DNA of 64,000 nucleotides from Pseudoalteromonas distincta (GTDB lineage Bacteria; Pseudomonadota; Gammaproteobacteria; Enterobacterales; Alteromonadaceae): the NCBI RefSeq assembly GCF_000814675.1, contig NZ_JWIG01000001.1:508471-572470 (forward strand), written 5' to 3'. Made by a program: the position numbers and the translations under genes. The notes under the pieces are model-generated. The model was given only the letters and a program-made list of their open reading frames with translations. It ran no database searches and was not told where the DNA came from. How positions within the stretch are numbered: position 1 is the first letter of the stretch; every line of letters starts with the position of its first letter. Below are positions 1-64,000 of this stretch, one piece after another.

Positions 1-184
1 ACAAAGAATTTATTCTTTTTTATTGTGTGTACCTGTATAAAACATAAATAACATTGTATTTACATCGACTTTTGTTTATAAAGTAAGTTGAATGGACTCT
101 TGAAATAAGTAATTGACTTATAAGTATAAAAATCAAGCGCCTATCAATAAAAACTTCTGCAATTATCTATATGGACAAAAATTT

Positions 185-865
185 ATGCGAATTAACCAAA
201 GCCACATTAAAACAATTGTAATCGCTGCAATTACAGCTTCCTCTTTAGCTGGGTGTGCTACAACATCATCAAAAGTAATAGAAACACCAGCTGTTGCTAG
301 CTATAACACAACCTACTCAGGTACAAAAAGCAAACTAGTCGTAGGTCAGTTTGTAAACCGTTCGAGCTTTCAAAATGGTATATTTTCATCAGGCCAAGAC
401 CGTTTAGGCAGCCAAGCAAAAACAACACTAATGAGCCACTTACAACAAACAAATCGCTTTAGTGTGCTTGATCGCGACAATATGGCAGCCCTTGCAGAAG
501 AAGCAAAGTTAACAGGTACAAAACAAGTTCTTAGCGGTGCTAAATTTGTTGTAACTGGTGATGTAACAGAGTTTGGCCGTAAAGCCATTGGCGATCGCCA
601 GCTTTTTGGTTTATTGGGTAAAGGTAAATCGCAAATTGCTTATGCTAAAGTAACGCTTAATGTTGTTGATGTTACTACATCAGAAGTTATTTATTCAGTG
701 CAAGGTGCTGGTGAATACAGCCTATCAGAACGTGAAGTTATTGGTTTTGGTAGCACAGCTTCATACGATGCCACATTAAATGGCAAAGTACTTGACCTAG
801 CTATTCGCGAAGTCGTTAACAAGTTAGTTACTGGTCTTGAAGCTGGCCAATGGGGCAATAAATAA
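185..865 (+). CDS. CsgG/HfaB-like outer-membrane lipoprotein
   Basis: Predicted 226-residue lipoprotein with a lipobox (LAGC, Cys24) after a hydrophobic signal segment. The mature part (KLVVGQFVNRSSF, then FSVLDRDNMAALAEEAKL and ADVTEFGR-like segments) matches the CsgG/HfaB family fold, which is used in curli and holdfast secretion and in other envelope lipoproteins. An in-frame TTG at 113 would add 24 residues ahead of the signal peptide, so ATG 185 is preferred. It is the first gene of three; its stop overlaps the next start by one base (TAATG). No curli subunit genes are present, so a secretion role is not supported. The family assignment is fairly safe; the function is unknown. Confidence 0.8.
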   Translation: MRINQSHIKTIVIAAITASSLAGCATTSSKVIETPAVASYNTTYSGTKSKLVVGQFVNRSSFQNGIFSSGQDRLGSQAKTTLMSHLQQTNRFSVLDRDNMAALAEEAKLTGTKQVLSGAKFVVTGDVTEFGRKAIGDRQLFGLLGKGKSQIAYAKVTLNVVDVTTSEVIYSVQGAGEYSLSEREVIGFGSTASYDATLNGKVLDLAIREVVNKLVTGLEAGQWGNK

Positions 866-1212
866 TGAAAAAGCTAATTACCTTAGCATTTGTTTGTATA
901 GCCCTAACGGGTTGTAACTCAACGAAAGAACCTATTTACTATTACGGTGACTATAGCACTGCCGTATACGCCTATTTAAAAGCAGATGACGTAACAGCCG
1001 AAGAGCAAATTAGTATGCTTGAGCAAATTATTGCCGATGCCGCAAACAAAAGTAAGAATGTTGCACCTGGCCTACATGCTCACCTAGGTATGCTGTACTT
1101 TGAAACGGGTAATCCTTCATTAGGCACTACTCACTTCGAAACTGAGAAATCACTTTTCCCAGAATCAGTTCATTACATCGACTTCCTTCTAAAATCTGCG
1201 AAAGGCGCTTAA
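865..1212 (+). CDS. DUF4810-type small lipoprotein
   Basis: 115 residues with a lipoprotein signal (LTGC, Cys17). The remainder (YYYGDYSTAVYAYLK, then a helical TPR-like stretch LHAHLGMLYFETGNPSLGTTHFETEKSLFPES) is typical of DUF4810 proteins, which recur between CsgG-like and DUF799/GNA1162-like lipoproteins. The start overlaps the stop of the upstream gene by one base, and the next gene begins one base after this stop, so the three are almost certainly one operon. The three proteins probably form or regulate an envelope complex; the biochemical role is unknown. Confidence 0.8.
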   Translation: MKKLITLAFVCIALTGCNSTKEPIYYYGDYSTAVYAYLKADDVTAEEQISMLEQIIADAANKSKNVAPGLHAHLGMLYFETGNPSLGTTHFETEKSLFPESVHYIDFLLKSAKGA

Positions 1213-1213
1213 T

Positions 1214-1891
1214 ATGCTTAATTTAAAATCATACACAGCGATCGCATTAGTCGCATTACTCGCTGGTTGTGTTTCACCTCCACCAGCACATGACTACACA
1301 GCATTTAAACAAGCAGACCCTCACTCAGTTATTATTTTACCTCCGCTAAATAATACACCTGAAGTAATTGCACCATACAGTGTGATGACTCAAATGGTCG
1401 CGCCTATAGCTGAGTCGGGTTTTTATGTTTTTCCTGTAGCTTTAGTTGATCAAACCTTTAAAGGTAATGGCCTCACTGTTGCAAGCGACGTACACCAAGT
1501 ACCGGTGAATAAATTACATGAAATTTTTGGTGCAGACTCTGCGCTTTACATCACTATTGAAGAATACGGCACTAGCTATGTTGTAATTTCTAGCGAAACA
1601 GCTGTAACTGTGTCAGCCTCACTAGTTGATTTACGCACTGGCGAGCAATTATGGCAAGGCAAAGCAAGAGCCTCTTCAGCTGAACAACAAAGTAATGGCG
1701 GTGGTGGCCTTGTAGGTATGCTTGTTATTGCAGCAATCAATCAAATTGCTGAAACGGTAACCGATAAAGGCTTTGAAATCGCAGCAATGACTTCAACACG
1801 CTTACTTTCTTCAGATGTTTACAACGGCTTATTATATGGACCTCGTTCACCTAATTATGGCCAACCAGCACCAAGCGAAAAGAAAAAATAA
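1214..1891 (+). CDS. DUF799 / GNA1162-like lipoprotein
   Basis: 225-residue lipoprotein (LLAGC, Cys19). The core SVIILPPLNNTPEVIAPYSVMTQMVAPIAESGFYVFPVALVDQTFK-type region fits the DUF799/GNA1162 family described from Neisseria and other proteobacteria. A Gly-rich segment (SNGGGGLVGMLV) lies near residue 165. It is the third gene of the CsgG-like/DUF4810/DUF799 operon, and a strong terminator follows at 1921. Its function is not established; the family resembles TolB-N/LpoB-like lipoproteins. Confidence 0.8.
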   Translation: MLNLKSYTAIALVALLAGCVSPPPAHDYTAFKQADPHSVIILPPLNNTPEVIAPYSVMTQMVAPIAESGFYVFPVALVDQTFKGNGLTVASDVHQVPVNKLHEIFGADSALYITIEEYGTSYVVISSETAVTVSASLVDLRTGEQLWQGKARASSAEQQSNGGGGLVGMLVIAAINQIAETVTDKGFEIAAMTSTRLLSSDVYNGLLYGPRSPNYGQPAPSEKKK

Positions 1892-1920
1892 CTCTTATTG
1901 TTATTAACCTAAATCTTAAA

Positions 1921-1955
1921 AAGGCCGAATCATTAAATGGGATTCGGCCTTTTTA
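1921..1955 (+). terminator. Rho-independent terminator after the lipoprotein operon
   Basis: Arms AAGGCCGAATC and GATTCGGCCTT around a 9-base loop are followed by a T run. The A run before the left arm means it could also work on the other strand. Confidence 0.85.
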
Positions 1956-2015
1956 ATAAAAGCTTACCTAGCTAAAAACCTTAGCAAAGTTACTTTTAAG
2001 TATTTAGAGCAGATT

Positions 2016-2324
2016 TTAAAAACTAAAATTAATAGCAACAGAAAAAATAGTTTTTATAATAATACTAACTAAAAAAGCCACCATAAAAAACATAGCAAAT
2101 GCAGAAACAGCCCCGCCACCGGTATACCCTGCTTTAGCTTTTTCCACCATCAATACATAAATTCCTAATCCTACGCTTACCTTAAACCATAGCCAGTAAT
2201 CGTTGCTAAAAAGAGGAATTGCAGCAAAACCTATTATGGGCACTAATATTTTGCCCTCTTCGTTTTTGTGTAATAAATAAAAAGCCATAATCGCAATATA
2301 AAATAGAGCCGTTATATCAGGCAT
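2016..2324 (-). CDS. Small integral membrane protein, unknown function
   Basis: 102 residues with about three or four hydrophobic segments (ALFYIAIMAFYLL, ILVPIIGFAAIPLF, WFKVSVGLGIYVLMV, AFAMFFMVAFLVSIIIKTIF). It resembles small DUF6804-like membrane proteins, but that assignment is from general resemblance only. It stands alone on the minus strand between the lipoprotein operon terminator and the divergent serine hydrolase. No catalytic motif is visible. Confidence 0.6.
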   Translation of the reverse strand: MPDITALFYIAIMAFYLLHKNEEGKILVPIIGFAAIPLFSNDYWLWFKVSVGLGIYVLMVEKAKAGYTGGGAVSAFAMFFMVAFLVSIIIKTIFSVAINFSF

Positions 2325-2507
2325 ATAAATAACTTCCTTGTAAGAAAATAATAAAAACCAATAAACGCGGCGATTATACCTATTACTGAGTCCCTATAAA
2401 ATCTGATAATTGTGTTTACTTTTTAGCTGTGCAATATTAATTCACTAATAAGTACAAGGATTGCTAAACCTATTTACAGGTTTGGTATAAAAACTAAAAG
2501 GATGAAT

Positions 2508-3866
2508 ATGATTAAGCCATTTTACGCTAGCTGTTTGTTAGCCCTCTCGCTATTAACACCCAGCCTTGTAAAAGCAAACCCGACAGCCTCGCAGTATCAG
2601 GAAATTCTTAACGAGAGCCTAGTTGAAAACGAGCCCGGGGTATCGGTAATTATAAGTAAAAATGGCAAAGTACTTTTTAAAGGAGCGCGCGGGCTTGCCA
2701 ACCTTGAGCATAACATTGCACTTAATGAGCAAAGCGTTTTACGTTTAGGTTCTATTTCAAAACAATTTACTGCAGCTGCAATTATGATGCTGCAAGAGCA
2801 AGGTAAGCTAGCGGTTACCGATGATATTCATAAGTATGTTGCAAGCTTTCCTACTGAAGGCAACCTCGTCACAATCGAAAACTTATTAACCCACACCTCA
2901 GGCATCGCCAACTACACAGATGACGACGATCTCTTTGATAAAGAAATACAAGTACCCACCAGCGTTGACGATGCGTTAGCGAGATTTGCCAAACACCCAA
3001 TGGTGTTTAAACCCGGCGAAGCGATGGCTTATTCAAATACCGGCTATTCACTGCTTGGTAAAATAATTGAAGTGGCAAGTGGCCAGTCTTACAAAGACTT
3101 TATTGAACAACACATATTTAAAAAGCTAAAAATGAACCAGAGTAGTTATGAAGGGCAAGAACTTGTTGCCCATCGCGCATCTGGCTATGAGCAAACAGAG
3201 CAAGGATTTATCAACACCAGCTACATTAATATGGATTGGCCATATGCCGCTGGTGCGCTTATATCTACTCCAACTGACTTAAACATTTGGTTTAGTGCCC
3301 TATCGTCTGGCAGGCTCATTAGTAAAGCAAGTTATGAGAAGATGGTCAGCCCTTTTAAACTCAATGACGGCAGCTTTTCATCCTATGGTTACGGATTAAT
3401 TATTAAGCCTTTGAATGAATACACCGTAATTAAACACACTGGCGGAATAAATGGCTTTTTAGCACATGCACGCTATATTCCAGAGCAAAAGCTATATGTT
3501 GCAGTACTGGCTAATTCAAACCACATAACCCCTATTTTTATCAACGAAAAACTCACAGCCAAAGCACTGGGTATTGCGCTCCCCGTGTTTAAAAAAGCAG
3601 ATGTAACAGCGCAGCAGTTAGCGCCCGTATTGGGTGATTACCGTATTGATAAAAACACCTTACGCAGCCTAATTTTTGAAAATGACGTTTTGTACTCTAA
3701 GCGCACCGGTGGCGATAAAACAAAACTAATTACCATGTCTAAAAATAGCTTTTACTATCCTAATTCAAACAATTACTTAGTAATAGAAAAAGACAGCCAA
3801 GGCCAATTAGTAATGAAGTATTTTAGTGGATTATCAACAACGCCCACTGAGGCGATTAAAATTTAG
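2508..3866 (+). CDS. Exported serine hydrolase, beta-lactamase class C / PBP-type (S12)
   Basis: About 452 residues with a Sec signal peptide (cleavage near VKANP). S12 motifs are all visible: SxxK as SISK near residue 80, YxN as YSN in PGEAMAYSNTGYS, and HTGG near residue 310 (IKHTGGINGF). The N-terminal half is the beta-lactamase/transpeptidase-like domain; the last 90 residues look like the C-terminal lipocalin-like extension common in PBP4*-like hydrolases. ATG 2508 is chosen because the AAAAGG ribosome site ends 6 bases before it, while ATG 2502 touches that site. The substrate may be a peptide, ester or D-amino-acid peptide and is not predictable. Confidence 0.85.
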   Translation: MIKPFYASCLLALSLLTPSLVKANPTASQYQEILNESLVENEPGVSVIISKNGKVLFKGARGLANLEHNIALNEQSVLRLGSISKQFTAAAIMMLQEQGKLAVTDDIHKYVASFPTEGNLVTIENLLTHTSGIANYTDDDDLFDKEIQVPTSVDDALARFAKHPMVFKPGEAMAYSNTGYSLLGKIIEVASGQSYKDFIEQHIFKKLKMNQSSYEGQELVAHRASGYEQTEQGFINTSYINMDWPYAAGALISTPTDLNIWFSALSSGRLISKASYEKMVSPFKLNDGSFSSYGYGLIIKPLNEYTVIKHTGGINGFLAHARYIPEQKLYVAVLANSNHITPIFINEKLTAKALGIALPVFKKADVTAQQLAPVLGDYRIDKNTLRSLIFENDVLYSKRTGGDKTKLITMSKNSFYYPNSNNYLVIEKDSQGQLVMKYFSGLSTTPTEAIKI

Positions 3867-3924
3867 CGACAAGTTTGAGCGAGGCACACAATGCTTCGCT
3901 CTTGCTAAATAGCTCTCTCTAAAG

Positions 3925-4266
3925 CTACTTTGATTTATTAAGCATCGCTTTTAAATCGGCAAATGGAGAATGCGTTGCAGCCTCAACTTTTCGCTCTGTA
4001 GTCGACCCGCCATACATAATATGTTCGTGGTATTTATTGTGCTCATTGTCGTGGCAATAAATACACAATAACTCCCAGTTACTGCCATCCTCTGGATTAT
4101 TACTATGGTTATGATCTATATGATGCACCGTTAACTCACGTAAATTAGAGTACTCAAACTCACGGGCACAACGCCCACATACCCAAGGGTACAATCTTAA
4201 GGCTTTAATTCGGTACCCTTCCTCTTGCTTCACATAAGCCTGAGGCACTGCGTTATTCTTACTCAT
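3925..4266 (-). CDS. yajD: YajD-like HNH nuclease family protein
   Basis: 113 residues with a compact HNH/Cys4 zinc fold: WVCGRCARE near residue 30, then VHHIDHNHSNNPEDGSNWELLCIYCHDNEH. This is the arrangement of the YajD family (two CxxC pairs for structural zinc and His-His/Asn active site). YajD proteins are small predicted nucleases without a firmly established target. It is a monocistronic gene facing the serine hydrolase tail to tail. Confidence 0.85.
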   Translation of the reverse strand: MSKNNAVPQAYVKQEEGYRIKALRLYPWVCGRCAREFEYSNLRELTVHHIDHNHSNNPEDGSNWELLCIYCHDNEHNKYHEHIMYGGSTTERKVEAATHSPFADLKAMLNKSK

Positions 4267-4303
4267 AGTATTCCTGATAAATTTACTATTTCGGTGATCA
4301 ATA

Positions 4304-5239
4304 CTAAAAAAACTTAATTACTGACAAATCACCAAAAGAAGTATCTATATGCCGGCCTGTTTGCTCCCACGCGCGTAGTACGACCATAAGTTTTTTATTG
4401 TCGGAAGTCCAAGAAATTCCACCGCCGTATGCTTCAACTTTTTCGGCGCCCGAATCTTTTAACCCCAGCCCAGGGTTTGTGTTTTGAATATGCCCTTTAC
4501 CTACTTTGTATTCAGCAAATACGTGAACATTATGCGGTAACGAAAATGATAAAAGCGAGCCAATACTCGCCCCGTACGAATTAGAAATTAACTTAGTGAC
4601 CTGTGGTGCAGACGAATTTAAAAAATCAGCCTGAAACACAATATTATCTTTATTCTCAAGAGATACATGCTTGAAAGACCACGCGCCAACAATACTTAAC
4701 GACATATCAAATTTGCTGCTTAGCTTTGGCCTATTAAGAAAAAAATGCTCAAACAAAGACGCTTTATTATTGAAGGTATAAAAGTTGTGTTGGCCAGATA
4801 ACTCAAACTTGGTTGAACGTGTATTTTGCGAGAAAATTTGATCTGTTTGATTGCCGCTTAAATTGCTAGCCGTGCTTTGCAGCCCTTCAAGCGTTTGATA
4901 GTTAAATGTGATTTTAGAATTTTTAAATTTTCTATACGAGAGCAGTATATCTTGTGTTTTTGTTTCAACATCATCTTCAAAAATATCGGCTGAGTAACCA
5001 ATTTCAATGTCGTTAATATCAAAAAACACACCCACACGCTGGTTATTTATGGGCTCTAACGAAAACAGTGTTTTTTGATTACTCCCAGCCAAGTCGTCGT
5101 ATATTAGCGCGTGGCTAGTGCTTGGGTTTGAAATAGTGGTTCGTACCGATTTTAAGTCGAAGTCAAAAGCTAATACAGAACCAGATAGAAATGCCGATAA
5201 AACGGCAAAGCCCACAATAACTAAGTAATTGCGATTCAT
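4304..5239 (-). CDS. Exported protein, probable outer-membrane beta-barrel
   Basis: About 311 residues after an N-terminal signal peptide (cleavage near SVLAFD). The rest is rich in alternating hydrophobic/polar strands and ends in an aromatic residue (DLSVIKFF), a pattern typical of barrel proteins. No family was recognised. A GTG at 5248 would add three residues; ATG 5239 has a GAG motif 8 bases upstream and starts at MNRNYL. It is isolated on the minus strand between the yajD-like gene and acpH. Confidence 0.6.
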   Translation of the reverse strand: MNRNYLVIVGFAVLSAFLSGSVLAFDFDLKSVRTTISNPSTSHALIYDDLAGSNQKTLFSLEPINNQRVGVFFDINDIEIGYSADIFEDDVETKTQDILLSYRKFKNSKITFNYQTLEGLQSTASNLSGNQTDQIFSQNTRSTKFELSGQHNFYTFNNKASLFEHFFLNRPKLSSKFDMSLSIVGAWSFKHVSLENKDNIVFQADFLNSSAPQVTKLISNSYGASIGSLLSFSLPHNVHVFAEYKVGKGHIQNTNPGLGLKDSGAEKVEAYGGGISWTSDNKKLMVVLRAWEQTGRHIDTSFGDLSVIKFF

Positions 5240-5324
5240 TAAAAACACTCAAAAATTAATTTGTATTAGAGTAGCGTTTTTTTCACCTTAACTTATCACA
5301 AAAGATTAACAATTGATGAAAAAT

Positions 5325-5939
5325 TTAAATAATGCGCTTTATGCCATTTTTTGGGGTGCTTTCAAGGTCAAACTCACTTACATGCTTAACCAGCTCCGGA
5401 AAAAACGTTAAAAACACGGCTTCTAATTCATTGTAGTTACGCGTTATATCATCAGCCGCGCCCGCAAAAGTGTTCGTAAAACGAATGCGTTTGGCTATAT
5501 TATCGAGCGCAAGCCCTACTCCCTCAACGGTTTCGTACTCTTTAAACCAATCGTTTTTAGTCATACTTGTTACAACATGCTGCATTCGCGCTGGCATAAC
5601 AGGTATACGGTTATTTAAAAGCTGATAGCTGGTGTACTTAAAATCACTTAAAGGTTGCTTGCTAAATCGTTGCCAATGCACAATTAAAAAGTGATCAAAC
5701 ACCACATCAATAGCCACACCAGCAAAGCGTTTACGCTCGGGTGAAAAGTATTGTTTAGCATGTTTTACTACTGGGTGAGAGTCGGTAAATTTATCAACTA
5801 AATAATGGTTATCGAGGCCATTTTTAACCGTGTTTGGTAAGTGCTTTACATGTCTTTTTCCACCAAAGTCACCCAACAGGTTCCCAAAATGAGAATCGGC
5901 TGTGGGCTGCGCTAAATAAAGATGAGCTAAATAATTCAA
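5325..5939 (-). CDS. acpH: Acyl carrier protein phosphodiesterase (AcpH)
   Basis: 204 residues beginning MNYLAHLYLAQPT, very like E. coli AcpH (YajB). The enzyme removes 4'-phosphopantetheine from holo-ACP. HD-type metal ligands are visible in DNHYLVDKFTDSH and in GVAIDVVFDHFL. The start codon is TTG (5939), supported by alignment with the family N-terminus and an AGAG motif upstream. It is monocistronic and cytoplasmic. Length is close to the family norm (about 193). Confidence 0.9.
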   Translation of the reverse strand: MNYLAHLYLAQPTADSHFGNLLGDFGGKRHVKHLPNTVKNGLDNHYLVDKFTDSHPVVKHAKQYFSPERKRFAGVAIDVVFDHFLIVHWQRFSKQPLSDFKYTSYQLLNNRIPVMPARMQHVVTSMTKNDWFKEYETVEGVGLALDNIAKRIRFTNTFAGAADDITRNYNELEAVFLTFFPELVKHVSEFDLESTPKNGIKRII

Positions 5940-6096
5940 AGTGTTCTCTGATTGGCTAATACAAATAAATAATAACGCAAATTTAAACCAAACTCACATT
6001 CGTGTTTAAAGCAGTACTTATGGTTTTTCTTACCAGTTTTTACTCAAACATACTGCAAAGTATTGTATAAACATCGCAACTATAAAACGTTTATAT

Positions 6097-6129
6097 AAAA
6101 AGCCGCTATATCAGCTATGGCGGCTTTTT
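6097..6129 (-). terminator. Terminator downstream of chaB
   Basis: Arms AAAAGCCGC and GCGGCTTTTT around a 13-base loop, with T runs available on both strands. It sits 34 bases past the chaB stop. Confidence 0.75.
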
Positions 6130-6162
6130 AATGCTTCAGCCTTGTTGTTAGTTTGATCAAAA

Positions 6163-6396
6163 CTAATTACTCGACTTTACCCAATTTCCATTATCATTTT
6201 TGCTATAACTATTTTTAACCGCCGACCAAGCTACTTTGTGCGCTGTTGTTTCGCGGTCATCATCGTTTTTTCTATCGCTAGGGTCCTTATAGGTATCCCA
6301 CGCACTATTAAACGCCTCTTGATATATCTCTTGAGCATGTTTAGGTAAGTTACTCTTTACCGACTCAGGTAATTCATCACGATTTTTATATGGCAT
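6163..6396 (-). CDS. chaB: ChaB family protein
   Basis: 77 residues, MPYKNRDELPESVKSNLPKH at the N-terminus and an AHKVAWSAVKNSY segment, closely matching E. coli ChaB (76 residues). ChaB is named as a putative regulator of the ChaA cation/H+ antiporter, and related small proteins occur in stress contexts; no chaA lies nearby. The start at 6396 is preferred over an upstream in-frame ATG at 6420 because AAGGAG lies just ahead of it and the family begins with MPY. The upstream sodC ends 17 bases away, so the two may be co-transcribed. Confidence 0.9.
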   Translation of the reverse strand: MPYKNRDELPESVKSNLPKHAQEIYQEAFNSAWDTYKDPSDRKNDDDRETTAHKVAWSAVKNSYSKNDNGNWVKSSN

Positions 6397-6412
6397 AACT
6401 TGCTCCTTGTAT

Positions 6413-6982
6413 TTACTCAATTACGCCACAAGCAACACGTTTGCCACCGCCGCCTAATGGCTTTGGCTTATCTGCATAGTTATCACTTCCTTCGTGAATC
6501 ATTACTGCGTGTTGTTTAAGTTTTTCAAGCGTGAGCCTTGGTGCTAAAACAGGCGATTTAGCTTGGCCACTTTCATTTACATACAACGCCGGTAAATCGC
6601 CTAAATGGCTATCCCCCCAAGGAGCATCATGATGCTCGCTAGCTTTTGGATCGAAATGCCCACCAGCGGCGCCCCCCGGCACAACTTTATCGCCTTTTTT
6701 CTTGGGTTCACAACTAGCAAATTGGTGAACATGAAAACCATGCATCCCCGATGTTAAACCTTTTAAACTTGGTGTAAAAACAACACCGTTATCATTTTCT
6801 GTTAGTGTAATAGTACCTAGTGATTGCCCTTGACCTGACTTAGTTACTTGGTGCATTTGAACTTTTACATTAGCCAGTGCGCTATTTTGTAGTAACACAC
6901 CGGTAAGTAGTATCGCAAAAGCTGGTTTTAAAACGCGGGTTAAAGGTCTTTTAGCGTTTGAATCAAACTGCAAACAATTCAT
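6413..6982 (-). CDS. sodC: Cu/Zn superoxide dismutase, periplasmic
   Basis: 189 residues with a Sec signal (AILLTGVLLQNSALA). SodC motifs are complete: HGFHVHQFASCE (copper His and disulfide Cys), GGHFDP, a MIHEGSDNYADKP copper/zinc region, and the closing GGGGKRVACGVIE with the second disulfide Cys. It dismutates superoxide in the periplasm. Three ATG codons occur in a row (6988, 6985, 6982); GAGGAG abuts the first and lies 6 bases from the third, so 6982 is chosen. chaB follows closely on the same strand. Confidence 0.92.
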   Translation of the reverse strand: MNCLQFDSNAKRPLTRVLKPAFAILLTGVLLQNSALANVKVQMHQVTKSGQGQSLGTITLTENDNGVVFTPSLKGLTSGMHGFHVHQFASCEPKKKGDKVVPGGAAGGHFDPKASEHHDAPWGDSHLGDLPALYVNESGQAKSPVLAPRLTLEKLKQHAVMIHEGSDNYADKPKPLGGGGKRVACGVIE

Positions 6983-7569
6983 CATCATCTCCTCGTTAGT
7001 ATCAAATTAATAAAGCAATAACGCTAAATTAAGCGACTATTAAACAAGTAGTTTCAATGTATATACCAGCCCTACGCGTAAACATGATTTTATGTATTAT
7101 TTATTTTTAATTTATTGATTAAAAAGTAAATTTATAGTTTTTATTACGTTTAAATAAATAGCTAATTAATTAAAAAAACTGACTTTCACCCAAAAGTTAA
7201 GCAAAAACCAAGGCATATTTACAAACAGAATGGCAACTTTACAAAACTCATAAAAGAAGATTACCGACGATCCAACCCAAAAAGACAAGCCAAGTTAAAA
7301 AGTAGCTATTAAAAAGGCCATTATTATATAGGCGGTAGTCTCGAGAGTTGGTGTTGTTAGGGAGGCCTTACGACATGTAATAAAAAGCGCCTATCTAAAT
7401 AAGTCTTTTCTATAATCAAAGCATGTTTAAAACCAATTTACTTATATATGGAGTTTATTTAATGACAAAAAATTACGTTAATATTTATAATTGCTCCGCC
7501 GTTAAAAACGAAAAAAAGGTGAAACTAAGTTTCACCTTTTTAATTAATTTTGAAACTAATTAGTTAGCA
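6983..7569. other. Intergenic stretch between sodC and the glycine-zipper gene
   Basis: 587 AT-rich bases. The only clear element is the terminator at 7513-7541. A more GC-balanced patch at 7321-7395 carries weak inverted matches (ATAGGCG near 7328 with CGCCTAT near 7390), which could mark a small RNA, but no promoter or terminator pairing supports it. A 33-codon ORF at 7462-7563 runs through the terminator and is not considered a gene. Confidence 0.4.
7513..7541 (-). terminator. Terminator downstream of the glycine-zipper gene
   Basis: Perfect 14-base arms (AAAAAGGTGAAACT and its complement) form a hairpin with A/T runs at both ends. It lies 29 bases past the stop of the minus-strand gene and could act on both strands. 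Confidence 0.8.
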
Positions 7570-8064
7570 TTAAGCCGTAGAAACGTTACTTGCGCCTGCA
7601 TTGTTAAGTATTTCTTCAATAGCGTTTTTGTTGTCACTATCGTACTTAACACCAATTAATATAGAGCCCTTTTCAATGGCATCTTCATAATACTTAATTT
7701 CGTGCTCAGGAATAAATGCACCAATTGCAGCACCTAAAGTACCACCTACTGCGGCGCCTGCGCCACCAGCAGCACATGCTGCGACTAATGGTCCGGCAAC
7801 TAATAAGCCCGTACCACCTGTTGCTACAGTACCTACTGCAGTAAAACCGCCAATAATTGCAGCAAGAATACCACCTGAAGCCGCGCCTACAAGGCCACCT
7901 TCAGCGGCTTTTGTACCTTCGTCTACAGCAAAATCTTCCTTTGCGTATGAGTCGTTGGCTACAATGCTTATGTCAGCTTCATTAATACCTAAAGCTTCTA
8001 ATCTATAAATTGCGAGTGTTGCTTGTGATGCACTTTCGAACAACCCAGTAATAACGGTACTCAT
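7570..8064 (-). CDS. Glycine-zipper protein with YflT/general-stress-like N-terminus
   Basis: 164 residues. Residues 1-45 (VITGLFESASQATLAIYRLEALGI, then DISIVAND) resemble the general stress protein 17M/YflT-type domain that opens many envelope stress proteins. Residues 55-120 are a run of Gly/Ala zippers (GGLVGAASGGILAAIIGGF, later GGAGAAVGGTLGAAIGAF) able to insert in membranes. The C-terminus (ILIGVKYDSDNKNAIEEILNNAGA) repeats the small alpha/beta fold. It is preceded by GGAG and is monocistronic with its own terminator. A stress role is inferred only from domain resemblance. Confidence 0.7.
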   Translation of the reverse strand: MSTVITGLFESASQATLAIYRLEALGINEADISIVANDSYAKEDFAVDEGTKAAEGGLVGAASGGILAAIIGGFTAVGTVATGGTGLLVAGPLVAACAAGGAGAAVGGTLGAAIGAFIPEHEIKYYEDAIEKGSILIGVKYDSDNKNAIEEILNNAGASNVSTA

Positions 8065-8275
8065 AATAACTCCTTTATTTTATTTAAGAAAATACACTTA
8101 CTACTAAGCAAAACCCAAACCACAAATTTAACTGTTAAAAATCAACACCTTACACAGGCAATTGTATCGATTTACTTGTTTAAAAGGTAAAAATTGCTAA
8201 GCTTTGTAAAAAACTCCTACTAATATAAGAAAACTTACTAGTAAGCAGTACGCAGCTTTAAATCAAAATAAATTA

Positions 8276-9508
8276 TTACTTACTCCACGTAATTTCAGCT
8301 AATTGGTTGGTCGCTGTTTGATGAATGATCAGCCCATTATTCCCCATGCGCATATGCCTAATTAAGCCAGAGTAGACTCCTTCTTTACTCGGAATTTGCC
8401 AGCTCTGCATAGTTTCGGTACTAAGGTCGAACCTTACTAGGGTTTCAGGACGCTTGGCTGACTCGTTAAACCAAATGGCCTTATCGGCATATTCAATTGC
8501 ATACGGGTGACTGTTTTCACCACTGGGATTATCCCACTGCGTTATTTTACCGTTTTTGGGGTTATAGCGGCCAAGTTTACCCATACCAGAGTTAACATAA
8601 AAAACCATATCGTCAGGCGTAATGGCTAATCGCCTAGTATGCGTTTTAGCGCCTGGGAGTTTAATCTCACTAAGCTCCATGGTATTTTTATCAACTTTAA
8701 CCAAACAGTTACTACCATTACACGACACCCACGGCGAACCGTTTGAATCGAGCTTAATACCATATGGGCGTGAGCCTTTAGTGGGTAAAGTAGCCAATTG
8801 AATATCGCCAGTTGTAGGGTCTAGCTTGCCAATCATATTGCTATGCTGGAGGGTAAACCAAAATATTCCGGCTTCATCAAATACACCAGTATGCGGGTCG
8901 CGGGCATTTTTATTTGGCATTTTATACACTTTAAATTTTTCGGTTTTTAAGTCTAAATATCCAACCGTGCCATTTTTATTGCCTAAAAACCAAGGGGTTT
9001 GATTTTTATCAAGCGACACACTGTGCGCATAGGTACCACTTGGCAGTGTGTACTCTTTCATATCGCCGGTTTGAGGGTCTAACCTGCCTAAAATATTACC
9101 CCACTGGCCAACCCACCAAATAATGCCATTTTTACCTTGCACCGGATCGCGAGCGCGCTGCCCAAGCGTTGGCACTTGCCAGTACTTAAAGCTAAGCTTT
9201 AAATCGCCGGAAACAACCTTAGACTCGCGCTTAGTGTTTACAGGATAATGCTCCGCTAAATAAGCACTTATATCTTTATTAAGCGCGGTATCTGCGCCCG
9301 CATCAACCATATAGCTTATTAATGTTTGCCAGTCCTGCTGGCTATAACCCGCGCTGCGCTCAAGGTTAGTTAAACTATGGCAACTAGCACAAAGCTGCTC
9401 AACTACTGGCCCCTCATCCTTGCCATAAACAGATAGCGGTGCAAACAAAGTGCCCGACACAGCCATTACCAAAACGTATTTATTAAATAAAAATCGATTT
9501 TTACTCAT
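8276..9508 (-). CDS. Cytochrome-c-domain / virginiamycin-B-lyase-like propeller protein
   Basis: 410 residues. A signal peptide is followed by a single heme-binding CASCH (Cys40-His44) in a short mono-heme domain (VVEQLCASCHSLTNLERSAGYSQQDW). Residues from about 110 form a six-bladed propeller of the streptogramin-lyase (Vgb) type, with repeated GNILGRLDPQTGDMKEY, GTVGYLDLKTEKF, MIGKLDPTTGDIQ, GKLGRYNPKNGKITQW units. The heme domain implies an exported redox or sensor protein, so antibiotic lyase activity should not be assumed. It is monocistronic, with AGGGAGGGCG just ahead of the start. Confidence 0.8.
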   Translation of the reverse strand: MSKNRFLFNKYVLVMAVSGTLFAPLSVYGKDEGPVVEQLCASCHSLTNLERSAGYSQQDWQTLISYMVDAGADTALNKDISAYLAEHYPVNTKRESKVVSGDLKLSFKYWQVPTLGQRARDPVQGKNGIIWWVGQWGNILGRLDPQTGDMKEYTLPSGTYAHSVSLDKNQTPWFLGNKNGTVGYLDLKTEKFKVYKMPNKNARDPHTGVFDEAGIFWFTLQHSNMIGKLDPTTGDIQLATLPTKGSRPYGIKLDSNGSPWVSCNGSNCLVKVDKNTMELSEIKLPGAKTHTRRLAITPDDMVFYVNSGMGKLGRYNPKNGKITQWDNPSGENSHPYAIEYADKAIWFNESAKRPETLVRFDLSTETMQSWQIPSKEGVYSGLIRHMRMGNNGLIIHQTATNQLAEITWSK

Positions 9509-9858
9509 AACGCCCTCCCTTGTTTTTTAATATTAAAGCATAGGGTGAAAGTGTTTACTATCTGTACAGCAATGAGTGCGATAAGCCGCCTAGAAGGTAA
9601 GTTAAATTGCAGAGTTAATATCTAAAAAGAAGATTTTGAGCAGAGTTGCGCACGCTCTACAATGGTTATTTAGCTTGTGTGTAAATGTAGTGAAAGTGTG
9701 ATGTGAGTGTGGTTTTAAACGACTAATTTGCATAAAACAAGAACGCCCTGATTTAAAAGCGCCTCAGCCTATCGGTACATAAATTGCTGTTATTAATATT
9801 CTTACTTAAAGAGTTATACATAAATAACGCTGCCGTTATTTATAAAAAGGAGAACATT
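9509..9858. other. Divergent intergenic region, 350 bases
   Basis: This separates the minus-strand propeller gene from the plus-strand DUF4235 gene and must hold both promoters. No confident -35/-10 pair is called. The clear structure is the inverted repeat at 9820-9843, listed separately. Nothing else is seen. Confidence 0.4.
9820..9843 (+). promoter_or_regulatory. Hairpin directly upstream of the DUF4235 ribosome site
   Basis: Perfect 10-base arms ATAAATAACG and CGTTATTTAT enclose a CTGC loop. The right arm ends 4 bases before the AGGAG at 9848-9852 that serves ATG 9859. In mRNA this stem would sit against the ribosome site, so it may tune translation; as DNA it may be an operator. The role is inferred. 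Confidence 0.5.
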
Positions 9859-10104
9859 ATGAGTAATAAACAACTAATTACGACAATAGGTATAGGTCTC
9901 GCCGCTGCATCTGCAGGTATGTTAACAAGGAAAACTTTACAAAAATCGTGGGAAAAGGTTACCAACGAACCAGCTCCAAAAGATAGACCAAGCGAAGAAA
10001 CAGATCTTAAAGAGGCCGTTACATGGGCAGTAGTTTCAGGTATTGGCGCGGGTGTTGCAAGAATGGCCGTACGCTACGTACTAGACAAGCGCCGCTCCAA
10101 ATAA
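9859..10104 (+). CDS. DUF4235 small membrane protein
   Basis: 81 residues, two short membrane-like helices (ITTIGIGLAAASAGMLTRKTL and AVTWAVVSGIGAGVARMAVRYVL) separated by a polar loop (NEPAPKDRPSEETDL), the DUF4235 layout. The function of this family is unknown. The start at ATG 9859 has AGGAG 6 bases upstream; an in-frame ATG-less extension to 9784 lacks any ribosome site. It is monocistronic. Confidence 0.75.
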   Translation: MSNKQLITTIGIGLAAASAGMLTRKTLQKSWEKVTNEPAPKDRPSEETDLKEAVTWAVVSGIGAGVARMAVRYVLDKRRSK

Positions 10105-10164
10105 ACCTACCCAATTAATACCTCTTATAAGTATTAAGCGTAATACGGTAAGGCTCTAAAGGCG

Positions 10165-10197
10165 GCTTGCGACAACCACTCCCCAGTTGTCGCAAGC
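10165..10197. repeat. Perfect 12-base inverted repeat
   Basis: GCTTGCGACAAC and GTTGTCGCAAGC around a 9-base loop (CACTCCCCA). It is not followed by a T run on either strand, so it does not look like a standard terminator. It could be a protein-binding dyad or an RNA stem; it lies 60 bases past the DUF4235 gene. Confidence 0.6.
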
Positions 10198-10289
10198 AAC
10201 TTGGCAAAAGCTTAGGTTAAGATTACTTAACTATTGAGCTAAAAAATATATTAATACCCAAATCGAGGTTCAGTGGTGAAACTTAAAAA

Positions 10290-10325
10290 GTCGGATGGCA
10301 CGGCTGCGCCGCTTATCCAACCTAC
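10290..10325. repeat. REP-like palindromic element
   Basis: A GC-rich 36-base block beginning GTCGGATGGCACGG and ending GCTTATCCAACCTAC, with nested complements (GGAT/ATCC outside, CGGC/GCCG inside). Its composition stands out from the AT-rich surroundings and resembles REP-type intergenic elements of gammaproteobacteria. Only one copy was noticed in this window. Confidence 0.55.
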
Positions 10326-10488
10326 ATAGGTTGAAAAACTGGAGGTGCCTTGCAACATGACCCTTTATTTTAAGCAGATACACTCTATTAAACATTAACT
10401 CTCTTTCAAAGTTGTTGCCTGCCTACAAGCTTGCGTATAATGCACGCATTCCGGCTGCATTTTTTAGCCGCTAACTTGGATTTTAATA

Positions 10489-10797
10489 ATGAAAAAACTC
10501 TCTGCAGTGCAAATAAAACAGCAAGCACTTGTACTTAATACTGCTGAAAAATTAGAAGAACAAGGCCGTGCTGAGCTCCCAGGCATGCTGCAATGCTGGT
10601 TTGATGTGGAATACCACTTATTTCCAAGTACACTACTGCTGTGCTTTCAGTTTGAAAACGAGCAAGCCTTAGCGGCCGCAGAGCCTGACTTATTAAAGTG
10701 GCAAAAACGCTTAAGCGGCGCAATGCTTAAAAAGGGCGTGATTTTAAAAGATATGCGTAAACATTTAGTGTTTACCTTAAAAGGACCTGACGATTAA
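10489..10797 (+). CDS. Conserved hypothetical protein
   Basis: 102 residues, no family recognised. It has a mixed alpha/beta pattern: an N-terminal helix (LSAVQIKQQALVLNTAEKLEEQGRAEL), a hydrophobic strand (STLLLCFQFENEQAL), and a basic C-terminal part (LLKWQKRLSGAMLKKGVILKDMRKHLVFTLKGP). No signal peptide or membrane segment. It stands alone and is followed by a terminator at 10862. Codon use is like its neighbours, so it is probably real. Confidence 0.65.
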   Translation: MKKLSAVQIKQQALVLNTAEKLEEQGRAELPGMLQCWFDVEYHLFPSTLLLCFQFENEQALAAAEPDLLKWQKRLSGAMLKKGVILKDMRKHLVFTLKGPDD

Positions 10798-10861
10798 TAG
10801 AGGGTTTTAAAGGGATATAAGGCCTTTCGCTCGTGTAGCCGAAGCGCATAAAACCATAATG

Positions 10862-10892
10862 AAAAGCCGTTGCATTGCTGTAACGGCTTTTT
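10862..10892 (+). terminator. Terminator after the gene at 10489
   Basis: Arms AAAAGCCGTT and AACGGCTTTTT around a 10-base loop, then TT. It lies about 65 bases past the stop codon. Confidence 0.8.
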
Positions 10893-10910
10893 ACTTTTAT
10901 CAGAGCTTAA

Positions 10911-11060
10911 AGTAGTACCTATAAAGATCAATTTTTGACTCAGGGATTTTTATTAGCCGATGATACTAATTGGCCGTTAAACAATACTAATGCACGGCAA
11001 AAGCAAATATTAGTTGATTCAACGTTAATTGGTTGCCCTAAGTTAGCAATAGTAGGATAG
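10911..11060 (+). other. Possible gene remnant
   Basis: A 49-codon open stretch with protein-like composition (KDQFLTQGFLLADDTNWPL, then NARQKQILVDSTLIGCPKLAIVG) ends at TAG 11058-11060. It has no ATG and no convincing ribosome site, and a terminator lies just upstream. It may be the 3' end of a decayed gene or chance. The rest of the 303-base gap 10798-11100 holds only the terminator at 10862 and, presumably, the promoter of the gene at 11101. Confidence 0.2.
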
Positions 11061-11100
11061 TAAATTACACATAAAACAATAGCTTTATCTTAGGAGTATT

Positions 11101-12249
11101 ATGATCAAAGTATTATTAGCGACCAGCTTAATTGCCTCTTCATTCGCTGCTTTAAGTAATCCTTTAACTGTTGAAGAACAGCGTATCAACAAAGCCCAAT
11201 CAGCAATGCCAAATGTTTTAAATACATTTACCCCACAAGTATCAAGTTTTGAGCAACAATTTAAAGAATTAAACGACTTTAAAAGTGCAAAAGCATTAGT
11301 ACAAAGCTTTAGCTTTGAACTGTGGGAAAACGCAAAACAACGCATAATAAAAACCAATAACTACGACGACCGAGAGCTTTACTGGGCACGCCTGCTTTCA
11401 AGCAAAGTAATACGCACAACTCCACCTAAATTTTCAATTACGCAGGCTCAACTAAATACTTTACTAACCCTACTTGAGGAAGGCAGTAGAGGCCGTACCG
11501 ATCTTGCTTTTTCATCAGGCAGCACTAAAAAAATATTACTCACAGGCTTTGACCCTTTTTTACTCGATAAAAACATAAACCAAAGTAATCCTTCAGGTGT
11601 TGCGGCGTTATTACTCGACGGCCAAGTTATTAATTACAACGGCATAAGCGCAGAAATTAACACCGTTATGGTGCCTGTACGCTACGAAGACTTTGATCAA
11701 GGCATAATAGAGTCGCTACTTGCCCCCTACTACGCACTTAATAATGTAGACATGGTAGTCACCGTAAGTATGGGCAGAACAGAATTTGATTTAGAGCACT
11801 TTCCAGGTAAACGTCGCAGTGTAACCGCCCCCGATAATGCCAATATTGTGTATGGCGGAACGCAAACAAACCCAGTAATACCAAAGCTTAATGGCCGACC
11901 ACTCCCGGGCAACGAGTTTGTAAAATTTAGCTTGCCTGTAACTTACATGCAAAAAGCCAAAGGCCCTTATAAAGTTATCGACAATCATGAAGTCACCACG
12001 CTTGAAAAAACCTATAAAGCGGGTTCGTACGGCGAGCTTAAAAATAGTATTGCGGTAAATGGGGGCGGCGGTGGTTACTTGTCTAACGAAATATCGTACC
12101 GAAGTATTCGCCTGCGCGATGCGCTTAATTCAAGTATACCTACAGGGCATATTCATACCCCACGTATACAACAATTCGAACCTGAAACAGAAGCTAAAAT
12201 AGTAAAACAAATAAAGACAATGCTAGAGCAAAGCTTAGTAGCGCTATAG
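11101..12249 (+). CDS. Exported peptidase C15 (pyroglutamyl peptidase) homologue with Cys-to-Ser active site
   Basis: 382 residues: a signal peptide (LLATSLIASSFAALS), an extra N-terminal helical part to about 140, then a C15 core starting KILLTGFDPF. Family landmarks are VVTVSMGRTEFDLEHFPG (aligned catalytic Glu232), GGGYLSNEISYR and GHIHTP (His352). In pyroglutamyl peptidase I the YLSNE position carries the nucleophilic Cys (FVCNH/YLCNE type); here it is Ser328 (TCT). The protein may therefore be a Ser enzyme, a binding protein or inactive. Known C15 enzymes are usually shorter (about 215 residues) and cytoplasmic, so export is also unusual. GGAG precedes the ATG. Confidence 0.75.
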   Translation: MIKVLLATSLIASSFAALSNPLTVEEQRINKAQSAMPNVLNTFTPQVSSFEQQFKELNDFKSAKALVQSFSFELWENAKQRIIKTNNYDDRELYWARLLSSKVIRTTPPKFSITQAQLNTLLTLLEEGSRGRTDLAFSSGSTKKILLTGFDPFLLDKNINQSNPSGVAALLLDGQVINYNGISAEINTVMVPVRYEDFDQGIIESLLAPYYALNNVDMVVTVSMGRTEFDLEHFPGKRRSVTAPDNANIVYGGTQTNPVIPKLNGRPLPGNEFVKFSLPVTYMQKAKGPYKVIDNHEVTTLEKTYKAGSYGELKNSIAVNGGGGGYLSNEISYRSIRLRDALNSSIPTGHIHTPRIQQFEPETEAKIVKQIKTMLEQSLVAL

Positions 12250-12274
12250 TTTATAACAACCAATTTAAGCGCGT

Positions 12275-12303
12275 AATAAAGGGCAATAATATTGCCCTTT
12301 ATT
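12275..12303 (+). terminator. Terminator after the C15 homologue
   Basis: Perfect 13-base arms AATAAAGGGCAAT and ATTGCCCTTTATT around AAT, 25 bases past the stop. The T run is short, so the strength is uncertain. Confidence 0.7.
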
Positions 12304-12307
12304 TTCT

Positions 12308-12412
12308 CATGCACTCTCCCACGGTTAATCACATGGTAAACGCATTCTTAAACTCTACTCGTCGTGGTCTAGACAGAGTAATTGACTCGATGAGCAATAA
12401 ACTAAAAAGCTA
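12308..12412 (+). CDS. Possible 34-residue peptide at the island edge
   Basis: ATG 12308 to TAG 12412 encodes a basic, amphipathic-looking peptide (MHSPTVNHMVNAFLNSTRR, then LDRVIDSMSNKLKS). An internal ATG at 12332 would give 26 residues. There is no clear Shine-Dalgarno sequence and the start directly follows a terminator hairpin. It could be a genuine small protein, or the surviving 3' end of a gene cut when the neighbouring island arrived. Low confidence. Confidence 0.2.
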
Positions 12413-12496
12413 GGTATTTGATGTGTAATAAAAATTTAGTGCCTTTGGTTTTACATTGGTTTAAAACGTGGGAATGATGTCAGTGAATCACACAAG

Positions 12497-14500
12497 TTAA
12501 CTATGGCCCTCTTCTTTTTTGAGAATATACTCTCCATCCTTGAATATCTTAATATTAGCCTTTTTCAATTCATAGCTATTCAATTCATCTGTACTCATGC
12601 TGGTGGCAACTATCACTTGTCCCCCAGAGTCCAATAATGAACTAGACTTATCTAATAGAGATGCAAAGCTAGATTTATCAGTCTCGTGCTGTCTAGGTTC
12701 ATCAAAGACTACAAAACCTCCATGTTTCACACTGCTTTGACTGATACCTAACTCTAATAATGCAAGGGTATAGGACCATATTATCCGGATATAATCACTA
12801 GCAGATGAATCAGCTACAATGTCGTAACCATCAAGTTCGGGGCGCAAGGTTTGCTCTGATATTTGAAGAAAATGCTGATTTGCGGTTTTATAACCGAAAG
12901 CAGTTAAGTTTTCAATTAAGCGGGTTTTTAATACTTTAAGAACCTTAAATGAAACATCATCTGTACTTTTCTTCTTCAATTTTTTCAATTCTGATGTATA
13001 TCTTAGCCATTGCTGATGAAGATCTTTAGCTCGCTCATTAAAGTCAGTCTGTTTCGATACTAGTTTTATTAACCCATTAATCTCATTTTCTAATTCAACT
13101 TTTCTTTTAAGGTCTTTTCCATAAAGTTCAATAAATGCGGCTTCATCTGTTTTAAGCTCATCAATACTTGACTGAATTTTAATTATTGAAATTTGTAATA
13201 AGGCTTGTTCTTTTTCTATTTTTTTTAAGTCTTTTTCATGTCTTTTTTTAATGCCGGAATAGAAGTCAACTTGATTTTTTAAGTAACCTATATTTTGTTC
13301 AACAGTTAAAGGCTTACTTTTTACTGGTACTTTAGCCAAGCTATCGTACATATCTGAATCGCAAACTGGACATGAACCAATTTCCGCTTCGAAGTTAACC
13401 TCACTTCCTACATCATGTAACCGTTTTAATTGTCTATATCGGTCTAACTCTAAAGCAATATTTGAAACCTTATTTTCCATCTTCTGGATCGAAATTAAAA
13501 AGCTCTCTTGTTTTTGCACTAGAGAATCAAAATCTCTGAGTAATGTTCTCTTCTTCGCAGTTAGCTCTGAGACGTCATTATAATGAGGCCACGTTTTAAT
13601 ATTATTTTTGATATCAATTAATACAGCTTTCAGTCCACCCAAATAAGGCGTGATCTCAGTAAACTGATCTTGTTGAGGTACTAAAAAAGATATTAAAGGA
13701 AAAAAGCTCTCTTTTTCCAAAGTACAATCCAATTGTAATTTCATACCACCAAATTCAGCTAAAGAATCGGCTGAACTAATAATTTTTTCCCAATCTCTTT
13801 CAATGCTACTCGTTATCGCATTCAGTTCCGCTAATCTATTTTTTTTACTATAATTTTCTACTCCTAAACAGAACTCTAGTGCGGCTTTTTTCACTCCCTT
13901 AATACCATAATAAGTCGGTGTATTAGCCTGTAATTCTGACCAGCCTCTTTTTTGCTCAATGAAGAATAAAGGAAATACACATTCGAGATAAAGTCTTGTT
14001 GGTTTACCTTCATGAGTTACTAAATTTGGTAAATTCCAACCTAGGTATCTTTCAAGCCAAAAGTGGAACCCTTTTTCGCTTTTTGCTGATCCTACGCTAC
14101 CTGCACTACCCAGAAAATAATCTTCAAAAGTGCCTTTTTCATCAAAGACTGTAACTTTATCCTTATCACCTTCAACATCTCTTTTGAACTTTGCATATTG
14201 CCCAGTTGCATTTTCTACTTCTAATTCAACATATGACTGACTTACAAAATGCGGTGTGGCATCAACCTTTGATGATTCTAAAAATTGATGCATAGATCTT
14301 GGAAAAGGTTTTCTTCTACTTGGACCTAAGATGGCATCTAAAGCTAAAGCATAAGCTATTGAATTAATACAAGTAGATTTACCCGATGAGTTTTCTGCAC
14401 GTATGATGTTTAATCCTTTATAAAAAGGAATTTCAGTTGAATAAACTCCATCATTTGTAACAGAAGTTACTTTTAATTTTTTTAAAGTTAGTCCTAGCAT
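12497..14500 (-). CDS. ABC-3C system ATPase, Rad50/SMC-like with zinc hook
   Basis: 667 residues. Walker A is ENSSGKST (residues 36-43) after an SMC/Rad50-type opening strand (LKKLKVTSVTNDG). Two coiled-coil arms flank a CPVC hook near residue 378 (IGSCPVCDSDMY). The C-terminal lobe has Walker B FVVFDEPRQHE near residue 595, with a D-loop-like RQHETD, and ends with a strand-rich IVATSM segment. The whole resembles the ATPase of ABC-three-component conflict systems. It begins 2 bases after the middle-component stop, so the genes form one operon. By family knowledge it should sense a nucleic-acid or phage signal and control the effector; that is inference. Confidence 0.85.
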   Translation of the reverse strand: MLGLTLKKLKVTSVTNDGVYSTEIPFYKGLNIIRAENSSGKSTCINSIAYALALDAILGPSRRKPFPRSMHQFLESSKVDATPHFVSQSYVELEVENATGQYAKFKRDVEGDKDKVTVFDEKGTFEDYFLGSAGSVGSAKSEKGFHFWLERYLGWNLPNLVTHEGKPTRLYLECVFPLFFIEQKRGWSELQANTPTYYGIKGVKKAALEFCLGVENYSKKNRLAELNAITSSIERDWEKIISSADSLAEFGGMKLQLDCTLEKESFFPLISFLVPQQDQFTEITPYLGGLKAVLIDIKNNIKTWPHYNDVSELTAKKRTLLRDFDSLVQKQESFLISIQKMENKVSNIALELDRYRQLKRLHDVGSEVNFEAEIGSCPVCDSDMYDSLAKVPVKSKPLTVEQNIGYLKNQVDFYSGIKKRHEKDLKKIEKEQALLQISIIKIQSSIDELKTDEAAFIELYGKDLKRKVELENEINGLIKLVSKQTDFNERAKDLHQQWLRYTSELKKLKKKSTDDVSFKVLKVLKTRLIENLTAFGYKTANQHFLQISEQTLRPELDGYDIVADSSASDYIRIIWSYTLALLELGISQSSVKHGGFVVFDEPRQHETDKSSFASLLDKSSSLLDSGGQVIVATSMSTDELNSYELKKANIKIFKDGEYILKKEEGHS

Positions 14501-14502
14501 TT

Positions 14503-14970
14503 TTAGTGTCCTAAAATCCTTTTTATATAATTTTCTGTAACCTTATTTTTTATTGAATGTAGGAATTCAACTTCATTGTTAAATAAGCTTAGGTCGTTTA
14601 CCAAATGTAATAATTTATACCCCTCTTCTCCTAATATTAAGGTTTCTGAGTCTAGTTGCAAAAAACCTTTTGCCATCGCTAGTTCTATCGCTTTGTCTGT
14701 TGACTTGTCAGATGACATTGACAAAACCGAATTAGAATATGAATGTAAAGAATCATAATAATCACTCCAGTTTTGAGGCCGTATTAACATCCAAAGTAGC
14801 ACTCTCATTTTGGTGAGTTTCAATGATATACCACCTGTACCTACTACATTAATTGCAATACACATTAAGCCAATACGCCATATAGGTCTCAATTCAATAG
14901 GTAATGGGTAGCTAGTATCACTAAAGATAGCTGTAGCTGTTTTATGTTGAAGTTCCTTCTCGTTATTCAT
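14503..14970 (-). CDS. ABC-3C system middle component
   Basis: 155 residues, mainly helical, without signal peptide or catalytic motif. A conserved-looking N-terminal segment (YPLPIELRPIWRIGLMCIAI and TKMRVLLWMLIRP) suggests a winged-helix-like adaptor. Proteins of this size and pattern sit between effector and ATPase in ABC-three-component systems and are called middle components. The start overlaps the effector stop by 8 bases and the stop lies 2 bases before the ATPase start, so translation is coupled. The subtype of middle component was not determined. Confidence 0.75.
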   Translation of the reverse strand: MNNEKELQHKTATAIFSDTSYPLPIELRPIWRIGLMCIAINVVGTGGISLKLTKMRVLLWMLIRPQNWSDYYDSLHSYSNSVLSMSSDKSTDKAIELAMAKGFLQLDSETLILGEEGYKLLHLVNDLSLFNNEVEFLHSIKNKVTENYIKRILGH

Positions 14971-15869
14971 TGATAATAAAGTCCATCTTACATTCGGCTA
15001 ACCACCGAGCTATTAAGCCACTAGAAAATATCTCTATATTATTGTTTGAGATTGATTGCTCTATAGTTTTAATAGAATCTCTATTTTTTTGTAAAAGCGA
15101 CATTAATATATTTTTAGGCTCATCTCTTACAAATAAGCTTTCATTTTTTAAAGCTTCCAAATTAACTATAGCTATAGAAGTTACTTCCGTATACAAATCA
15201 GGAAATTGATCTCTATATGCATCCATCAATTCTTCAACCTGCATATACTGTCGAATCAGGCTTGTTCTAAGCCTTTCAAGATCGCTTTCACTAAATTTAT
15301 TTGTTTTCCTACAAATATTGTCAAAAAAAGTACTATTCTCAGATTTCCATATCTCTGTTATTTCAGTATTTATATCAGATATATCAACATTTATTTCCTC
15401 TCCAATGTATCTCCTAGAGAAAATAGATCCCGATGGAAATGAGTCGTCAGTTTCTATTTTTACAGAAATGCCTTTCGGGATTGAATATGATAGTTGTGGG
15501 ATTTTTTTCTCTTTTGACTTACAGTATTTGAGTAATTCTTTTGTTCTAACTTCAGGGATAACGAGTACCCAACAAGATATTTTGATATCGCCAAGCATTT
15601 TTTCAATTTCTGATTCATGCTTACTTAACTTTTTAAGGTCTTCATTTATTTTTTTTTTGAACATGCCTTCTATACTCATCCATTGAGTACGAAGGGTCAG
15701 GATAGTAACACTGAAAAATGACACCACAATTTGTAAAAAACTCTATTCCATGATCGCCTCTGTCATGGTGAGGAACACTAGTAAAATTTTTCCAAGTGAA
15801 TTCGTGCCGGAGCATCCTCTCACAGAAGCTTTCCCAAAGAGCACCATTCATTTTCAGTTTGAAGTTCAA
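14963..15869 (-). pseudogene. ABC-3C effector with Mrr-like nuclease-type N-terminus, frame broken at an A10 tract
   Basis: Two reading frames together encode one protein of about 300 residues. The first (start TTG 15869 or ATG 15851, TTG 15875 also possible; stop at 15642) holds the N-terminal domain: NGALWESFCERML, then DRGDHGIEFFTNCGVIFQCYYP, which resembles the Mrr-like restriction-nuclease-fold opening of ABC-3C effectors. The second frame (open from about 15727 to 14963) continues INEDLKKLSKHESEIEKML and the C-terminal domain. The frames meet at ten A residues (15658-15649, minus strand); nine A would give an unbroken QKKINEDLKKL. It may be a true frameshift, a sequencing error, or a gene expressed by polymerase slippage. 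The QCYYP motif lacks the usual nuclease Lys, as I recall for this family. Confidence 0.75.
15649..15658 (-). other. A10 homopolymer in the effector gene
   Basis: Ten T on the plus strand, read as ten A in the effector mRNA. It is located exactly where the two effector frames would have to join. Loss of one A, or addition of two, restores the full-length frame; the current length leads to stop TGA within three codons. Such runs are classic sites for phase variation and for transcriptional slippage. Confidence 0.85.
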
Positions 15870-16071
15870 TCTCAATTCCTTTGATATTTTTGACTATCTT
15901 TCAATGTCTTAATTTAACAATAATGGGTAGATTAATTCAACAAGTAATATTTAAATATAAATAGAGCAATAATATCAGGCCTTGCATTCCCCCAAGACCA
16001 AACACCACTTTCACGTTTAACACCCTTCCCCCGTCATCACGCCCTGAAAATAAGCAATTGATGAGTAATGC

Positions 16072-16123
16072 ATTTCATAGATGAAATGAAAGCCATGCTT
16101 GCACATGGATGTGCTTTCATGGC
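16072..16123 (+). repeat. Hairpin cluster in repeat copy 1, first module
   Basis: Contains the dyads ATTTCATAGATGAAAT (16072-16087) and GCACATGGATGTGC (16101-16114). The second is embedded in a larger stem GCCATG...CATGGC (16092-16123). The loop of the second dyad is AUGGAU in RNA and includes ACATGGATGT, which equals the ACANGGANGU CsrA-type consensus. The first dyad has AGA in place of GGA. Confidence 0.7.
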
Positions 16124-16228
16124 GTTTACGTTCACATCGATTGTGGTTTGAAGGATTAAGCGTGATGCTCGGGTGCGCTGAGAGGTGACGAATAACCGAA
16201 GCGCAGCTTCGCAGTATGAGGAAGTGAA

Positions 16229-16266
16229 GGCATGGATGCCGACAGTAACCCAGCTTCATGGATGAA
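16229..16266 (+). repeat. Hairpin pair in repeat copy 1, second module
   Basis: Two dyads with the same CATGGATG core but different stems: GGCATGGATGCC (16229-16240) and TTCATGGATGAA (16255-16266). The stem bases differ from those of the other copies yet stay complementary, as expected if the pairing itself is selected or copied as a palindrome. Confidence 0.7.
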
Positions 16267-16578
16267 TTACTTGCAGCAGCGTTAAGTTTGAAAATCTATA
16301 GCCCCACATTGGCTCACCAAGCCAGCGCGACAAAACCTTGAATAAGGTTTCTAATTTATAGAAGTGTGAAACGCGAAACGCATTCACATTATCGGTGACG
16401 ATAACCTCAAACACCTATTCAAATACTTATTCGGGCTATCGCCCGCGCGTCAGCAAGCTAAACGCCTACAACTAGTAACATATACTCTTGGCTTTTGAGC
16501 GAGTAAATATATTTGTGATTGGTTGGGTTTCGTTTCACTCAACCTAGAGGAAATACAGAAGGTCAAACTTGCTTCTTG

Positions 16579-17066
16579 CCAAGACCAAACACTAACCTCA
16601 CGTTTAACACCCTCCCCCGTCATCACGCCCTAAAAATAAGCAATTGATGAGTAATGTCGCGCATGGATGCGCGATAAGGCGGAACTAGGCCATGGATGGC
16701 CTATCTTCGCCATTTATGTTCACATCAATTGTGGTTTGAAGGATTAAGCGTGATGCTCGGGTGCGCTGAGAGTGTCCAGAGAGGGACCAGCGGCAGCCCC
16801 TCTTTGGCTGCCGTCGCCAGCGCGACAAAACCTTGAATAAGGTTTCTGATTTCTAGAAGTGCAAAACGTATTCGCGCTATCTGTAATAGTAACCTCAAAC
16901 ACCTATTCAAATACTTATTCGGGCTGTCGCCCGCGCGTCAGCAAGCTGTACGCCTACAATAAATAATACATATTCCTGGTTTGTGAGCGAGTAAGTATAT
17001 TTGTGATTTGTTGAGTTTCGTTTCACTCAACCTAGAGGAAATACAGAGGGTCAGTCTTGCTTCTTG
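16579..17066. repeat. Tandem repeat unit, copy 2 (488 bases)
   Basis: Begins CCAAGACCAAACACTAACC and is nearly identical to copy 3 over its first 260 bases. It holds two CATGGATG hairpins (16657-16703), enclosed by CAATTGATG (16641-16649) and CATCAATTG (16723-16731), and a GGCAGCC/GGCTGCC hairpin near 16788. It ends with the GTTTCGTTTCACTCAACC block also found in copy 1. Confidence 0.85.
16657..16703 (+). repeat. CATGGATG hairpin pair in copy 2
   Basis: TCGCGCATGGATGCGCGA (16657-16674) and TAGGCCATGGATGGCCTA (16686-16703). Both are near-perfect dyads around the same core, with stems of different sequence. The second is nested in a further GGCG...CGCC stem. The outer arms CAATTGATG and CATCAATTG would close a multi-branched structure. 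Confidence 0.75.
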
Positions 17067-17440
17067 CCAAGACCAAACACTAACCTCACGTTTAACACCC
17101 TTCCCCGTCATCACGCCCGAAAATAAGCAATTGATGAGTAATATCGCGCATGGATGCGCGATAAGGCGAAACTAGGCCATGGATGGCCTATCTTCGCCGT
17201 TTACGTTCACATCAATTGTGGTTTGAAGGGTTAAGCGTGATGCTCGGGTGCGCTGAGAGTGTCCAGAGAGGGACCAGCGTCAGCCCCTCTTTGGCTGCCG
17301 TCGCCAGCGCGACAAAACCTTGAATAAGGTTTCTAATCCCTCAATGAGCCAAAAGCAAACAAAGTATGCGCCTTCAATAATTAAACACCTTTTGGGCTGC
17401 GCCCAACACGCCAGCAAGCTGTGCGTCTACAATGTTTAAA
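17067..17440. repeat. Tandem repeat unit, copy 3 (about 374 bases, shortened)
   Basis: Begins CCAAGACCAAACACTAACC. It keeps the hairpin region and the GCGCGACAAAACCTTGAA block, then diverges (CCCTCAATGAGCC) and ends with TTTTGGGCTGCGCCCAAC and GCCAGCAAGCTGTGCG, related to the 3' part of copies 1 and 2. It lacks the final CACTCAACC block. The gcvP terminator follows at once. Confidence 0.8.
17144..17190 (+). repeat. CATGGATG hairpin pair in copy 3
   Basis: TCGCGCATGGATGCGCGA (17144-17161) and TAGGCCATGGATGGCCTA (17173-17190), identical to copy 2, closed by CAATTGATG (17128-17136) and CATCAATTG (17210-17218). Confidence 0.75.
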
Positions 17441-17447
17441 CACACAC

Positions 17448-17480
17448 AAAAAAGCCGCTACATTGCTGCAACGGCTTTTT
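17448..17480 (-). terminator. Terminator downstream of gcvP
   Basis: Arms AAAAAAGCCG and CGGCTTTTT around a 14-base loop, about 45 bases past the gcvP stop on the minus strand. A and T runs on both sides allow it to stop transcription from either direction, including any plus-strand transcript of the repeats. Confidence 0.8.
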
Positions 17481-17525
17481 CAATTTTATAAATTCCCAAT
17501 CTTTAATTGGAAATTTTAAAAATTA

Positions 17526-20417
17526 TCAATCTCTATATGTCTCAACCGCTGGGCATGAACATACTAAGTTACGGTCGCCGTATACGTCATCAATACGTGT
17601 AACGGTTGGCCAAAACTTGTTTTTAGCCACGGCAGGCACTGGAAATGCAGCGTAAAAACGGTCGTACGCGCGGTCCCATTCGTTACCTAACACGTCGCCT
17701 TGTGTATGCGGTGCAAACACTAGCGGGTTGTTTTCGATTGACCATTCGCCAGAGATTACTTTTTCGATTTCGCCTTTAATTGACACCATTGCTTCGATAA
17801 AGCGGTCAATCTCACCTTTTGATTCAGACTCAGTTGGCTCAATCATTAATGTGCCAGCTACTGGGAACGACATAGTTGGTGAATGGAAGCCGTAATCTTG
17901 CAAGCGCTTAGCTACGTCCATTTCAGTAATGCCTGATTGCTCTTTAAGCGGGCGTAAGTCAACAATACATTCATGAGCAACACGGTTGTTACGACCACGG
18001 TATAAAATTGGGAAGTGCTTGCTTAGCTCATGCGTTAAGTAGTTAGCGTTCACAATGGCCATTTCAGTGGCTTGTTTTAAGCCCTCGCTCCCCATCATGG
18101 TGATGTAAGCCCATGAAATAGGTAAAATAGCGGCTGAGCCGTAAGGCGCTGCCGATACCGCACCGTTACCGATGTTAGTACCTGGTACGTTAATTACGCT
18201 GTGGTTTGGCATAAATGGCGCAAGATGCGATTTAACACCAATTGGGCCAACACCTGGACCACCGCCACCGTGTGGAATACAAAATGTTTTATGCAAGTTT
18301 AAGTGCGATACATCTGAGCCAATAAAGCCTGGGCTTGTTACGCCAACTTGCGCGTTCATGTTTGCGCCGTCCATGTAAACTTGGCCGCCGTGTTCATGAA
18401 TAATGTCACAAATTTCGCGAATTGTTTCTTCGTATACGCCATGCGTAGACGGGTATGTGATCATGATGCACGATAAGTTTTCAGACACTTCTTCTGCTTT
18501 CGCTTTAAGGTCGTTCATGTCTACGTTACCGTTTTTGTCGCAGTTAACTACTACAATTTTCATGCTCGCCATTTGCGCTGATGCAGGATTAGTACCGTGC
18601 GCAGAGCTTGGGATTAAACATACATTACGGTGTGCATCGCCGCGTGACTCATGGTATTTACGAATCGCGATTAAGCCTGCGTATTCACCTTGCGCGCCAG
18701 AGTTTGGCTGTAGTGATACTGCATCGTAACCGGTAATGTTTACTAGCCAGTCGTGTAACTCGTTAATCATTATTTGGTAACCCTCTGCTTGATCCAGCGG
18801 GCAGAATGGGTGAAGGTTTGCAAACTCAGGCCACGTAATTGGGATCATCTCAGCAGTCGCGTTTAGTTTCATGGTACATGAGCCTAACGAGATCATTGAG
18901 TGATTAAGCGATAAGTCTTTGCTTTCTAGTCGCTTAATGTAGCGAAGCATGTCTGTTTCGCTGTGGTAGCTGTTAAAGTTTGGATGCGTTAGTACTTCGT
19001 CATCACGTACTAAACTTGCAGGAATTGACTCGCTGCCATTTTCTTCAACGTCGGCTGCAATAGCGTCAACACTTAGGCCATGCCCTTCGCCTAAAATAAT
19101 ATCGAATAACTCAGTAATATCGGCACGTGTTGTTGTCTCTGATACCGAAATTGAGTACTCGCCTTCGTGGTTTGTTGCAAAGTTTACGCCTTTTGCAATT
19201 GCACGCGCTATTACGTCGTCTTTGCTATCGCTTACTACTGTTAGCGTATCAAACCAAGTGCTGTGCTTAAGTGCGATGCCTTTAGCTTTAAGGCCACTTG
19301 CTAAAATATCAGCAAAGCGATGTATACGCTGCGCGATAGTTTTTAAGCCTTGTGGGCCGTGGTACACCGCGTAAAACGCTGCCATGTTGGCAAGTAATAC
19401 TTGTGCTGTACAAATGTTTGAGTTGGCTTTGTCGCGACGAATGTGTTGTTCGCGCGTTTGCATTGCCATACGTAGTGCGTCGTTACCTAAACGGTCTTTA
19501 GATACACCAATAATACGACCTGGTAATGAACGTTTGTATGCGTCACGTGTTGCAAAAAATGCAGCGTGTGGACCGCCGTAACCCATAGGTACGCCAAAAC
19601 GTTGAGCCGAACCAAGTACTACGTCTGCGCCTAGTTTACCCGGTGCTTTTAATAGTAATAAGCTCATTATGTCGGCAGCAACACAGGCAATGGCCTTTTT
19701 GCTTTGTACGCCAGCAATTAGGTCAGTTATGTCTACCACTTCGCCTGATGTAGTTGGGTATTGGAACAATGCGCCAAAAATGTCGTGGTTTACGGCATCT
19801 TCTGCTTTACCTACAATTACTTCAAAACCAAACTGCTCGGCACGCGTTGTTACTACGTCGATTGTTTGTGTGTGTACGTCGTCGGCAATAAAAAAGGCAT
19901 TTGCTTTTTTAGCTTTTGATACGCGTTTTGCAAGGCCCATAGCCTCTGCAGCGGCTGTTGATTCGTCAAGTAGTGATGCACTTGCTAAATCAAGACCAGT
20001 TAAATCTAGGGTCATAGTCTGGAAGTTTAATAATGATTCTAAACGCCCTTGTGCAATCTCTGGCTGATACGGTGTGTACGCTGTATACCAACCTGGATTT
20101 TCTAGTACGTTACGTAAAATTACGTGCGGTACGTTAGTTGGGTGGTAGCCTTGGCCAATGTACGATTTGAAAACTTTATTTTTGCTTGCTACTGATTTTA
20201 AGTAGCTTAGTGTTTCAACTTCAGTACGGCTTTGTCCAACTGTTAGCGGTTGCTCTAGACGAATGCTAGCCGGTACAGTTTGGTCAATGAGCTCTTGCAC
20301 ACTCGATACTTCTAAAGCACTTAGCATATCGCTTACTTGTGCTGGGCTTGGCCCAATATGGCGGCGAATAAAGTCTTGCTTTTGCTCTAGTTCTTCAAGA
20401 GATTTGGCGTTTGACAT
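17526..20417 (-). CDS. gcvP: Glycine dehydrogenase (decarboxylating), P-protein
   Basis: 963 residues, the full length of single-chain GcvP (E. coli 957). It binds glycine via PLP, releases CO2 and passes the aminomethyl group to the lipoyl arm of GcvH. The PLP lysine lies in [19 protein letters not shown] near residue 708. N-terminal [17 protein letters not shown] and [14 protein letters not shown] are family signatures. The gene follows gcvH but after a 175-base gap with a hairpin (20536-20573), so it may have its own promoter or partial readthrough. Confidence 0.97.
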
Positions 20418-20535
20418 GTGTCCAGATTCCTATGATCCAAAAAATGTGGCTACTGCTGATGGGTAAACAGCAATAACTTAAAATTCTTATAATTTAACAG
20501 CTTACTTTGTATGGAAAAGTTAACTGTAAAATCAT

Positions 20536-20573
20536 AAAAGCCCCGATATCTAAATAAAACACGCGGGGCTTTT
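20536..20573 (-). terminator. Hairpin between gcvH and gcvP
   Basis: Arms AAAAGCCCCG and CGGGGCTTTT around an 18-base loop, 20 bases past the gcvH stop, with T run on the minus-strand transcript. It should stop or reduce transcription from gcvTH into gcvP. Confidence 0.75.
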
Positions 20574-20592
20574 AGTTATCTACAAAGAATAA

Positions 20593-20982
20593 TTATTCTT
20601 CGTCGATAGTGTGCGAGTAACCTTCAGCGTCTAATAAGTTGTCTAGCTCAGACTCGTCAGATGCTTTAATACGGAATAACCAACCGTCGCCGTAAGCGTC
20701 GTTGTTTACTGTTTCTGGTGAGTCTTCAAGTTCTTCGTTAATAGCAACAATTTCGCCACTGATAGGTGCGTAAATGTCTGATGCTGCTTTAACTGACTCT
20801 GCTACTGCACAGTCTTCGCCAGCGTCTACTTCGTCGCCAACTTCTGGTAATTCAACAAATACCATGTCGCCAAGAAGCTCTTGCGCATGCTCAGAAATAC
20901 CAACAGTAAATGTACCGTCGCCTTCGTTACGAACCCACTCGTGTGAAGGTGCGTATTTTAACTCGCTAGGAATGTTGCTCAT
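20593..20982 (-). CDS. gcvH: Glycine cleavage system H protein
   Basis: 129 residues, the usual GcvH length. The lipoylated Lys is in [20 protein letters not shown] near residue 65. N-terminal [22 protein letters not shown] is a family signature. It shuttles the aminomethyl intermediate between GcvP, GcvT and the L protein. AAGGAC precedes ATG 20982. It is 73 bases from gcvT, with no terminator between them, so gcvT-gcvH are likely co-transcribed. Confidence 0.97.
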
Positions 20983-21055
20983 TTTATTTGTCCTTTGGTT
21001 TATATTGGGAGGATATCAATCACTGTAATTACACTGATTGATATAACCAAATTAT

Positions 21056-22138
21056 TTAAATTATTGATTTACCGTTACGTACAAAGCTAGGCTTTACTAC
21101 TTTAACGTTGACTAATTTTTTACGCATTTCTACTTGAGCTGTATCGCCTGTTGAACGTGGTACACGTGCAAGGGCTACACTAAAACCAAGTGTTGGTGAA
21201 AAAGTACCTGATGTAATAATACCTTCACCACCATCAACAATTACTTTAGAACCGCTACGCAAAACGCCTTTTTCTTCAAACACTAAGCCAACTAGTTTGT
21301 CAGTGCTTTTTTCTGCGCGTTGCTTAACAAGTACGTCACGACCAATAAAGTCACGATCTTCTGGTTCCCATGCAATGGTCCATGCCATGTTAGCTGCAAG
21401 TGGTGATACGCTTTCGTCCATATCTAGGCCGTAAAGGTTCATACCTGCTTCTAAACGTAGCGTGTCGCGTGCACCTAAACCAGCAGGCTTAACACCTGCG
21501 TCTAGCAGTTGTTGCCATAAATCGGCTGCTTGGTCGTTCGGTACTACTATTTCGTAACCGTCTTCGCCAGTATAACCCGTTGTGGCAATAAATAAATCAC
21601 CTACTTGAACACCAAAAAACGGCTTCATACCTTCAACAGCAGCTTGTTGCTCAGCATTTAAAAGAGTGGCTGTTTTTGCTTTAGCGTTAGGGCCTTGCAC
21701 TGCAATCATTGCAAACTCTGGGCGCTCTGTAACAGTTACGTCAAAGTCGCTCGATACGTTAGCCAAATGCGCTAGGTCTTTTTCGCGCGTTGCTGAGTTA
21801 ACAACTAGGCGGTAAAACGTTTCACTAAAGAAATAAATAATTAAGTCGTCTATTACACCGCCTTGCTCGTTAAGCATGCCTGTGTAAAGCGCTTTGCCTG
21901 GTACGGTTAATTTTGCAACGTCGTTAGCTACTAGCTTACGTAAAAATGCTTTTGCTTGAGGCCCTTCAATATCAACAATAGTCATGTGTGATACGTCAAA
22001 CATACCTGCGTCGGTACGTACGCTATTGTGTTCTTCTATTTGTGAGCCGTAGTTGATTGGCATTTCCCAGCCATGAAAATCAACCATTTTTGCGCCCGCT
22101 TCTAGGTGCTTAGCATGTAGTACAGTTTTAGAAGTCAT
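21056..22138 (-). CDS. gcvT: Glycine cleavage system aminomethyltransferase, T protein
   Basis: 360 residues. Transfers the one-carbon unit from the GcvH lipoyl arm to tetrahydrofolate, releasing ammonia. Folate-binding and GcvT signatures are visible: [72 protein letters not shown] precedes ATG 22138. It leads the gcvT-gcvH-gcvP series. The 98 bases upstream do not contain recognisable glycine-riboswitch motifs. A GcvT-like paralogue lies just upstream on the same strand. Confidence 0.97.
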
Positions 22139-22192
22139 AACATTCCTTCACGTTTAAATTAACCCTGTTTAGGGCGTGGCTTAAATAGATAT

Positions 22193-22227
22193 AAAAACAG
22201 GTAAACATTGTTATGCTCGCCTGTTGT
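22193..22227 (-). terminator. Weak terminator before gcvT
   Basis: Arms AACAGG and CCTGTT separated by about 20 bases, with TTTTT on the minus-strand side, 10 bases past the stop of the GcvT-like gene. The stem is short. Confidence 0.45.
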
Positions 22228-22236
22228 TTTTATTCG

Positions 22237-22836
22237 TTATGCGGCTTCACTATGCATAAGTGCAAAACCTTGCGCTTGCATGTAGCTTTGCCATTTTTGT
22301 AATTCTTGTTGTTTAGCTACTAATACAAAGTGTTGTTCGTCGTTTTTATCAATGACGGTAATAAATACATCACCGCTTTGTGCACCGTAGCAAAGTTGCG
22401 CGTCAGAAAGGCGCAAACCTGGTGTTAATTTAAAAGCATTAACTAGGGTATCAAATGCGTTGTCGCCACTTAAAATAAAGCTTGCTAGGTCGGTGCGTAC
22501 TACATAATCAATATCAAAACGTAATTGCTGCTCGTTTATAAGCGCTTGTAGTTGAAGGCTTGCGTTGTGTGGTAGTACGAATCTAAAGGCGGTTTCGCTA
22601 AAGTAATAAACAGCAAAACTGTAGTCAGAATTATAGTCGCCATCAAGCGTGCCTTTTAAGCCTAAACCGCTGGCGGTAAGCTTAGTTAAATCAAGGCCTA
22701 AAATAGTGCTTAAAAATACACTGGTTTCGGTGCCGCTAAAATCCATTACAACGTGATTGTTGTTAGTTTGCAAAGCGTTAGTAACCGCACTACTTGCGTT
22801 GCTGTGGCGGGCAAACATTATTGGGTTAAAAGTCAT
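22237..22836 (-). CDS. Short GcvT-like (folate-binding fold) protein
   Basis: 199 residues; no full GcvT catalytic region. It aligns by eye to the N-terminal two thirds of the neighbouring GcvT: VFLSTILGLDLTKLTASGLGLKGTLDGD against [20 protein letters not shown], and FAVYYFSETAFRFVLPHNA against [18 protein letters not shown]. The [10 protein letters not shown] and [11 protein letters not shown] segments of GcvT are missing. ATG 22836 is chosen over GTG 22845 by spacing to AGGTG. It precedes gcvT on the same strand and is divergent from lysR. It is probably a regulatory or degenerate paralogue; its function is unknown. Confidence 0.65.
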   Translation of the reverse strand: MTFNPIMFARHSNASSAVTNALQTNNNHVVMDFSGTETSVFLSTILGLDLTKLTASGLGLKGTLDGDYNSDYSFAVYYFSETAFRFVLPHNASLQLQALINEQQLRFDIDYVVRTDLASFILSGDNAFDTLVNAFKLTPGLRLSDAQLCYGAQSGDVFITVIDKNDEQHFVLVAKQQELQKWQSYMQAQGFALMHSEAA

Positions 22837-22893
22837 AACAAACACCTGTGTATTTTCGATTACAAAAGTATATTGCCCACGCCTATCAACAAC

Positions 22894-22956
22894 AAATTGT
22901 AATTATTTATCAATTGATAAATAATACTTATATATATGGCTATATAAATTGTAATT
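22894..22956. promoter_or_regulatory. Operator region between the GcvT-like gene and lysR
   Basis: A perfect 24-base palindrome (22902-22925; arms ATTATTTATC and GATAAATAAT around AATT) lies in the 126-base divergent promoter region. Two identical AAATTGTAATT copies (22894-22904 and 22946-22956) stand 52 bases apart, close to five helical turns. This arrangement suits a dimer/tetramer of the adjacent LysR-type regulator controlling both genes. Confidence 0.65.
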
Positions 22957-22962
22957 TTAAAT

Positions 22963-23808
22963 ATGAAAAACATATCAACAGACGGTTTACGTACTTTTGT
23001 AATGGTAGTTGAAATAGGTGGCTTTGCTAAAGCAGGCGATTTACTTGGCCTGTCGCAACCTGCTGTAAGTTTGCAAATAAAGCGCTTAGAAGACGTGCTT
23101 GGCTATAAACTATTTAAAAAACAAGGGCAGCGCCAAGTATTAAACCAGTACGGCGAGCTATTATTGCCTATGGCAAAACAAATGATGCAACACAACGATG
23201 CTATTTTGCAGCAGTTCACCTCAGAAAACATCGCAGGTAAAGTGCGCTTGGGTATTCCGAGCGAATTTGCAGCGCGCATACTACCTTCTATTATTGGCGA
23301 CTTTGTGGCGCTCTACCCTGAGGTGTCGTTAGAGGTTAAGTCGCGTTTAAGTAAGCATTTGCTTTCGGCCTCAAGGCAAGATCAGTTTGATTTAGTACTT
23401 GCGCTAAATGAGCGACTCAACTCTGATAAGTTTCCTATTTTTATGCAAGACGAACTAGTGTGGGTGGGCGACCTGTCACTTGCGCATAATGAGGTGGTTA
23501 CCCTAGTTACCGCACCAGAGGGGTGTATTTATCGTCGCCGTGCTACTGATGCATTAAAAAGTGCAGGCATTAAATACCGAATAGTTTATAGCAACGCCGA
23601 TTTAACCGGCCTTATAGCTGCACTAAAAGAAGGCTTAGGTATTACGGTACTTGCTAAAAGTACAGTACCGAGTGAGCTTAACTATCAGGTTCAAACCAAG
23701 CATTTACCGGCTCTTGGTAATATTGGTATTAGCTTGGTTAAAAGTTCGGGTGAGTCGGAAAATGCGGTAGATAAACTCGCTGAATTTATAGCTCTACGCT
23801 TGGGCTAG
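22963..23808 (+). CDS. LysR-family transcriptional regulator
   Basis: 281 residues. The N-terminal winged helix is typical (DGLRTFVMVVEIGGFAKAGDLLGLSQPAVSLQIKRLEDVLGYKLFKK). The rest is the periplasmic-binding-like effector domain (VRLGIPSEFAARILPSIIGDF, DLVLALNERL). It is divergent from the GcvT-like gene and gcv genes and is followed 212 bases later by a TonB-dependent receptor on the same strand. The most economical target is the GcvT-like/gcvT region; the ligand is not predictable. It is not clearly GcvA. Confidence 0.88.
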   Translation: MKNISTDGLRTFVMVVEIGGFAKAGDLLGLSQPAVSLQIKRLEDVLGYKLFKKQGQRQVLNQYGELLLPMAKQMMQHNDAILQQFTSENIAGKVRLGIPSEFAARILPSIIGDFVALYPEVSLEVKSRLSKHLLSASRQDQFDLVLALNERLNSDKFPIFMQDELVWVGDLSLAHNEVVTLVTAPEGCIYRRRATDALKSAGIKYRIVYSNADLTGLIAALKEGLGITVLAKSTVPSELNYQVQTKHLPALGNIGISLVKSSGESENAVDKLAEFIALRLG

Positions 23809-24020
23809 CGCTTACGTAGCACATATAATTCGTTCAGCCTTTATAGTTAGTAAAGTAATTACAAAATAATACAAAAGAAACAATTTAGTTAATTAAGTTG
23901 CATAAGCAGGTGTTTTTAGTTCTATTAAACTGAATAATTAAATAGTTAATAACATTGATTCGTATTCGTTAACGTGCTCAAATTACGCCAATTAAGATAA
24001 TTGACATGATTAGGAACACA

Positions 24021-26177
24021 ATGAACCCTAAGTTTTTAGTATCTACTTTGGCAACTGCGGTTGCTTTGTCTTTTAGTGCTACTGCAATAGCAAAAGACAC
24101 CAGCAATAAAGAACAACGCTTTGAACAAATCACTGTTATTGGCTCTCAGCAAGCAATTAACGATATTCCTGGTTCAGCTACGTTTATTTCTGAAGAAGAG
24201 CTTCAAAAATTCCAGTTTACCGATATTTCTCGCGTTTTAGCGTCTGTTCCGGGCGTTTACGTGCAAGAAGAAGACGGTTATGGCCTTCGTCCTAACATTG
24301 GTATGCGCGGTACAGGTACTGGCCGTAACGATAAAATATCAGTAATGGAAGACGGTGTATTAGTTGCACCAGCACCATATTCAGCACCTTCTGCATACTA
24401 CTTCCCTACTATGGGTCGTATGGAATCTATTGAAGTATTAAAAGGCGCAGCCTCAGTTAAGTACGGCCCGCGTACTACGGGTGGTGTTTTAAACTTACTT
24501 TCGCGCAGCTTACCAACTGAGCCAAATAGCTCAAAAGGTATGGTAGATGCAGCCCTTGGTAGCGACGGTTACTACAAAGGCCACGCTTACTTTGGTAAAG
24601 AAAAAAATAACACAGCAGGTTTAATTGAAGTATTTACTTACGGCGCAGACGGCTTTAAAGAGCTGCCAGTAGGCAATGACAACACCGGCTTTGAAAAAAC
24701 AGATTTACTATTAAAGTTTGGCCATACGTTTGGTCAAAACGATGCGCATAATCTTGAGCTAAAAATTAAGTACTCTGACGAAACATCAGACGAAACATAC
24801 ATGGGCTTAACTGACGAAGACTATCAAGAAAGTCCTTATCGTCGTTATGCTGCATCGCAAAACGATGAAATGAATACGCGCCACAACGCATACCAACTTA
24901 ACTATGCATACCGTTTTGGTGATGGCTATGAGTTTTTAGCTACGGCTTACTTAAACGATTTTCATCGTAACTGGTATAAAGCCAGCAAAGTAAGCGAAAG
25001 CTACCTTGAGCAATACAGTGAATTTGAAGCAAACCCAACAAGCGAAGGCATTGAAGGTATTGGCGTTAAAGCTAATAACCGCGACTACCAAGCTAAAGGT
25101 ATTCAGTCTGAATTACATATTCCTGCAGGCGATCACTATGTGACTGTTGGTGTACGTTACCACGAAGACGAAATGGATCGTTTTCAATGGGAAGACAAAT
25201 ACACACTTAATCAAGACCTAAGCTTAACACTTACAGAGCAAGGCGTTCCGGGCTCTGATAGCAACCGCGTAGATAGCGCAGAAGCAAGTACCTTGTTTAT
25301 TCAAGACGAGTGGACAATTGATGCATTAGTAGTAAGTGCAGGTCTTCGTTATGAAGACATTACTATTACGCGTGAAGAGTGGTCTAAATCAGATCCAACA
25401 CGCAGCAACGGTTTAACTAAAGATGTGTCGAACGACACTGAAATTTTAGTGCCGTCACTAGGTGCTACTTACACACTTAACGAAAACGTAACGCTACTTG
25501 CGGGCATTCAAAAAGGTTATGCACCAGCAGCACCTGGTAATGCTGACCAAGAAGAAGAAGAAAGTGTAAACATTGAGTTTGGCTCTCGCTTCAATATGGA
25601 TGGCTTTAGCGGTGAAGTAATTGCCTTTTACTCAGATTACGACAACATGCACGGTAACTGTACTGCAGCGGTTGGTTGTAGCGACGACAACATTGGCGAC
25701 CAATACAACTACGGTGAAGTAGAAGTAGCGGGCTTTGAATTTAGTGCAGCACGTACTTTTGCAACTGATACAGCTATGTTCCCAGTTAAATTAACGTACA
25801 CCTACACAGACTCTGAGTTTAAAAACGATTTTGATTCAGAAATTTGGGGCGCGGTAGAAAAAGGCGATGCAATGCCTTACGTACCAGAAAACCAAGTAGC
25901 GTTATCGTTAGGTGCTGAGTTTTCTGCGTTTGTAGTTAACAGCCAAATACGTTACGTATCTGATGCGCATGCTAACTTAACTGAGGCGGGCTTAAACGCA
26001 ATTGATAGCCGCGTAGTATGGGATTTAGCTGCTAAATACTTAATCGATGAAAATCAAAAAGTATACCTAAGCGTTGATAACTTGTTTGATAAAACATACG
26101 TTGCTAACCGTTCAAACGGTGGCATTCAACCAGGTAAGCCGCGTACTGTACAGATGGGCTACACTTACTCATTCTAA
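24021..26177 (+). CDS. TonB-dependent outer-membrane receptor, FecA-like
   Basis: 718 residues. Signal peptide (ATAVALSFSATAIAKD), TonB box-like QITVIG, plug domain (DIPGSATFISEEELQKF, DISRVLASVPGVYVQEEDGYGLRPNIGMRG, KYGPRTTGGVLN), then a 22-strand barrel ending in the aromatic TVQMGYTYSF. The plug is closest in feel to the FecA/iron-carboxylate group (COG4772). It should import an iron chelate or another scarce ligand with TonB energy. ATG 24021 with AGGA upstream is preferred to ATG 24006. No convincing Fur box was identified. A bidirectional terminator follows. Confidence 0.88.
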   Translation: MNPKFLVSTLATAVALSFSATAIAKDTSNKEQRFEQITVIGSQQAINDIPGSATFISEEELQKFQFTDISRVLASVPGVYVQEEDGYGLRPNIGMRGTGTGRNDKISVMEDGVLVAPAPYSAPSAYYFPTMGRMESIEVLKGAASVKYGPRTTGGVLNLLSRSLPTEPNSSKGMVDAALGSDGYYKGHAYFGKEKNNTAGLIEVFTYGADGFKELPVGNDNTGFEKTDLLLKFGHTFGQNDAHNLELKIKYSDETSDETYMGLTDEDYQESPYRRYAASQNDEMNTRHNAYQLNYAYRFGDGYEFLATAYLNDFHRNWYKASKVSESYLEQYSEFEANPTSEGIEGIGVKANNRDYQAKGIQSELHIPAGDHYVTVGVRYHEDEMDRFQWEDKYTLNQDLSLTLTEQGVPGSDSNRVDSAEASTLFIQDEWTIDALVVSAGLRYEDITITREEWSKSDPTRSNGLTKDVSNDTEILVPSLGATYTLNENVTLLAGIQKGYAPAAPGNADQEEEESVNIEFGSRFNMDGFSGEVIAFYSDYDNMHGNCTAAVGCSDDNIGDQYNYGEVEVAGFEFSAARTFATDTAMFPVKLTYTYTDSEFKNDFDSEIWGAVEKGDAMPYVPENQVALSLGAEFSAFVVNSQIRYVSDAHANLTEAGLNAIDSRVVWDLAAKYLIDENQKVYLSVDNLFDKTYVANRSNGGIQPGKPRTVQMGYTYSF

Positions 26178-26302
26178 ATTGAAAGCTGGTTAAACGGTTC
26201 ACTAACAGCGTTAATAATTTTTTATGTAAGACCAAAAATTATTGCCTTGTTTTTAAACCGTTTACCAAAGCTTACAAAGTTAAAGCGTAAATTACAGACA
26301 CA

Positions 26303-26337
26303 AAAAAGCCGAGATTGAATTTCAATCTCGGCTTTTT
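26303..26337. terminator. Bidirectional terminator between the receptor gene and rlmB
   Basis: Perfect 17-base arms beginning AAAAAGCCGAGATTGAA around a single T, with A/T runs at both ends. It serves the plus-strand receptor gene and the minus-strand rnr-rlmB operon. Confidence 0.9.
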
Positions 26338-26364
26338 AATACATAAAACTTATCGTTTTATATA

Positions 26365-27108
26365 TTAGTTATTTGCGTTACGTTGGCGTAATACTTCAAA
26401 CAAACAAATACCCGTGGCTACCGATACGTTTAAGCTTGAAACAGTACCCGCCATTGGAATTTTAACAAGCATATCGCAATGCTCACGCGTTAAGCGTCGC
26501 ATGCCCTCGCCTTCTGCGCCCATAACAATAGCCATTGGCCCCGTTAAGCTTGCATCAAATACGTGGTTATCAGTTTCGCCAGCGGTACCTACAACCCATA
26601 CGCCTGCATCTTTAATTTCGCGAAGCGTACGTGCAAGGTTAGTCACTTGAATAAGCGGTACTGTTTCGGCTGCGCCACAGGCCACTTTACGTGCGGTACC
26701 GTTAAGCTTAGCCGACTTATCTTTAGGTACAATCACAGCGTGAACACCTGCCGCGTCTGCACTACGTAGGCATGCGCCTAAGTTATGCGGATCGGTAATA
26801 CCATCAAGCACAAGTAAAAACGGTGTGTCTTCACGAGCGATTATCGCATCAAGATCTTTTTCATTAAACGTTGGCGCTGCTTTTACGTTGGCAATAATAC
26901 CTTGATGCTGCTCACCCTTTGATTTGCTATCAAGGGCTTTACGCTGCATAAACTGTACTGAAATACCAAATTTACGTGCTTCATCAATAATCGGAGTTGA
27001 GCGTTTGTCGTCACGACCTTTAAGGGCGTAAATTTCTACAAAGCGCTCTGGTTCGCTTTCTAAAATTGCTTCAACAGAATGAAAGCCAAAAATTAATTCA
27101 TTACTCAC
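26365..27108 (-). CDS. rlmB: 23S rRNA (guanosine-2'-O)-methyltransferase RlmB
   Basis: 247 residues of the SpoU/TrmH family; methylates 2'-O of G2251 in 23S rRNA (E. coli numbering). The N-terminal L30e-like substrate domain ([31 protein letters not shown]) is followed by SpoU motifs: [34 protein letters not shown] and [22 protein letters not shown]. The GTG start overlaps the rnr stop by 4 bases, the standard gammaproteobacterial order. Confidence 0.96.
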
Positions 27109-29600
27109 GTATTGTCTGCTCCTGGGCTAGTACGTTTGCGGGCATTTTTGCCTGCTCTTTTAGGCTTTTTAACGGCCTTCTTCTTCGGTTTTTTCTTTAC
27201 GGCAGTGTCTGCTGCTTTTTTATCTGCAGATTTTGTTGCAGACTTATTTGCAGGCTTGCCTTTATCTTTATTTGCTGGCTTTTTTTTACCTTTTGGTTTG
27301 TCATCGCTGTGCGACTTTTTACCTGGTACTTTGCCTGCTTTTAATTGCGAACGCACACTTGCTGGCGCATGCTCAGACTTACCTGAACCTTTTTTTGGTG
27401 CACGACGACGTGAGTATCTGTCTTGTGCAACATCGCCTTTAAGCGTTAAGTTTATACGGCGATCGTCTAAACTAACCGACGCAACTTTTACTGTTACTTT
27501 ATCGCCAAGGCGATAAACTTTGTGAGAGTGCTCACCTATTAGGGTGTGTTTTGCAGCATCATGCGCAAAAAACTCGTCGCCTAAATTAGTAACGTGTATA
27601 AGCCCATCAATTTGTAAATCATCTAAACGAATAAACAAACCAAAGTTAGTGACCGATGAAATAACACCATCAAACTCTTCACCTACATGGTCTTGCATAA
27701 ACTCACATTTAAGCCAATCAGCTACTTCGCGAGTTGCATCGTCAGCACGACGCTCTGTTGTAGAACACTGCTCACCTAGTTGATCAACTTCGTCGTCGGT
27801 ATAAGCATATTCGCCAGACGTTTGCTGACCTTGTGCTTTTATTACTGCTTTAATAGCACGATGCACGACTAAATCTGGGTAACGACGTATTGGCGATGTA
27901 AAATGCGCGTAAGCCGATAACGCTAAACCAAAGTGACCAATGTTATCTGGCTGATATACAGCTTGTTTCATTGAACGCAGTAACATAGTTTGAATAAGTT
28001 CAGCTTCTGGGCGGTCACCTAGTCGCGCTAATACTTGCGTTATTTCTTTTGGTGTTGGCTCGTCGCTTAATGTACTTTCAATACCTAACTCGCCTAAAAA
28101 CTTAGTAAAGTTACCTAGTTTTTCTTGATCTGGTTCGTCATGCACACGATAAAGCGCACTCGCTTCATGCTTTTCAAGAATTTTAGCCGCTGATACGTTG
28201 GCTAAAATCATACATTCTTCAATAAGTTTGTGCGCGTCGTTACGAATAACAGGCACTATTGATTCTATTTTACGCTGAGCGTTAAATACAAAACGTGTTT
28301 CTAGGGTTTCAAACTCTATGGCACCACGGTCTTGGCGTGATGCTTTAAGTGCCATGTACATTTGCTGTAAATCAGTTAAATGTGGCACAACGGCTGAGTA
28401 TTCTTCGCGTAGTTTTTCGTCGTTTTGTAAAATGGCATTTACTTTGGTGTAAGTTAAACGTGCGTGCGAGTTCATTATCGCTTCGTAAAACTTATAACCC
28501 GAAAGTTTGCCCGCGCTCGACACGGTCATTTCGGCAACCATACATAAGCGATCTACTTTGGGATTAAGCGAACATAATCCATTAGAAAGCACTTTTGGTA
28601 GCATCGGAATTACTTGCTCAGGAAAATACACTGAGTTACCACGCAAAATTGCTTCTTTGTTAAGCGGCGTGTTCATTCCTACGTAATGCGATACATCGGC
28701 AATGGCAACCCATAAGCGCCAGCCACCTGATTTTTTAGGTTCACAATATACGGCGTCATCAAAGTCGCGTGCATCTTCGCCATCAATAGTTACAAGTGGT
28801 AAATCACGTAAATCTACACGACCTTGTTTGTCAGCTTCTTCAACAAATTCACCTAGATGAGCAACTTGTGCTTCAACTTCTTCTGGCCATACATGTGGAA
28901 TATCGTGATTGCGCAGTGCAACTTCAATTTCCATACCTGGGGCTAAATGCTCACCAAGTACATCTATAACTTTACCTACCGCGTTCATGTTACGGCTTGG
29001 GTTTTGCGTAATTTTAACCTGCACCATTTGGTTATGGCGGGCACCGTTTTCGTTGCCTGGTAAAATCATTATATCTTGCGTTATGCGCGGGTCTTCAGCG
29101 ACTACAACAGCAACACCGTGCTCAACAAAGTAACGGCCAACAATTGGCGCGCGCTCGTTAGTAAGCACTTTTATAATACGTGCATCGCATTTTGAGCCAG
29201 AACCACGTTTAGTGCCTTTAGCTAGTACAATGTCGCCATGTAACACCATATTCATTTGGTGCTTAGCAATAAACCAATCTTTACTCTCGCCTTCAACTTC
29301 TAAAAAGCCGAAACCGTCTCTGTGGCCTATTACTTTGCCTTTGGTTAAACCGGCTTCGTCAATTAGGGCGTAGCATTTAAATTTATTGAAATACAGCTGT
29401 CCGTCACGCTCCATAGCGCGAAGGCGGCGTTTAAATGCTATTTGGCGTTCGTCATCGTTTACTGCTAGTTCTTCACATAATTGCGCGTAGTTAGCAGGCT
29501 TTGAACGCTCTTGAAGGTGAGTAAGTATAAACTCACGACTAGGGACTGGGTTTTCGTACTTTTCTTGTTCTCGACTGAGATTTGGATCTTGGTTTGACAT
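27105..29600 (-). CDS. rnr: Ribonuclease R
   Basis: 831 residues, a 3'-5' exoribonuclease that degrades structured RNA. Order: N-terminal helix-turn-helix/cold-shock domains (to about 250), RNB domain with the catalytic acidic cluster in [19 protein letters not shown]1 domain ([31 protein letters not shown]) and a long Lys-rich tail ([20 protein letters not shown]). The tail matches the basic C-terminus of E. coli RNase R. rlmB follows with a 4-base overlap. Confidence 0.97.
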
Positions 29601-29789
29601 TCACTATCTTGTTAGTTGGTTATGTAGGTATTTTAACCCATATAGTTATAATGAGACAGGTAAAAGCTATTAAACTTTTAAGAAAGCACTTTTACCTTGC
29701 TGTATAGTTTAAAAATCTAGCGCAATGGGGCTTAACGATCCCTTAACTGCAAAGTGTTTAGTTATCTCGTAGCAATGCTAAAACCTATA

Positions 29790-30524
29790 CTATTTTTTTT
29801 GTAGGTTTTTCCACTGCAGTTTACTTATATTATCAATAAAGCTTGGGTCTTCTTCTTTCATCGTAAGTAAAATCTGCTTATTCATTTGTGTTTTATTTTG
29901 AGCGTAAATCCAACGATTTTTATTAAATTGCTGGGCAAACTCAAGTACACCCGCTTGTAGTTCGTCGTTATTTGCAAACACAGCTTCAACTACTTTGTTC
30001 TCTAGCAACTGCTGTGCACCAACCCGCTCCCCTGACATAGCTAGGCGATTAAAGAAGGTTTGCGAAATTGCCTTATTAATTATAGGAAACATCGACGGAA
30101 CAAATGGCACCATTACATCCACTTCAGGAAAACAAAAAAAGCCTTTGTCTGATTTCATAAATCTAAAGTCGCACGCACACGCAAGTACAGAACCATTACC
30201 ATAGGTATGCCCGTTTAACGCAGCAATAATAGGCATAGGAAAAGTAACTATACGTTTAAATAAGTCACTTATTTGAATCATAAAGTCAGAAATTGCTGCA
30301 GGTAAAATACTTGGATTAGACATCCATTGAAGGTCGATACCCAATGACCAGTTTTTATCACTTGAAGACGTTAAAATAACTGACTTAATATTTTGTTCTG
30401 CTTCAATGTGGTCTAGGTGTAAATTAAACTCAGCCAAAAACGCTGGGTTGTGGCGGTTTTCAGCGGTATTCATGGTGAGTATAGCGATATTATTTTTAGT
30501 TGTTAGTTCTATTAAGCTTGCCAT
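29790..30524 (-). CDS. Enoyl-CoA hydratase/isomerase family protein
   Basis: 244 residues of the crotonase fold. Oxyanion-hole segments are visible (NRHNPAF, SSDKNWSLGIDLQWM, ALNGHTYGNGSVLACACDFRFM). The catalytic Glu pair of classical enoyl-CoA hydratases is not evident, so it may be an isomerase or other crotonase. It stands alone on the minus strand; the substrate cannot be told from context. Confidence 0.85.
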   Translation of the reverse strand: MASLIELTTKNNIAILTMNTAENRHNPAFLAEFNLHLDHIEAEQNIKSVILTSSSDKNWSLGIDLQWMSNPSILPAAISDFMIQISDLFKRIVTFPMPIIAALNGHTYGNGSVLACACDFRFMKSDKGFFCFPEVDVMVPFVPSMFPIINKAISQTFFNRLAMSGERVGAQQLLENKVVEAVFANNDELQAGVLEFAQQFNKNRWIYAQNKTQMNKQILLTMKEEDPSFIDNISKLQWKNLQKK

Positions 30525-30622
30525 TAAAACCTCTTTTAGCGCTTTTTAAGCTAATTTTAAGCGCTGTTCGTTACTTTTACATATCATAGTAATACTTTGC
30601 TTATAATTTATAAACCCGCTAA

Positions 30623-31237
30623 TTAAAGCCACCCTTTTTGTTTAGCTATACGTGCAGCATCTATGCGGTTAGTGGCGTTTAATTTTGCAATGGCATCCGA
30701 TAAATAATTACGTGTAGTCCCTTCGCTAATAAATAACTGCTTGGCTATGTCGCTTGTTTTAAGGCCATCGCTTGCAAGTTTAAGAGCTTTGCGTTCTTTA
30801 TCGGTAAGTGGATCTGCGTAGTCTAATGCATTAATAGCAAGCTCTGGGTCAATTACCTTTTGTCCCTGCATTACTTTTTTAAGTGCATTTATTAACTCTT
30901 CACTCGGTGCTTCTTTTAAAATAAAACCTTTAACGCCAGTCGTAAGCGCTCGCCTAATATAACCCGCACGAGAAAATGTAGTCATAATAACCATTTTTAT
31001 AGTAGGAAATTTAGCGGCTATTTTTTCGCTAAGCTCTATACCATTCATGGTTGGCATTTCTATATCGGTTAAAATTATATCGGGATGCAAATCACTATCA
31101 AGCGCCTCAATTGCATTAAGTGCATCTTGCCCGTTACTTGCTTGCCCAATAATCTCAATATTAAAATCAAGCCCTAACAATGCTGCTACTGCGTCGCGCA
31201 CAAGCGCCTGATCTTCCACTAAATATACTCTGATCAT
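30623..31237 (-). CDS. Response regulator, NarL/LuxR type (DesR-like)
   Basis: 204 residues. Receiver domain with phosphoacceptor Asp in IILTDIEMPTMNG, Thr/Ser switch VIMTTFS and Lys in GFILKEAPS, then a GerE/LuxR helix-turn-helix (LTDKERKALKLASDGLKTSDIAKQLFISEGTTRNYLSDAIAKL). Its start overlaps the stop of the sensor kinase by one base (TAATG), so it is the partner of that kinase. Targets are unknown. Confidence 0.92.
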   Translation of the reverse strand: MIRVYLVEDQALVRDAVAALLGLDFNIEIIGQASNGQDALNAIEALDSDLHPDIILTDIEMPTMNGIELSEKIAAKFPTIKMVIMTTFSRAGYIRRALTTGVKGFILKEAPSEELINALKKVMQGQKVIDPELAINALDYADPLTDKERKALKLASDGLKTSDIAKQLFISEGTTRNYLSDAIAKLNATNRIDAARIAKQKGWL

Positions 31238-32337
31238 TATAAATCCTTAGCTGTAATTGGCAGCACTACTTTTAAAGTAAAATTATCGCCACAGGTAAAT
31301 GCTGCACTGCCATTTAGTTGCTCTGCTCGCTCTTTAATACCATTTAGGCCATTGCCCGAATTCAATGTACTACACGGACCATGGTCAATTACGGTTATAA
31401 GTAACTGCTGCGCTGTTTGTTCTATATTTATTTCGCAATTTTTTGTGTTGCTATGGCGTAATAAGTTAGTAACTGCCTCTTTAATTATAAGGCCTGCTAT
31501 ACCCTCTACTTTAGCGGGCAGAGCATTTAAAACCACATTAAATGAAACGTTAAACCCTTGCTCTATTAACCTTTGCTTTAACTGCGCTACTTGGCTGACA
31601 AGATTAAGCTGTTTTAAATCACTTACGGCGCTTCTTACATCGCTAAGTAACTGCCTTGCCAAATCGGCCACTTGTGCAATTTCGCTATTTGCTTGAGTGT
31701 AGCGCTCTCCTTGATTTAATTTATTAGCAAGCTCAGCCTTTAAAGCAATAGATGATAATGAGTGGCCTAAAATATCATGCAAGTCGCGAGCTATTCGTTC
31801 TCGCTCTGCAATAGCTGCTAATTGCTCTAGTTGGTTAGCGCTTTCTTGTTCGCGCTTTTTGTATAAGCTTTCTCTTTTTGCTGCAATACCGTAACTAAAT
31901 AATGTGGCGCATAGAATCAAAGCAACGCCTAAAAAGTATTGAACCTTACCTATATCTCCAATATATGTGCTTAATAAAACCGTGAATATAATTGCGATCG
32001 CAGCATAAATTCTTTGACGGGAGCTGTAAGAGTAGCCTGCTATATAGGCTACGAAACCAAATAAAGTAGGCGTACCTGTGGTGTAAAAAGTAGCGCAAAA
32101 ACAAATTAAGAGCATGGCTAAAAATAACTTAGTCACCCCTGCACTTTTACAGTTTATTGCTTTTATATACAAAAGAATAAAGGCAATATAGAAGGCTAAA
32201 GACATAACAATTTGGTTAACTGTAAAGCTCGCAAAATTAATTATTAGCGGGAGTAAATAAAAGCCGGTAAAAATTAAATGCCCATATTTCCAAAAACCTT
32301 TATCGCTTTGTTGAGAAAAGCTGCTTAACGAGCTCAT
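31237..32337 (-). CDS. Sensor histidine kinase, HisKA_3 type (DesK-like)
   Basis: 366 residues. About five membrane helices fill residues 15-160, with no large periplasmic domain. A coiled linker leads to the dimerisation helix with the phospho-His in ERERIARDLHDILGHSLSSIALKAEL, then an HATPase_c domain (IIKEAVTNLLRHS, VIDHGPCSTLNSGNGLNGIKERAEQL). The layout is like DesK, a membrane-state sensor; the signal here is inferred, not shown. The start overlaps the small upstream gene by 4 bases. Confidence 0.9.
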   Translation of the reverse strand: MSSLSSFSQQSDKGFWKYGHLIFTGFYLLPLIINFASFTVNQIVMSLAFYIAFILLYIKAINCKSAGVTKLFLAMLLICFCATFYTTGTPTLFGFVAYIAGYSYSSRQRIYAAIAIIFTVLLSTYIGDIGKVQYFLGVALILCATLFSYGIAAKRESLYKKREQESANQLEQLAAIAERERIARDLHDILGHSLSSIALKAELANKLNQGERYTQANSEIAQVADLARQLLSDVRSAVSDLKQLNLVSQVAQLKQRLIEQGFNVSFNVVLNALPAKVEGIAGLIIKEAVTNLLRHSNTKNCEINIEQTAQQLLITVIDHGPCSTLNSGNGLNGIKERAEQLNGSAAFTCGDNFTLKVVLPITAKDL

Positions 32338-32504
32338 ACTAATACCTCAGGCATATTATTTTTACTTATAGCACTATTTTTATTAATAAATATAAATAAC
32401 ATAAAAATGCATACCAGCATAAAGCAATCTGCATACGTAACCGTAAAACTTAACGCCTCTAGCACTTCATTAATAGTTAAGCTGATTAAAATTAAAGAAT
32501 TCAT
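32334..32504 (-). CDS. Small single-pass membrane protein in the two-component operon
   Basis: 56 residues beginning MNSLILISLTINEVLEALSF, with a hydrophobic helix (ADCFMLVCIFMLFIFIN) and a polar tail (KNSAISKNNMPEVLV). AGGAGA precedes ATG 32504; a longer in-frame start at 32573 has no ribosome site. Its last codons overlap the kinase start by 4 bases (ATGA), so the three genes are translationally coupled. It may be an accessory subunit or signal peptide for the kinase, but nothing proves it. Confidence 0.6.
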   Translation of the reverse strand: MNSLILISLTINEVLEALSFTVTYADCFMLVCIFMLFIFINKNSAISKNNMPEVLV

Positions 32505-32662
32505 AATTATCTCCTGTTGAGTAAGGTAACTATGCCCGCGTACAAAAATAATAAGAGTGTGAAGTGTCATCAACTTTAATGACTTTTGTCATGCGGAAAA
32601 AATTCATCTTAAGAATTTTTAAGCAATGTTAATATATTCAAAAAGTACAACAAGGAAACTAA

Positions 32663-33529
32663 ATGCAGCCTCAGCAACAAAGTTTAATTTATTTACACAT
32701 AGCGGTATTACTTTTTGGCGGGACCGCTCTATTTGCCAAACTTATTGGGTTAAATGCTTTAGATATTACCGTTTACAGAACTGCAATTGCAGGAATGGCT
32801 ATTTTAGCCATGCTGTATTTTCAAAAAAAACAAATTAAACTCAACAAACCTAAAGACTATCTTATTGCATTATTTTTAGGTGTTGCGGTGGGTATTCACT
32901 GGGTTACCTATTTTGCTGGTATGCAAATGGCCGGTATAACTATTGGAATGCTGGCATTTTTTAGCTATCCCGTAATGACGGTGTTTTTAGAACCCTTATT
33001 TAATAAAAGCAGGCCAAAAGCAAAAGATATAATAAGTGCAGCGGTGGTTGTTTTAGGTATTTACTTATTAGTACCAAGTGCAAACTTAGGCGATGATGTA
33101 ACACTAGGTGTAATAACAGGTGTGATATCAGCATTGTTTTTTTCAATAAGAAACATTACTCATAAGCGCTACTTTAGCCAATATGGCGGGCCGCAAACGA
33201 TGTTTTATCAAACCTTAGTGGCAAGCATTATGTTGTGTGCATTTATAGAAGTACCAGTGTATGAGGTTAGTAATCACGACCTGATTTTAATTGCTGTAGC
33301 GGGTGTTATATTTACAGCTACACCGCACTCGTTATTTGCAGCAAGTTTAAAGCATTTATCAGCGGCAACCGCTGGGTTAATTTCTTGCTTGCAGCCACTT
33401 TATGGCACCATACTGGCTATAGTAATTATTCATGAACGTCCTACTATTATGACGTTAGTTGGTGGAGCACTCATAGTGAGTGCCGCTTGTTTTGAAACGT
33501 GGTCAATCACTAAAAAGGCTCGACAATGA
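32663..33529 (+). CDS. EamA/DMT-family transporter
   Basis: 288 residues with about ten predicted membrane helices in two EamA repeats (LHIAVLLFGGTALFAKLIGLN, then LGVITGVISALFFSIRNITHKRYF). DMT transporters export or import small metabolites; the substrate is unknown. AAGGAAACTAA precedes ATG 32663. The stop overlaps the start of the GDPD gene by 4 bases, so the pair is coupled. Confidence 0.88.
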   Translation: MQPQQQSLIYLHIAVLLFGGTALFAKLIGLNALDITVYRTAIAGMAILAMLYFQKKQIKLNKPKDYLIALFLGVAVGIHWVTYFAGMQMAGITIGMLAFFSYPVMTVFLEPLFNKSRPKAKDIISAAVVVLGIYLLVPSANLGDDVTLGVITGVISALFFSIRNITHKRYFSQYGGPQTMFYQTLVASIMLCAFIEVPVYEVSNHDLILIAVAGVIFTATPHSLFAASLKHLSAATAGLISCLQPLYGTILAIVIIHERPTIMTLVGGALIVSAACFETWSITKKARQ

Positions 33530-34230
33530 AAGTATTTGCACACCGTGGTGCCAGTGGGGATTTTCCTGAAAACACCAAAAGCGCTATTTTAGAAGCGTTA
33601 AAAGTAGATGTTGATGGTATTGAAGTAGATATTCAAAGTTCCTTAGATGATTACATGGTAATACACGACTCATGGCTTGATAGAACCACCAGCGGTAAAG
33701 GTAGGGTGAGTAACTTTACCGCTCATGAGCTCTCTAAGCTTGATGCTGGAAATGGTGAAAAAATCCCTACTCTTCAGCAGCTGTTTGATTGGAATAACAA
33801 TAAATCTTTATTAAATATTGAGCTTAAACACACGTTTGCACTAGAAAGGTTTGTGGCTCAATTAGAACAAAACATTGAAGCTAAAAAAATATCGAAAGCC
33901 AATATTTTAGTATCATCGTTTGATCATCATCAACTACAGTGGCTTAAAAACAAGCTACCATGGCTTAAAATAGGCGCCCTTACTTCTTCTATTCCAATTA
34001 ACTATGCAAAGTTTGCTAGTGATTTAAACGCTTATAGCGTACATGCAGATAAAACCTTTATAAATAAGGCTTTTGCAGAGGATGCAAAAAAAAGAGGCCT
34101 AAAGATTTATGCTTATACAGTCGATAGGGAAGAAGATATAGCGCTAATGCTTGAGTATGGCATAGACGGAATTTTTACAAATTACCCAGCGCGAACCAAA
34201 GCTTACTTGTTGTCGTTACAAAAAGGCTAA
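33526..34230 (+). CDS. Glycerophosphodiester phosphodiesterase
   Basis: 234 residues, cytoplasmic, UgpQ-like. Family motifs: FAHRGASGDFPENT, DGIEVDIQSSLDDYMVIHDSWLDRTTSGKG (metal ligands Glu, Asp, His) and LNIELKH. It hydrolyses glycerophosphodiesters to glycerol-3-phosphate and an alcohol. It is coupled to the upstream EamA transporter (ATGA overlap), which may therefore handle a related alcohol or lipid-derived compound; this is inference. Confidence 0.92.
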   Translation: MKVFAHRGASGDFPENTKSAILEALKVDVDGIEVDIQSSLDDYMVIHDSWLDRTTSGKGRVSNFTAHELSKLDAGNGEKIPTLQQLFDWNNNKSLLNIELKHTFALERFVAQLEQNIEAKKISKANILVSSFDHHQLQWLKNKLPWLKIGALTSSIPINYAKFASDLNAYSVHADKTFINKAFAEDAKKRGLKIYAYTVDREEDIALMLEYGIDGIFTNYPARTKAYLLSLQKG

Positions 34231-34275
34231 CTTACATTCCCCTCACTTAAATAACAATCGTAGGGCTTGAGCATA

Positions 34276-35496
34276 ATGAGTGGTTTTATGAAAATTTACA
34301 ACTATATAGAGCAAACATTCTTTTTTACGTTAACCCGTAAAATAGTCGGTAACTTAAGTTTTGTATTATTGTTCCAAGCAATTACGTTATTTTGGCTGCA
34401 TCAGAGTTTAAGCGAACAACAGCAAAGTACAGGGCTATTTTGGCTGCTTACGCTTGTGATTATATCTGGTTTTATTTTTACTCTTTTTTATATGCGTTTT
34501 TTAATTGTTCGCCCTGTTACTGCTATGCGCGATACTTTGATAGAAATAAACCAACAAGATGCAAATTTAGCAGCAAAACTTCCCCACTTTTCGTATGACG
34601 AATTTAAAGATTTAAGTTCACAATACAATATATTTACTGCCCATTTAAGTGAGTTACTCAGCACAACATATAACAGTGCTCAAGCTAGTGCACACAGCAA
34701 TACACAAGTCACTGAATCGATGAAAAATACTGAGCAATCAAGTGAGCAACAAATACAGTTAAGCCACAGTATTATTAATGCCAGTATGCAAATAACCCAA
34801 AGCTTACAAGACATAGTAAATAATACAGATAGCGTACATAACGTTAATAATGAACACCTTAACTTTGTAAAACTATCTGCGTCAGAACTCGCTGCTTTAG
34901 TAGAGCAGGTAAAACTTATTACTAATATGCTAGGTAGCTTTTCAAATACAATTGCGGGACTGAAAGAAAACAGTGAAAACATTCGTAGTATTTTAAAAAT
35001 GGTTGAAGAGTTTTCTGATCAAACTAATTTGTTAGCCCTCAACGCCGCAATAGAAGCAGCTAGAGCGGGTGAAGCAGGTAGAGGATTTGCCGTAGTTGCA
35101 GACGAAGTACGCACGCTTTCAATAAAGGTAAGTGGCGCAACTAGGCAGATTAGCGACTTTATAAGTCAGATGAATGATTTGGTAAACGAGACAAATAAAG
35201 AGTCAGAGCAATTAATGAATCACTCTAATAACGCACAAAGCTCAATTAGTGCAACCTGTGATGGCTTTACTAAAATGCTTAGTGAGTTTGAGCACAACCA
35301 GCAGCAGCTGCAGCAAATAGCCAGTGCTGTACATTTGCTTGAGGGCACCCAAAGTACGACTCACCAATCGGTAGAGCAAATCGTAGCTTTAGGGGAGCAA
35401 GCTAAACAGCAAATAGATACGGCATTAGCCGATAGCGAGCAATCTCAACAGTTAAGCTTGCAAACCCAACAACAGTTAAAGCGCTTTGTGCACTAA
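34276..35496 (+). CDS. Methyl-accepting chemotaxis protein with almost no periplasmic domain
   Basis: About 406 residues. Two membrane helices ([19 protein letters not shown] and [21 protein letters not shown]) are separated by only about 10 residues, so there is no external ligand-binding domain. A HAMP-like linker follows ([16 protein letters not shown]), then the signalling hairpin with the highly conserved [18 protein letters not shown] tip and [15 protein letters not shown]. It probably senses membrane or internal state. ATG 34276 is preferred over TTG 34267. Confidence 0.88.
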
Positions 35497-35562
35497 GAAG
35501 CGTTTTCGGGCTCAGAGAAATATGGTAAATTACGCAGCTATTAATTTAAGTGTGTAAAGCGT

Positions 35563-36696
35563 GTGAGCAACCCTACCCCAGACTATGAAAAATTAGCCCT
35601 ACAAATAAAAACCTGGGGGCAAGAGCTTGGCTTTAGCGAAGTGGGCATTACTGATATTGACTTATCTAAGCACGAAGCCCAATTGCAACGTTGGCTTGAT
35701 GCAGGCTACCACGGCTCGATGGATTATATGGCTGCCCACGGTATGAAACGCGCCCGCCCTGCTGAATTAGTACCTGGTACACAGCGTGTTATATCCGTAA
35801 AAATGAATTATCTGCCTCCCGATGCTGGCTTTGCAAAAACCTTAAAAAATAAAGAAAAAGCATATATAAGCCGCTATGCATTAGGTCGTGATTACCATAA
35901 ATTAATGCGTAATCGTTTAAAAAAACTCGGCCAAAAAATAGAGCAAGAAATTGGCGAGTATGGCTTTAGACCCTTTGTAGATTCAGCCCCTGTACTTGAG
36001 CGTCAACTTGCCGAAAAAGCCGGTTTAGGGTGGCGTGGTAAGCATTCTTTATTAATTAACCAAGAAGCTGGGTCGTGGTTTTTTTTAGGCGAGCTATTTA
36101 TTGATTTACCTCTACCAATTGATGCAGAAAACACCTTTGAAGGCTGCGGTAAATGCGTTGCTTGTATTACTCTTTGCCCAACAGGTGCAATTGTAGAGCC
36201 CTACGTTGTTGATGCACGTAAATGTATATCGTATTTAACCATAGAACACCAAGGGCCAATACCAGAGCAATACCGAACTTTATTAGGCAATCGTGTTTAT
36301 GGTTGTGATGATTGCCAGTTGGTATGTCCTTGGAATCGTTATGGACAAATAACTGACGAAAATGATTTTCATCCTCGCACTCAATTAAAAGATAAAGATT
36401 TACTTGAGCTGTTTGCTTGGGATGAGCCTACATTTTTAAAAAATACCGAAGGCAGCCCTATTCGTCGCATTGGCCACGAACGTTGGTTACGTAATTTAGC
36501 AGTTGGTTTAGGTAATGCAGAGTTTAGTCCCGCTATTATTAATGCCTTACAAGATAAAAGCCAAATATGCAGCGAACTTGTTTTAGAGCATATTGAATGG
36601 GCACTTGCTCAGCAAAACGATAAACAACGATTACAAATTCGTAAAACAGCTAGGTTAATTAGAATTGTAGAAAAAGGCTTACCAAGGGATGCATAG
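35563..36696 (+). CDS. queG: Epoxyqueuosine reductase
   Basis: 377 residues; reduces epoxyqueuosine to queuosine in tRNA, using cobalamin and two 4Fe-4S clusters. Cluster motifs: GCGKCVACITLCPTGAI and CDDCQLVCPWNRY. N-terminal LGFSEVGITDIDL and the VDSAPVLERQLAEKAGLGW block are family signatures. The GTG start at 35563 follows a GTG-rich run. It is monocistronic here. Confidence 0.96.
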   Translation: MSNPTPDYEKLALQIKTWGQELGFSEVGITDIDLSKHEAQLQRWLDAGYHGSMDYMAAHGMKRARPAELVPGTQRVISVKMNYLPPDAGFAKTLKNKEKAYISRYALGRDYHKLMRNRLKKLGQKIEQEIGEYGFRPFVDSAPVLERQLAEKAGLGWRGKHSLLINQEAGSWFFLGELFIDLPLPIDAENTFEGCGKCVACITLCPTGAIVEPYVVDARKCISYLTIEHQGPIPEQYRTLLGNRVYGCDDCQLVCPWNRYGQITDENDFHPRTQLKDKDLLELFAWDEPTFLKNTEGSPIRRIGHERWLRNLAVGLGNAEFSPAIINALQDKSQICSELVLEHIEWALAQQNDKQRLQIRKTARLIRIVEKGLPRDA

Positions 36697-36730
36697 CACC
36701 GCTTAAGTAAACCTTTATATTGCGAAGTAA

Positions 36731-37858
36731 CTAGTTTTTCAAAAGTAACGATAGATCTTGTTCTATCTCTGTAAAGGCTGCTTTGACTTGTTTAACAGAC
36801 TCTTCTCTTGCTACTGAGTTTTGGATAGTTTCATCTACTTTTTTATAAATAAACACCTCCTGATCTTCATCCAGTCCCATTGATGGGATACGTTCTTCGA
36901 GCTCTTCTTGTAACTGTTTAAACACTTTTTCGTTGTTTTGACGGTTTTCATTCAACAAGCTAATTAAGCTATGAAACTTACTATGAACAGTACTTGCTAC
37001 AGCATTAAGTTTCGCTCGTTGTGATTCAAGCATTTTCTTGGTCATGATGGCGCGTAGCTGCTGCTCGGTAACACTGACAATAAAACATACGTGGTCGCGT
37101 ATACGGCCATGCTTATCAGGATCATGATCGGGCATATTTAAAATAAGTAAGCTAATCAATTCATAGTTAACTAAAATTCGGTGCGAAAACTCATGTAAGC
37201 GCCCTTTGTTTTTCAGCATTTCAAATAGCTCCACCACAATAGGTGAACACACGCCGTTTAGTGCAAAGTGGCTAATTTCATTATTTTCTCTAAATTCTAC
37301 ATTGCTTTGTAAATCAAAAGACTGAAGGCAATCTACAAGCGCTTTACCTAACTCTTGAGGATCGTTAATAAAGCCAATGTTTTCAACGTAGTTAACTATT
37401 TGCCCCATTTCACTGCTATTGGCCATTGCATTAAATGCAGTTGATGTTGCATCTTCAACTTGCTTTTCTAGGCTTTGCTTTTCAACGAGTACTTGATTTA
37501 AATTTTTAAGCTTAGATTTAAGTTCGTCATGGCCAAAAGGTTTTACAATATAGTCTTCTGCGCCAACAGAATAGCCTTCCATGCGTTCTTCAACAGTGCC
37601 GCGAGCAGAAACAAACATAACAATAATGTGTGCGGTATTTGGATTTGCTTTAAGTGCTTTACATACTTCATAGCCGTTCATTTGCGGCATACTTACGTCG
37701 AGTAATATAACCTGAGGCATATAACCTTCAACCATGTTTAAACACTCAGGACCACTTGTTGCTACTTGTAATTCAAAATCAAGCTCCTCTAAAATTTCCT
37801 CAATAATTTCAAGGTTAAAGGGTTCGTCATCAACGGCAAGTATTTTAGTTAAGGCCAT
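36731..37858 (-). CDS. Response regulator with coiled-coil output region
   Basis: 375 residues. Residues 1-125 are a receiver (ILAVDDEPFN, Asp in VILLDVSMPQMNG, Lys in DYIVKPFG). Residues 130-165 are a coiled linker; the middle is an unrecognised domain (NGVCSPIVVELFEMLKNKGRLHEFS), and the end is a long coiled coil (EKVFKQLQEELEERI). No DNA-binding, GGDEF, EAL or HD-GYP motif is seen. It lies just downstream of a histidine kinase on the same strand, 54 bases away, and is its likely partner. Confidence 0.82.
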   Translation of the reverse strand: MALTKILAVDDEPFNLEIIEEILEELDFELQVATSGPECLNMVEGYMPQVILLDVSMPQMNGYEVCKALKANPNTAHIIVMFVSARGTVEERMEGYSVGAEDYIVKPFGHDELKSKLKNLNQVLVEKQSLEKQVEDATSTAFNAMANSSEMGQIVNYVENIGFINDPQELGKALVDCLQSFDLQSNVEFRENNEISHFALNGVCSPIVVELFEMLKNKGRLHEFSHRILVNYELISLLILNMPDHDPDKHGRIRDHVCFIVSVTEQQLRAIMTKKMLESQRAKLNAVASTVHSKFHSLISLLNENRQNNEKVFKQLQEELEERIPSMGLDEDQEVFIYKKVDETIQNSVAREESVKQVKAAFTEIEQDLSLLLKN

Positions 37859-37912
37859 AATTTATCATCCATTCAAATTCTTTAAAAAGTTACTTGGTAT
37901 GCCAAAAAACAA

Positions 37913-39907
37913 TTAATTACTGTGTTGTATTAACTGATCTTCAGCTAAATGCTCGTCTAAGTTTATTTCTAATGGCACTTGTATAGATATAGTTGCACCA
38001 CCATTTTCGTTGTTACGTGCAGTGATTTCACCTTGGTGTAAAGATACAAACTCTCTACACAATGCAAGGCCTAACCCTGTGCCACCAGCACCACTATTTG
38101 TTTTACTGCTTTGCACAAACTTAGTAAAAATATGCTCCAACTCATCTTCTGGTATACCGACCCCATTATCGGTAACCTCTATAGTAGCAAGCTTATTATC
38201 TGACTCTAAATTTACCCGTATTTTACTTTTAGGTTCGCTAAATTTAAGTGCGTTACCTAGTACGTTTCGAAGTAACTGGTTTATTTGCTCTTCATCACAT
38301 TGTGCAATTACAGGTAATGGCTGTGCGGTAAATATAACCTCAATTTCTTTTTCCATTGCCGTACCAGACACATCGTCAATACTTGTTTTAATAATATTCG
38401 CTAAATTATAGGGACGAGGGTTAAATGGAAACTTACCTACATCTAGCTTAGATAGGTCGAGTAAATTATTTAGTAACGACAGTAAACGCTCACCACTACT
38501 CTCTATTCGCGATAAATACTTAATGAGTTTTTCTTTTGCAAAATCTCCAGCTTCTAATTTACTTAAACCAAAACGCGAAAAGCTTAAAATAGAGTGCATA
38601 GGTGTTCGAAGTTCATGCGACATGTTTGCTAAAAATTCTGATTTACTTAAGTTTGCAGCCTCAGCCACATTTTTAGCATGCTCGAGTTGTGAAGTACGCG
38701 CTCTTACTTGCTCTTCAAGAACATCTTTTGCTTCAAGTAATAAATCCTCTTTTTGTTTAAGATGGGTTACATTTTTAAATATGACCGCAAGTGCTATTTC
38801 GCCATGGTGATCTATCTCATTAAAAGAGCCAACTAAAGGTATATAACCTCCGGCTGTTTTAGATAAACGTAAATCGCAGCTAAATTGTCGATTACTATTT
38901 AATGTCGAAATCTTATCTTTAATACCTAAAATTGAATCATCATCTAAAAAATCAAATACTGATTTACCTTCGAGTTCATTAAACGGTAAGTTAAATAGTC
39001 TCAAGCAAGCATCATTAGCTTCTATCACTCTACCGCACTTTTCAAATAACATAATTGCATCGGGCGTATGTTTATAAATAACCTGAAGTAGGCTGTCTTT
39101 TTCAATCAGGGCATCAACCGTATCTTGTAGCCTTTCTACAAGCTCTGCGTTATGACGTTTTAATAACTCTGTTTGCCATAATTTATGTATTGATTGTAAT
39201 AGTGAGCTATCGTTTAAAGGTTTAATAAGTACATCTTCTACGCCTTGACGAATTGCTTCGATCATTGAAACTTGATCAGGGCGTGAGGTAAATAACAAAC
39301 AACGACAATGCGGTTGGGTTACTTTTAAATTTGAAAAAATTCCTAAACCTGTTCCGTCATCTAAAACAAAATCGCTTATCAGTATATCTATTTGCTTTTC
39401 TTTACTAATTTCTAAAGCTTCTGCGGAGGTTGTTGCAGTATGAGTCTCGATATGAGCACCGATTAAGCTATTTTTCATTTTTTCGAGACGTTCAGGAACA
39501 TGGTCGACGAGTAAAATAGTAGGTAATTGCAAAATATGGTTAGAGCCTAATTCTAATAGGCTCTCTAAAAGAGAAGTAATTTCTTTATTAGAAAAAAATG
39601 GGTAGACCACGGTTGCGTCAGGCGCAATATGATTTAGCTCGCTAAACGCAGTTAGTTGTTCACCGCTTTGTGCTTTTGGCGCAAGCAGCATAAAGCGCTC
39701 TTGCGCTACTTCGCTTACAAGCGGTTTTATAGAATCAACAGGCACACCATGGGCAACAACAACTAAGTCGTAATCGCCTATATTGGTATACATGTCTAGC
39801 ATGCTGAAATGAATTAATTCGACCTCACACCCTATTAATTCTAAAAGCACTTTCACACGCATCGCGATGACACTACTACTATCAATAATTAATATTTTTC
39901 GAATCAT
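37913..39907 (-). CDS. Hybrid histidine kinase with two N-terminal receiver-type domains and PAS
   Basis: 664 residues. Residues 1-130 fold like a receiver but lack a phosphoacceptor Asp (LVVVAHGVP where DxxMP is expected). Residues 145-265 are a normal receiver (LLVDHVPERLEKM, Asp in LISDFVLDDG, Lys in VLIKPLND). A coiled linker, a PAS domain (IYKHTPDAIMLFEKCGRVIEANDACLRLF), HisKA (SEFLANMSHELRTPMHSI) and HATPase_c (VTDNGVGIPEDELEHIF, GGTGLGLALCREFV) follow. It has no membrane helices. ATG 39907 is chosen over TTG 39922. The response regulator gene follows. Confidence 0.9.
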   Translation of the reverse strand: MIRKILIIDSSSVIAMRVKVLLELIGCEVELIHFSMLDMYTNIGDYDLVVVAHGVPVDSIKPLVSEVAQERFMLLAPKAQSGEQLTAFSELNHIAPDATVVYPFFSNKEITSLLESLLELGSNHILQLPTILLVDHVPERLEKMKNSLIGAHIETHTATTSAEALEISKEKQIDILISDFVLDDGTGLGIFSNLKVTQPHCRCLLFTSRPDQVSMIEAIRQGVEDVLIKPLNDSSLLQSIHKLWQTELLKRHNAELVERLQDTVDALIEKDSLLQVIYKHTPDAIMLFEKCGRVIEANDACLRLFNLPFNELEGKSVFDFLDDDSILGIKDKISTLNSNRQFSCDLRLSKTAGGYIPLVGSFNEIDHHGEIALAVIFKNVTHLKQKEDLLLEAKDVLEEQVRARTSQLEHAKNVAEAANLSKSEFLANMSHELRTPMHSILSFSRFGLSKLEAGDFAKEKLIKYLSRIESSGERLLSLLNNLLDLSKLDVGKFPFNPRPYNLANIIKTSIDDVSGTAMEKEIEVIFTAQPLPVIAQCDEEQINQLLRNVLGNALKFSEPKSKIRVNLESDNKLATIEVTDNGVGIPEDELEHIFTKFVQSSKTNSGAGGTGLGLALCREFVSLHQGEITARNNENGGATISIQVPLEINLDEHLAEDQLIQHSN

Positions 39908-40026
39908 CAAGCCACACTTCAAATTAATAAACTTAATATCCTAATAGCGTAGTCTATTTTTATTTAATTGGCATAAAGCCCTATCGTTATTTTGTAAAAA
40001 AATATTACAAGCTTTCAAAAAACAGT

Positions 40027-40515
40027 TTATTTAAGATGCTTTCCAAAAATAGTCAGGCTGTAGGGCTTGTTATCCATTATGGCAACGCTTGGCAGCTCGC
40101 CCCATATTTCAAAATCAAAATGCTTAAATAATTTAACACTGGGTAAATTATGACTAAAAATAAAACCAAGCAATACTTTAATATTTAATTGCTTAGCTTG
40201 TGTTTGAGCAAATATCATTAGCTTTTTACCAAGCCCTTTACCTTGTGCTTTACGGGTAATGTAAATGCTCATCTCTACTGTGCCATCGTAAGCAGGACGC
40301 CCATAAAACGATTTATAACTTACCCAAGCAAGTACTTGGTTATTTTCGCAGTAAACATAAATAGGCCTTTTATCGTTATGGCTATTAAACCAGTCACGCT
40401 TTTCGTCAACAGTAACTTCTTCGGTATCTGCAGTTACCATTCGCCCTGCAATGGTTTCGTTATAAATGGCTACAATTTCATTAAGATCATCAATAGTTGC
40501 TAAACGGGTTGTCAT
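40027..40515 (-). CDS. GNAT-family N-acetyltransferase
   Basis: 162 residues with the acetyl-CoA loop ITRKAQGKGLGKKLM and the opening RLATIDDLNEIVAIYNETI of the phosphinothricin-acetyltransferase-like (PAT/MnaT) subgroup. Members acetylate amino compounds such as methionine derivatives or phosphinothricin; the substrate here is unknown. It is monocistronic and divergent from the glutathione peroxidase gene. Confidence 0.85.
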   Translation of the reverse strand: MTTRLATIDDLNEIVAIYNETIAGRMVTADTEEVTVDEKRDWFNSHNDKRPIYVYCENNQVLAWVSYKSFYGRPAYDGTVEMSIYITRKAQGKGLGKKLMIFAQTQAKQLNIKVLLGFIFSHNLPSVKLFKHFDFEIWGELPSVAIMDNKPYSLTIFGKHLK

Positions 40516-40596
40516 AGGTCATTCAAAGGTTGATCAATTTGTTTCATATTAGCGTATGATTATCCAATCAAACAATTGAAAAGTTTAGGTAATGTA

Positions 40597-41172
40597 ATGC
40601 TAAAAAAAATTATAATAGGATTAATGGCTTTATTTATTAATGCCCCACTCCACGCTGAAACATCATCAACTATCAACCAAACCTCTACCCAAGACTGTCA
40701 AGATTTTACCAATGTCGATATTCGAAAGCTTCGCTCAAAAGAATCTATTAATTTATGCCAATTTAAAAATAAGCCTTTATTAATAGTAAACACGGCAAGC
40801 AACTGTGGTTTTACACCCCAATTTAAAGGCCTTGAAGCGCTATATCAACGATACAAAGAACAAGGTTTAGTCGTATTAGGGTTCCCTTCTGATGATTTTT
40901 TTCAAGAAGAGGATAGTGAAAAAGAAACTGCAAAAGTATGCTTTGTAAATTATGGTGTAACCTTCCCTATGTTTGCTACAAGCGAAGTGCGTGGTAGTAA
41001 AGCGAATCCAATTTTTAAATATTTGAATGAGCAAACTAGCTCTCCAAATTGGAACTTTTATAAGTACTTAGTGTCTGCTGATCGTGAGACGGTTTTACGG
41101 TTTAACAGCAAAGCAGCACCTGATTCAGAACAAATGATTGCTGCAATTGAAACTGTGCTTTCTGATAAATAA
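40597..41172 (+). CDS. Glutathione-peroxidase-family thiol peroxidase, exported
   Basis: About 191 residues with a signal peptide (LKKIIIGLMALFINAPLHAE). The peroxidatic Cys is in NTASNCGFTPQFKGLEALY; the WNFYKYLV block supplies the family Trp/Asn. The GFPSDDF position has Ser where many homologues have Cys (PCNQF), but CFVNYGVTFP keeps the second family Cys, so a thioredoxin-type cycle is likely. It is predicted to be periplasmic. ATG 40597 is chosen because AGGT lies 6 bases upstream; a TTG at 40576 is weaker. Confidence 0.88.
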   Translation: MLKKIIIGLMALFINAPLHAETSSTINQTSTQDCQDFTNVDIRKLRSKESINLCQFKNKPLLIVNTASNCGFTPQFKGLEALYQRYKEQGLVVLGFPSDDFFQEEDSEKETAKVCFVNYGVTFPMFATSEVRGSKANPIFKYLNEQTSSPNWNFYKYLVSADRETVLRFNSKAAPDSEQMIAAIETVLSDK

Positions 41173-41258
41173 GTTTATACTGGTACAATTAGTTGAAACT
41201 AACTAGAATGATATTTTAATTCGGTTAAAAAAACACCACACTATACTCGGGAGATTTT

Positions 41259-41540
41259 ATGACAGTAGCAAGCGCACGACATATACTTGTAGACAGTGAA
41301 GCACAATGCTTAGACTTAAAAACAAAAATTGAGCAAGGCGAAGACTTTGCTGAATTAGCCAAAGCGCATTCAAACTGCCCATCAGGTCAAGATGGCGGTG
41401 CTCTTGGTGAGTTTGGTCCTGGTATGATGGTTCCAGAGTTTGATAAAGTTGTGTTTTCAGCTCCAATTAACCAAGTACAAGGCCCTGTGCAAACTCAATT
41501 TGGTTATCATTTACTTGAAGTTACTAGCCGTTCAGAATAA
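41259..41540 (+). CDS. ppiC: Peptidyl-prolyl cis-trans isomerase, parvulin type
   Basis: 93 residues, the length of E. coli PpiC. Parvulin signatures: ARHILVDSEAQC, FAELAKAHSNCPSGQDGGALGEFGPGMMVPEFD, VQTQFGYHLLEV. It has no signal peptide, so it is cytoplasmic. It isomerises X-Pro bonds. GGGAG precedes the ATG and a terminator follows at 41570. Confidence 0.95.
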   Translation: MTVASARHILVDSEAQCLDLKTKIEQGEDFAELAKAHSNCPSGQDGGALGEFGPGMMVPEFDKVVFSAPINQVQGPVQTQFGYHLLEVTSRSE

Positions 41541-41569
41541 ATTTAACTGTATCGTAAGTAACGTTTTAT

Positions 41570-41593
41570 AAAAGCCGCTTATGCGGCTTTTTT
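41570..41593 (+). terminator. Terminator after ppiC
   Basis: Arms AAAAGCCGC and GCGGCTTTT around TTAT, then TTT. It lies 30 bases past the ppiC stop and ends 11 bases before the next start, so the next gene relies on readthrough or on a promoter inside this short gap. Confidence 0.85.
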
Positions 41594-41604
41594 ATGGAGT
41601 AATT

Positions 41605-42183
41605 ATGCAATTAATTGGTTCTGTACCTTCACCTTACGTGCGCCGAATTAGAATTTGGGCACAACAAAACAACTGTAAACTAGAGCTTGTGAGTCTTGAT
41701 ATATTTTCTGAGCAAGATCGCCCTACTATGGCCAGTAAAAATCCAGCTCGAAAGATTCCCATTCTGGTAGATGGCAACTTAACACTTAGTGACTCTAATT
41801 CTATATTGCGCTATTTACTTGAAAAAACAGGTCAACCAAAACTAACTTGGCCACAAGAGCACTTACTTACGACTATAAATGCCTGTAACGATTCGCTAGT
41901 AGAAATGCTGCTATGTGAACGCTCTGGATTTGACACCAAAAGCGATAAACTCTTTTTTAATTTGCAAAATGAACGAATTGAACAAACATTAAGCTTTTTA
42001 AATACCCATTTAAGCGATGAAGAATTTAAAAGCTGTGAATACCTCAACATCAGTTTATACTGCCTGCTTGATTGGATTTGCTTTCGTGAATTAACTGACT
42101 TTAGTCAGTATTCAGAGCTTGTTGCTTTTCATAAGCAATATGGCAAGCGTCAAGCAGCAATAGATACTAATCCTCGTCACTAA
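41605..42183 (+). CDS. Glutathione S-transferase family protein
   Basis: About 192 residues. A thioredoxin-like N-domain (QLIGSVPSPYVRRIRIWAQQNNCKLELVSLDIF, NPARKIPILVDGNLTLSDSNSILRYLL) and a helical C-domain. The SPYVRRI start fits GSTs with Ser or related N-terminal residue. ATG 41605 with GGAG 6-7 bases upstream is preferred; an ATG at 41581 falls inside the ppiC terminator. The DUF2750 gene follows 17 bases later. Confidence 0.88.
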   Translation: MQLIGSVPSPYVRRIRIWAQQNNCKLELVSLDIFSEQDRPTMASKNPARKIPILVDGNLTLSDSNSILRYLLEKTGQPKLTWPQEHLLTTINACNDSLVEMLLCERSGFDTKSDKLFFNLQNERIEQTLSFLNTHLSDEEFKSCEYLNISLYCLLDWICFRELTDFSQYSELVAFHKQYGKRQAAIDTNPRH

Positions 42184-42200
42184 TTTAAAAAGGTAAACAC

Positions 42201-42551
42201 ATGAGCGATATCGAAATTGAATCACAACTAGTTAACTTTGTAGAAAAAGTACGTGTTAGCGAAGTAATTTGGGCACTTGGTGCAGAAGATAATGGCTTTG
42301 TAGTGTGCGATTCTAACCAATTTGACGAAACTGACGTACTACTGCTTTGGGAAAGTGAAGAAGCAGCTAAAGCGCAATGTAAAGAAGAGTGGAAAGACTA
42401 CAGCCCTGTAGAAATAAATCTTGATGAATTTTTAGATGCATGGGTTGAAGATTTAAATGAAGATAACGCACTTGTTGGCATTAACTGGAATGATGACCAA
42501 GTATGTACAGAGATTGAACCTACTGGTTTAGCTCGCGCATTAAGTGAATAA
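42201..42551 (+). CDS. DUF2750 family protein
   Basis: 116 residues, acidic, cytoplasmic. The pattern VSEVIWALGAEDNGFVVCDSNQFDETDVLLLWESEEAAKAQ fits DUF2750, a family of small proteins without known function. AAAGG lies 6-10 bases before ATG 42201. It is in the same direction as the GST gene and probably co-transcribed. Confidence 0.8.
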   Translation: MSDIEIESQLVNFVEKVRVSEVIWALGAEDNGFVVCDSNQFDETDVLLLWESEEAAKAQCKEEWKDYSPVEINLDEFLDAWVEDLNEDNALVGINWNDDQVCTEIEPTGLARALSE

Positions 42552-42650
42552 TACTTTATACGCTTTATTTTAAGAGCGGATAAAACCCGACTAGCATCTA
42601 CTGCTAGTTGGGTATAAAATAAAACACATCATTATTTTCAAGGTATTACG

Positions 42651-43331
42651 TTGAAAACCCATCTTGGTCGCCGGCCCTTTTCAGCCATGGAACTGCACAC
42701 TCTTTATAATGGATATATATACGGTGATTTTAAAGTTGCACGTGAGCAACCAAAACACTGGCATTTTTGGCTTCCTCTAATTGCATATTACAGTGGTGCA
42801 TATAGCGATGAAATTGGCTATCTAACGCTTGATGATCTGTCTCTTGAAAAAGATGTCTTATGTTTTAATTTTCATACTCACGGTAAGATAAAACCTCGCT
42901 TAGTTCCTGTGCATCAGGCACTTATAGATGCCGGGTTTAATGAATATTTAGCATTCATAAAATCACAAAATCAACAACGATTAATGTTCGACTTACCCGC
43001 TAAAACTGGCAGATACAGTGAAAAAGTCCGTATTTGGTTTTCAGGTGAAGGTGAGCGAGCCGGCTATTTACAAAAGTGTGATATACCAAACGTTGATCAA
43101 CTCGGTATGAAAACAGCCGTAAGCAGCCTTCGTCTTAACTTTGAACAACAAGTGCGTATACATGCTCTGCAAGCCAACTCTAAAGACGCCTTTAATTACC
43201 TCATGGGATTTAACGAATACCCACATAATGAATTTAAGGACGTGCTTTTATTAAATAACGTGATCCAAAAAATACGTATTATTAACTCACACCTGCATTG
43301 GCAGCGTTTTATAACACGCGAAAGCCACTGA
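42651..43331 (+). CDS. Tyrosine-recombinase-like protein, probably catalytically inactive
   Basis: 226 residues resembling the catalytic domain of phage-type integrases without the N-terminal arm: PFSAMELHTLYNGYIYGDF, HWHFWLPLIAYYSGAYSDEIGYLTLDDL, KIKPRLVPVHQALIDAGF. The first catalytic Arg is absent (SGAYSDEI where SGARxxEI is expected), and the HxxR box is SSLRLNF, so the His is missing. There is no clear Tyr nucleophile motif. The start is TTG 42651 with AAGG 7 bases upstream. No attachment sites or mobile genes surround it, so it is probably a domesticated derivative. Confidence 0.7.
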   Translation: MKTHLGRRPFSAMELHTLYNGYIYGDFKVAREQPKHWHFWLPLIAYYSGAYSDEIGYLTLDDLSLEKDVLCFNFHTHGKIKPRLVPVHQALIDAGFNEYLAFIKSQNQQRLMFDLPAKTGRYSEKVRIWFSGEGERAGYLQKCDIPNVDQLGMKTAVSSLRLNFEQQVRIHALQANSKDAFNYLMGFNEYPHNEFKDVLLLNNVIQKIRIINSHLHWQRFITRESH

Positions 43332-43479
43332 CAAACTTTGTTACTATTTCCCCTTAAAGTCACCGTTATAATCAATTACTCTATTTAAAAAAACTGTTAG
43401 GATATCTAACCCCCTAATAATATGAGCATAAAAAAGCCTATTTAGGGTAGTTTCTAACAACAACAATCTAGGGATCACT

Positions 43480-46053
43480 ATGTTTCTTAAAAGCCTCTTA
43501 ACAGTGAGCGTTGCTTTGGCAATGGGTGCTGCAAACGCTAACGAATTCGTAATTGAAAAACTCGCAAAACCAAGTTCTCAACAGGTATCGTTAACACTCG
43601 ATCCGAGCCAAGATACATTCACAGGGATGACTGAGATTTCCCTAGAAGTACTAAAACCAACAAAATACATTGAATTAAATGGCGTAGCTTACGCTGTTAA
43701 AATGGCGCAACTGCTTGGCGACGAAAACTGTGACTTAAACAACGAAATGCTTAAAACAGGTAAAGTTAAATTTAGCTGTGATGAGCAAATCCAACCAGGT
43801 AAATACACCCTTAAAGTTGATTTTTCAGCGCCATATAACCGTCAAAGTGTTGGTTTATACAAAACGTTAGACCAAGGAACACCTTACTTATTTACTCAAT
43901 TTGAAATGAGTGATGCACGCCGTGCATTTCCTGTTTTTGATGAGCCAAGTTACAAAATTCCATTTCAGTTAACGATTACTGCACCTACATCACAAAAAGT
44001 ATATTCAAATACGCCTGAGCTTAAAGCAACTGTTGATGGCGATATGACCACACACTACTTTGATAAAACGCCGCCAATTCCTTCATACTTAGTCGCAATG
44101 GCTGTTGGCCCATTTGAAGAGTTAGATATTAAAGGCATGCCAATTCCTGGTCGTGTAATTACCCCTCAAGGTAAAATTCACTTAGCCCAATACGCAAAAG
44201 AAAACATGCCAAAAGTACTGGGCGCACTTGAAGCGTATTTTGGTATTCCTTACGTTTACAAAAAATTAGACTCAGTAGCGGTACCAGAGTTTCCATTTGG
44301 CGCAATGGAAAACTCAGGCTTAGTAACCTACCGAGAAGATATTTTATTAGTTGATTTAGCTGCAGCAACACGCAGTAAAAAACAGCGTAATGTATCAATT
44401 ATTGCTCATGAACTTGCTCACCAATGGTACGGTAACTTAGTAACTATGAAATGGTGGAACGACTTATGGTTAAACGAAGCGTTTGCTAGCTGGATGGCTG
44501 CAAAAATTACTAAGCAGCTTAACCCTGAGTTTGAATCGCACTTAGACCTGCCACAAAACAACGTAATGGCACTTGATGCACGTCTAAGCACCAAGCCTAT
44601 TCGTAAGCCAATTAAAACCGAAGCCGACATTATGGACGGTTTAGGTCTTGCTTACAGTAAAGGGAGTTCAGTACTTGCTATGGTTGAAAACTGGATTGGC
44701 GAAGATGCATTTCAAAAAGGTATTCAAAGCTACTTAAAAGAGTTTTCATATAAAAATGCTGAAGCAGCCGACTTATGGGAAGCACTTGGTAAAGCGTCAA
44801 ATAAAGACGTAGCGAGTGTTTTAAAATCGTTTATTGAGCAATCTTCTTTCCCACTAGTTAAAGTAACTCAACAAGGTAGCAAAGTAACTATTTCACAAAG
44901 CCGCTTTGTAAACGCAGGCGTTGATGCGCCAGAGCAGTTATGGAATGTACCAGTTGCAATTAAATATGGTGCTGGCGATAAAGTAAAAACAGCAAACGTA
45001 TTACTTAATAAACAAAGCCAAACACTAGATTTAGACTTTGAACCAGAGTGGATTTATCCTGACCAAGGTGCATTAGGCTACTACCGCTGGGTAATGGATG
45101 ATGCACAATTTAGCGCGCTTATTAAAAAGGCGCCAAGCGTACTGAGTGACCGTGAACGCTTAGCGTTACTATCGGCTACTGATGCGCTACTTGATGCTGG
45201 TGTTATATCTGCTGCTAAGTTAATGCAAACACTTGAAGTGTTCGTAAGCGATAGCCACCCTCGCGTAGCAAATACTGCACTAGGTTACTTAGTATCGCAA
45301 CAGCGCACTTTTAAAGACGATAGCAATAAAGACCTATGGCCTGAATTTATTCGCGGTGCAGTAACGCCTGCTGCTAAAAAATATGGTTTAGAAGCAAAAG
45401 CGGGTGAAGACGGAGCTATTGCACAACTTCGTGCAGCCGTTGTATCACGCTTAGGTTTTGATGGTGAAGATCAAAACGTCATCAATAAAGCCAAAGAACA
45501 AACGCAAGTTTATTTAAATGATCCACAAAAAGTAGACCCATACTTAGCGGGTACGTACTTAACTCTTGCTGCTTTTCATGGTGATAAAGCACTGCTTGAT
45601 CAATTCATGACAACGTTCAAAACGACTAAAGATCCGCAAGTACGCACAAACATGCTTGCAGCTATGGGCTTTTTTGGTAAACCTGAGTTACAAAAAGCAG
45701 TATTAGCTTATAGCTTAACGGATGAAGTAACGGCATCTGACATGCGTACTATTTTGTCAGGTCAAAGTTACACAGATGAGCGCCAAGCATTATTTATTGA
45801 TTGGGTTTACAGTAACTACGATAAAGTAACAGCAAGTTTACCGCCGTTCTTTATACCTAACTTGCCGTACTTTACAACTGCAAGCTGTGATGCAGAAAGC
45901 TTAGCGACAACAAAAACCTTCTTTAACGAAAAAGTAGCTGATGTAGCTGGTTACGCTCGTACACTAAGTAAGCTTGAAGAAAGCACAAATGATTGTATCG
46001 CGCTTAAAACACGTGAACTTGAATCGGTTAATAGCTTTTTAAAAAGTAAGTAA
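43480..46053 (+). CDS. M1-family aminopeptidase, exported
   Basis: 857 residues with a signal peptide (VSVALAMGAANANE). Zinc site HELAHQWYGNLVTMKWWNDLWLNEAFASW (HExxH plus downstream Glu) and the exopeptidase motif GAMENSG are intact. An ERAP1-like C-terminal helical domain follows. It removes N-terminal residues from peptides, likely in the periplasm. E. coli PepN is cytoplasmic, so the name pepN is not applied. A bidirectional terminator follows. Confidence 0.95.
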   Translation: MFLKSLLTVSVALAMGAANANEFVIEKLAKPSSQQVSLTLDPSQDTFTGMTEISLEVLKPTKYIELNGVAYAVKMAQLLGDENCDLNNEMLKTGKVKFSCDEQIQPGKYTLKVDFSAPYNRQSVGLYKTLDQGTPYLFTQFEMSDARRAFPVFDEPSYKIPFQLTITAPTSQKVYSNTPELKATVDGDMTTHYFDKTPPIPSYLVAMAVGPFEELDIKGMPIPGRVITPQGKIHLAQYAKENMPKVLGALEAYFGIPYVYKKLDSVAVPEFPFGAMENSGLVTYREDILLVDLAAATRSKKQRNVSIIAHELAHQWYGNLVTMKWWNDLWLNEAFASWMAAKITKQLNPEFESHLDLPQNNVMALDARLSTKPIRKPIKTEADIMDGLGLAYSKGSSVLAMVENWIGEDAFQKGIQSYLKEFSYKNAEAADLWEALGKASNKDVASVLKSFIEQSSFPLVKVTQQGSKVTISQSRFVNAGVDAPEQLWNVPVAIKYGAGDKVKTANVLLNKQSQTLDLDFEPEWIYPDQGALGYYRWVMDDAQFSALIKKAPSVLSDRERLALLSATDALLDAGVISAAKLMQTLEVFVSDSHPRVANTALGYLVSQQRTFKDDSNKDLWPEFIRGAVTPAAKKYGLEAKAGEDGAIAQLRAAVVSRLGFDGEDQNVINKAKEQTQVYLNDPQKVDPYLAGTYLTLAAFHGDKALLDQFMTTFKTTKDPQVRTNMLAAMGFFGKPELQKAVLAYSLTDEVTASDMRTILSGQSYTDERQALFIDWVYSNYDKVTASLPPFFIPNLPYFTTASCDAESLATTKTFFNEKVADVAGYARTLSKLEESTNDCIALKTRELESVNSFLKSK

Positions 46054-46082
46054 TTATTAGGTTTATTGAGCTATAAAAATAC

Positions 46083-46115
46083 AAAAGCCGCTGAATATAA
46101 ATTCAGCGGCTTTTT
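46083..46115. terminator. Bidirectional terminator after the M1 aminopeptidase
   Basis: Arms AAAAGCCGCTGAAT and ATTCAGCGGCTTTT around ATAA, with T run. It separates the plus-strand peptidase gene from the minus-strand gene at 46148. Confidence 0.9.
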
Positions 46116-46147
46116 ACGTTTATGTTTACGTTTATATTTTTGCTTTA

Positions 46148-46513
46148 TTAATTACCGATAATCATAGTTAGCTTGGCTATAAAATCTTTGGCTGCTTGCT
46201 CAGAATTTATTTTAAACGCTACACCATAGTGAATAGGTTGGGCGCTTTTAAAAATGCGCGTAGGAAAGCGTGTCATCTCACTGCTATGGAAGTACCCTTG
46301 CGCACGTGTTACGCCATCAATATCATTAAAATCATCGCTAAATACTTCAAATGCTGGGCGAATTACTATTTTACCCTTGCCGCTTTCGCTGTGGGTATAA
46401 AATGCTTCTTTAGAGTTTACTAACATGTACTCTGCAATATTTTTAATCTTAAAATTACTTCTGCACTGTAATTTAATGAGCTGTTCTGTCAGCTCGTCTG
46501 CACTATAAGCCAC
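46148..46513 (-). CDS. Conserved hypothetical protein
   Basis: 121 residues; no family recognised with confidence. It has a helical N-terminus (DELTEQLIKLQCRSNFKIKNI) and a strand-rich centre (GKIVIRPAFEVF, RIFKSAQPIHYGVAFKI), without signal peptide. The GTG start at 46513 has AGGGA 6 bases upstream. It is monocistronic, sharing the terminator at 46083 with the peptidase gene. Confidence 0.65.
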   Translation of the reverse strand: MAYSADELTEQLIKLQCRSNFKIKNIAEYMLVNSKEAFYTHSESGKGKIVIRPAFEVFSDDFNDIDGVTRAQGYFHSSEMTRFPTRIFKSAQPIHYGVAFKINSEQAAKDFIAKLTMIIGN

Positions 46514-46588
46514 GTGTAATCCCTATTAGTTAATTTGCGTATTAGATTAACGCATACACACAATAAAATCTGAATTTATTTGCCTGCT

Positions 46589-47464
46589 TTACTTTGTTAT
46601 ATCACATACAAAAGCGAGTTTTTCATTGTTGTAACTCATTCTTGTTATATTTGTTTCGCAGTAGGTGCTTAAATTAAGCCATTGCGATACTTCATCACTT
46701 CCATCAAGTTTACGCTGATAAACGCGGTTTTTAATAGCATAAGCAATGGTCGTATTATCTTTTAAAATAAAATCTTGAACTTGAGCCGGTAACCTTAATA
46801 GGTCTTCAACTTGTTTATCTTGTGGATTAAAACTCGCTAAAATGTGTTGCTCGTTTTTAGTGTAACTAAATAAAAATGCAGCCATTGAGTTGTTATAAAT
46901 AAGCGTTCGGCCAATATTACTGGCAGCTATTTCCCCCTTCGCTTGTGCAACAGAAGTATATTGAAGAGTGTGAGGCTTTCCTAAAATAAACATCACTAAA
47001 TCATTTTGGACACCCCATGCATGGTATCCAACAGGTTCAATCCAATCAAAAATACGACTTGGCGCATCTTGATTTTTGAGTGGGTATTGCCACAATTTTT
47101 GCTTACCGTCAGCTTCTACAACAATCGCTGATATCGCATCACCACTTGGCATAACCGTTGGTGAATATTCGCTTACAGGAGAGTTAGTTATATTGGTAAC
47201 TTTTTTTGACGTGAAATCATAATAAGCAATATCAGTTTGGCTTTGCCCCTTATTAATTACTTCATGAGTAAAGTATAAACCTGTACTTGTTAAGTGCGGT
47301 TGGTTGTTATAACTATTTTTATCGCTCACTATACTAACTTGTACCCCGAAAGGTGTATTTAAATCAGCAAGTAATACTTGGCTTTTTGGCATGCTAGCCT
47401 GCACCACTATTGGGCTCAGCGCTGCTATAGAAAATAATCCAAGTAATGGTTTAATAAGTTTCAT
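46589..47464 (-). CDS. Exported TolB-like beta-propeller protein
   Basis: About 291 residues. A signal peptide (LLGLFSIAALSPIVVQAS) precedes PD40/TolB-like repeats (YNNQPHLTSTGLYFTHE, TDIAYYDFTSKKVTNIT, EYSPTVMPSGDAISAIVVE). No catalytic residues are evident. It is likely a periplasmic binding or scaffold protein. ATG 47464 is preferred over an in-frame GTG at 47491 because GAGA lies upstream and the signal begins there. Confidence 0.7.
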   Translation of the reverse strand: MKLIKPLLGLFSIAALSPIVVQASMPKSQVLLADLNTPFGVQVSIVSDKNSYNNQPHLTSTGLYFTHEVINKGQSQTDIAYYDFTSKKVTNITNSPVSEYSPTVMPSGDAISAIVVEADGKQKLWQYPLKNQDAPSRIFDWIEPVGYHAWGVQNDLVMFILGKPHTLQYTSVAQAKGEIAASNIGRTLIYNNSMAAFLFSYTKNEQHILASFNPQDKQVEDLLRLPAQVQDFILKDNTTIAYAIKNRVYQRKLDGSDEVSQWLNLSTYCETNITRMSYNNEKLAFVCDITK

Positions 47465-47621
47465 GCTTTCTCTCGTTTTAATTTTAAGCACCTCATGATA
47501 ACGTTATTTGCTGATGGCGTCACTTGAGCTAAGTCAGTCAACTCTTAAGATACCCAAACGACTTAAAATAATGTTAAGTTTAGTCTGGTTATAAAACCTG
47601 GTCCTAAAAAAGAGAATTAAC

Positions 47622-48521
47622 ATGTCAGCTAAAAATCCTATTATTGCGATTACGGGTTCATCTGGTGCGGGTACAACCACCACAACGAATGCAATTAAAC
47701 ATATTTTCCGTAGCCTTAATATTCAAGCGGCTTTTGTCGAAGGAGATAGCTTTCATCGTTACACTCGCCCCGAAATGGATAAAAAAGTTCGAGAAGCACA
47801 ACAAGAAGGTAAACATATTAGCTACTTTGGCCGAGAGGCCAATGACTTTGGCGCTTTAAAAACGCTGTTTGAAAACTATAGCGAAACAGGTCAAGGAAAG
47901 TTACGCCGCTACTTACATACCTTTGATGAAGCCGTTCCGTACAATCAATTACCTGGTACATTTACACCTTGGCAAGATCTTGACCATAATACTGACATTT
48001 TGTTTTATGAAGGGTTACACGGTGGTGTAGTTGATCAAGATGTAGACGTTGCAAAGCATGTCGATTTATTAATAGGCATGGTTCCAATTATTAACCTTGA
48101 GTGGATTCAAAAATTAATACGCGATACATCCGAACGAGGCCATTCTCGCGAAGCGGTTATGGGCTCTATTGTGCGCAGTATGGATGACTATATAAATCAT
48201 ATTACCCCGCAGTTTTCTCGTACCCATATTAATTTTCAACGCGTGCCGACCGTTGATACATCAAACCCATTTAGCGCCAAAGATATTCCATCTCTTGATG
48301 AAAGCTTTGTAGTTATTCGCTTTAGGGGTATTGATGATGTTGATTTTCCTTATTATTTACGGATGATCGAAGGCAGTTTTATGTCTCGTATTAATACGCT
48401 TGTAGTACCAGGGGGCAAAATGGGCTTAGCTATGGAGCTGGTTCTTACTCCACTTATTAAAGATATTATTTTGAAAAAGCGTGCACTGGAAAACTTAGCA
48501 CCTTTGGATATACCTATTTAA
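47622..48521 (+). CDS. prkB: Phosphoribulokinase
   Basis: 299 residues, close to E. coli PrkB (289). P-loop ITGSSGAGTTTTT, then FVEGDSFHRYTRPEM and DILFYEGLHGG. It phosphorylates ribulose-5-phosphate in vitro, but in non-autotrophic gammaproteobacteria the physiological role is unclear. No Rubisco genes are in the window. AGAGAA precedes ATG 47622. It is followed 63 bases later by yjjX. Confidence 0.93.
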   Translation: MSAKNPIIAITGSSGAGTTTTTNAIKHIFRSLNIQAAFVEGDSFHRYTRPEMDKKVREAQQEGKHISYFGREANDFGALKTLFENYSETGQGKLRRYLHTFDEAVPYNQLPGTFTPWQDLDHNTDILFYEGLHGGVVDQDVDVAKHVDLLIGMVPIINLEWIQKLIRDTSERGHSREAVMGSIVRSMDDYINHITPQFSRTHINFQRVPTVDTSNPFSAKDIPSLDESFVVIRFRGIDDVDFPYYLRMIEGSFMSRINTLVVPGGKMGLAMELVLTPLIKDIILKKRALENLAPLDIPI

Positions 48522-48584
48522 CTCCTCTTCTAAGATTGAGCTCTCTCACGTACACTGCTGATTTTAGTAACAATAAGGGACATT

Positions 48585-49130
48585 GTGTTGTACTCATTAA
48601 AAATTATTGTGGGTTCTAAAAACCCTGTAAAAATTAACGCTGCTAAACATATTTTTGCAATGTATTTCCCTGAACATGAAATTGATTGCCAAGGTGTTGA
48701 TGCTCCATCCAATGTGCCAGATCAACCTATTGGCGAAGAAGAAACACGTGTTGGCGCACAAAACCGTGTTAATTATTGCAAAGAGCATTACCAAGCTCAC
48801 TACTACGTGGCAATGGAAGGCGGTGCAGAGCAATTTAGCTATGGTGCAGCAACCTTTGCTTACGTAGTTATTGATAATGCCTTAAATCAGGTTGTAGGGC
48901 GCAGCAGCAACCTCCCCTTGCCTCAAGTGCTTTATAACGCATTACTTAATGGCGAAGAGCTTGGCGATGTAATGGACAAAGCATTTAATACCACCAACGT
49001 TAAACAAAAAGGGGGCGCTATTGGGTTACTTACAAACAATCACGCCACGCGCGAAAGCACCTACACACAAGCACTCACTTTAGCCATGGCGCCCTTTCTA
49101 CACGTAGATCTCTACAGCCAAACAAATTAA
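48585..49130 (+). CDS. yjjX: Inosine/xanthosine triphosphatase (YjjX)
   Basis: 181 residues; hydrolyses ITP and XTP to the monophosphates, cleaning the nucleotide pool. Family features: IIVGSKNPVKINAAKHIF, DAPSNVPDQPIGEEETRVGA, YYVAMEGGAE. The start is GTG 48585 (or TTG 48588) with AAGGGA upstream. yjjG follows 13 bases later, so the two are probably co-transcribed. Confidence 0.93.
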   Translation: MLYSLKIIVGSKNPVKINAAKHIFAMYFPEHEIDCQGVDAPSNVPDQPIGEEETRVGAQNRVNYCKEHYQAHYYVAMEGGAEQFSYGAATFAYVVIDNALNQVVGRSSNLPLPQVLYNALLNGEELGDVMDKAFNTTNVKQKGGAIGLLTNNHATRESTYTQALTLAMAPFLHVDLYSQTN

Positions 49131-49143
49131 TTTAGGAAGTTTA

Positions 49144-49818
49144 ATGAAATACAACTATGTATTGTTTGATGCAGACGAAACCTTATTTAGGTTTGATATT
49201 TTAGCGGGCATGACTCGCATGTTTAAAGCTTACAACGTAGATTTTAGCCAAGACGATTATGTTCATTATCAAAAAACCAATAAGCAGCTGTGGGTTGATT
49301 ATCAAAATGGCACTATTAGCGCAGATTACTTACAAGTAACACGCTTTAATGAGTGGGCTTCAAAACTTAATGTGCCCGCAAAAGAGCTAAACGATGCTTT
49401 TTTAGATGCTATGGCGCAAATTTGCGAGCCATTACCTGGTGCTATTGAGCTTTTAAATAAACTTAAGCCAAATGCTCGATTAGGTATTATTACTAACGGA
49501 TTTGCCCGCTTACAAACCGTACGCCTTGAGCATACTGGCTTAAAAGATATGTTTGAATGGTTAGTAATATCTGAACTTGTGGGTATAGCAAAACCAAATA
49601 AAGCGATTTTTGAGCACACATTTGAGCTAATGGGTAACCCAGATAAAAGCGAGATACTTATGGTGGGTGATACTGCTGCAAGCGACATACTTGGCGGCAA
49701 CAATGCAGGTATTGATACTTGCTGGTTACAACACCCTGGTGAGCAATTAGCCGAAGGAATAAAGCCAACCTATACAGTAACTCATTTAAATCAGTTACAA
49801 GCTCTTTTAGAGTTATAA
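49144..49818 (+). CDS. yjjG: Pyrimidine 5'-nucleotidase, HAD family (YjjG)
   Basis: 224 residues. HAD motif I VLFDADETLFRFD, motif II LGIITNGFARLQ, motif III Lys in GIAKPNKAIFEHTF and motif IV MVGDTAASDILGG. It dephosphorylates dUMP, dTMP and non-canonical pyrimidine nucleotides in E. coli. It is next to yjjX, another nucleotide-pool enzyme. A bidirectional terminator follows at 49836. Confidence 0.93.
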   Translation: MKYNYVLFDADETLFRFDILAGMTRMFKAYNVDFSQDDYVHYQKTNKQLWVDYQNGTISADYLQVTRFNEWASKLNVPAKELNDAFLDAMAQICEPLPGAIELLNKLKPNARLGIITNGFARLQTVRLEHTGLKDMFEWLVISELVGIAKPNKAIFEHTFELMGNPDKSEILMVGDTAASDILGGNNAGIDTCWLQHPGEQLAEGIKPTYTVTHLNQLQALLEL

Positions 49819-49835
49819 TAGAGTAAATTTTACGC

Positions 49836-49866
49836 AAAAAAATGACGCTAATTAGCGTCATTTTTT
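49836..49866. terminator. Bidirectional terminator between yjjG and lpxC
   Basis: Arms AAAAATGACGCTAA and TTAGCGTCATTTTT with A/T runs at both ends. It ends both the yjjX-yjjG transcript and the division/cell-wall cluster. Confidence 0.92.
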
Positions 49867-49898
49867 ATAACTGTTTGTGAGCTGTTCTTTTACTGCTT

Positions 49899-50810
49899 TT
49901 AGGCTGGAGCTAACTCAAGACCGGGTGCAGGCATCGTCACAGGCGTTTCAAATGTTGCCCACTCCCATGCTGACTCTGTAGCCATAATTTTACGTAGTAA
50001 TTTATTATTTAAATCATGACCCGATTTAAATGCTGTTACTTTACCTAAAAGATTATGACCTGTCATAAACATGTCACCAACACAGTCTAATATCTTGTGC
50101 TTAACAAACTCATCGCTATAACGTAAGCCATTAGGATTTAAAACTTTGAATTCATCAAGTACCACAGCACTATCCATGCTACCACCTAGCGCTAGGTTGT
50201 TTGCATGCATGTATTCAATATCTTTCATAAATCCAAAAGTACGCGCACGGCTAATTTCTTCAATAAAGCTTTGCGTTGTTATATCCAACCCAATACGTTG
50301 GCGACTTTCATTGATAGCTGGGTGGTTAAATGCAATCTCAAAGTCGATATGAAAACCATCATATGGTTCAACTTCAGCCCACTTACCATCTTCTTCAATG
50401 CGTACTTTTTCTTTAATACGGATAAAGCGTTTAGCAACGTTTTGTTCTTCAATTCCGCCTTTTTGTAACAGATATATGAATGGTAATGCACTACCATCCA
50501 TAATCGGCACTTCTGAGCTGTCCAATTCTACAATTAGATTATCAATGCCCATTGCAGCCACGGCGGCAATAAGATGCTCAGTAGTTGATAAGCGAACACC
50601 ATCTTTGTTAATTAAACAGGTACACAACTGCGTATCACCAACGGCTTCAGGTGTTGTTTCAAAATCAACAACCGGATCAAGGTCGACACGACGAAATACA
50701 ATCCCAGTATTTGCGCTCGCAGGTCGGAGAGTTATTGTGACCTTCTCACCTTTATGAAGTCCAATTCCTATGGCTTTGACTACTTGTGCAATCGTACGCT
50801 GTTTAATCAT
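49899..50810 (-). CDS. lpxC: UDP-3-O-acyl-N-acetylglucosamine deacetylase
   Basis: 303 residues (E. coli 305). Zinc-dependent first committed step of lipid A synthesis. Motifs: [28 protein letters not shown] and [12 protein letters not shown] with the catalytic His. Upstream codons to 50897 have no role; ATG 50810 ([21 protein letters not shown]) matches the family. It is last in the cluster, 106 bases from ftsZ, and is not followed by secM or secA as in E. coli. Confidence 0.96.
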
Positions 50811-50916
50811 AGGTATGCTCACTTTTAAATCAGTTACAGTTAGACGGTGGAGTTTAACATAAATCCTTTTGCCTTTCAATATTTGTACATATTTCAAACA
50901 AAAGTATTATTAAATG

Positions 50917-52161
50917 TTAATCTGCCTGCTTACGTAAAAAAGCGGGAATATCAAAATAATCACCACCTTCTGATTTATCTGCTTTTTTACTATTTTGCGC
51001 TGAAGAACTTGAACTACTTGAACTCGTTGAAGGCGCTTTTTCTTTGCTTTGCGCTTGCTCTTTAGTCGTATTTTCTTCAGTGTTTGTATCTTGGCTTGCA
51101 AAGCTTGGTACGTACATACTGCTCGTTTGGTTTGATGTGCTTGCAACATCAGAACCTGATGCTTTTTTAAAGCCGTTATCAACAATACCAAACTGTGGAC
51201 GACGATCGCCGCCTAAACCAGTTGCAACAACCGTTACACGTAGCTCATCAGTCATTTCTGGGTCGATTACCGCACCAACAACAACCGTTGCGTTTTCTGA
51301 CGCAAGTGCTTTAACGTGATTACCAACAATTTCAAATTCTTCAATCGCAATGTCCATACCAGCGGTAATATTAACTAAGATACCTTTAGCACCTGTTAAA
51401 TCAACGTCTTCTAGTAGTGGGCTTGAGATAGCAGCTTCTGCAGCTTCTTGTGCACGATCAGGACCTGACGCAGACGCCGTTCCCATCATTGCAGTACCCA
51501 TTGCAGACATTACAGTTCTAACATCGGCGAAATCCACGTTAATTAAACCAGAACGTGTAATTAGCTCTGCTATACCTTGTACCGCACCAAATAATACGTC
51601 ATTAGCTTTAGCGAAGGCATCTAGAAGTGTAGTCCCTTTCCCTAAAACTTTAAGCAATTTATTGTTAGGAATTGTAATAAGTGAGTCTACAATTTCTGAC
51701 AATTCATTAATGCCTTGTTCAGCGGCGGCTGCACGTTTTTTACCTTCAAAATCAAAAGGACGTGTTACAACTGCAACAGTTAAAATACCGAGTTCTTTTG
51801 CAATTTTAGCAACTACCGGTGCTGCACCAGTACCTGTACCACCGCCCATACCGGCTGCAATAAATACCATATCGGCGCCTTCAAGGCTGGCACGAATTGT
51901 ATCTGCATCTTCTTCAGCCGACTTACGGCCTACTTCAGGGTTTGCGCCCGCACCCAACCCAGAGGTTATTTGCGTGCCTAGTTGAACTGTGATATCGGCA
52001 GCAGAGTTACGTAATGCTTGCGCATCCGTATTAGCGGCTATAAAACGCACGCCTTCTATTTGTTGTTTTACCATGTGCTCAACAGCGTTACCGCCACCAC
52101 CGCCCACGCCGATTACTTTTATTACAGCTTCTTCGCTGTGTTGTTCCATTATATCAAACAT
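50917..52161 (-). CDS. ftsZ: Cell division protein FtsZ
   Basis: 414 residues. GTP-binding tubulin homologue that forms the division ring. Signature [14 protein letters not shown]-terminal [17 protein letters not shown], and a C-terminal tail [14 protein letters not shown] that binds FtsA and ZipA. The linker has a run of Ser ([14 protein letters not shown]), longer than in E. coli. It begins 21 bases after ftsA. Confidence 0.98.
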
Positions 52162-52182
52162 GTTTACTCTCCGACTTGAGTC

Positions 52183-53415
52183 TTAAAACTCGCCTTGGAA
52201 CCATTTAGTAATGCGGTTCCACCAATTATTGTTATCCTCTGCTTTCGACTTTTGTGCATTCATCGATTGCATGGTACGCCCGTATTGTAACAAACCAACA
52301 GCGGTTGCGTACGAAGGATCATCTACATAGTCTGTCAAACCAACCATCCCGATTGGTTTGCCTATTCTTACTGGCATTTGGAAGATGTCTTCTGCCACTT
52401 CCATCGCGCCAGTCATTTTAGCAGTTCCGCCTGTTATAACGAGACCTGCCGCAATTTGGTCTTCTAAGCCTGAACGACGAATTTCTTCCATCGCAAGCTC
52501 AAATAATTCTCTAAAACGAGGCTCTACCACCTCAGATAATGTATGGCGCGACATTAATCTTGCTGGTCGCCCGCCTACACTTGGTACTTCAATTGTGTCT
52601 TCGCTACTTGCCATTTGGCTACTAGCACATGCGTATTGTACTTTGAGTGACTCTGCATGTGATATAGGTGTGCGAAATATTTTTGCAATATCACCAGTAA
52701 CTTGGTTACCCGCTACAGGTATAACGGCAGAGTGACGAAGTGCGCCATTGATATAAATGGTGATATCCATAGTACCGCCACCAATATCAAGTACTGCAAC
52801 ACCTAGCTCTTTTTCGTCATCTGTTAGTACAGAATAACATGACGCAAGTGCAGTAAAGATAAGTTGATCGACTTCAAGACCACAGCGTTCTACACATTTT
52901 TCGATATTTTTTGCCATGTCGTTTGAGCACGTAATGATATGTGCACGCGCTTCCATACGAACGCCGCTCATGCCTAGTGGGTTTTTAATGCCCTCTTGCA
53001 TATCAATGCTGTATTCTTGTGGCAATGCATGCAGCATTTTACGCTCTGCTGAAATAGGCACAGAACGCGCAATATGTATTACGTTTTCAATGTCTTCGTC
53101 AGTGACTTCGGTGTTATTGATTGCCACCACGCCACTTTCGTTTTGACACTGTATATGTTTGCCAGAAATACCCAAATACACAGAGCTTATACGACAATCA
53201 GCCATTAACTCGGCCTCGTCTATTGCTCGTCGAATAGACTCAGACACTAAGTTTAAATCGTTAACGCCGCCTTTATCCATACCATGAGATACTTGGCTGC
53301 CCACACCAACAATGCTGAGCTTGTTATCTGCGGTGATTTCACCTACCGTGGCAACCACTTTCGAGGTGCCAACGTCTAATCCTATTACTAGGTTTCTTTC
53401 TGCTGACTTAGTCAT
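52183..53415 (-). CDS. ftsA: Cell division protein FtsA
   Basis: 410 residues. Actin-like ATPase that tethers FtsZ to the membrane. N-terminal GLDVGTSKVVATVGEI, ATP site VLDIGGGTMDI and LVITGGTAKM; the C-terminus NNWWNRITKWFQGEF is the amphipathic membrane-targeting helix. Its start overlaps the ftsQ stop by 4 bases. Confidence 0.97.
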   Translation of the reverse strand: MTKSAERNLVIGLDVGTSKVVATVGEITADNKLSIVGVGSQVSHGMDKGGVNDLNLVSESIRRAIDEAELMADCRISSVYLGISGKHIQCQNESGVVAINNTEVTDEDIENVIHIARSVPISAERKMLHALPQEYSIDMQEGIKNPLGMSGVRMEARAHIITCSNDMAKNIEKCVERCGLEVDQLIFTALASCYSVLTDDEKELGVAVLDIGGGTMDITIYINGALRHSAVIPVAGNQVTGDIAKIFRTPISHAESLKVQYACASSQMASSEDTIEVPSVGGRPARLMSRHTLSEVVEPRFRELFELAMEEIRRSGLEDQIAAGLVITGGTAKMTGAMEVAEDIFQMPVRIGKPIGMVGLTDYVDDPSYATAVGLLQYGRTMQSMNAQKSKAEDNNNWWNRITKWFQGEF

Positions 53416-54197
53416 GCCTTACTCTTATTTTGTAATTGTTCTTCTTGCATTGGCTTAAAGCTTACTGCAAGGCCGGTATCATACCGTAAATCGATTGTAT
53501 CTACTTGTGCATCTGCACGTTGTTCCATTCGTGGATAAACGTCTATAAAACGTTGTACACGCTTGGCTTTATCTTTACGCCCTAAATTTAAGCGAATCCC
53601 GTTATCTAGCCAAAGTTGCCACGAAAAACGTTCCGATAATGCCAAACTTGTTAATGTTAAACCATTAACTCTGAGCATTTCATCAAATTGCTTAAAAGCA
53701 ACCCACGCCTCTTCTTCGCTACCTTCTGGGCCATATAACTGTGGTAAGTTATCATCTAACTTATCGCTGCTGGCTTGAAATGCTTGGCCACTTTGGTTGA
53801 GCAACAAGTCGCTATTCCAGTGAGCAACTACTTCATGTTCAACTACATAAACCTGTATAGTATCAGGCCATTGTTTACGTACCGAAGCGGTAGCAACCCA
53901 AGGCAAGTCTTGAACTAGCTGCTGCACGTGCTTAACATCAAGTTCAAAAAAACTACTTAAATCGGCTTTTTTAATTGCTTTTATAATTGCCGTTTCATCT
54001 GTGTATTTGGGATGCCCTTGCACTGTAAGGTGCTTAATTTGAGCATCTTTATTTTCAACTAACCAATCAGATACACCGGTGGTTACTTGTACTAAGCCTA
54101 TAACCACAACCAGAAAAAAACTCACTCCAAAAATCAGCGACCAATTAAAGTTAAGTTGCTGTTTTAGTTGTTGAGCTTTTTCTAAAAGGGGATGCAT
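53412..54197 (-). CDS. ftsQ: Cell division protein FtsQ
   Basis: 261 residues. Single membrane helix (WSLIFGVSFFLVVVIGLVQV), then a POTRA domain (KHLTVQGHPKYTDETAIIKAI, LPWVATASVRKQWPDTIQVYVVEHE) and the beta domain. It recruits FtsB and FtsL in the periplasm. It begins one base after ddl and overlaps ftsA by 4 bases. Confidence 0.94.
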   Translation of the reverse strand: MHPLLEKAQQLKQQLNFNWSLIFGVSFFLVVVIGLVQVTTGVSDWLVENKDAQIKHLTVQGHPKYTDETAIIKAIKKADLSSFFELDVKHVQQLVQDLPWVATASVRKQWPDTIQVYVVEHEVVAHWNSDLLLNQSGQAFQASSDKLDDNLPQLYGPEGSEEEAWVAFKQFDEMLRVNGLTLTSLALSERFSWQLWLDNGIRLNLGRKDKAKRVQRFIDVYPRMEQRADAQVDTIDLRYDTGLAVSFKPMQEEQLQNKSKA

Positions 54198-54198
54198 A

Positions 54199-55119
54199 TT
54201 AAAGCGTTTGCTCTAAAATGCGAACAACTAATTGCTCAAAAGTTGCCCCGTTCGCTTTTGCAGCCATCGGTACTAGTGACTTTTCAGTCATGCCTGGTAC
54301 TGTATTTACTTCAAGCAGGTAAAAATTCCCTTGCTCGTCTTGCATAGCATCAACACGCCCCCAACCACTTGCACCCACTAAATCAAACGCATCTAGCGAT
54401 ATGGCTTGTAAGTACTTAGTATCTTGCTCTGATAAATCTGCAGGGCAATGATACTGGGTTGTATTTGATTGATACTTAGCTTGGTAATCGTAAAAACCAT
54501 TAGGTGTCGTCATCTCAATGACTGGTTGTACATCGTCGCCAAGCACCGTGATTGTAAACTCACGACCAGTGATCCACTGCTCTACAAGTACTTGGTTATC
54601 AAACTTAAATGCATTAGCTAGTGCATCTTCAAGCTCTTGTGTTGTACTTGCTTGCGCCATACCTATGCTTGAACCTTCATGCGATGGCTTAACCATTACC
54701 TTTTTAAACTCATCCATAATGGCTTTAGCATCAAAACCTTTTTTAGCATCAACTACGGTATAAGGTGCAGTACTTAAACCCGCTGATTTAAATAAGTGCT
54801 TACAACGTACTTTATCCATAGCAAGTGCTGAACCGAGTACATTACTGCCCGTGTAAGGCAAGTTCATAAATTCAAGTGCACCCTGCACTGTGCCGTCTTC
54901 GCCACCACGGCCATGCAAAGCGATAAAAACGCGATCTACATTTAATTCTTTTAACTCCCACAAAGAACGACTTTGTGGGTCAAATGCAATTGCATCAATA
55001 CCACTATTTTGCAGCGCATTTAAAACAGCCTGACCCGATCGTAAAGACACTTCACGCTCTGCTGAGTTACCACCTAGCAGTACCGCTACTTTACCAAATT
55101 GTGTGTTTACCTGAGTCAT
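54199..55119 (-). CDS. ddl: D-alanine--D-alanine ligase
   Basis: 306 residues, DdlB-like size and position. ATP-grasp enzyme joining two D-Ala for the pentapeptide. Signatures: [46 protein letters not shown] and [15 protein letters not shown]. Its start overlaps the murC stop by 4 bases. Confidence 0.96.
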
Positions 55120-56567
55120 ACTTCACCTTGCTTAAGTTTTTCTATCGACATACCCGTTGCAGCTAATGTTTTAACTAACTGACCTATATTACCAGCGCCT
55201 TGGGTTAATACTAAATCATTGTTTTGTAAATTTGCGGCCAAAACACCTGCAAGCTCAGCATTTGTTGCTACGTGCAGCGGCTCTTTGCCACGTTGGCGAA
55301 GGCTACGGCATAAGCTTTTGCTGTCGGCCCCTACAATAGGATCTTCACCAGCGCTATACACATCAAGCAATAGTAACTGATCTACATCAGCAAGAACTTT
55401 TACAAAATCTTCGTATAAGTCGCGTGTACGAGAAAACCTATGAGGTTGATAAACCATTACTAAACGCTTATCAGGCCAACCTTCACGCACTGCTGCAATT
55501 GTTGCTGCAACTTCTGAAGGGTGATGCCCGTAATCATCAACTAACATCACGTTGCCCCGCTCGTTTTCAAATTCACCATAGTGCTGAAAACGACGACCAA
55601 TGCCTTCAAACTTCTGCAGCGCTTCTAAAATTGCATGATTCGCAATGTTTTGATCTTTTGCAACAGCAATCGCAGCGGTTGCATTAAGTGCGTTGTGTCT
55701 ACCTGGCATATTCAATGTGGCAGTTAAACACTCACCTTGTTTGTTAGTTACTGTAAATGTGCACGTATTAGCTGATTGGCTAAAGTCGCTCATGCGATAA
55801 TCAGCATCCTTCGATTCACCATACGTAATAACTGGGCGACCAAAGCGAGGGATAAGCTCTGCAGCAACTTCAGAATCAATACATACAACAGCTAAACCAT
55901 AAAACGGCAAGTTATGGATGAAATCTACATACGTGTCTTTCATTTTTTCAAGACTGCCGCCGTAAGTATCCATGTGATCTTCTTCAATATTTGTGATCAC
56001 CGAGACCATTGGCTGCAAGTGTAAAAACGACGCATCGCTTTCATCAGCTTCTGCTATTAAAAAATCACTTTTGCCTACTTTTGCGTTACTACCTGCGCTA
56101 TTTAACAAGCCACCAATAATAAAAGTTGGATCGAGCCCTGCTTGTCCATAAATACTTGCAATTAGGCTTGTTGTCGTTGTTTTACCATGCGTACCCGCAA
56201 TCGCTATACCGTGGCGAAAACGCATTAGTTCTGCGAGCATTTCTGCGCGGCGCACAACAGGGATTCTTGCGGCTTTAGCTGCAATAATTTCAGGATTTGT
56301 TTCATCAATCGCGCTTGAAACAACCACTACATTGGCATCTTTCACGTTATTTTCATGATGGCCAATAAATACCTCAGCACCGGCTTTAATTAAGCGATCT
56401 GTCATAGCGCTATGAGCAATGTCAGAACCTGTAATACGGTAGCCTTCAAAAGCGAGTACTTCAGCAATACCGCCCATACCGGCTCCACCAATACCAATAA
56501 AGTGAATGGTTTCTATTCGGCGCATTGCTGGGCGCGTGTGTTTTTCTTGTACTGACGTTTCTTTCAC
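55116..56567 (-). CDS. murC: UDP-N-acetylmuramate--L-alanine ligase
   Basis: 483 residues; adds L-Ala to UDP-MurNAc with ATP. Signatures: [18 protein letters not shown], the P-loop [15 protein letters not shown], and [15 protein letters not shown]. The start is GTG 56567, directly after the murG stop, with AGAGAA overlapping the end of murG. Coupled to both neighbours. Confidence 0.96.
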
Positions 56568-57644
56568 TTATTTTCTCTTATTTGTTACTTGCTCACAGTG
56601 CGTTGCTACGCTTGCTGTGGCATCTAAAATGGCTTGTTTTTTTGCATTTGTAGCCATTTCAGTAATTAATGAAGGTTGGGCTAAATATGGGCTTAATAGT
56701 TCAACAATTGATTGTTTATTAAACTGCCCTTGTGGCATTAATAATGCGCCATTAGCCATCACTAAATATTGTGCGTTTGCTGTTTGATGGTCGTCCACGG
56801 CATGTGGAAAAGGAACAAAAACAGCCATTTTACCTGCTGCTGCAATTTCGCTAACAGTTAATGCACCAGCGCGGCAAACAACAATATCAGCCCAGCTATA
56901 CGCCGCGTCCATATCATCAATAAATTCAGCTATTTTTGTATTACCATCCGCAAAGCCATGCATTTTATAAGCTGTTTCTACAGTAGATAAATGACCTTTA
57001 CCTGTTTGATGCCATACGCTTATAGGAGCTGTATTATTTAGTACTTTAAATGCTTCTGGTAATGTTTGATTAAGCACTTGTGCACCGAGCGAGCCCCCTA
57101 CCACTAAAATATTAATAGGGCTTGATACATCGCGTTTGACTATATTCATAACGCTTTGGCGAACTGGGTTACCTACTAGCTCGGCTTGACCCTGTGCAAA
57201 AGCACTTGGGAATGCTGCTAATACACGTGTAGCCACCTTAGCTAGCAGTTTATTGCTCATACCCGCTACAGCGTTTTGCTCGTGAATAACTAACGGAATA
57301 CCTAAACTCTTTGCGGCAATTCCCGTGGGTCCCGTAACATAACCGCCCATTGCGAGTACTACATCTGGACGCTGTTCTTTCAATACCTTACGCGCTTGCA
57401 ATACTGCATTAACTACCATGAATGGGGCTTTAATAAGACGTTTTAATCCGTTACCACGAACACCTTTTACATTAATAAAATCAATATCTATATTATGCTT
57501 AGGTACAACGCTTGCTTCCATTCGATCTGGTGTGCCAATCCAGCTAACTTGCCAGCCTTGCTGTTTTAAATAATCAGCCACTGCAATACCAGGAAAAATG
57601 TGTCCGCCAGTTCCACCAGCCACTACTACTAATTTTTTACTCAT
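56568..57644 (-). CDS. murG: UDP-GlcNAc:lipid I N-acetylglucosamine transferase
   Basis: 358 residues; makes lipid II from lipid I at the inner membrane face. Signatures: VVVAGGTGGHIFPGIAVA, ILVVGGSLGAQVLNQTLPEA, CRAGALTVSEIAAAGKMAVFVPFP. The ftsW stop overlaps its start by 4 bases. Confidence 0.97.
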   Translation of the reverse strand: MSKKLVVVAGGTGGHIFPGIAVADYLKQQGWQVSWIGTPDRMEASVVPKHNIDIDFINVKGVRGNGLKRLIKAPFMVVNAVLQARKVLKEQRPDVVLAMGGYVTGPTGIAAKSLGIPLVIHEQNAVAGMSNKLLAKVATRVLAAFPSAFAQGQAELVGNPVRQSVMNIVKRDVSSPINILVVGGSLGAQVLNQTLPEAFKVLNNTAPISVWHQTGKGHLSTVETAYKMHGFADGNTKIAEFIDDMDAAYSWADIVVCRAGALTVSEIAAAGKMAVFVPFPHAVDDHQTANAQYLVMANGALLMPQGQFNKQSIVELLSPYLAQPSLITEMATNAKKQAILDATASVATHCEQVTNKRK

Positions 57645-58816
57645 CGCTTGCCTCCACGTGAGGTGGCTTGTTTGGTTGCCATTTTGGTTTCAAAATCTAC
57701 GCGCAATAAAATACCCGTGGCAATGGTCATAATTAACAAGCTTGAACCACCATAAGAAATAAATGGCAGGGTTAAACCCTTAGTTGGCAAAATACCCGCG
57801 CTCGCACCTACATTCACCATGGTTTGAAATGCAAACCAAATACCAATGGCAAACGAAAAATAGCCTTCGTATTCTTTGCCACACTTAAGCGCTTGTTGGC
57901 CTATTAATAACGCTCTAAATACTAAAGTAGCTAATACCATTAAAATACTTACAACGCCTATTAAACCAAGTTCTTCACCTATTACAGCAAAAATAAAATC
58001 GTTATGCGCTTCAGGTAAATATTGCAGTTTTTGTACACTGTTACCTAAGCCTTGGCCAAACCAACCACCTTGGCTATAAGCCATTAGCGATTGAACCAAC
58101 TGATAACCTTTACCAAAAGGATCATCCCAAGGGTCTAAAAAGCCGACAACACGCGCCATTCGATATGGTTCAACAATAATCAGTAATACAACCAGACCGA
58201 CGCCAGTTAGAATAAGTACAAAGAACTGCCATAATTTAGCGCCAGCTAAAAACAGTAAACCAACCGTTGTTACAAACATAACAACCACTGTGCCTAAATC
58301 AGGTTGCAGCAAAATAAGCAGCGCATACACTGCAAATACAGCTATTGGCTTTGCAAAGCCTTTAATATTTTCTTGTACTTCTTCGCGTTTTCTTACCAAA
58401 TAACCCGCAATATAACTAAAAAAGTATAATTTAGCGGCCTCAGCCACCTGAAAACCAACAGGGCCAATAGGTATCCATCGTTTAGCACCATTCACTTCAC
58501 GCCCAACAATCAATACCGCTATTAACAGCACCATGCCTAGTATTAATAAATAAGGGTTGGAACGTTTCCACCAATCCATTGGCACACAAACACTTATCCA
58601 AAAAAGCACAAAAGACATTGCCAAAAACATGCTGTGGCGAATAGTAATATGGTATGGGTCATCAAATAACCGCTCTGCGGTCGGCATTGAAGCGCTGGTT
58701 ACCATGATAAAACCAACACCAATTAACATAATTACGCAGTACAACAGCGGTACATCATACAACTGACCTGAAGGTTTTGGTGTTAATGCATCTCTTATAT
58801 CGGAAAAAGCAATCAT
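57641..58816 (-). CDS. ftsW: Peptidoglycan glycosyltransferase FtsW
   Basis: About 391 residues, SEDS family with ten predicted membrane helices; polymerises lipid II at the septum with FtsI. Signatures: IPIGPVGFQVAEAAKLYFF and FISYGGSSLLIMT. ATG 58816 overlaps the murD stop (ATGA); an upstream ATG at 58837 lies inside murD and adds seven residues. Confidence 0.96.
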   Translation of the reverse strand: MIAFSDIRDALTPKPSGQLYDVPLLYCVIMLIGVGFIMVTSASMPTAERLFDDPYHITIRHSMFLAMSFVLFWISVCVPMDWWKRSNPYLLILGMVLLIAVLIVGREVNGAKRWIPIGPVGFQVAEAAKLYFFSYIAGYLVRKREEVQENIKGFAKPIAVFAVYALLILLQPDLGTVVVMFVTTVGLLFLAGAKLWQFFVLILTGVGLVVLLIIVEPYRMARVVGFLDPWDDPFGKGYQLVQSLMAYSQGGWFGQGLGNSVQKLQYLPEAHNDFIFAVIGEELGLIGVVSILMVLATLVFRALLIGQQALKCGKEYEGYFSFAIGIWFAFQTMVNVGASAGILPTKGLTLPFISYGGSSLLIMTIATGILLRVDFETKMATKQATSRGGKR

Positions 58817-60147
58817 AGTTGCCCTGCCATAACACATTGAATAAAGTCATCACCGCGTTGCATATAGTTGTTATACATATCAATGCTGGCACATGCAGGT
58901 GCTAACAAAACAATATTGCCTGTACTACTCAGTACATTGGCCAAAGCAACGGCTTCTTCCATGTTGTTAGTTAAATAGCTCTTATTGGTAATCGCAGCTA
59001 AGTCACTTGCATCTTTACCAAAACAAATTAATGCTTTTACATGTTGTTCTATGTAGGGTTTAAGTGCGTTTAAATCAGCGCCTTTAGCATCGCCACCTGC
59101 AATAACAATCAGGTTTTCACCATCACTAGCCAAGCTATCTATTGCTGCAATGGTCGCTCCAACATTCGTTGCCTTTGAATCGTTAAAATACTTTACACCG
59201 TTAAGCTCAGCTACAAATTGGCAGCGATGAGCCAACCCATTAAATTGACCTAACGCGTTCTTATATTGATCTTTACTTACTTCAAACGGACTTAAAAGCG
59301 CCATTACTGCAAGCGTATTTAAATAATTGTGCTTACCCACTACCGCAAGCGTATCAACAGGTAAAAAGGCATCGCCTTTAAGCATAAAATGAGTTTCGCC
59401 ATTATGCTGCGCTAAATGGTAATCACCTTGTTGAGCACCAAAGCTGATTAGGGGAGTTGTACCGCGCTCAACTGGATGTGTTTGAATATCGTCTGCATTG
59501 ACAACAATAAGCTCTGCACCGTCATAAATACTTAGCTTTGAGTCTATATAAGCTTGGTAACTGTCGTATCGGTCAAGGTGATCTTCTGACACATTTAATA
59601 CCGTTGCACTTACAGGTTTTAAACTCGTTGTGGTATCTAGCTGAAAACTAGATAACTCAAGTACATACACATCAAAATCATCGTTGAGTAAATCAAGCAC
59701 CGCTGTGCCAATATTCCCACCCAAAGCAACTTTATAGCCGGCTTCTTTTAATACTTCATAAGCGAGCGTAACCACGGTTGATTTACCGTTAGAGCCCGTA
59801 ACAGCAACAACTGGTTTTGTATTAATACGAGCAAATAACTCAACGTCGCCAATCACTTCAACACTTGCGTTAATTGCATTTGCAACAGCTGGTATTTTTA
59901 AGCTAAGCCCAGGGCTTATAATAATCATATTGCTTGAACAAAGCTCAGCGTCATCTAAATTACCAAAGTGGGTATCTAGATTTGGCGCATGCTCTTTTAA
60001 CCAATCAATCCCCGGCGGGGTTGCTCGGCTATCAACGACCTTGGGGGCGAGGCCATGAGATAATAGAAAACGCACAATGCCCAGACCGGTTACACCGAGT
60101 CCGAGCACTGTTATTTGTTTGTTTTTTATCTCGTTTAAATACTGCAT
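58813..60147 (-). CDS. murD: UDP-N-acetylmuramoyl-L-alanine--D-glutamate ligase
   Basis: 444 residues; adds D-Glu. Signatures: ITVLGLGVTGLGIVRFLL, P-loop VAVTGSNGKSTVVTLAYEVL, VLELSSFQLDTTTSL and FNDSKATNVGATIAA. It begins one base after mraY and overlaps ftsW by 4 bases. Confidence 0.96.
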   Translation of the reverse strand: MQYLNEIKNKQITVLGLGVTGLGIVRFLLSHGLAPKVVDSRATPPGIDWLKEHAPNLDTHFGNLDDAELCSSNMIIISPGLSLKIPAVANAINASVEVIGDVELFARINTKPVVAVTGSNGKSTVVTLAYEVLKEAGYKVALGGNIGTAVLDLLNDDFDVYVLELSSFQLDTTTSLKPVSATVLNVSEDHLDRYDSYQAYIDSKLSIYDGAELIVVNADDIQTHPVERGTTPLISFGAQQGDYHLAQHNGETHFMLKGDAFLPVDTLAVVGKHNYLNTLAVMALLSPFEVSKDQYKNALGQFNGLAHRCQFVAELNGVKYFNDSKATNVGATIAAIDSLASDGENLIVIAGGDAKGADLNALKPYIEQHVKALICFGKDASDLAAITNKSYLTNNMEEAVALANVLSSTGNIVLLAPACASIDMYNNYMQRGDDFIQCVMAGQL

Positions 60148-61230
60148 TTATCGAATCTTTAAAGTAGCTAAGCCAGCAAGCACTAGCACAACAGAAATAA
60201 TCCAAAAGCGCACAATAACGCGAGGCTCTGGCCAACCTTTTAATTCATAATGATGATGAATCGGCGCCATTCTAAAAATGCGTTGTCCGCGTAATTTATA
60301 CGACCCCACTTGTAATATTACCGATAGTGCTTCCATTACAAATACACCGCCCATAATAATAAGCAGTAATTCTTGGCGTACTAAAACAGCAATAATACCT
60401 AATGCACCACCAAGTGCTAATGAGCCAACATCGCCCATAAATACTTGTGCTGGGTAAGTGTTAAACCATAAAAAGCCAAGCCCTGCGCCCACAATGGCAG
60501 TACACACAACCACAAGCTCACTCGCTAGCGGTAAATGTGGAATATGTAAGTAAGCCGAAAAGTTAATATTACCTGTTAAGTAAGCAATAATTGCCAATGC
60601 TGCAGCCACCAAAATAATTGGCACAATCGCCAAGCCATCTAAACCATCTGTCAGGTTTACCGCGTTTGATGTACCTACTATGGCAAAATACGTAAGCACA
60701 ATATAAAACAAACCTAATTGTGGTAATACGTCTTTAAAAAATGGAACAACAAGAGATGTCTCAGATGCTTGAGCACTGGTAAAGTACAAAGCAGTAGCTA
60801 CAACTAATGCAATGACCGATTGCCAAAAGTACTTCCACTTAGCAATTAAACCTTTTGGGTCTTTACGAATAACTTTACGGTAATCATCAACAAAGCCAAC
60901 AATACCTAATGAGCCAATTACAAACAGTGTTGCCCACACATATTTATTTGATAAATCGGCCCAAAGTAGCGTGCTTGTAAAAATAGCCGCTAAAATAAGT
61001 AAGCCACCCATAGTCGGTGTACCCGACTTAGACAAATGCGATTGCGGACCATCGTCGCGAACTGTTTGACCTATTTGCATACGTTGCAAACCACGAATTA
61101 ACTTAGGCCCTAAATAAAGAGACATAATTAACGCAGTTAAAATACCTAAAATGGCACGTAGCGTTAAATACGAAAAAACATGAAAACCACTAAAATACTG
61201 TGTTAAATACTCTGCCAGCCAAACTAACAT
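60148..61230 (-). CDS. mraY: Phospho-N-acetylmuramoyl-pentapeptide transferase
   Basis: 360 residues, about ten membrane helices; moves phospho-MurNAc-pentapeptide to undecaprenyl phosphate, giving lipid I. Signatures: [50 protein letters not shown]. The start overlaps the murF stop by one base. Confidence 0.97.
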
Positions 61231-62612
61231 TATGATACTCCATTGATGGCTTGTTGCTGGCCATTAACTAAATCGGTTACTAATAATTCCATGCGAGAAC
61301 TGCGCGATCCTTTCACTACTATTGTTGTTTTTTTATTCACTTTATTAATACTTTCTTGAATTTTTTGCTGCATCTGTTCGCGGCTCGAAAAGTGGCGATT
61401 AGGAAGTTCAAACACATCACTTGCGTATTTACTTAACACGCCTAATGTAAATAACTCATCAATCCCTTGTTCAAGTGCATACTCGCCAACTTCTTGATGG
61501 TACTTACGTGCATCTTCACCAAGCTCACCCATATCTCCGAGTGCTAAAATGCGGTGACCTTGCATATCACTTAACAAGTCAATCGCAGCCTTTACCGACT
61601 TAACATTGGCATTATAAGTATCATCAACCACGGTAAGTAAATCAGACACTTCAATTAAATTAACGCGCCCTTTTACATCACCCATTGTGGCAAGTGCATT
61701 GGCTATTTCTTCAAGGGTTACATCAAATTCACTGGTCAGCGCCGCAGCGATAAGTGCATTACTAATATTATGCTTACCAGGTAGTGCCAAAGTAACAGGC
61801 ACTTGCTTGTTTTTAGTGCAAAGCGTAAAGCTTGCACGCGCATTGCCATCAAGCGTGATGTTCTCTGCCCAAATATCTAGTTTTTCGGTTGTAGAAAAGC
61901 GTTTAACATTACGCCCTTCAAGTTTATCTAACCAATACTGGCTAAATTCACTATCGCAATTAACAATGGCAACACCGTCATTTTTTAGGCCATCAAAAAT
62001 CTCACCTTTAGCTTTTGCAACGCCCATTAAGCTACCAAAACCTTCCAAGTGAGCTGCTGCAACATTACATACAACGGCCACATCTGGTTTTGTCATTGCC
62101 GTTGTGTAAGCAATTTCACCTAAGTGATTTGCACCTAGCTCAATAACAGCAAAACGATGTTGAGGCTCTAAGCGCAATAACGTAAGTGGGACGCCAATAT
62201 CGTTGTTAAAATTACCTTTAGTAGCTAATACATCACCGTGAACCGACAAAATTGCCGCACACATTTCTTTTACGGTGGTTTTGCCTACACTCCCTGTAAT
62301 TGCAATTGTTTTAGGCGCCACTTGCGCCATAACCGCAGTGCCAATTGCACCTAGTGCAATACGTGTATCGCTTACTATAAATTGTGGAATATCTACATCA
62401 ACTTTGTGCTGAACAATAACGCCAATAGCGCCTTTTTGTTTAGCCTCAGCTATAAATTTATGGCCATCAAAATTTGGCCCTTTCAGTGCTAAAAACACTT
62501 CGCCATCGCACACTGTACGAGTATCAGTATTTATATTTAGCACGTGTTGATTATCACCTTGATAATCGGTTGTTAGCACATTAGCTAACCAATCAAAATC
62601 CATTGGGATCAT
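61230..62612 (-). CDS. murF: UDP-MurNAc-tripeptide--D-Ala-D-Ala ligase
   Basis: About 460 residues. P-loop [20 protein letters not shown], then [15 protein letters not shown] and [19 protein letters not shown] 62612 ([16 protein letters not shown]) overlaps the murE stop (ATGA) and has GAGGG upstream; the in-frame codons to 62669 lie inside murE and are not part of it. Confidence 0.95.
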
Positions 62613-64000
62613 TGTGTTATCCCTCTTACTGCTTTTTTTAGTTGTTCTTGTACATAGCGGCGATCGCAAAAGTCGATCCGCTTATCGCCTATAATTTGAT
62701 AATCTTCGTGGCCTTTACCTGCAATCAAAATAACATCATCAGCTGTAGCGTTTTCTATAGCAAAACGAATTGCAGCTGCTCTATCAGCCTCTAAATGTGC
62801 ATTTTGAGGATGGGTTAGACCGCCTGCTACATCTGCAATAATGTCATCAGGATTTTCAGATCGAGGGTTATCACTGGTAATAATAATTTTATTAGCGTTT
62901 TGCTCAGCAGCTTGCGCCATTAATGCGCGCTTACCTTTGTCTCTGTCGCCACCACAACCAAATACACAACTTACACCACCTGGCACATGCAACTGCAATG
63001 CTTGTAATGCAAGTGCAAGTGCATCGGGTGTATGGGCGTAATCAACAACACACGTTGGCATGCCAGCTTGACTAAATGCTTGCATTCGACCAGCGACTGG
63101 CTGTAACTGCGCACAACCAGCAACTAGCTGCTCAAGCGGATAACCTAGCCCTAGTAATGTAGCGAGCGCTGCCGTTAAGTTATATAAGTTGAATTCGCCA
63201 AACAGAGGCGATTTAATTGAAATATCACCCCAACTCGTCGATAACTGCGCCGAAATACCTTCACTTGAATATTCTACATCAGAAAAATAAACATATCGGG
63301 CATTCTTAGGTGCCAAGTTTTTGCGGCCATAACAAATTAGGTTATTAAAATCATACTTTTCAAGCCATTGCTCAGCTTGAAAGTCATCTTGATTGAGCAC
63401 TACAACTTGCGGCTCAAAATCACGGAAAAGCATTAATTTCGCATCACCGTAACTTGCCATATCCCCATGGTAATCTAAGTGATCGCGCGAAAGATTAGTA
63501 AACACAGCCGCTTTAAACTGACATTTAGCAACGCGTTGTTGCACTAACCCATGAGATGATACTTCCATGGCTATCAGCTTTTTATGCTGCGAATTTAAAT
63601 CGCTCAAAATATGCTGTAAATCAACTGTTGAAGGCGTAGTGTTTATCAGTGGAATTAAGTTATCAGGATGGCCATAACCTAAAGTACCTATAATAGCCGA
63701 CTCAGTACTACAAAACTGTGCTAAGTGGGCAATCATTGCTGTGGTGGTCGATTTACCATTTGTACCTGTTACACCAATTAAATCAAGAGTCTGACTTGGT
63801 TGGCTATAAAAGCGACTTGCTAATTCTGGAAGCTTTTTATCAAGCTCCGAAACTAAATACAGTGGCTCAAAACTGCTTTCAAATTCACATAATCTGTCAG
63901 CAATGATAGCTATTGCGCCATTTTCAATTGCTTTATTAATAAATTGTCCGCCATCAAGTGTATGGCCTTTAATAGCAACAAATACATCACCTGGCGTTAC
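62609..64000 (-). CDS. murE: UDP-MurNAc-L-Ala-D-Glu--meso-diaminopimelate ligase (5' end outside the window)
   Basis: The frame is open to the window edge and continues upstream of 64000, so only the last 463 residues are present. Visible: VTPGDVFVAIKGHTLDGG, the P-loop VTGTNGKSTTTAMIAHLAQF just past 63760, HGLVQQRVAKCQFKAAVFTNLSRDHLDYHG and TSDNPRSENPDDI, whose DNPR motif marks meso-DAP specificity. It adds meso-DAP to the peptide. Its stop overlaps murF (ATGA). An internal Met at 63736 is not the start. Confidence 0.97.
   Translation of the reverse strand, partial: VTPGDVFVAIKGHTLDGGQFINKAIENGAIAIIADRLCEFESSFEPLYLVSELDKKLPELASRFYSQPSQTLDLIGVTGTNGKSTTTAMIAHLAQFCSTESAIIGTLGYGHPDNLIPLINTTPSTVDLQHILSDLNSQHKKLIAMEVSSHGLVQQRVAKCQFKAAVFTNLSRDHLDYHGDMASYGDAKLMLFRDFEPQVVVLNQDDFQAEQWLEKYDFNNLICYGRKNLAPKNARYVYFSDVEYSSEGISAQLSTSWGDISIKSPLFGEFNLYNLTAALATLLGLGYPLEQLVAGCAQLQPVAGRMQAFSQAGMPTCVVDYAHTPDALALALQALQLHVPGGVSCVFGCGGDRDKGKRALMAQAAEQNANKIIITSDNPRSENPDDIIADVAGGLTHPQNAHLEADRAAAIRFAIENATADDVILIAGKGHEDYQIIGDKRIDFCDRRYVQEQLKKAVRGITQ

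Follow-up and report, generated by a model that had tools for sequence, protein, structure and literature searches.

The window, by which we mean the whole 64,000-nucleotide stretch of Pseudoalteromonas distincta DNA analysed here, carries an array of structured repeats, flanked on one side by an operon of three genes (12497-15727) and on the other by the 3′ end of gcvP (17526-20417), both encoded on the minus strand. The features discussed below are listed by position.

12497-14500, minus strand: SMC/ABC-type ATPase (PF13476 AAA_23)
14503-14970, minus strand: open reading frame for a 155-aa protein; family searches gave no match
14963-15727, minus strand: open reading frame for a 254-aa protein; family searches gave no match
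16018-16362, plus strand: TwoAYGGAY copy 1, degenerate, with an alternative tail (RF01731 below cut-off; nhmmer 16023-16362)
16071-16088, plus strand: copy 1 hairpin 1, loop AUAGAU, GGA lost (from the sequence)
16101-16114, plus strand: copy 1 hairpin 2, GCAC-AUGGAU-GUGC, with ACANGGANGU exact (from the sequence)
16170-16305, plus strand: copy 1 alternative tail, holding two additional CATGGATG sites at 16229-16240 and 16255-16266 (homologues elsewhere)
16430-16472, 16918-16960 and 17391-17433, minus strand: REP-like palindrome, three copies between and after the elements (direct-repeat family D7, pattern scan)
16603-16858, plus strand: TwoAYGGAY copy 2, full element (RF01731 57.3 bits at 16604-16771; nhmmer)
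16657-16674, plus strand: copy 2 hairpin 1, TCGCGC-AUGGAU-GCGCGA (from the sequence)
16686-16703, plus strand: copy 2 hairpin 2, TAGGCC-AUGGAU-GGCCTA (from the sequence)
17091-17344, plus strand: TwoAYGGAY copy 3, full element (RF01731 69.3 bits at 17093-17258; folding)
17144-17161, plus strand: copy 3 hairpin 1 (from the sequence)
17173-17190, plus strand: copy 3 hairpin 2 (from the sequence)
17526-20417, minus strand: gcvP, convergent neighbour of the array (TIGR00461, 1562.8 bits); gcvH and gcvT lie past it

The 254-aa product of the three-gene operon is 24% identical to a protein at another locus (L081) that matches PADLOC LmuA, and the operon is a candidate for a defence system of the Lamassu-like or ABC three-component kind.

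An earlier note on this DNA had described seven dyads that share CATGGATG but differ in their stems, with an eighth bearing AGA, and had likened them to CsrA/RsmA sites. A sequence scan returned the same seven cores, all on the plus strand (16104, 16231, 16257, 16662, 16691, 17149 and 17178), with none further on either strand of the 64-kb window; 100 shuffles of the window held a mean of 1.00 (sd 0.97, largest 4). The stems are those it named (GCAC/GTGC, GGC/GCC, TTC/GAA, TCGCGC/GCGCGA and TAGGCC/GGCCTA), the AGA-bearing member is the CATAGATG dyad CATTTC-ATAGAT-GAAATG at 16071-16088, and the exact ACANGGANGU that it reported lies in hairpin 2 of copy 1. The dyads are real, but they are not independent of one another: the pair 16657-16674/16686-16703 recurs as 17144-17161/17173-17190 in the next tandem copy, and its homologue in a third copy, further diverged, is 16071-16088/16101-16114. 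The copies are spaced ~588 and ~487 nt apart. As a genome-wide motif CATGGATG was rejected, with 64 + 66 = 130 matches against 60 + 71 = 131 for the reversed control; it is the local element that is special, not the octamer itself.

All these hairpins fall within three tandem copies of Rfam family RF01731, TwoAYGGAY. The Rfam covariance model, which has 168 positions and a gathering cut-off of 43 bits, was passed by copies 2 and 3 (57.3 and 69.3 bits), and copy 1 stayed under it at 41.1 bits in a whole-genome search and 38.3 bits in a local search. Both terminal AYGGAY loops read AUGGAU in copies 2 and 3, and copy 1 departs from the pattern with AUAGAU in hairpin 1. Besides the array, the genome has two copies on another contig, one of them over the cut-off, which brings the matches over the cut-off to three genome-wide.

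An iterated nhmmer model applied to 61 stretches gave 148 non-overlapping copies, 98 of them scoring above 150; because the stretches were fetched mainly around the best RF01731-search matches, this set is biased to well-scoring copies. At the best-sampled locus, conservation runs from ~30 nt before the model start to ~+240 and similarity drops abruptly on both sides. The conserved element, of ~250 nt and nine predicted helices, thus exceeds the Rfam model, and helices 8 and 9, which form a 3′ domain outside it, also covary. The alternative tail of copy 1 has homologues in element copies of other genomes, where GGA is kept at both sites in 17 of 17 aligned rows. Genomes of Pseudoalteromonas with high copy numbers (loci L077 and L078) contain a shorter variant in alternating, BIME-like arrays.

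The earlier note had called the stems co-varying, and this holds across genomic copies. Among 42 copies of less than 93% mutual identity, scored against an RNAalifold structure of 59 pairs in nine helices, pairing was kept in 97.3% of cells, and 37 of the 59 pairs were compensated by changes on both sides. The covariation score was 0.404 against 0.149 for shuffles, none of 500 shuffles was as high, and slid structures gave 0.036-0.082, in a comparison somewhat favourable to the structure because it had been predicted from the same alignment. The loops remain constant as ANGGA(U/C) while the stems covary, a pattern indicating selection at the RNA level. Copy 3 (17093-17344) folded at -104.9 kcal/mol with a z of -8.0; its reverse strand folded about equally (z -7.4), which counts against a CsrA-binding RNA. 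The plus strand is favoured as the RNA strand by the ratio of G-U to A-C cells upon it, 48 to 19. Promoter scores of the element copies equalled those of shuffles (8.06 vs 8.06), and an intrinsic-terminator pattern was found in 10 of 79 copies and in 3.9% of shuffles. Transcription from the plus strand is presumed, with promoter and terminator tests negative or weak.

In the profile search, both loops carried GGA in 75 of 75 aligned copies, with a closing C-G pair in 75 and 74, respectively, and a GGA-to-GGA spacing of 29 nt in 69 copies and 30 nt in 6. Since copies found by the profile include the loop core, a second search used a pattern of the flanks alone, with the core left free, and yielded 71 matches in 108 genomes of the genus. 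Hairpin 1 had GGA in 70 of the 71 and hairpin 2 in 66, a count that excludes one copy (G041 b) whose GGA lies outside the loop; the single loss in hairpin 1 is copy 1 of the window. The earlier note had staked its reading on cores elsewhere not lacking GGA as often as they have it, and these counts are clearly in its favour. Its RNA-level hairpins with GGA hexaloops and covarying stems are likewise supported. Twelve copies in named genomes, all Pseudoalteromonas and overlapping the 108, had GGA in 12 of 12 (hairpin 1) and 10 of 12 (hairpin 2). Eighteen RF01731 loci came from other genera of the order, 17 of them outside the nucleotide profile and one a weak match to it. At least one GGA-hexaloop hairpin was present at 16 of these 18, and at 7 of 7 phylum-search loci among the matches listed, in both cases with a covariance model that itself favours GGA.

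We compared this architecture with that of known CsrA ligands. Passages of PMC7652899 give the CsrA SELEX site as RUACARGGAUGU and the RsmE loop as ANGGAN, name L4 and R44 as key residues, state that CsrA can bridge two sites separated by 10-63 nt, optimally by more than 18 nt, and report SELEX ligand stems of mostly four base pairs or fewer. The element loops fit the ANGGAN consensus, and the 29-30 nt between their GGAs agree with both the bridging range and the >18 nt optimum. The stems of hairpin 1, often 6-8 bp, exceed the length usual among SELEX ligands in that source, which speaks against the highest CsrA affinity. The genome has one csrA, and the encoded protein has both L4 and R44. 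Among 398 genomes of a phylum sample, RF01731 occurred in 35 and csrA in 220, and all 35 carriers had csrA (Fisher 2.6e-10), in a co-occurrence that is confounded by phylogeny and was obtained by comparing the two genome lists by hand. Within the class, RF01731 was found in 34 of 104 csrA-positive and 0 of 20 csrA-negative genomes among those listed (p 8e-4).

The array consists of three tandem TwoAYGGAY copies, and we lean, with no great margin of confidence, towards reading them as small CsrA-binding ncRNAs. It stands at the border of a hypervariable region downstream of gcvP, with the three-gene operon as its divergent cargo. In an intact copy, an outer stem would present two hairpins whose CsrA-type loops (AUGGAU, closed by C-G) stand 29 nt apart, followed by the conserved 3′ domain with two more stems. 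The most likely action would be the bridging of both loops by one CsrA dimer. The RNA, when made, could then act as a decoy and lower free CsrA, or its own stability might be under CsrA control, and tandem copies and the extra tail would add to the number of sites. TwoAYGGAY is present in 73 of 108 genomes of the genus, a patchiness that makes the RNA dispensable and counts against this reading. So does Pseudoalteromonas sp. Bsw20308 (NZ_CP013139.1): in the two copies seen there (44.8 and 42.9 bits; cut-off 43) the loop of hairpin 1 contains an insert of ~48 nt with the stem intact (L260 3363-3498 and 3926-4061, plus strand of that locus). Both copies lie divergent from a DNA cytosine methyltransferase.

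The CsrA/RsmA reading of the earlier note is thus partly supported, by the hairpins with GGA hexaloops, their covariation and the presence of csrA; the comparison it drew with Csr sponges of many sites does not carry over. CsrB-type transcripts have ~9-25 GGA, and the element has two conserved sites per core and four with the extra tail; TwoAYGGAY is thus not a many-site sponge of that type. Looking for Csr RNA genes elsewhere in the genome, as the earlier note had proposed, turned up a separate CsrB-like RNA on another contig (G000:C7:63310-63737, minus strand, locus L180). Its RF00018 score of 21.8 bits is weak and below the cut-off of 71, and the same loose search also matched 5 of 14 control genomes. 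Over 548 nt, however, it has 23 GGA against a single TCC, and its terminal hairpin is GC-rich; it may be the genome's main Csr sponge. It agrees with the Csr RNAs Pf1-Pf3 of Pseudoalteromonas fuliginea, which have 9-25 GGA according to passages of PMC9927453 and PMC11882849. RF00018 had no match at the TwoAYGGAY array; the only matches in the genome (E <= 1; 21.8 and 13.3 bits, cut-off 71) were at another locus. With two sites per core, beside a CsrB-like RNA with 23 GGA, titration of CsrA by TwoAYGGAY would be weak.

In order to place the element in its genomic setting, we surveyed the genes on either side of it. Among copies scoring above 150, 81 of 98 had a divergent 5′ neighbour and 69 of 95 a convergent 3′ neighbour. 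Counted by family within 700 nt, the 5′ neighbours comprised 44 families that were always divergent, 12 that were always co-directional and 1 seen both ways (p 2e-5 vs even odds); the 3′ neighbours comprised 25 that were always convergent and 11 always co-directional (p 0.03 vs even odds). Even odds are a rough null, and 23 random intergenic gaps of at least 250 nt had mixed orientations. The families named among the 44 divergent-neighbour representatives are HamA, DndA/SspA, Lamassu LmuA, MzaB, cytosine methyltransferase, AIPR and Cap4-type. For many of the cargo proteins there is no named family; two of them match REP-type transposases. PADLOC matches at E <= 1e-8 were obtained for 6 of 20 cargo families and 2 of 20 random proteins (p 0.12), the two sets being random draws from the 44 cargo representatives and 44 controls. 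For the whole sets at E <= 1e-3, the 44 cargo proteins matched 131 PADLOC families and the 44 controls 22, figures that count families, not proteins. The defence enrichment of the cargo is thus suggestive and not significant.

One hotspot, the best sampled, illustrates the turnover of this cargo. Its anchor gene (L066 2180-3718 and homologues) joins an HNH domain to an S24 peptidase domain, and the 21 copies beside it that have a divergent gene nearby are paired with 17 cargo families. Element identity averaged 0.81 for copies with the same 3′ anchor and different cargo (216 pairs), 0.69 with the same cargo and different anchor (56 pairs), 0.76 with both shared (12 pairs) and 0.63 with neither (1066 pairs). 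Movement of element and cargo as one cassette is thus unsupported, identity tracking the anchor (0.81) over the cargo (0.69). In Pseudoalteromonas, then, the RNA is in most cases divergent from cargo that varies and is partly of defence type, and its sequence goes with the locus and not with the cargo, an arrangement that is apparently new. It is tempting to speculate, though we think it rather improbable, that TwoAYGGAY elements are resident CsrA-binding modules of defence hotspots, staying while anti-phage cargo is swapped and coupling hotspot or free-CsrA dose to divergent defence expression.

The gcvP locus bears on two alternatives that start from position. The 3′ part of gcvP was matched in 60 of 60 genus genomes searched; at 30 loci, the best matches among these 60 genomes, an element or remnant was present at 14, each time oriented convergently with gcvP. 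The consistent orientation, the convergent 3′ neighbours overall and the Rfam type of RF01731, Cis-reg, would suit a cis-acting structured RNA at gene 3′ ends, a convergent insulator or an RNA-stability or readthrough element whose GGA loops are read by a factor other than CsrA. We regard this as unlikely: no element was detected at the remaining 16 of the 30 gcvP loci, GGA would be antisense to the gcvP message, 18 loci outside the genus lack the 5′ orientation bias (10 divergent, 8 co-directional), and the discovery paper rated the family as probably an RNA and probably not cis-regulatory (PMC2864571). The element might instead serve as a recombination handle, shared homology at island edges for the exchange of cargo, with any RNA function secondary. 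The 17 cargo families at one conserved locus and the high similarity across the element that falls abruptly on both sides are what such a handle would leave, yet it would conserve primary sequence, and here the stems change freely with pairing kept. Moreover, genes within ~1.5 kb beyond gcvP differ almost everywhere, and element-free loci are as variable as the rest, so a need for the element in hotspot variability was rejected; the element appears to be a resident of variable loci and not the cause of their variability. We consider the handle very improbable.

The earlier note had itself raised a DNA-level palindrome family, and the corresponding explanation, a REP-like mobile DNA whose stems are read as ssDNA by a transposase and which spreads like REP/BIME, has more to recommend it. 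Copies of the element are dispersed, number as many as 21 in a genome, lie in both orientations, and form tandem and alternating arrays in high-copy genomes. RAYT-type genes were matched in 105 of 108 genus genomes (75 over cut-off), and by a hand tally the element was present in 53 of 67 genomes with a strong RAYT (E <= 1e-30) and 20 of 41 others (p 0.0015). GTAG-type palindromes sit between elements, and a TGTAGG...AGCTTGC pattern, found at 17 of 60 loci with the element and at none of 20 random control stretches, is matched by the first two palindromes of the window (16430-16472 and 16918-16960). Despite the co-occurrence with strong RAYT genes, 14 of 15 RAYT loci (L166-L179 and L181) had no element, the exception (L178) having been pre-selected as a known element holder, and one genome (G105) has four element copies and no RAYT match; mobilisation by RAYT/REP is thus unsupported. 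Recognition of DNA alone also leaves GGA on one strand and the free covariation of many helices unexplained, and on balance we find the mobile-DNA account doubtful. With copy 2 as the only query, no match was found in 50,697 phage records, and the seven plasmid-record matches were all large Pseudoalteromonas replicons typed non-mobilizable, so phage or conjugative carriage was rejected.

CsrA binding is the best available reading, and both the family and the hypothesis were already known. Since 2010 TwoAYGGAY has remained an orphan among candidate RNAs, functionally unproven, and CsrA binding was proposed in 2014 (PMC4333381). The name also appears in Rfam 15 (PMC11701678), a stability survey (PMC11661157) and PMC7657543. 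Among the matches listed, the open literature yielded no experimental follow-up and no paper tying TwoAYGGAY to defence or to Pseudoalteromonas. A literature text search for ACANGGANGU together with CsrA terms had no match, and the listed matches to the octamer CATGGATG as a text string look unrelated by title. Apparently new are the extended element, the loop test on flank-selected copies, the co-occurrence with csrA and the variable, partly defence-type setting. The question is approachable with existing data, because Bsw20308, for which CsrA RIP-seq has been published (PMC11882849, which uses the locus-tag prefix of that strain, D172), carries two copies. Because the RNA often lies beside swappable defence-type genes, its function is testable. 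If CsrA binding is true, RNA partners of a global regulator of carbon storage would be scattered over defence islands.

Compared with RF01731 as described, the Pseudoalteromonas element shares a model match over the cut-off, two terminal AYGGAY loops and the outer stem, and differs in its conserved 3′ domain (helices 8 and 9) and in the alternative tail with two more sites; the array in the window differs further in being tandem and in having a copy 1 with one loop lost and a score below the cut-off. In common with CsrB, CsrC and RsmX/Y/Z, the element has GGA in hairpin loops, a possible role in CsrA titration and a genome with csrA. In contrast to Pf1-Pf3 and other CsrB types, it has 2-4 CsrA-type sites per unit and not 9-25 GGA, no promoter or strong terminator was detected in its copies, and it is multi-copy at variable loci. 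With REP/BIME and RAYT systems it shares intergenic palindromes, multiple copies and both orientations; it differs from them in being a large RNA of many helices whose GGA loops lie on one strand, and in its absence from the RAYT loci examined except the one chosen for it.
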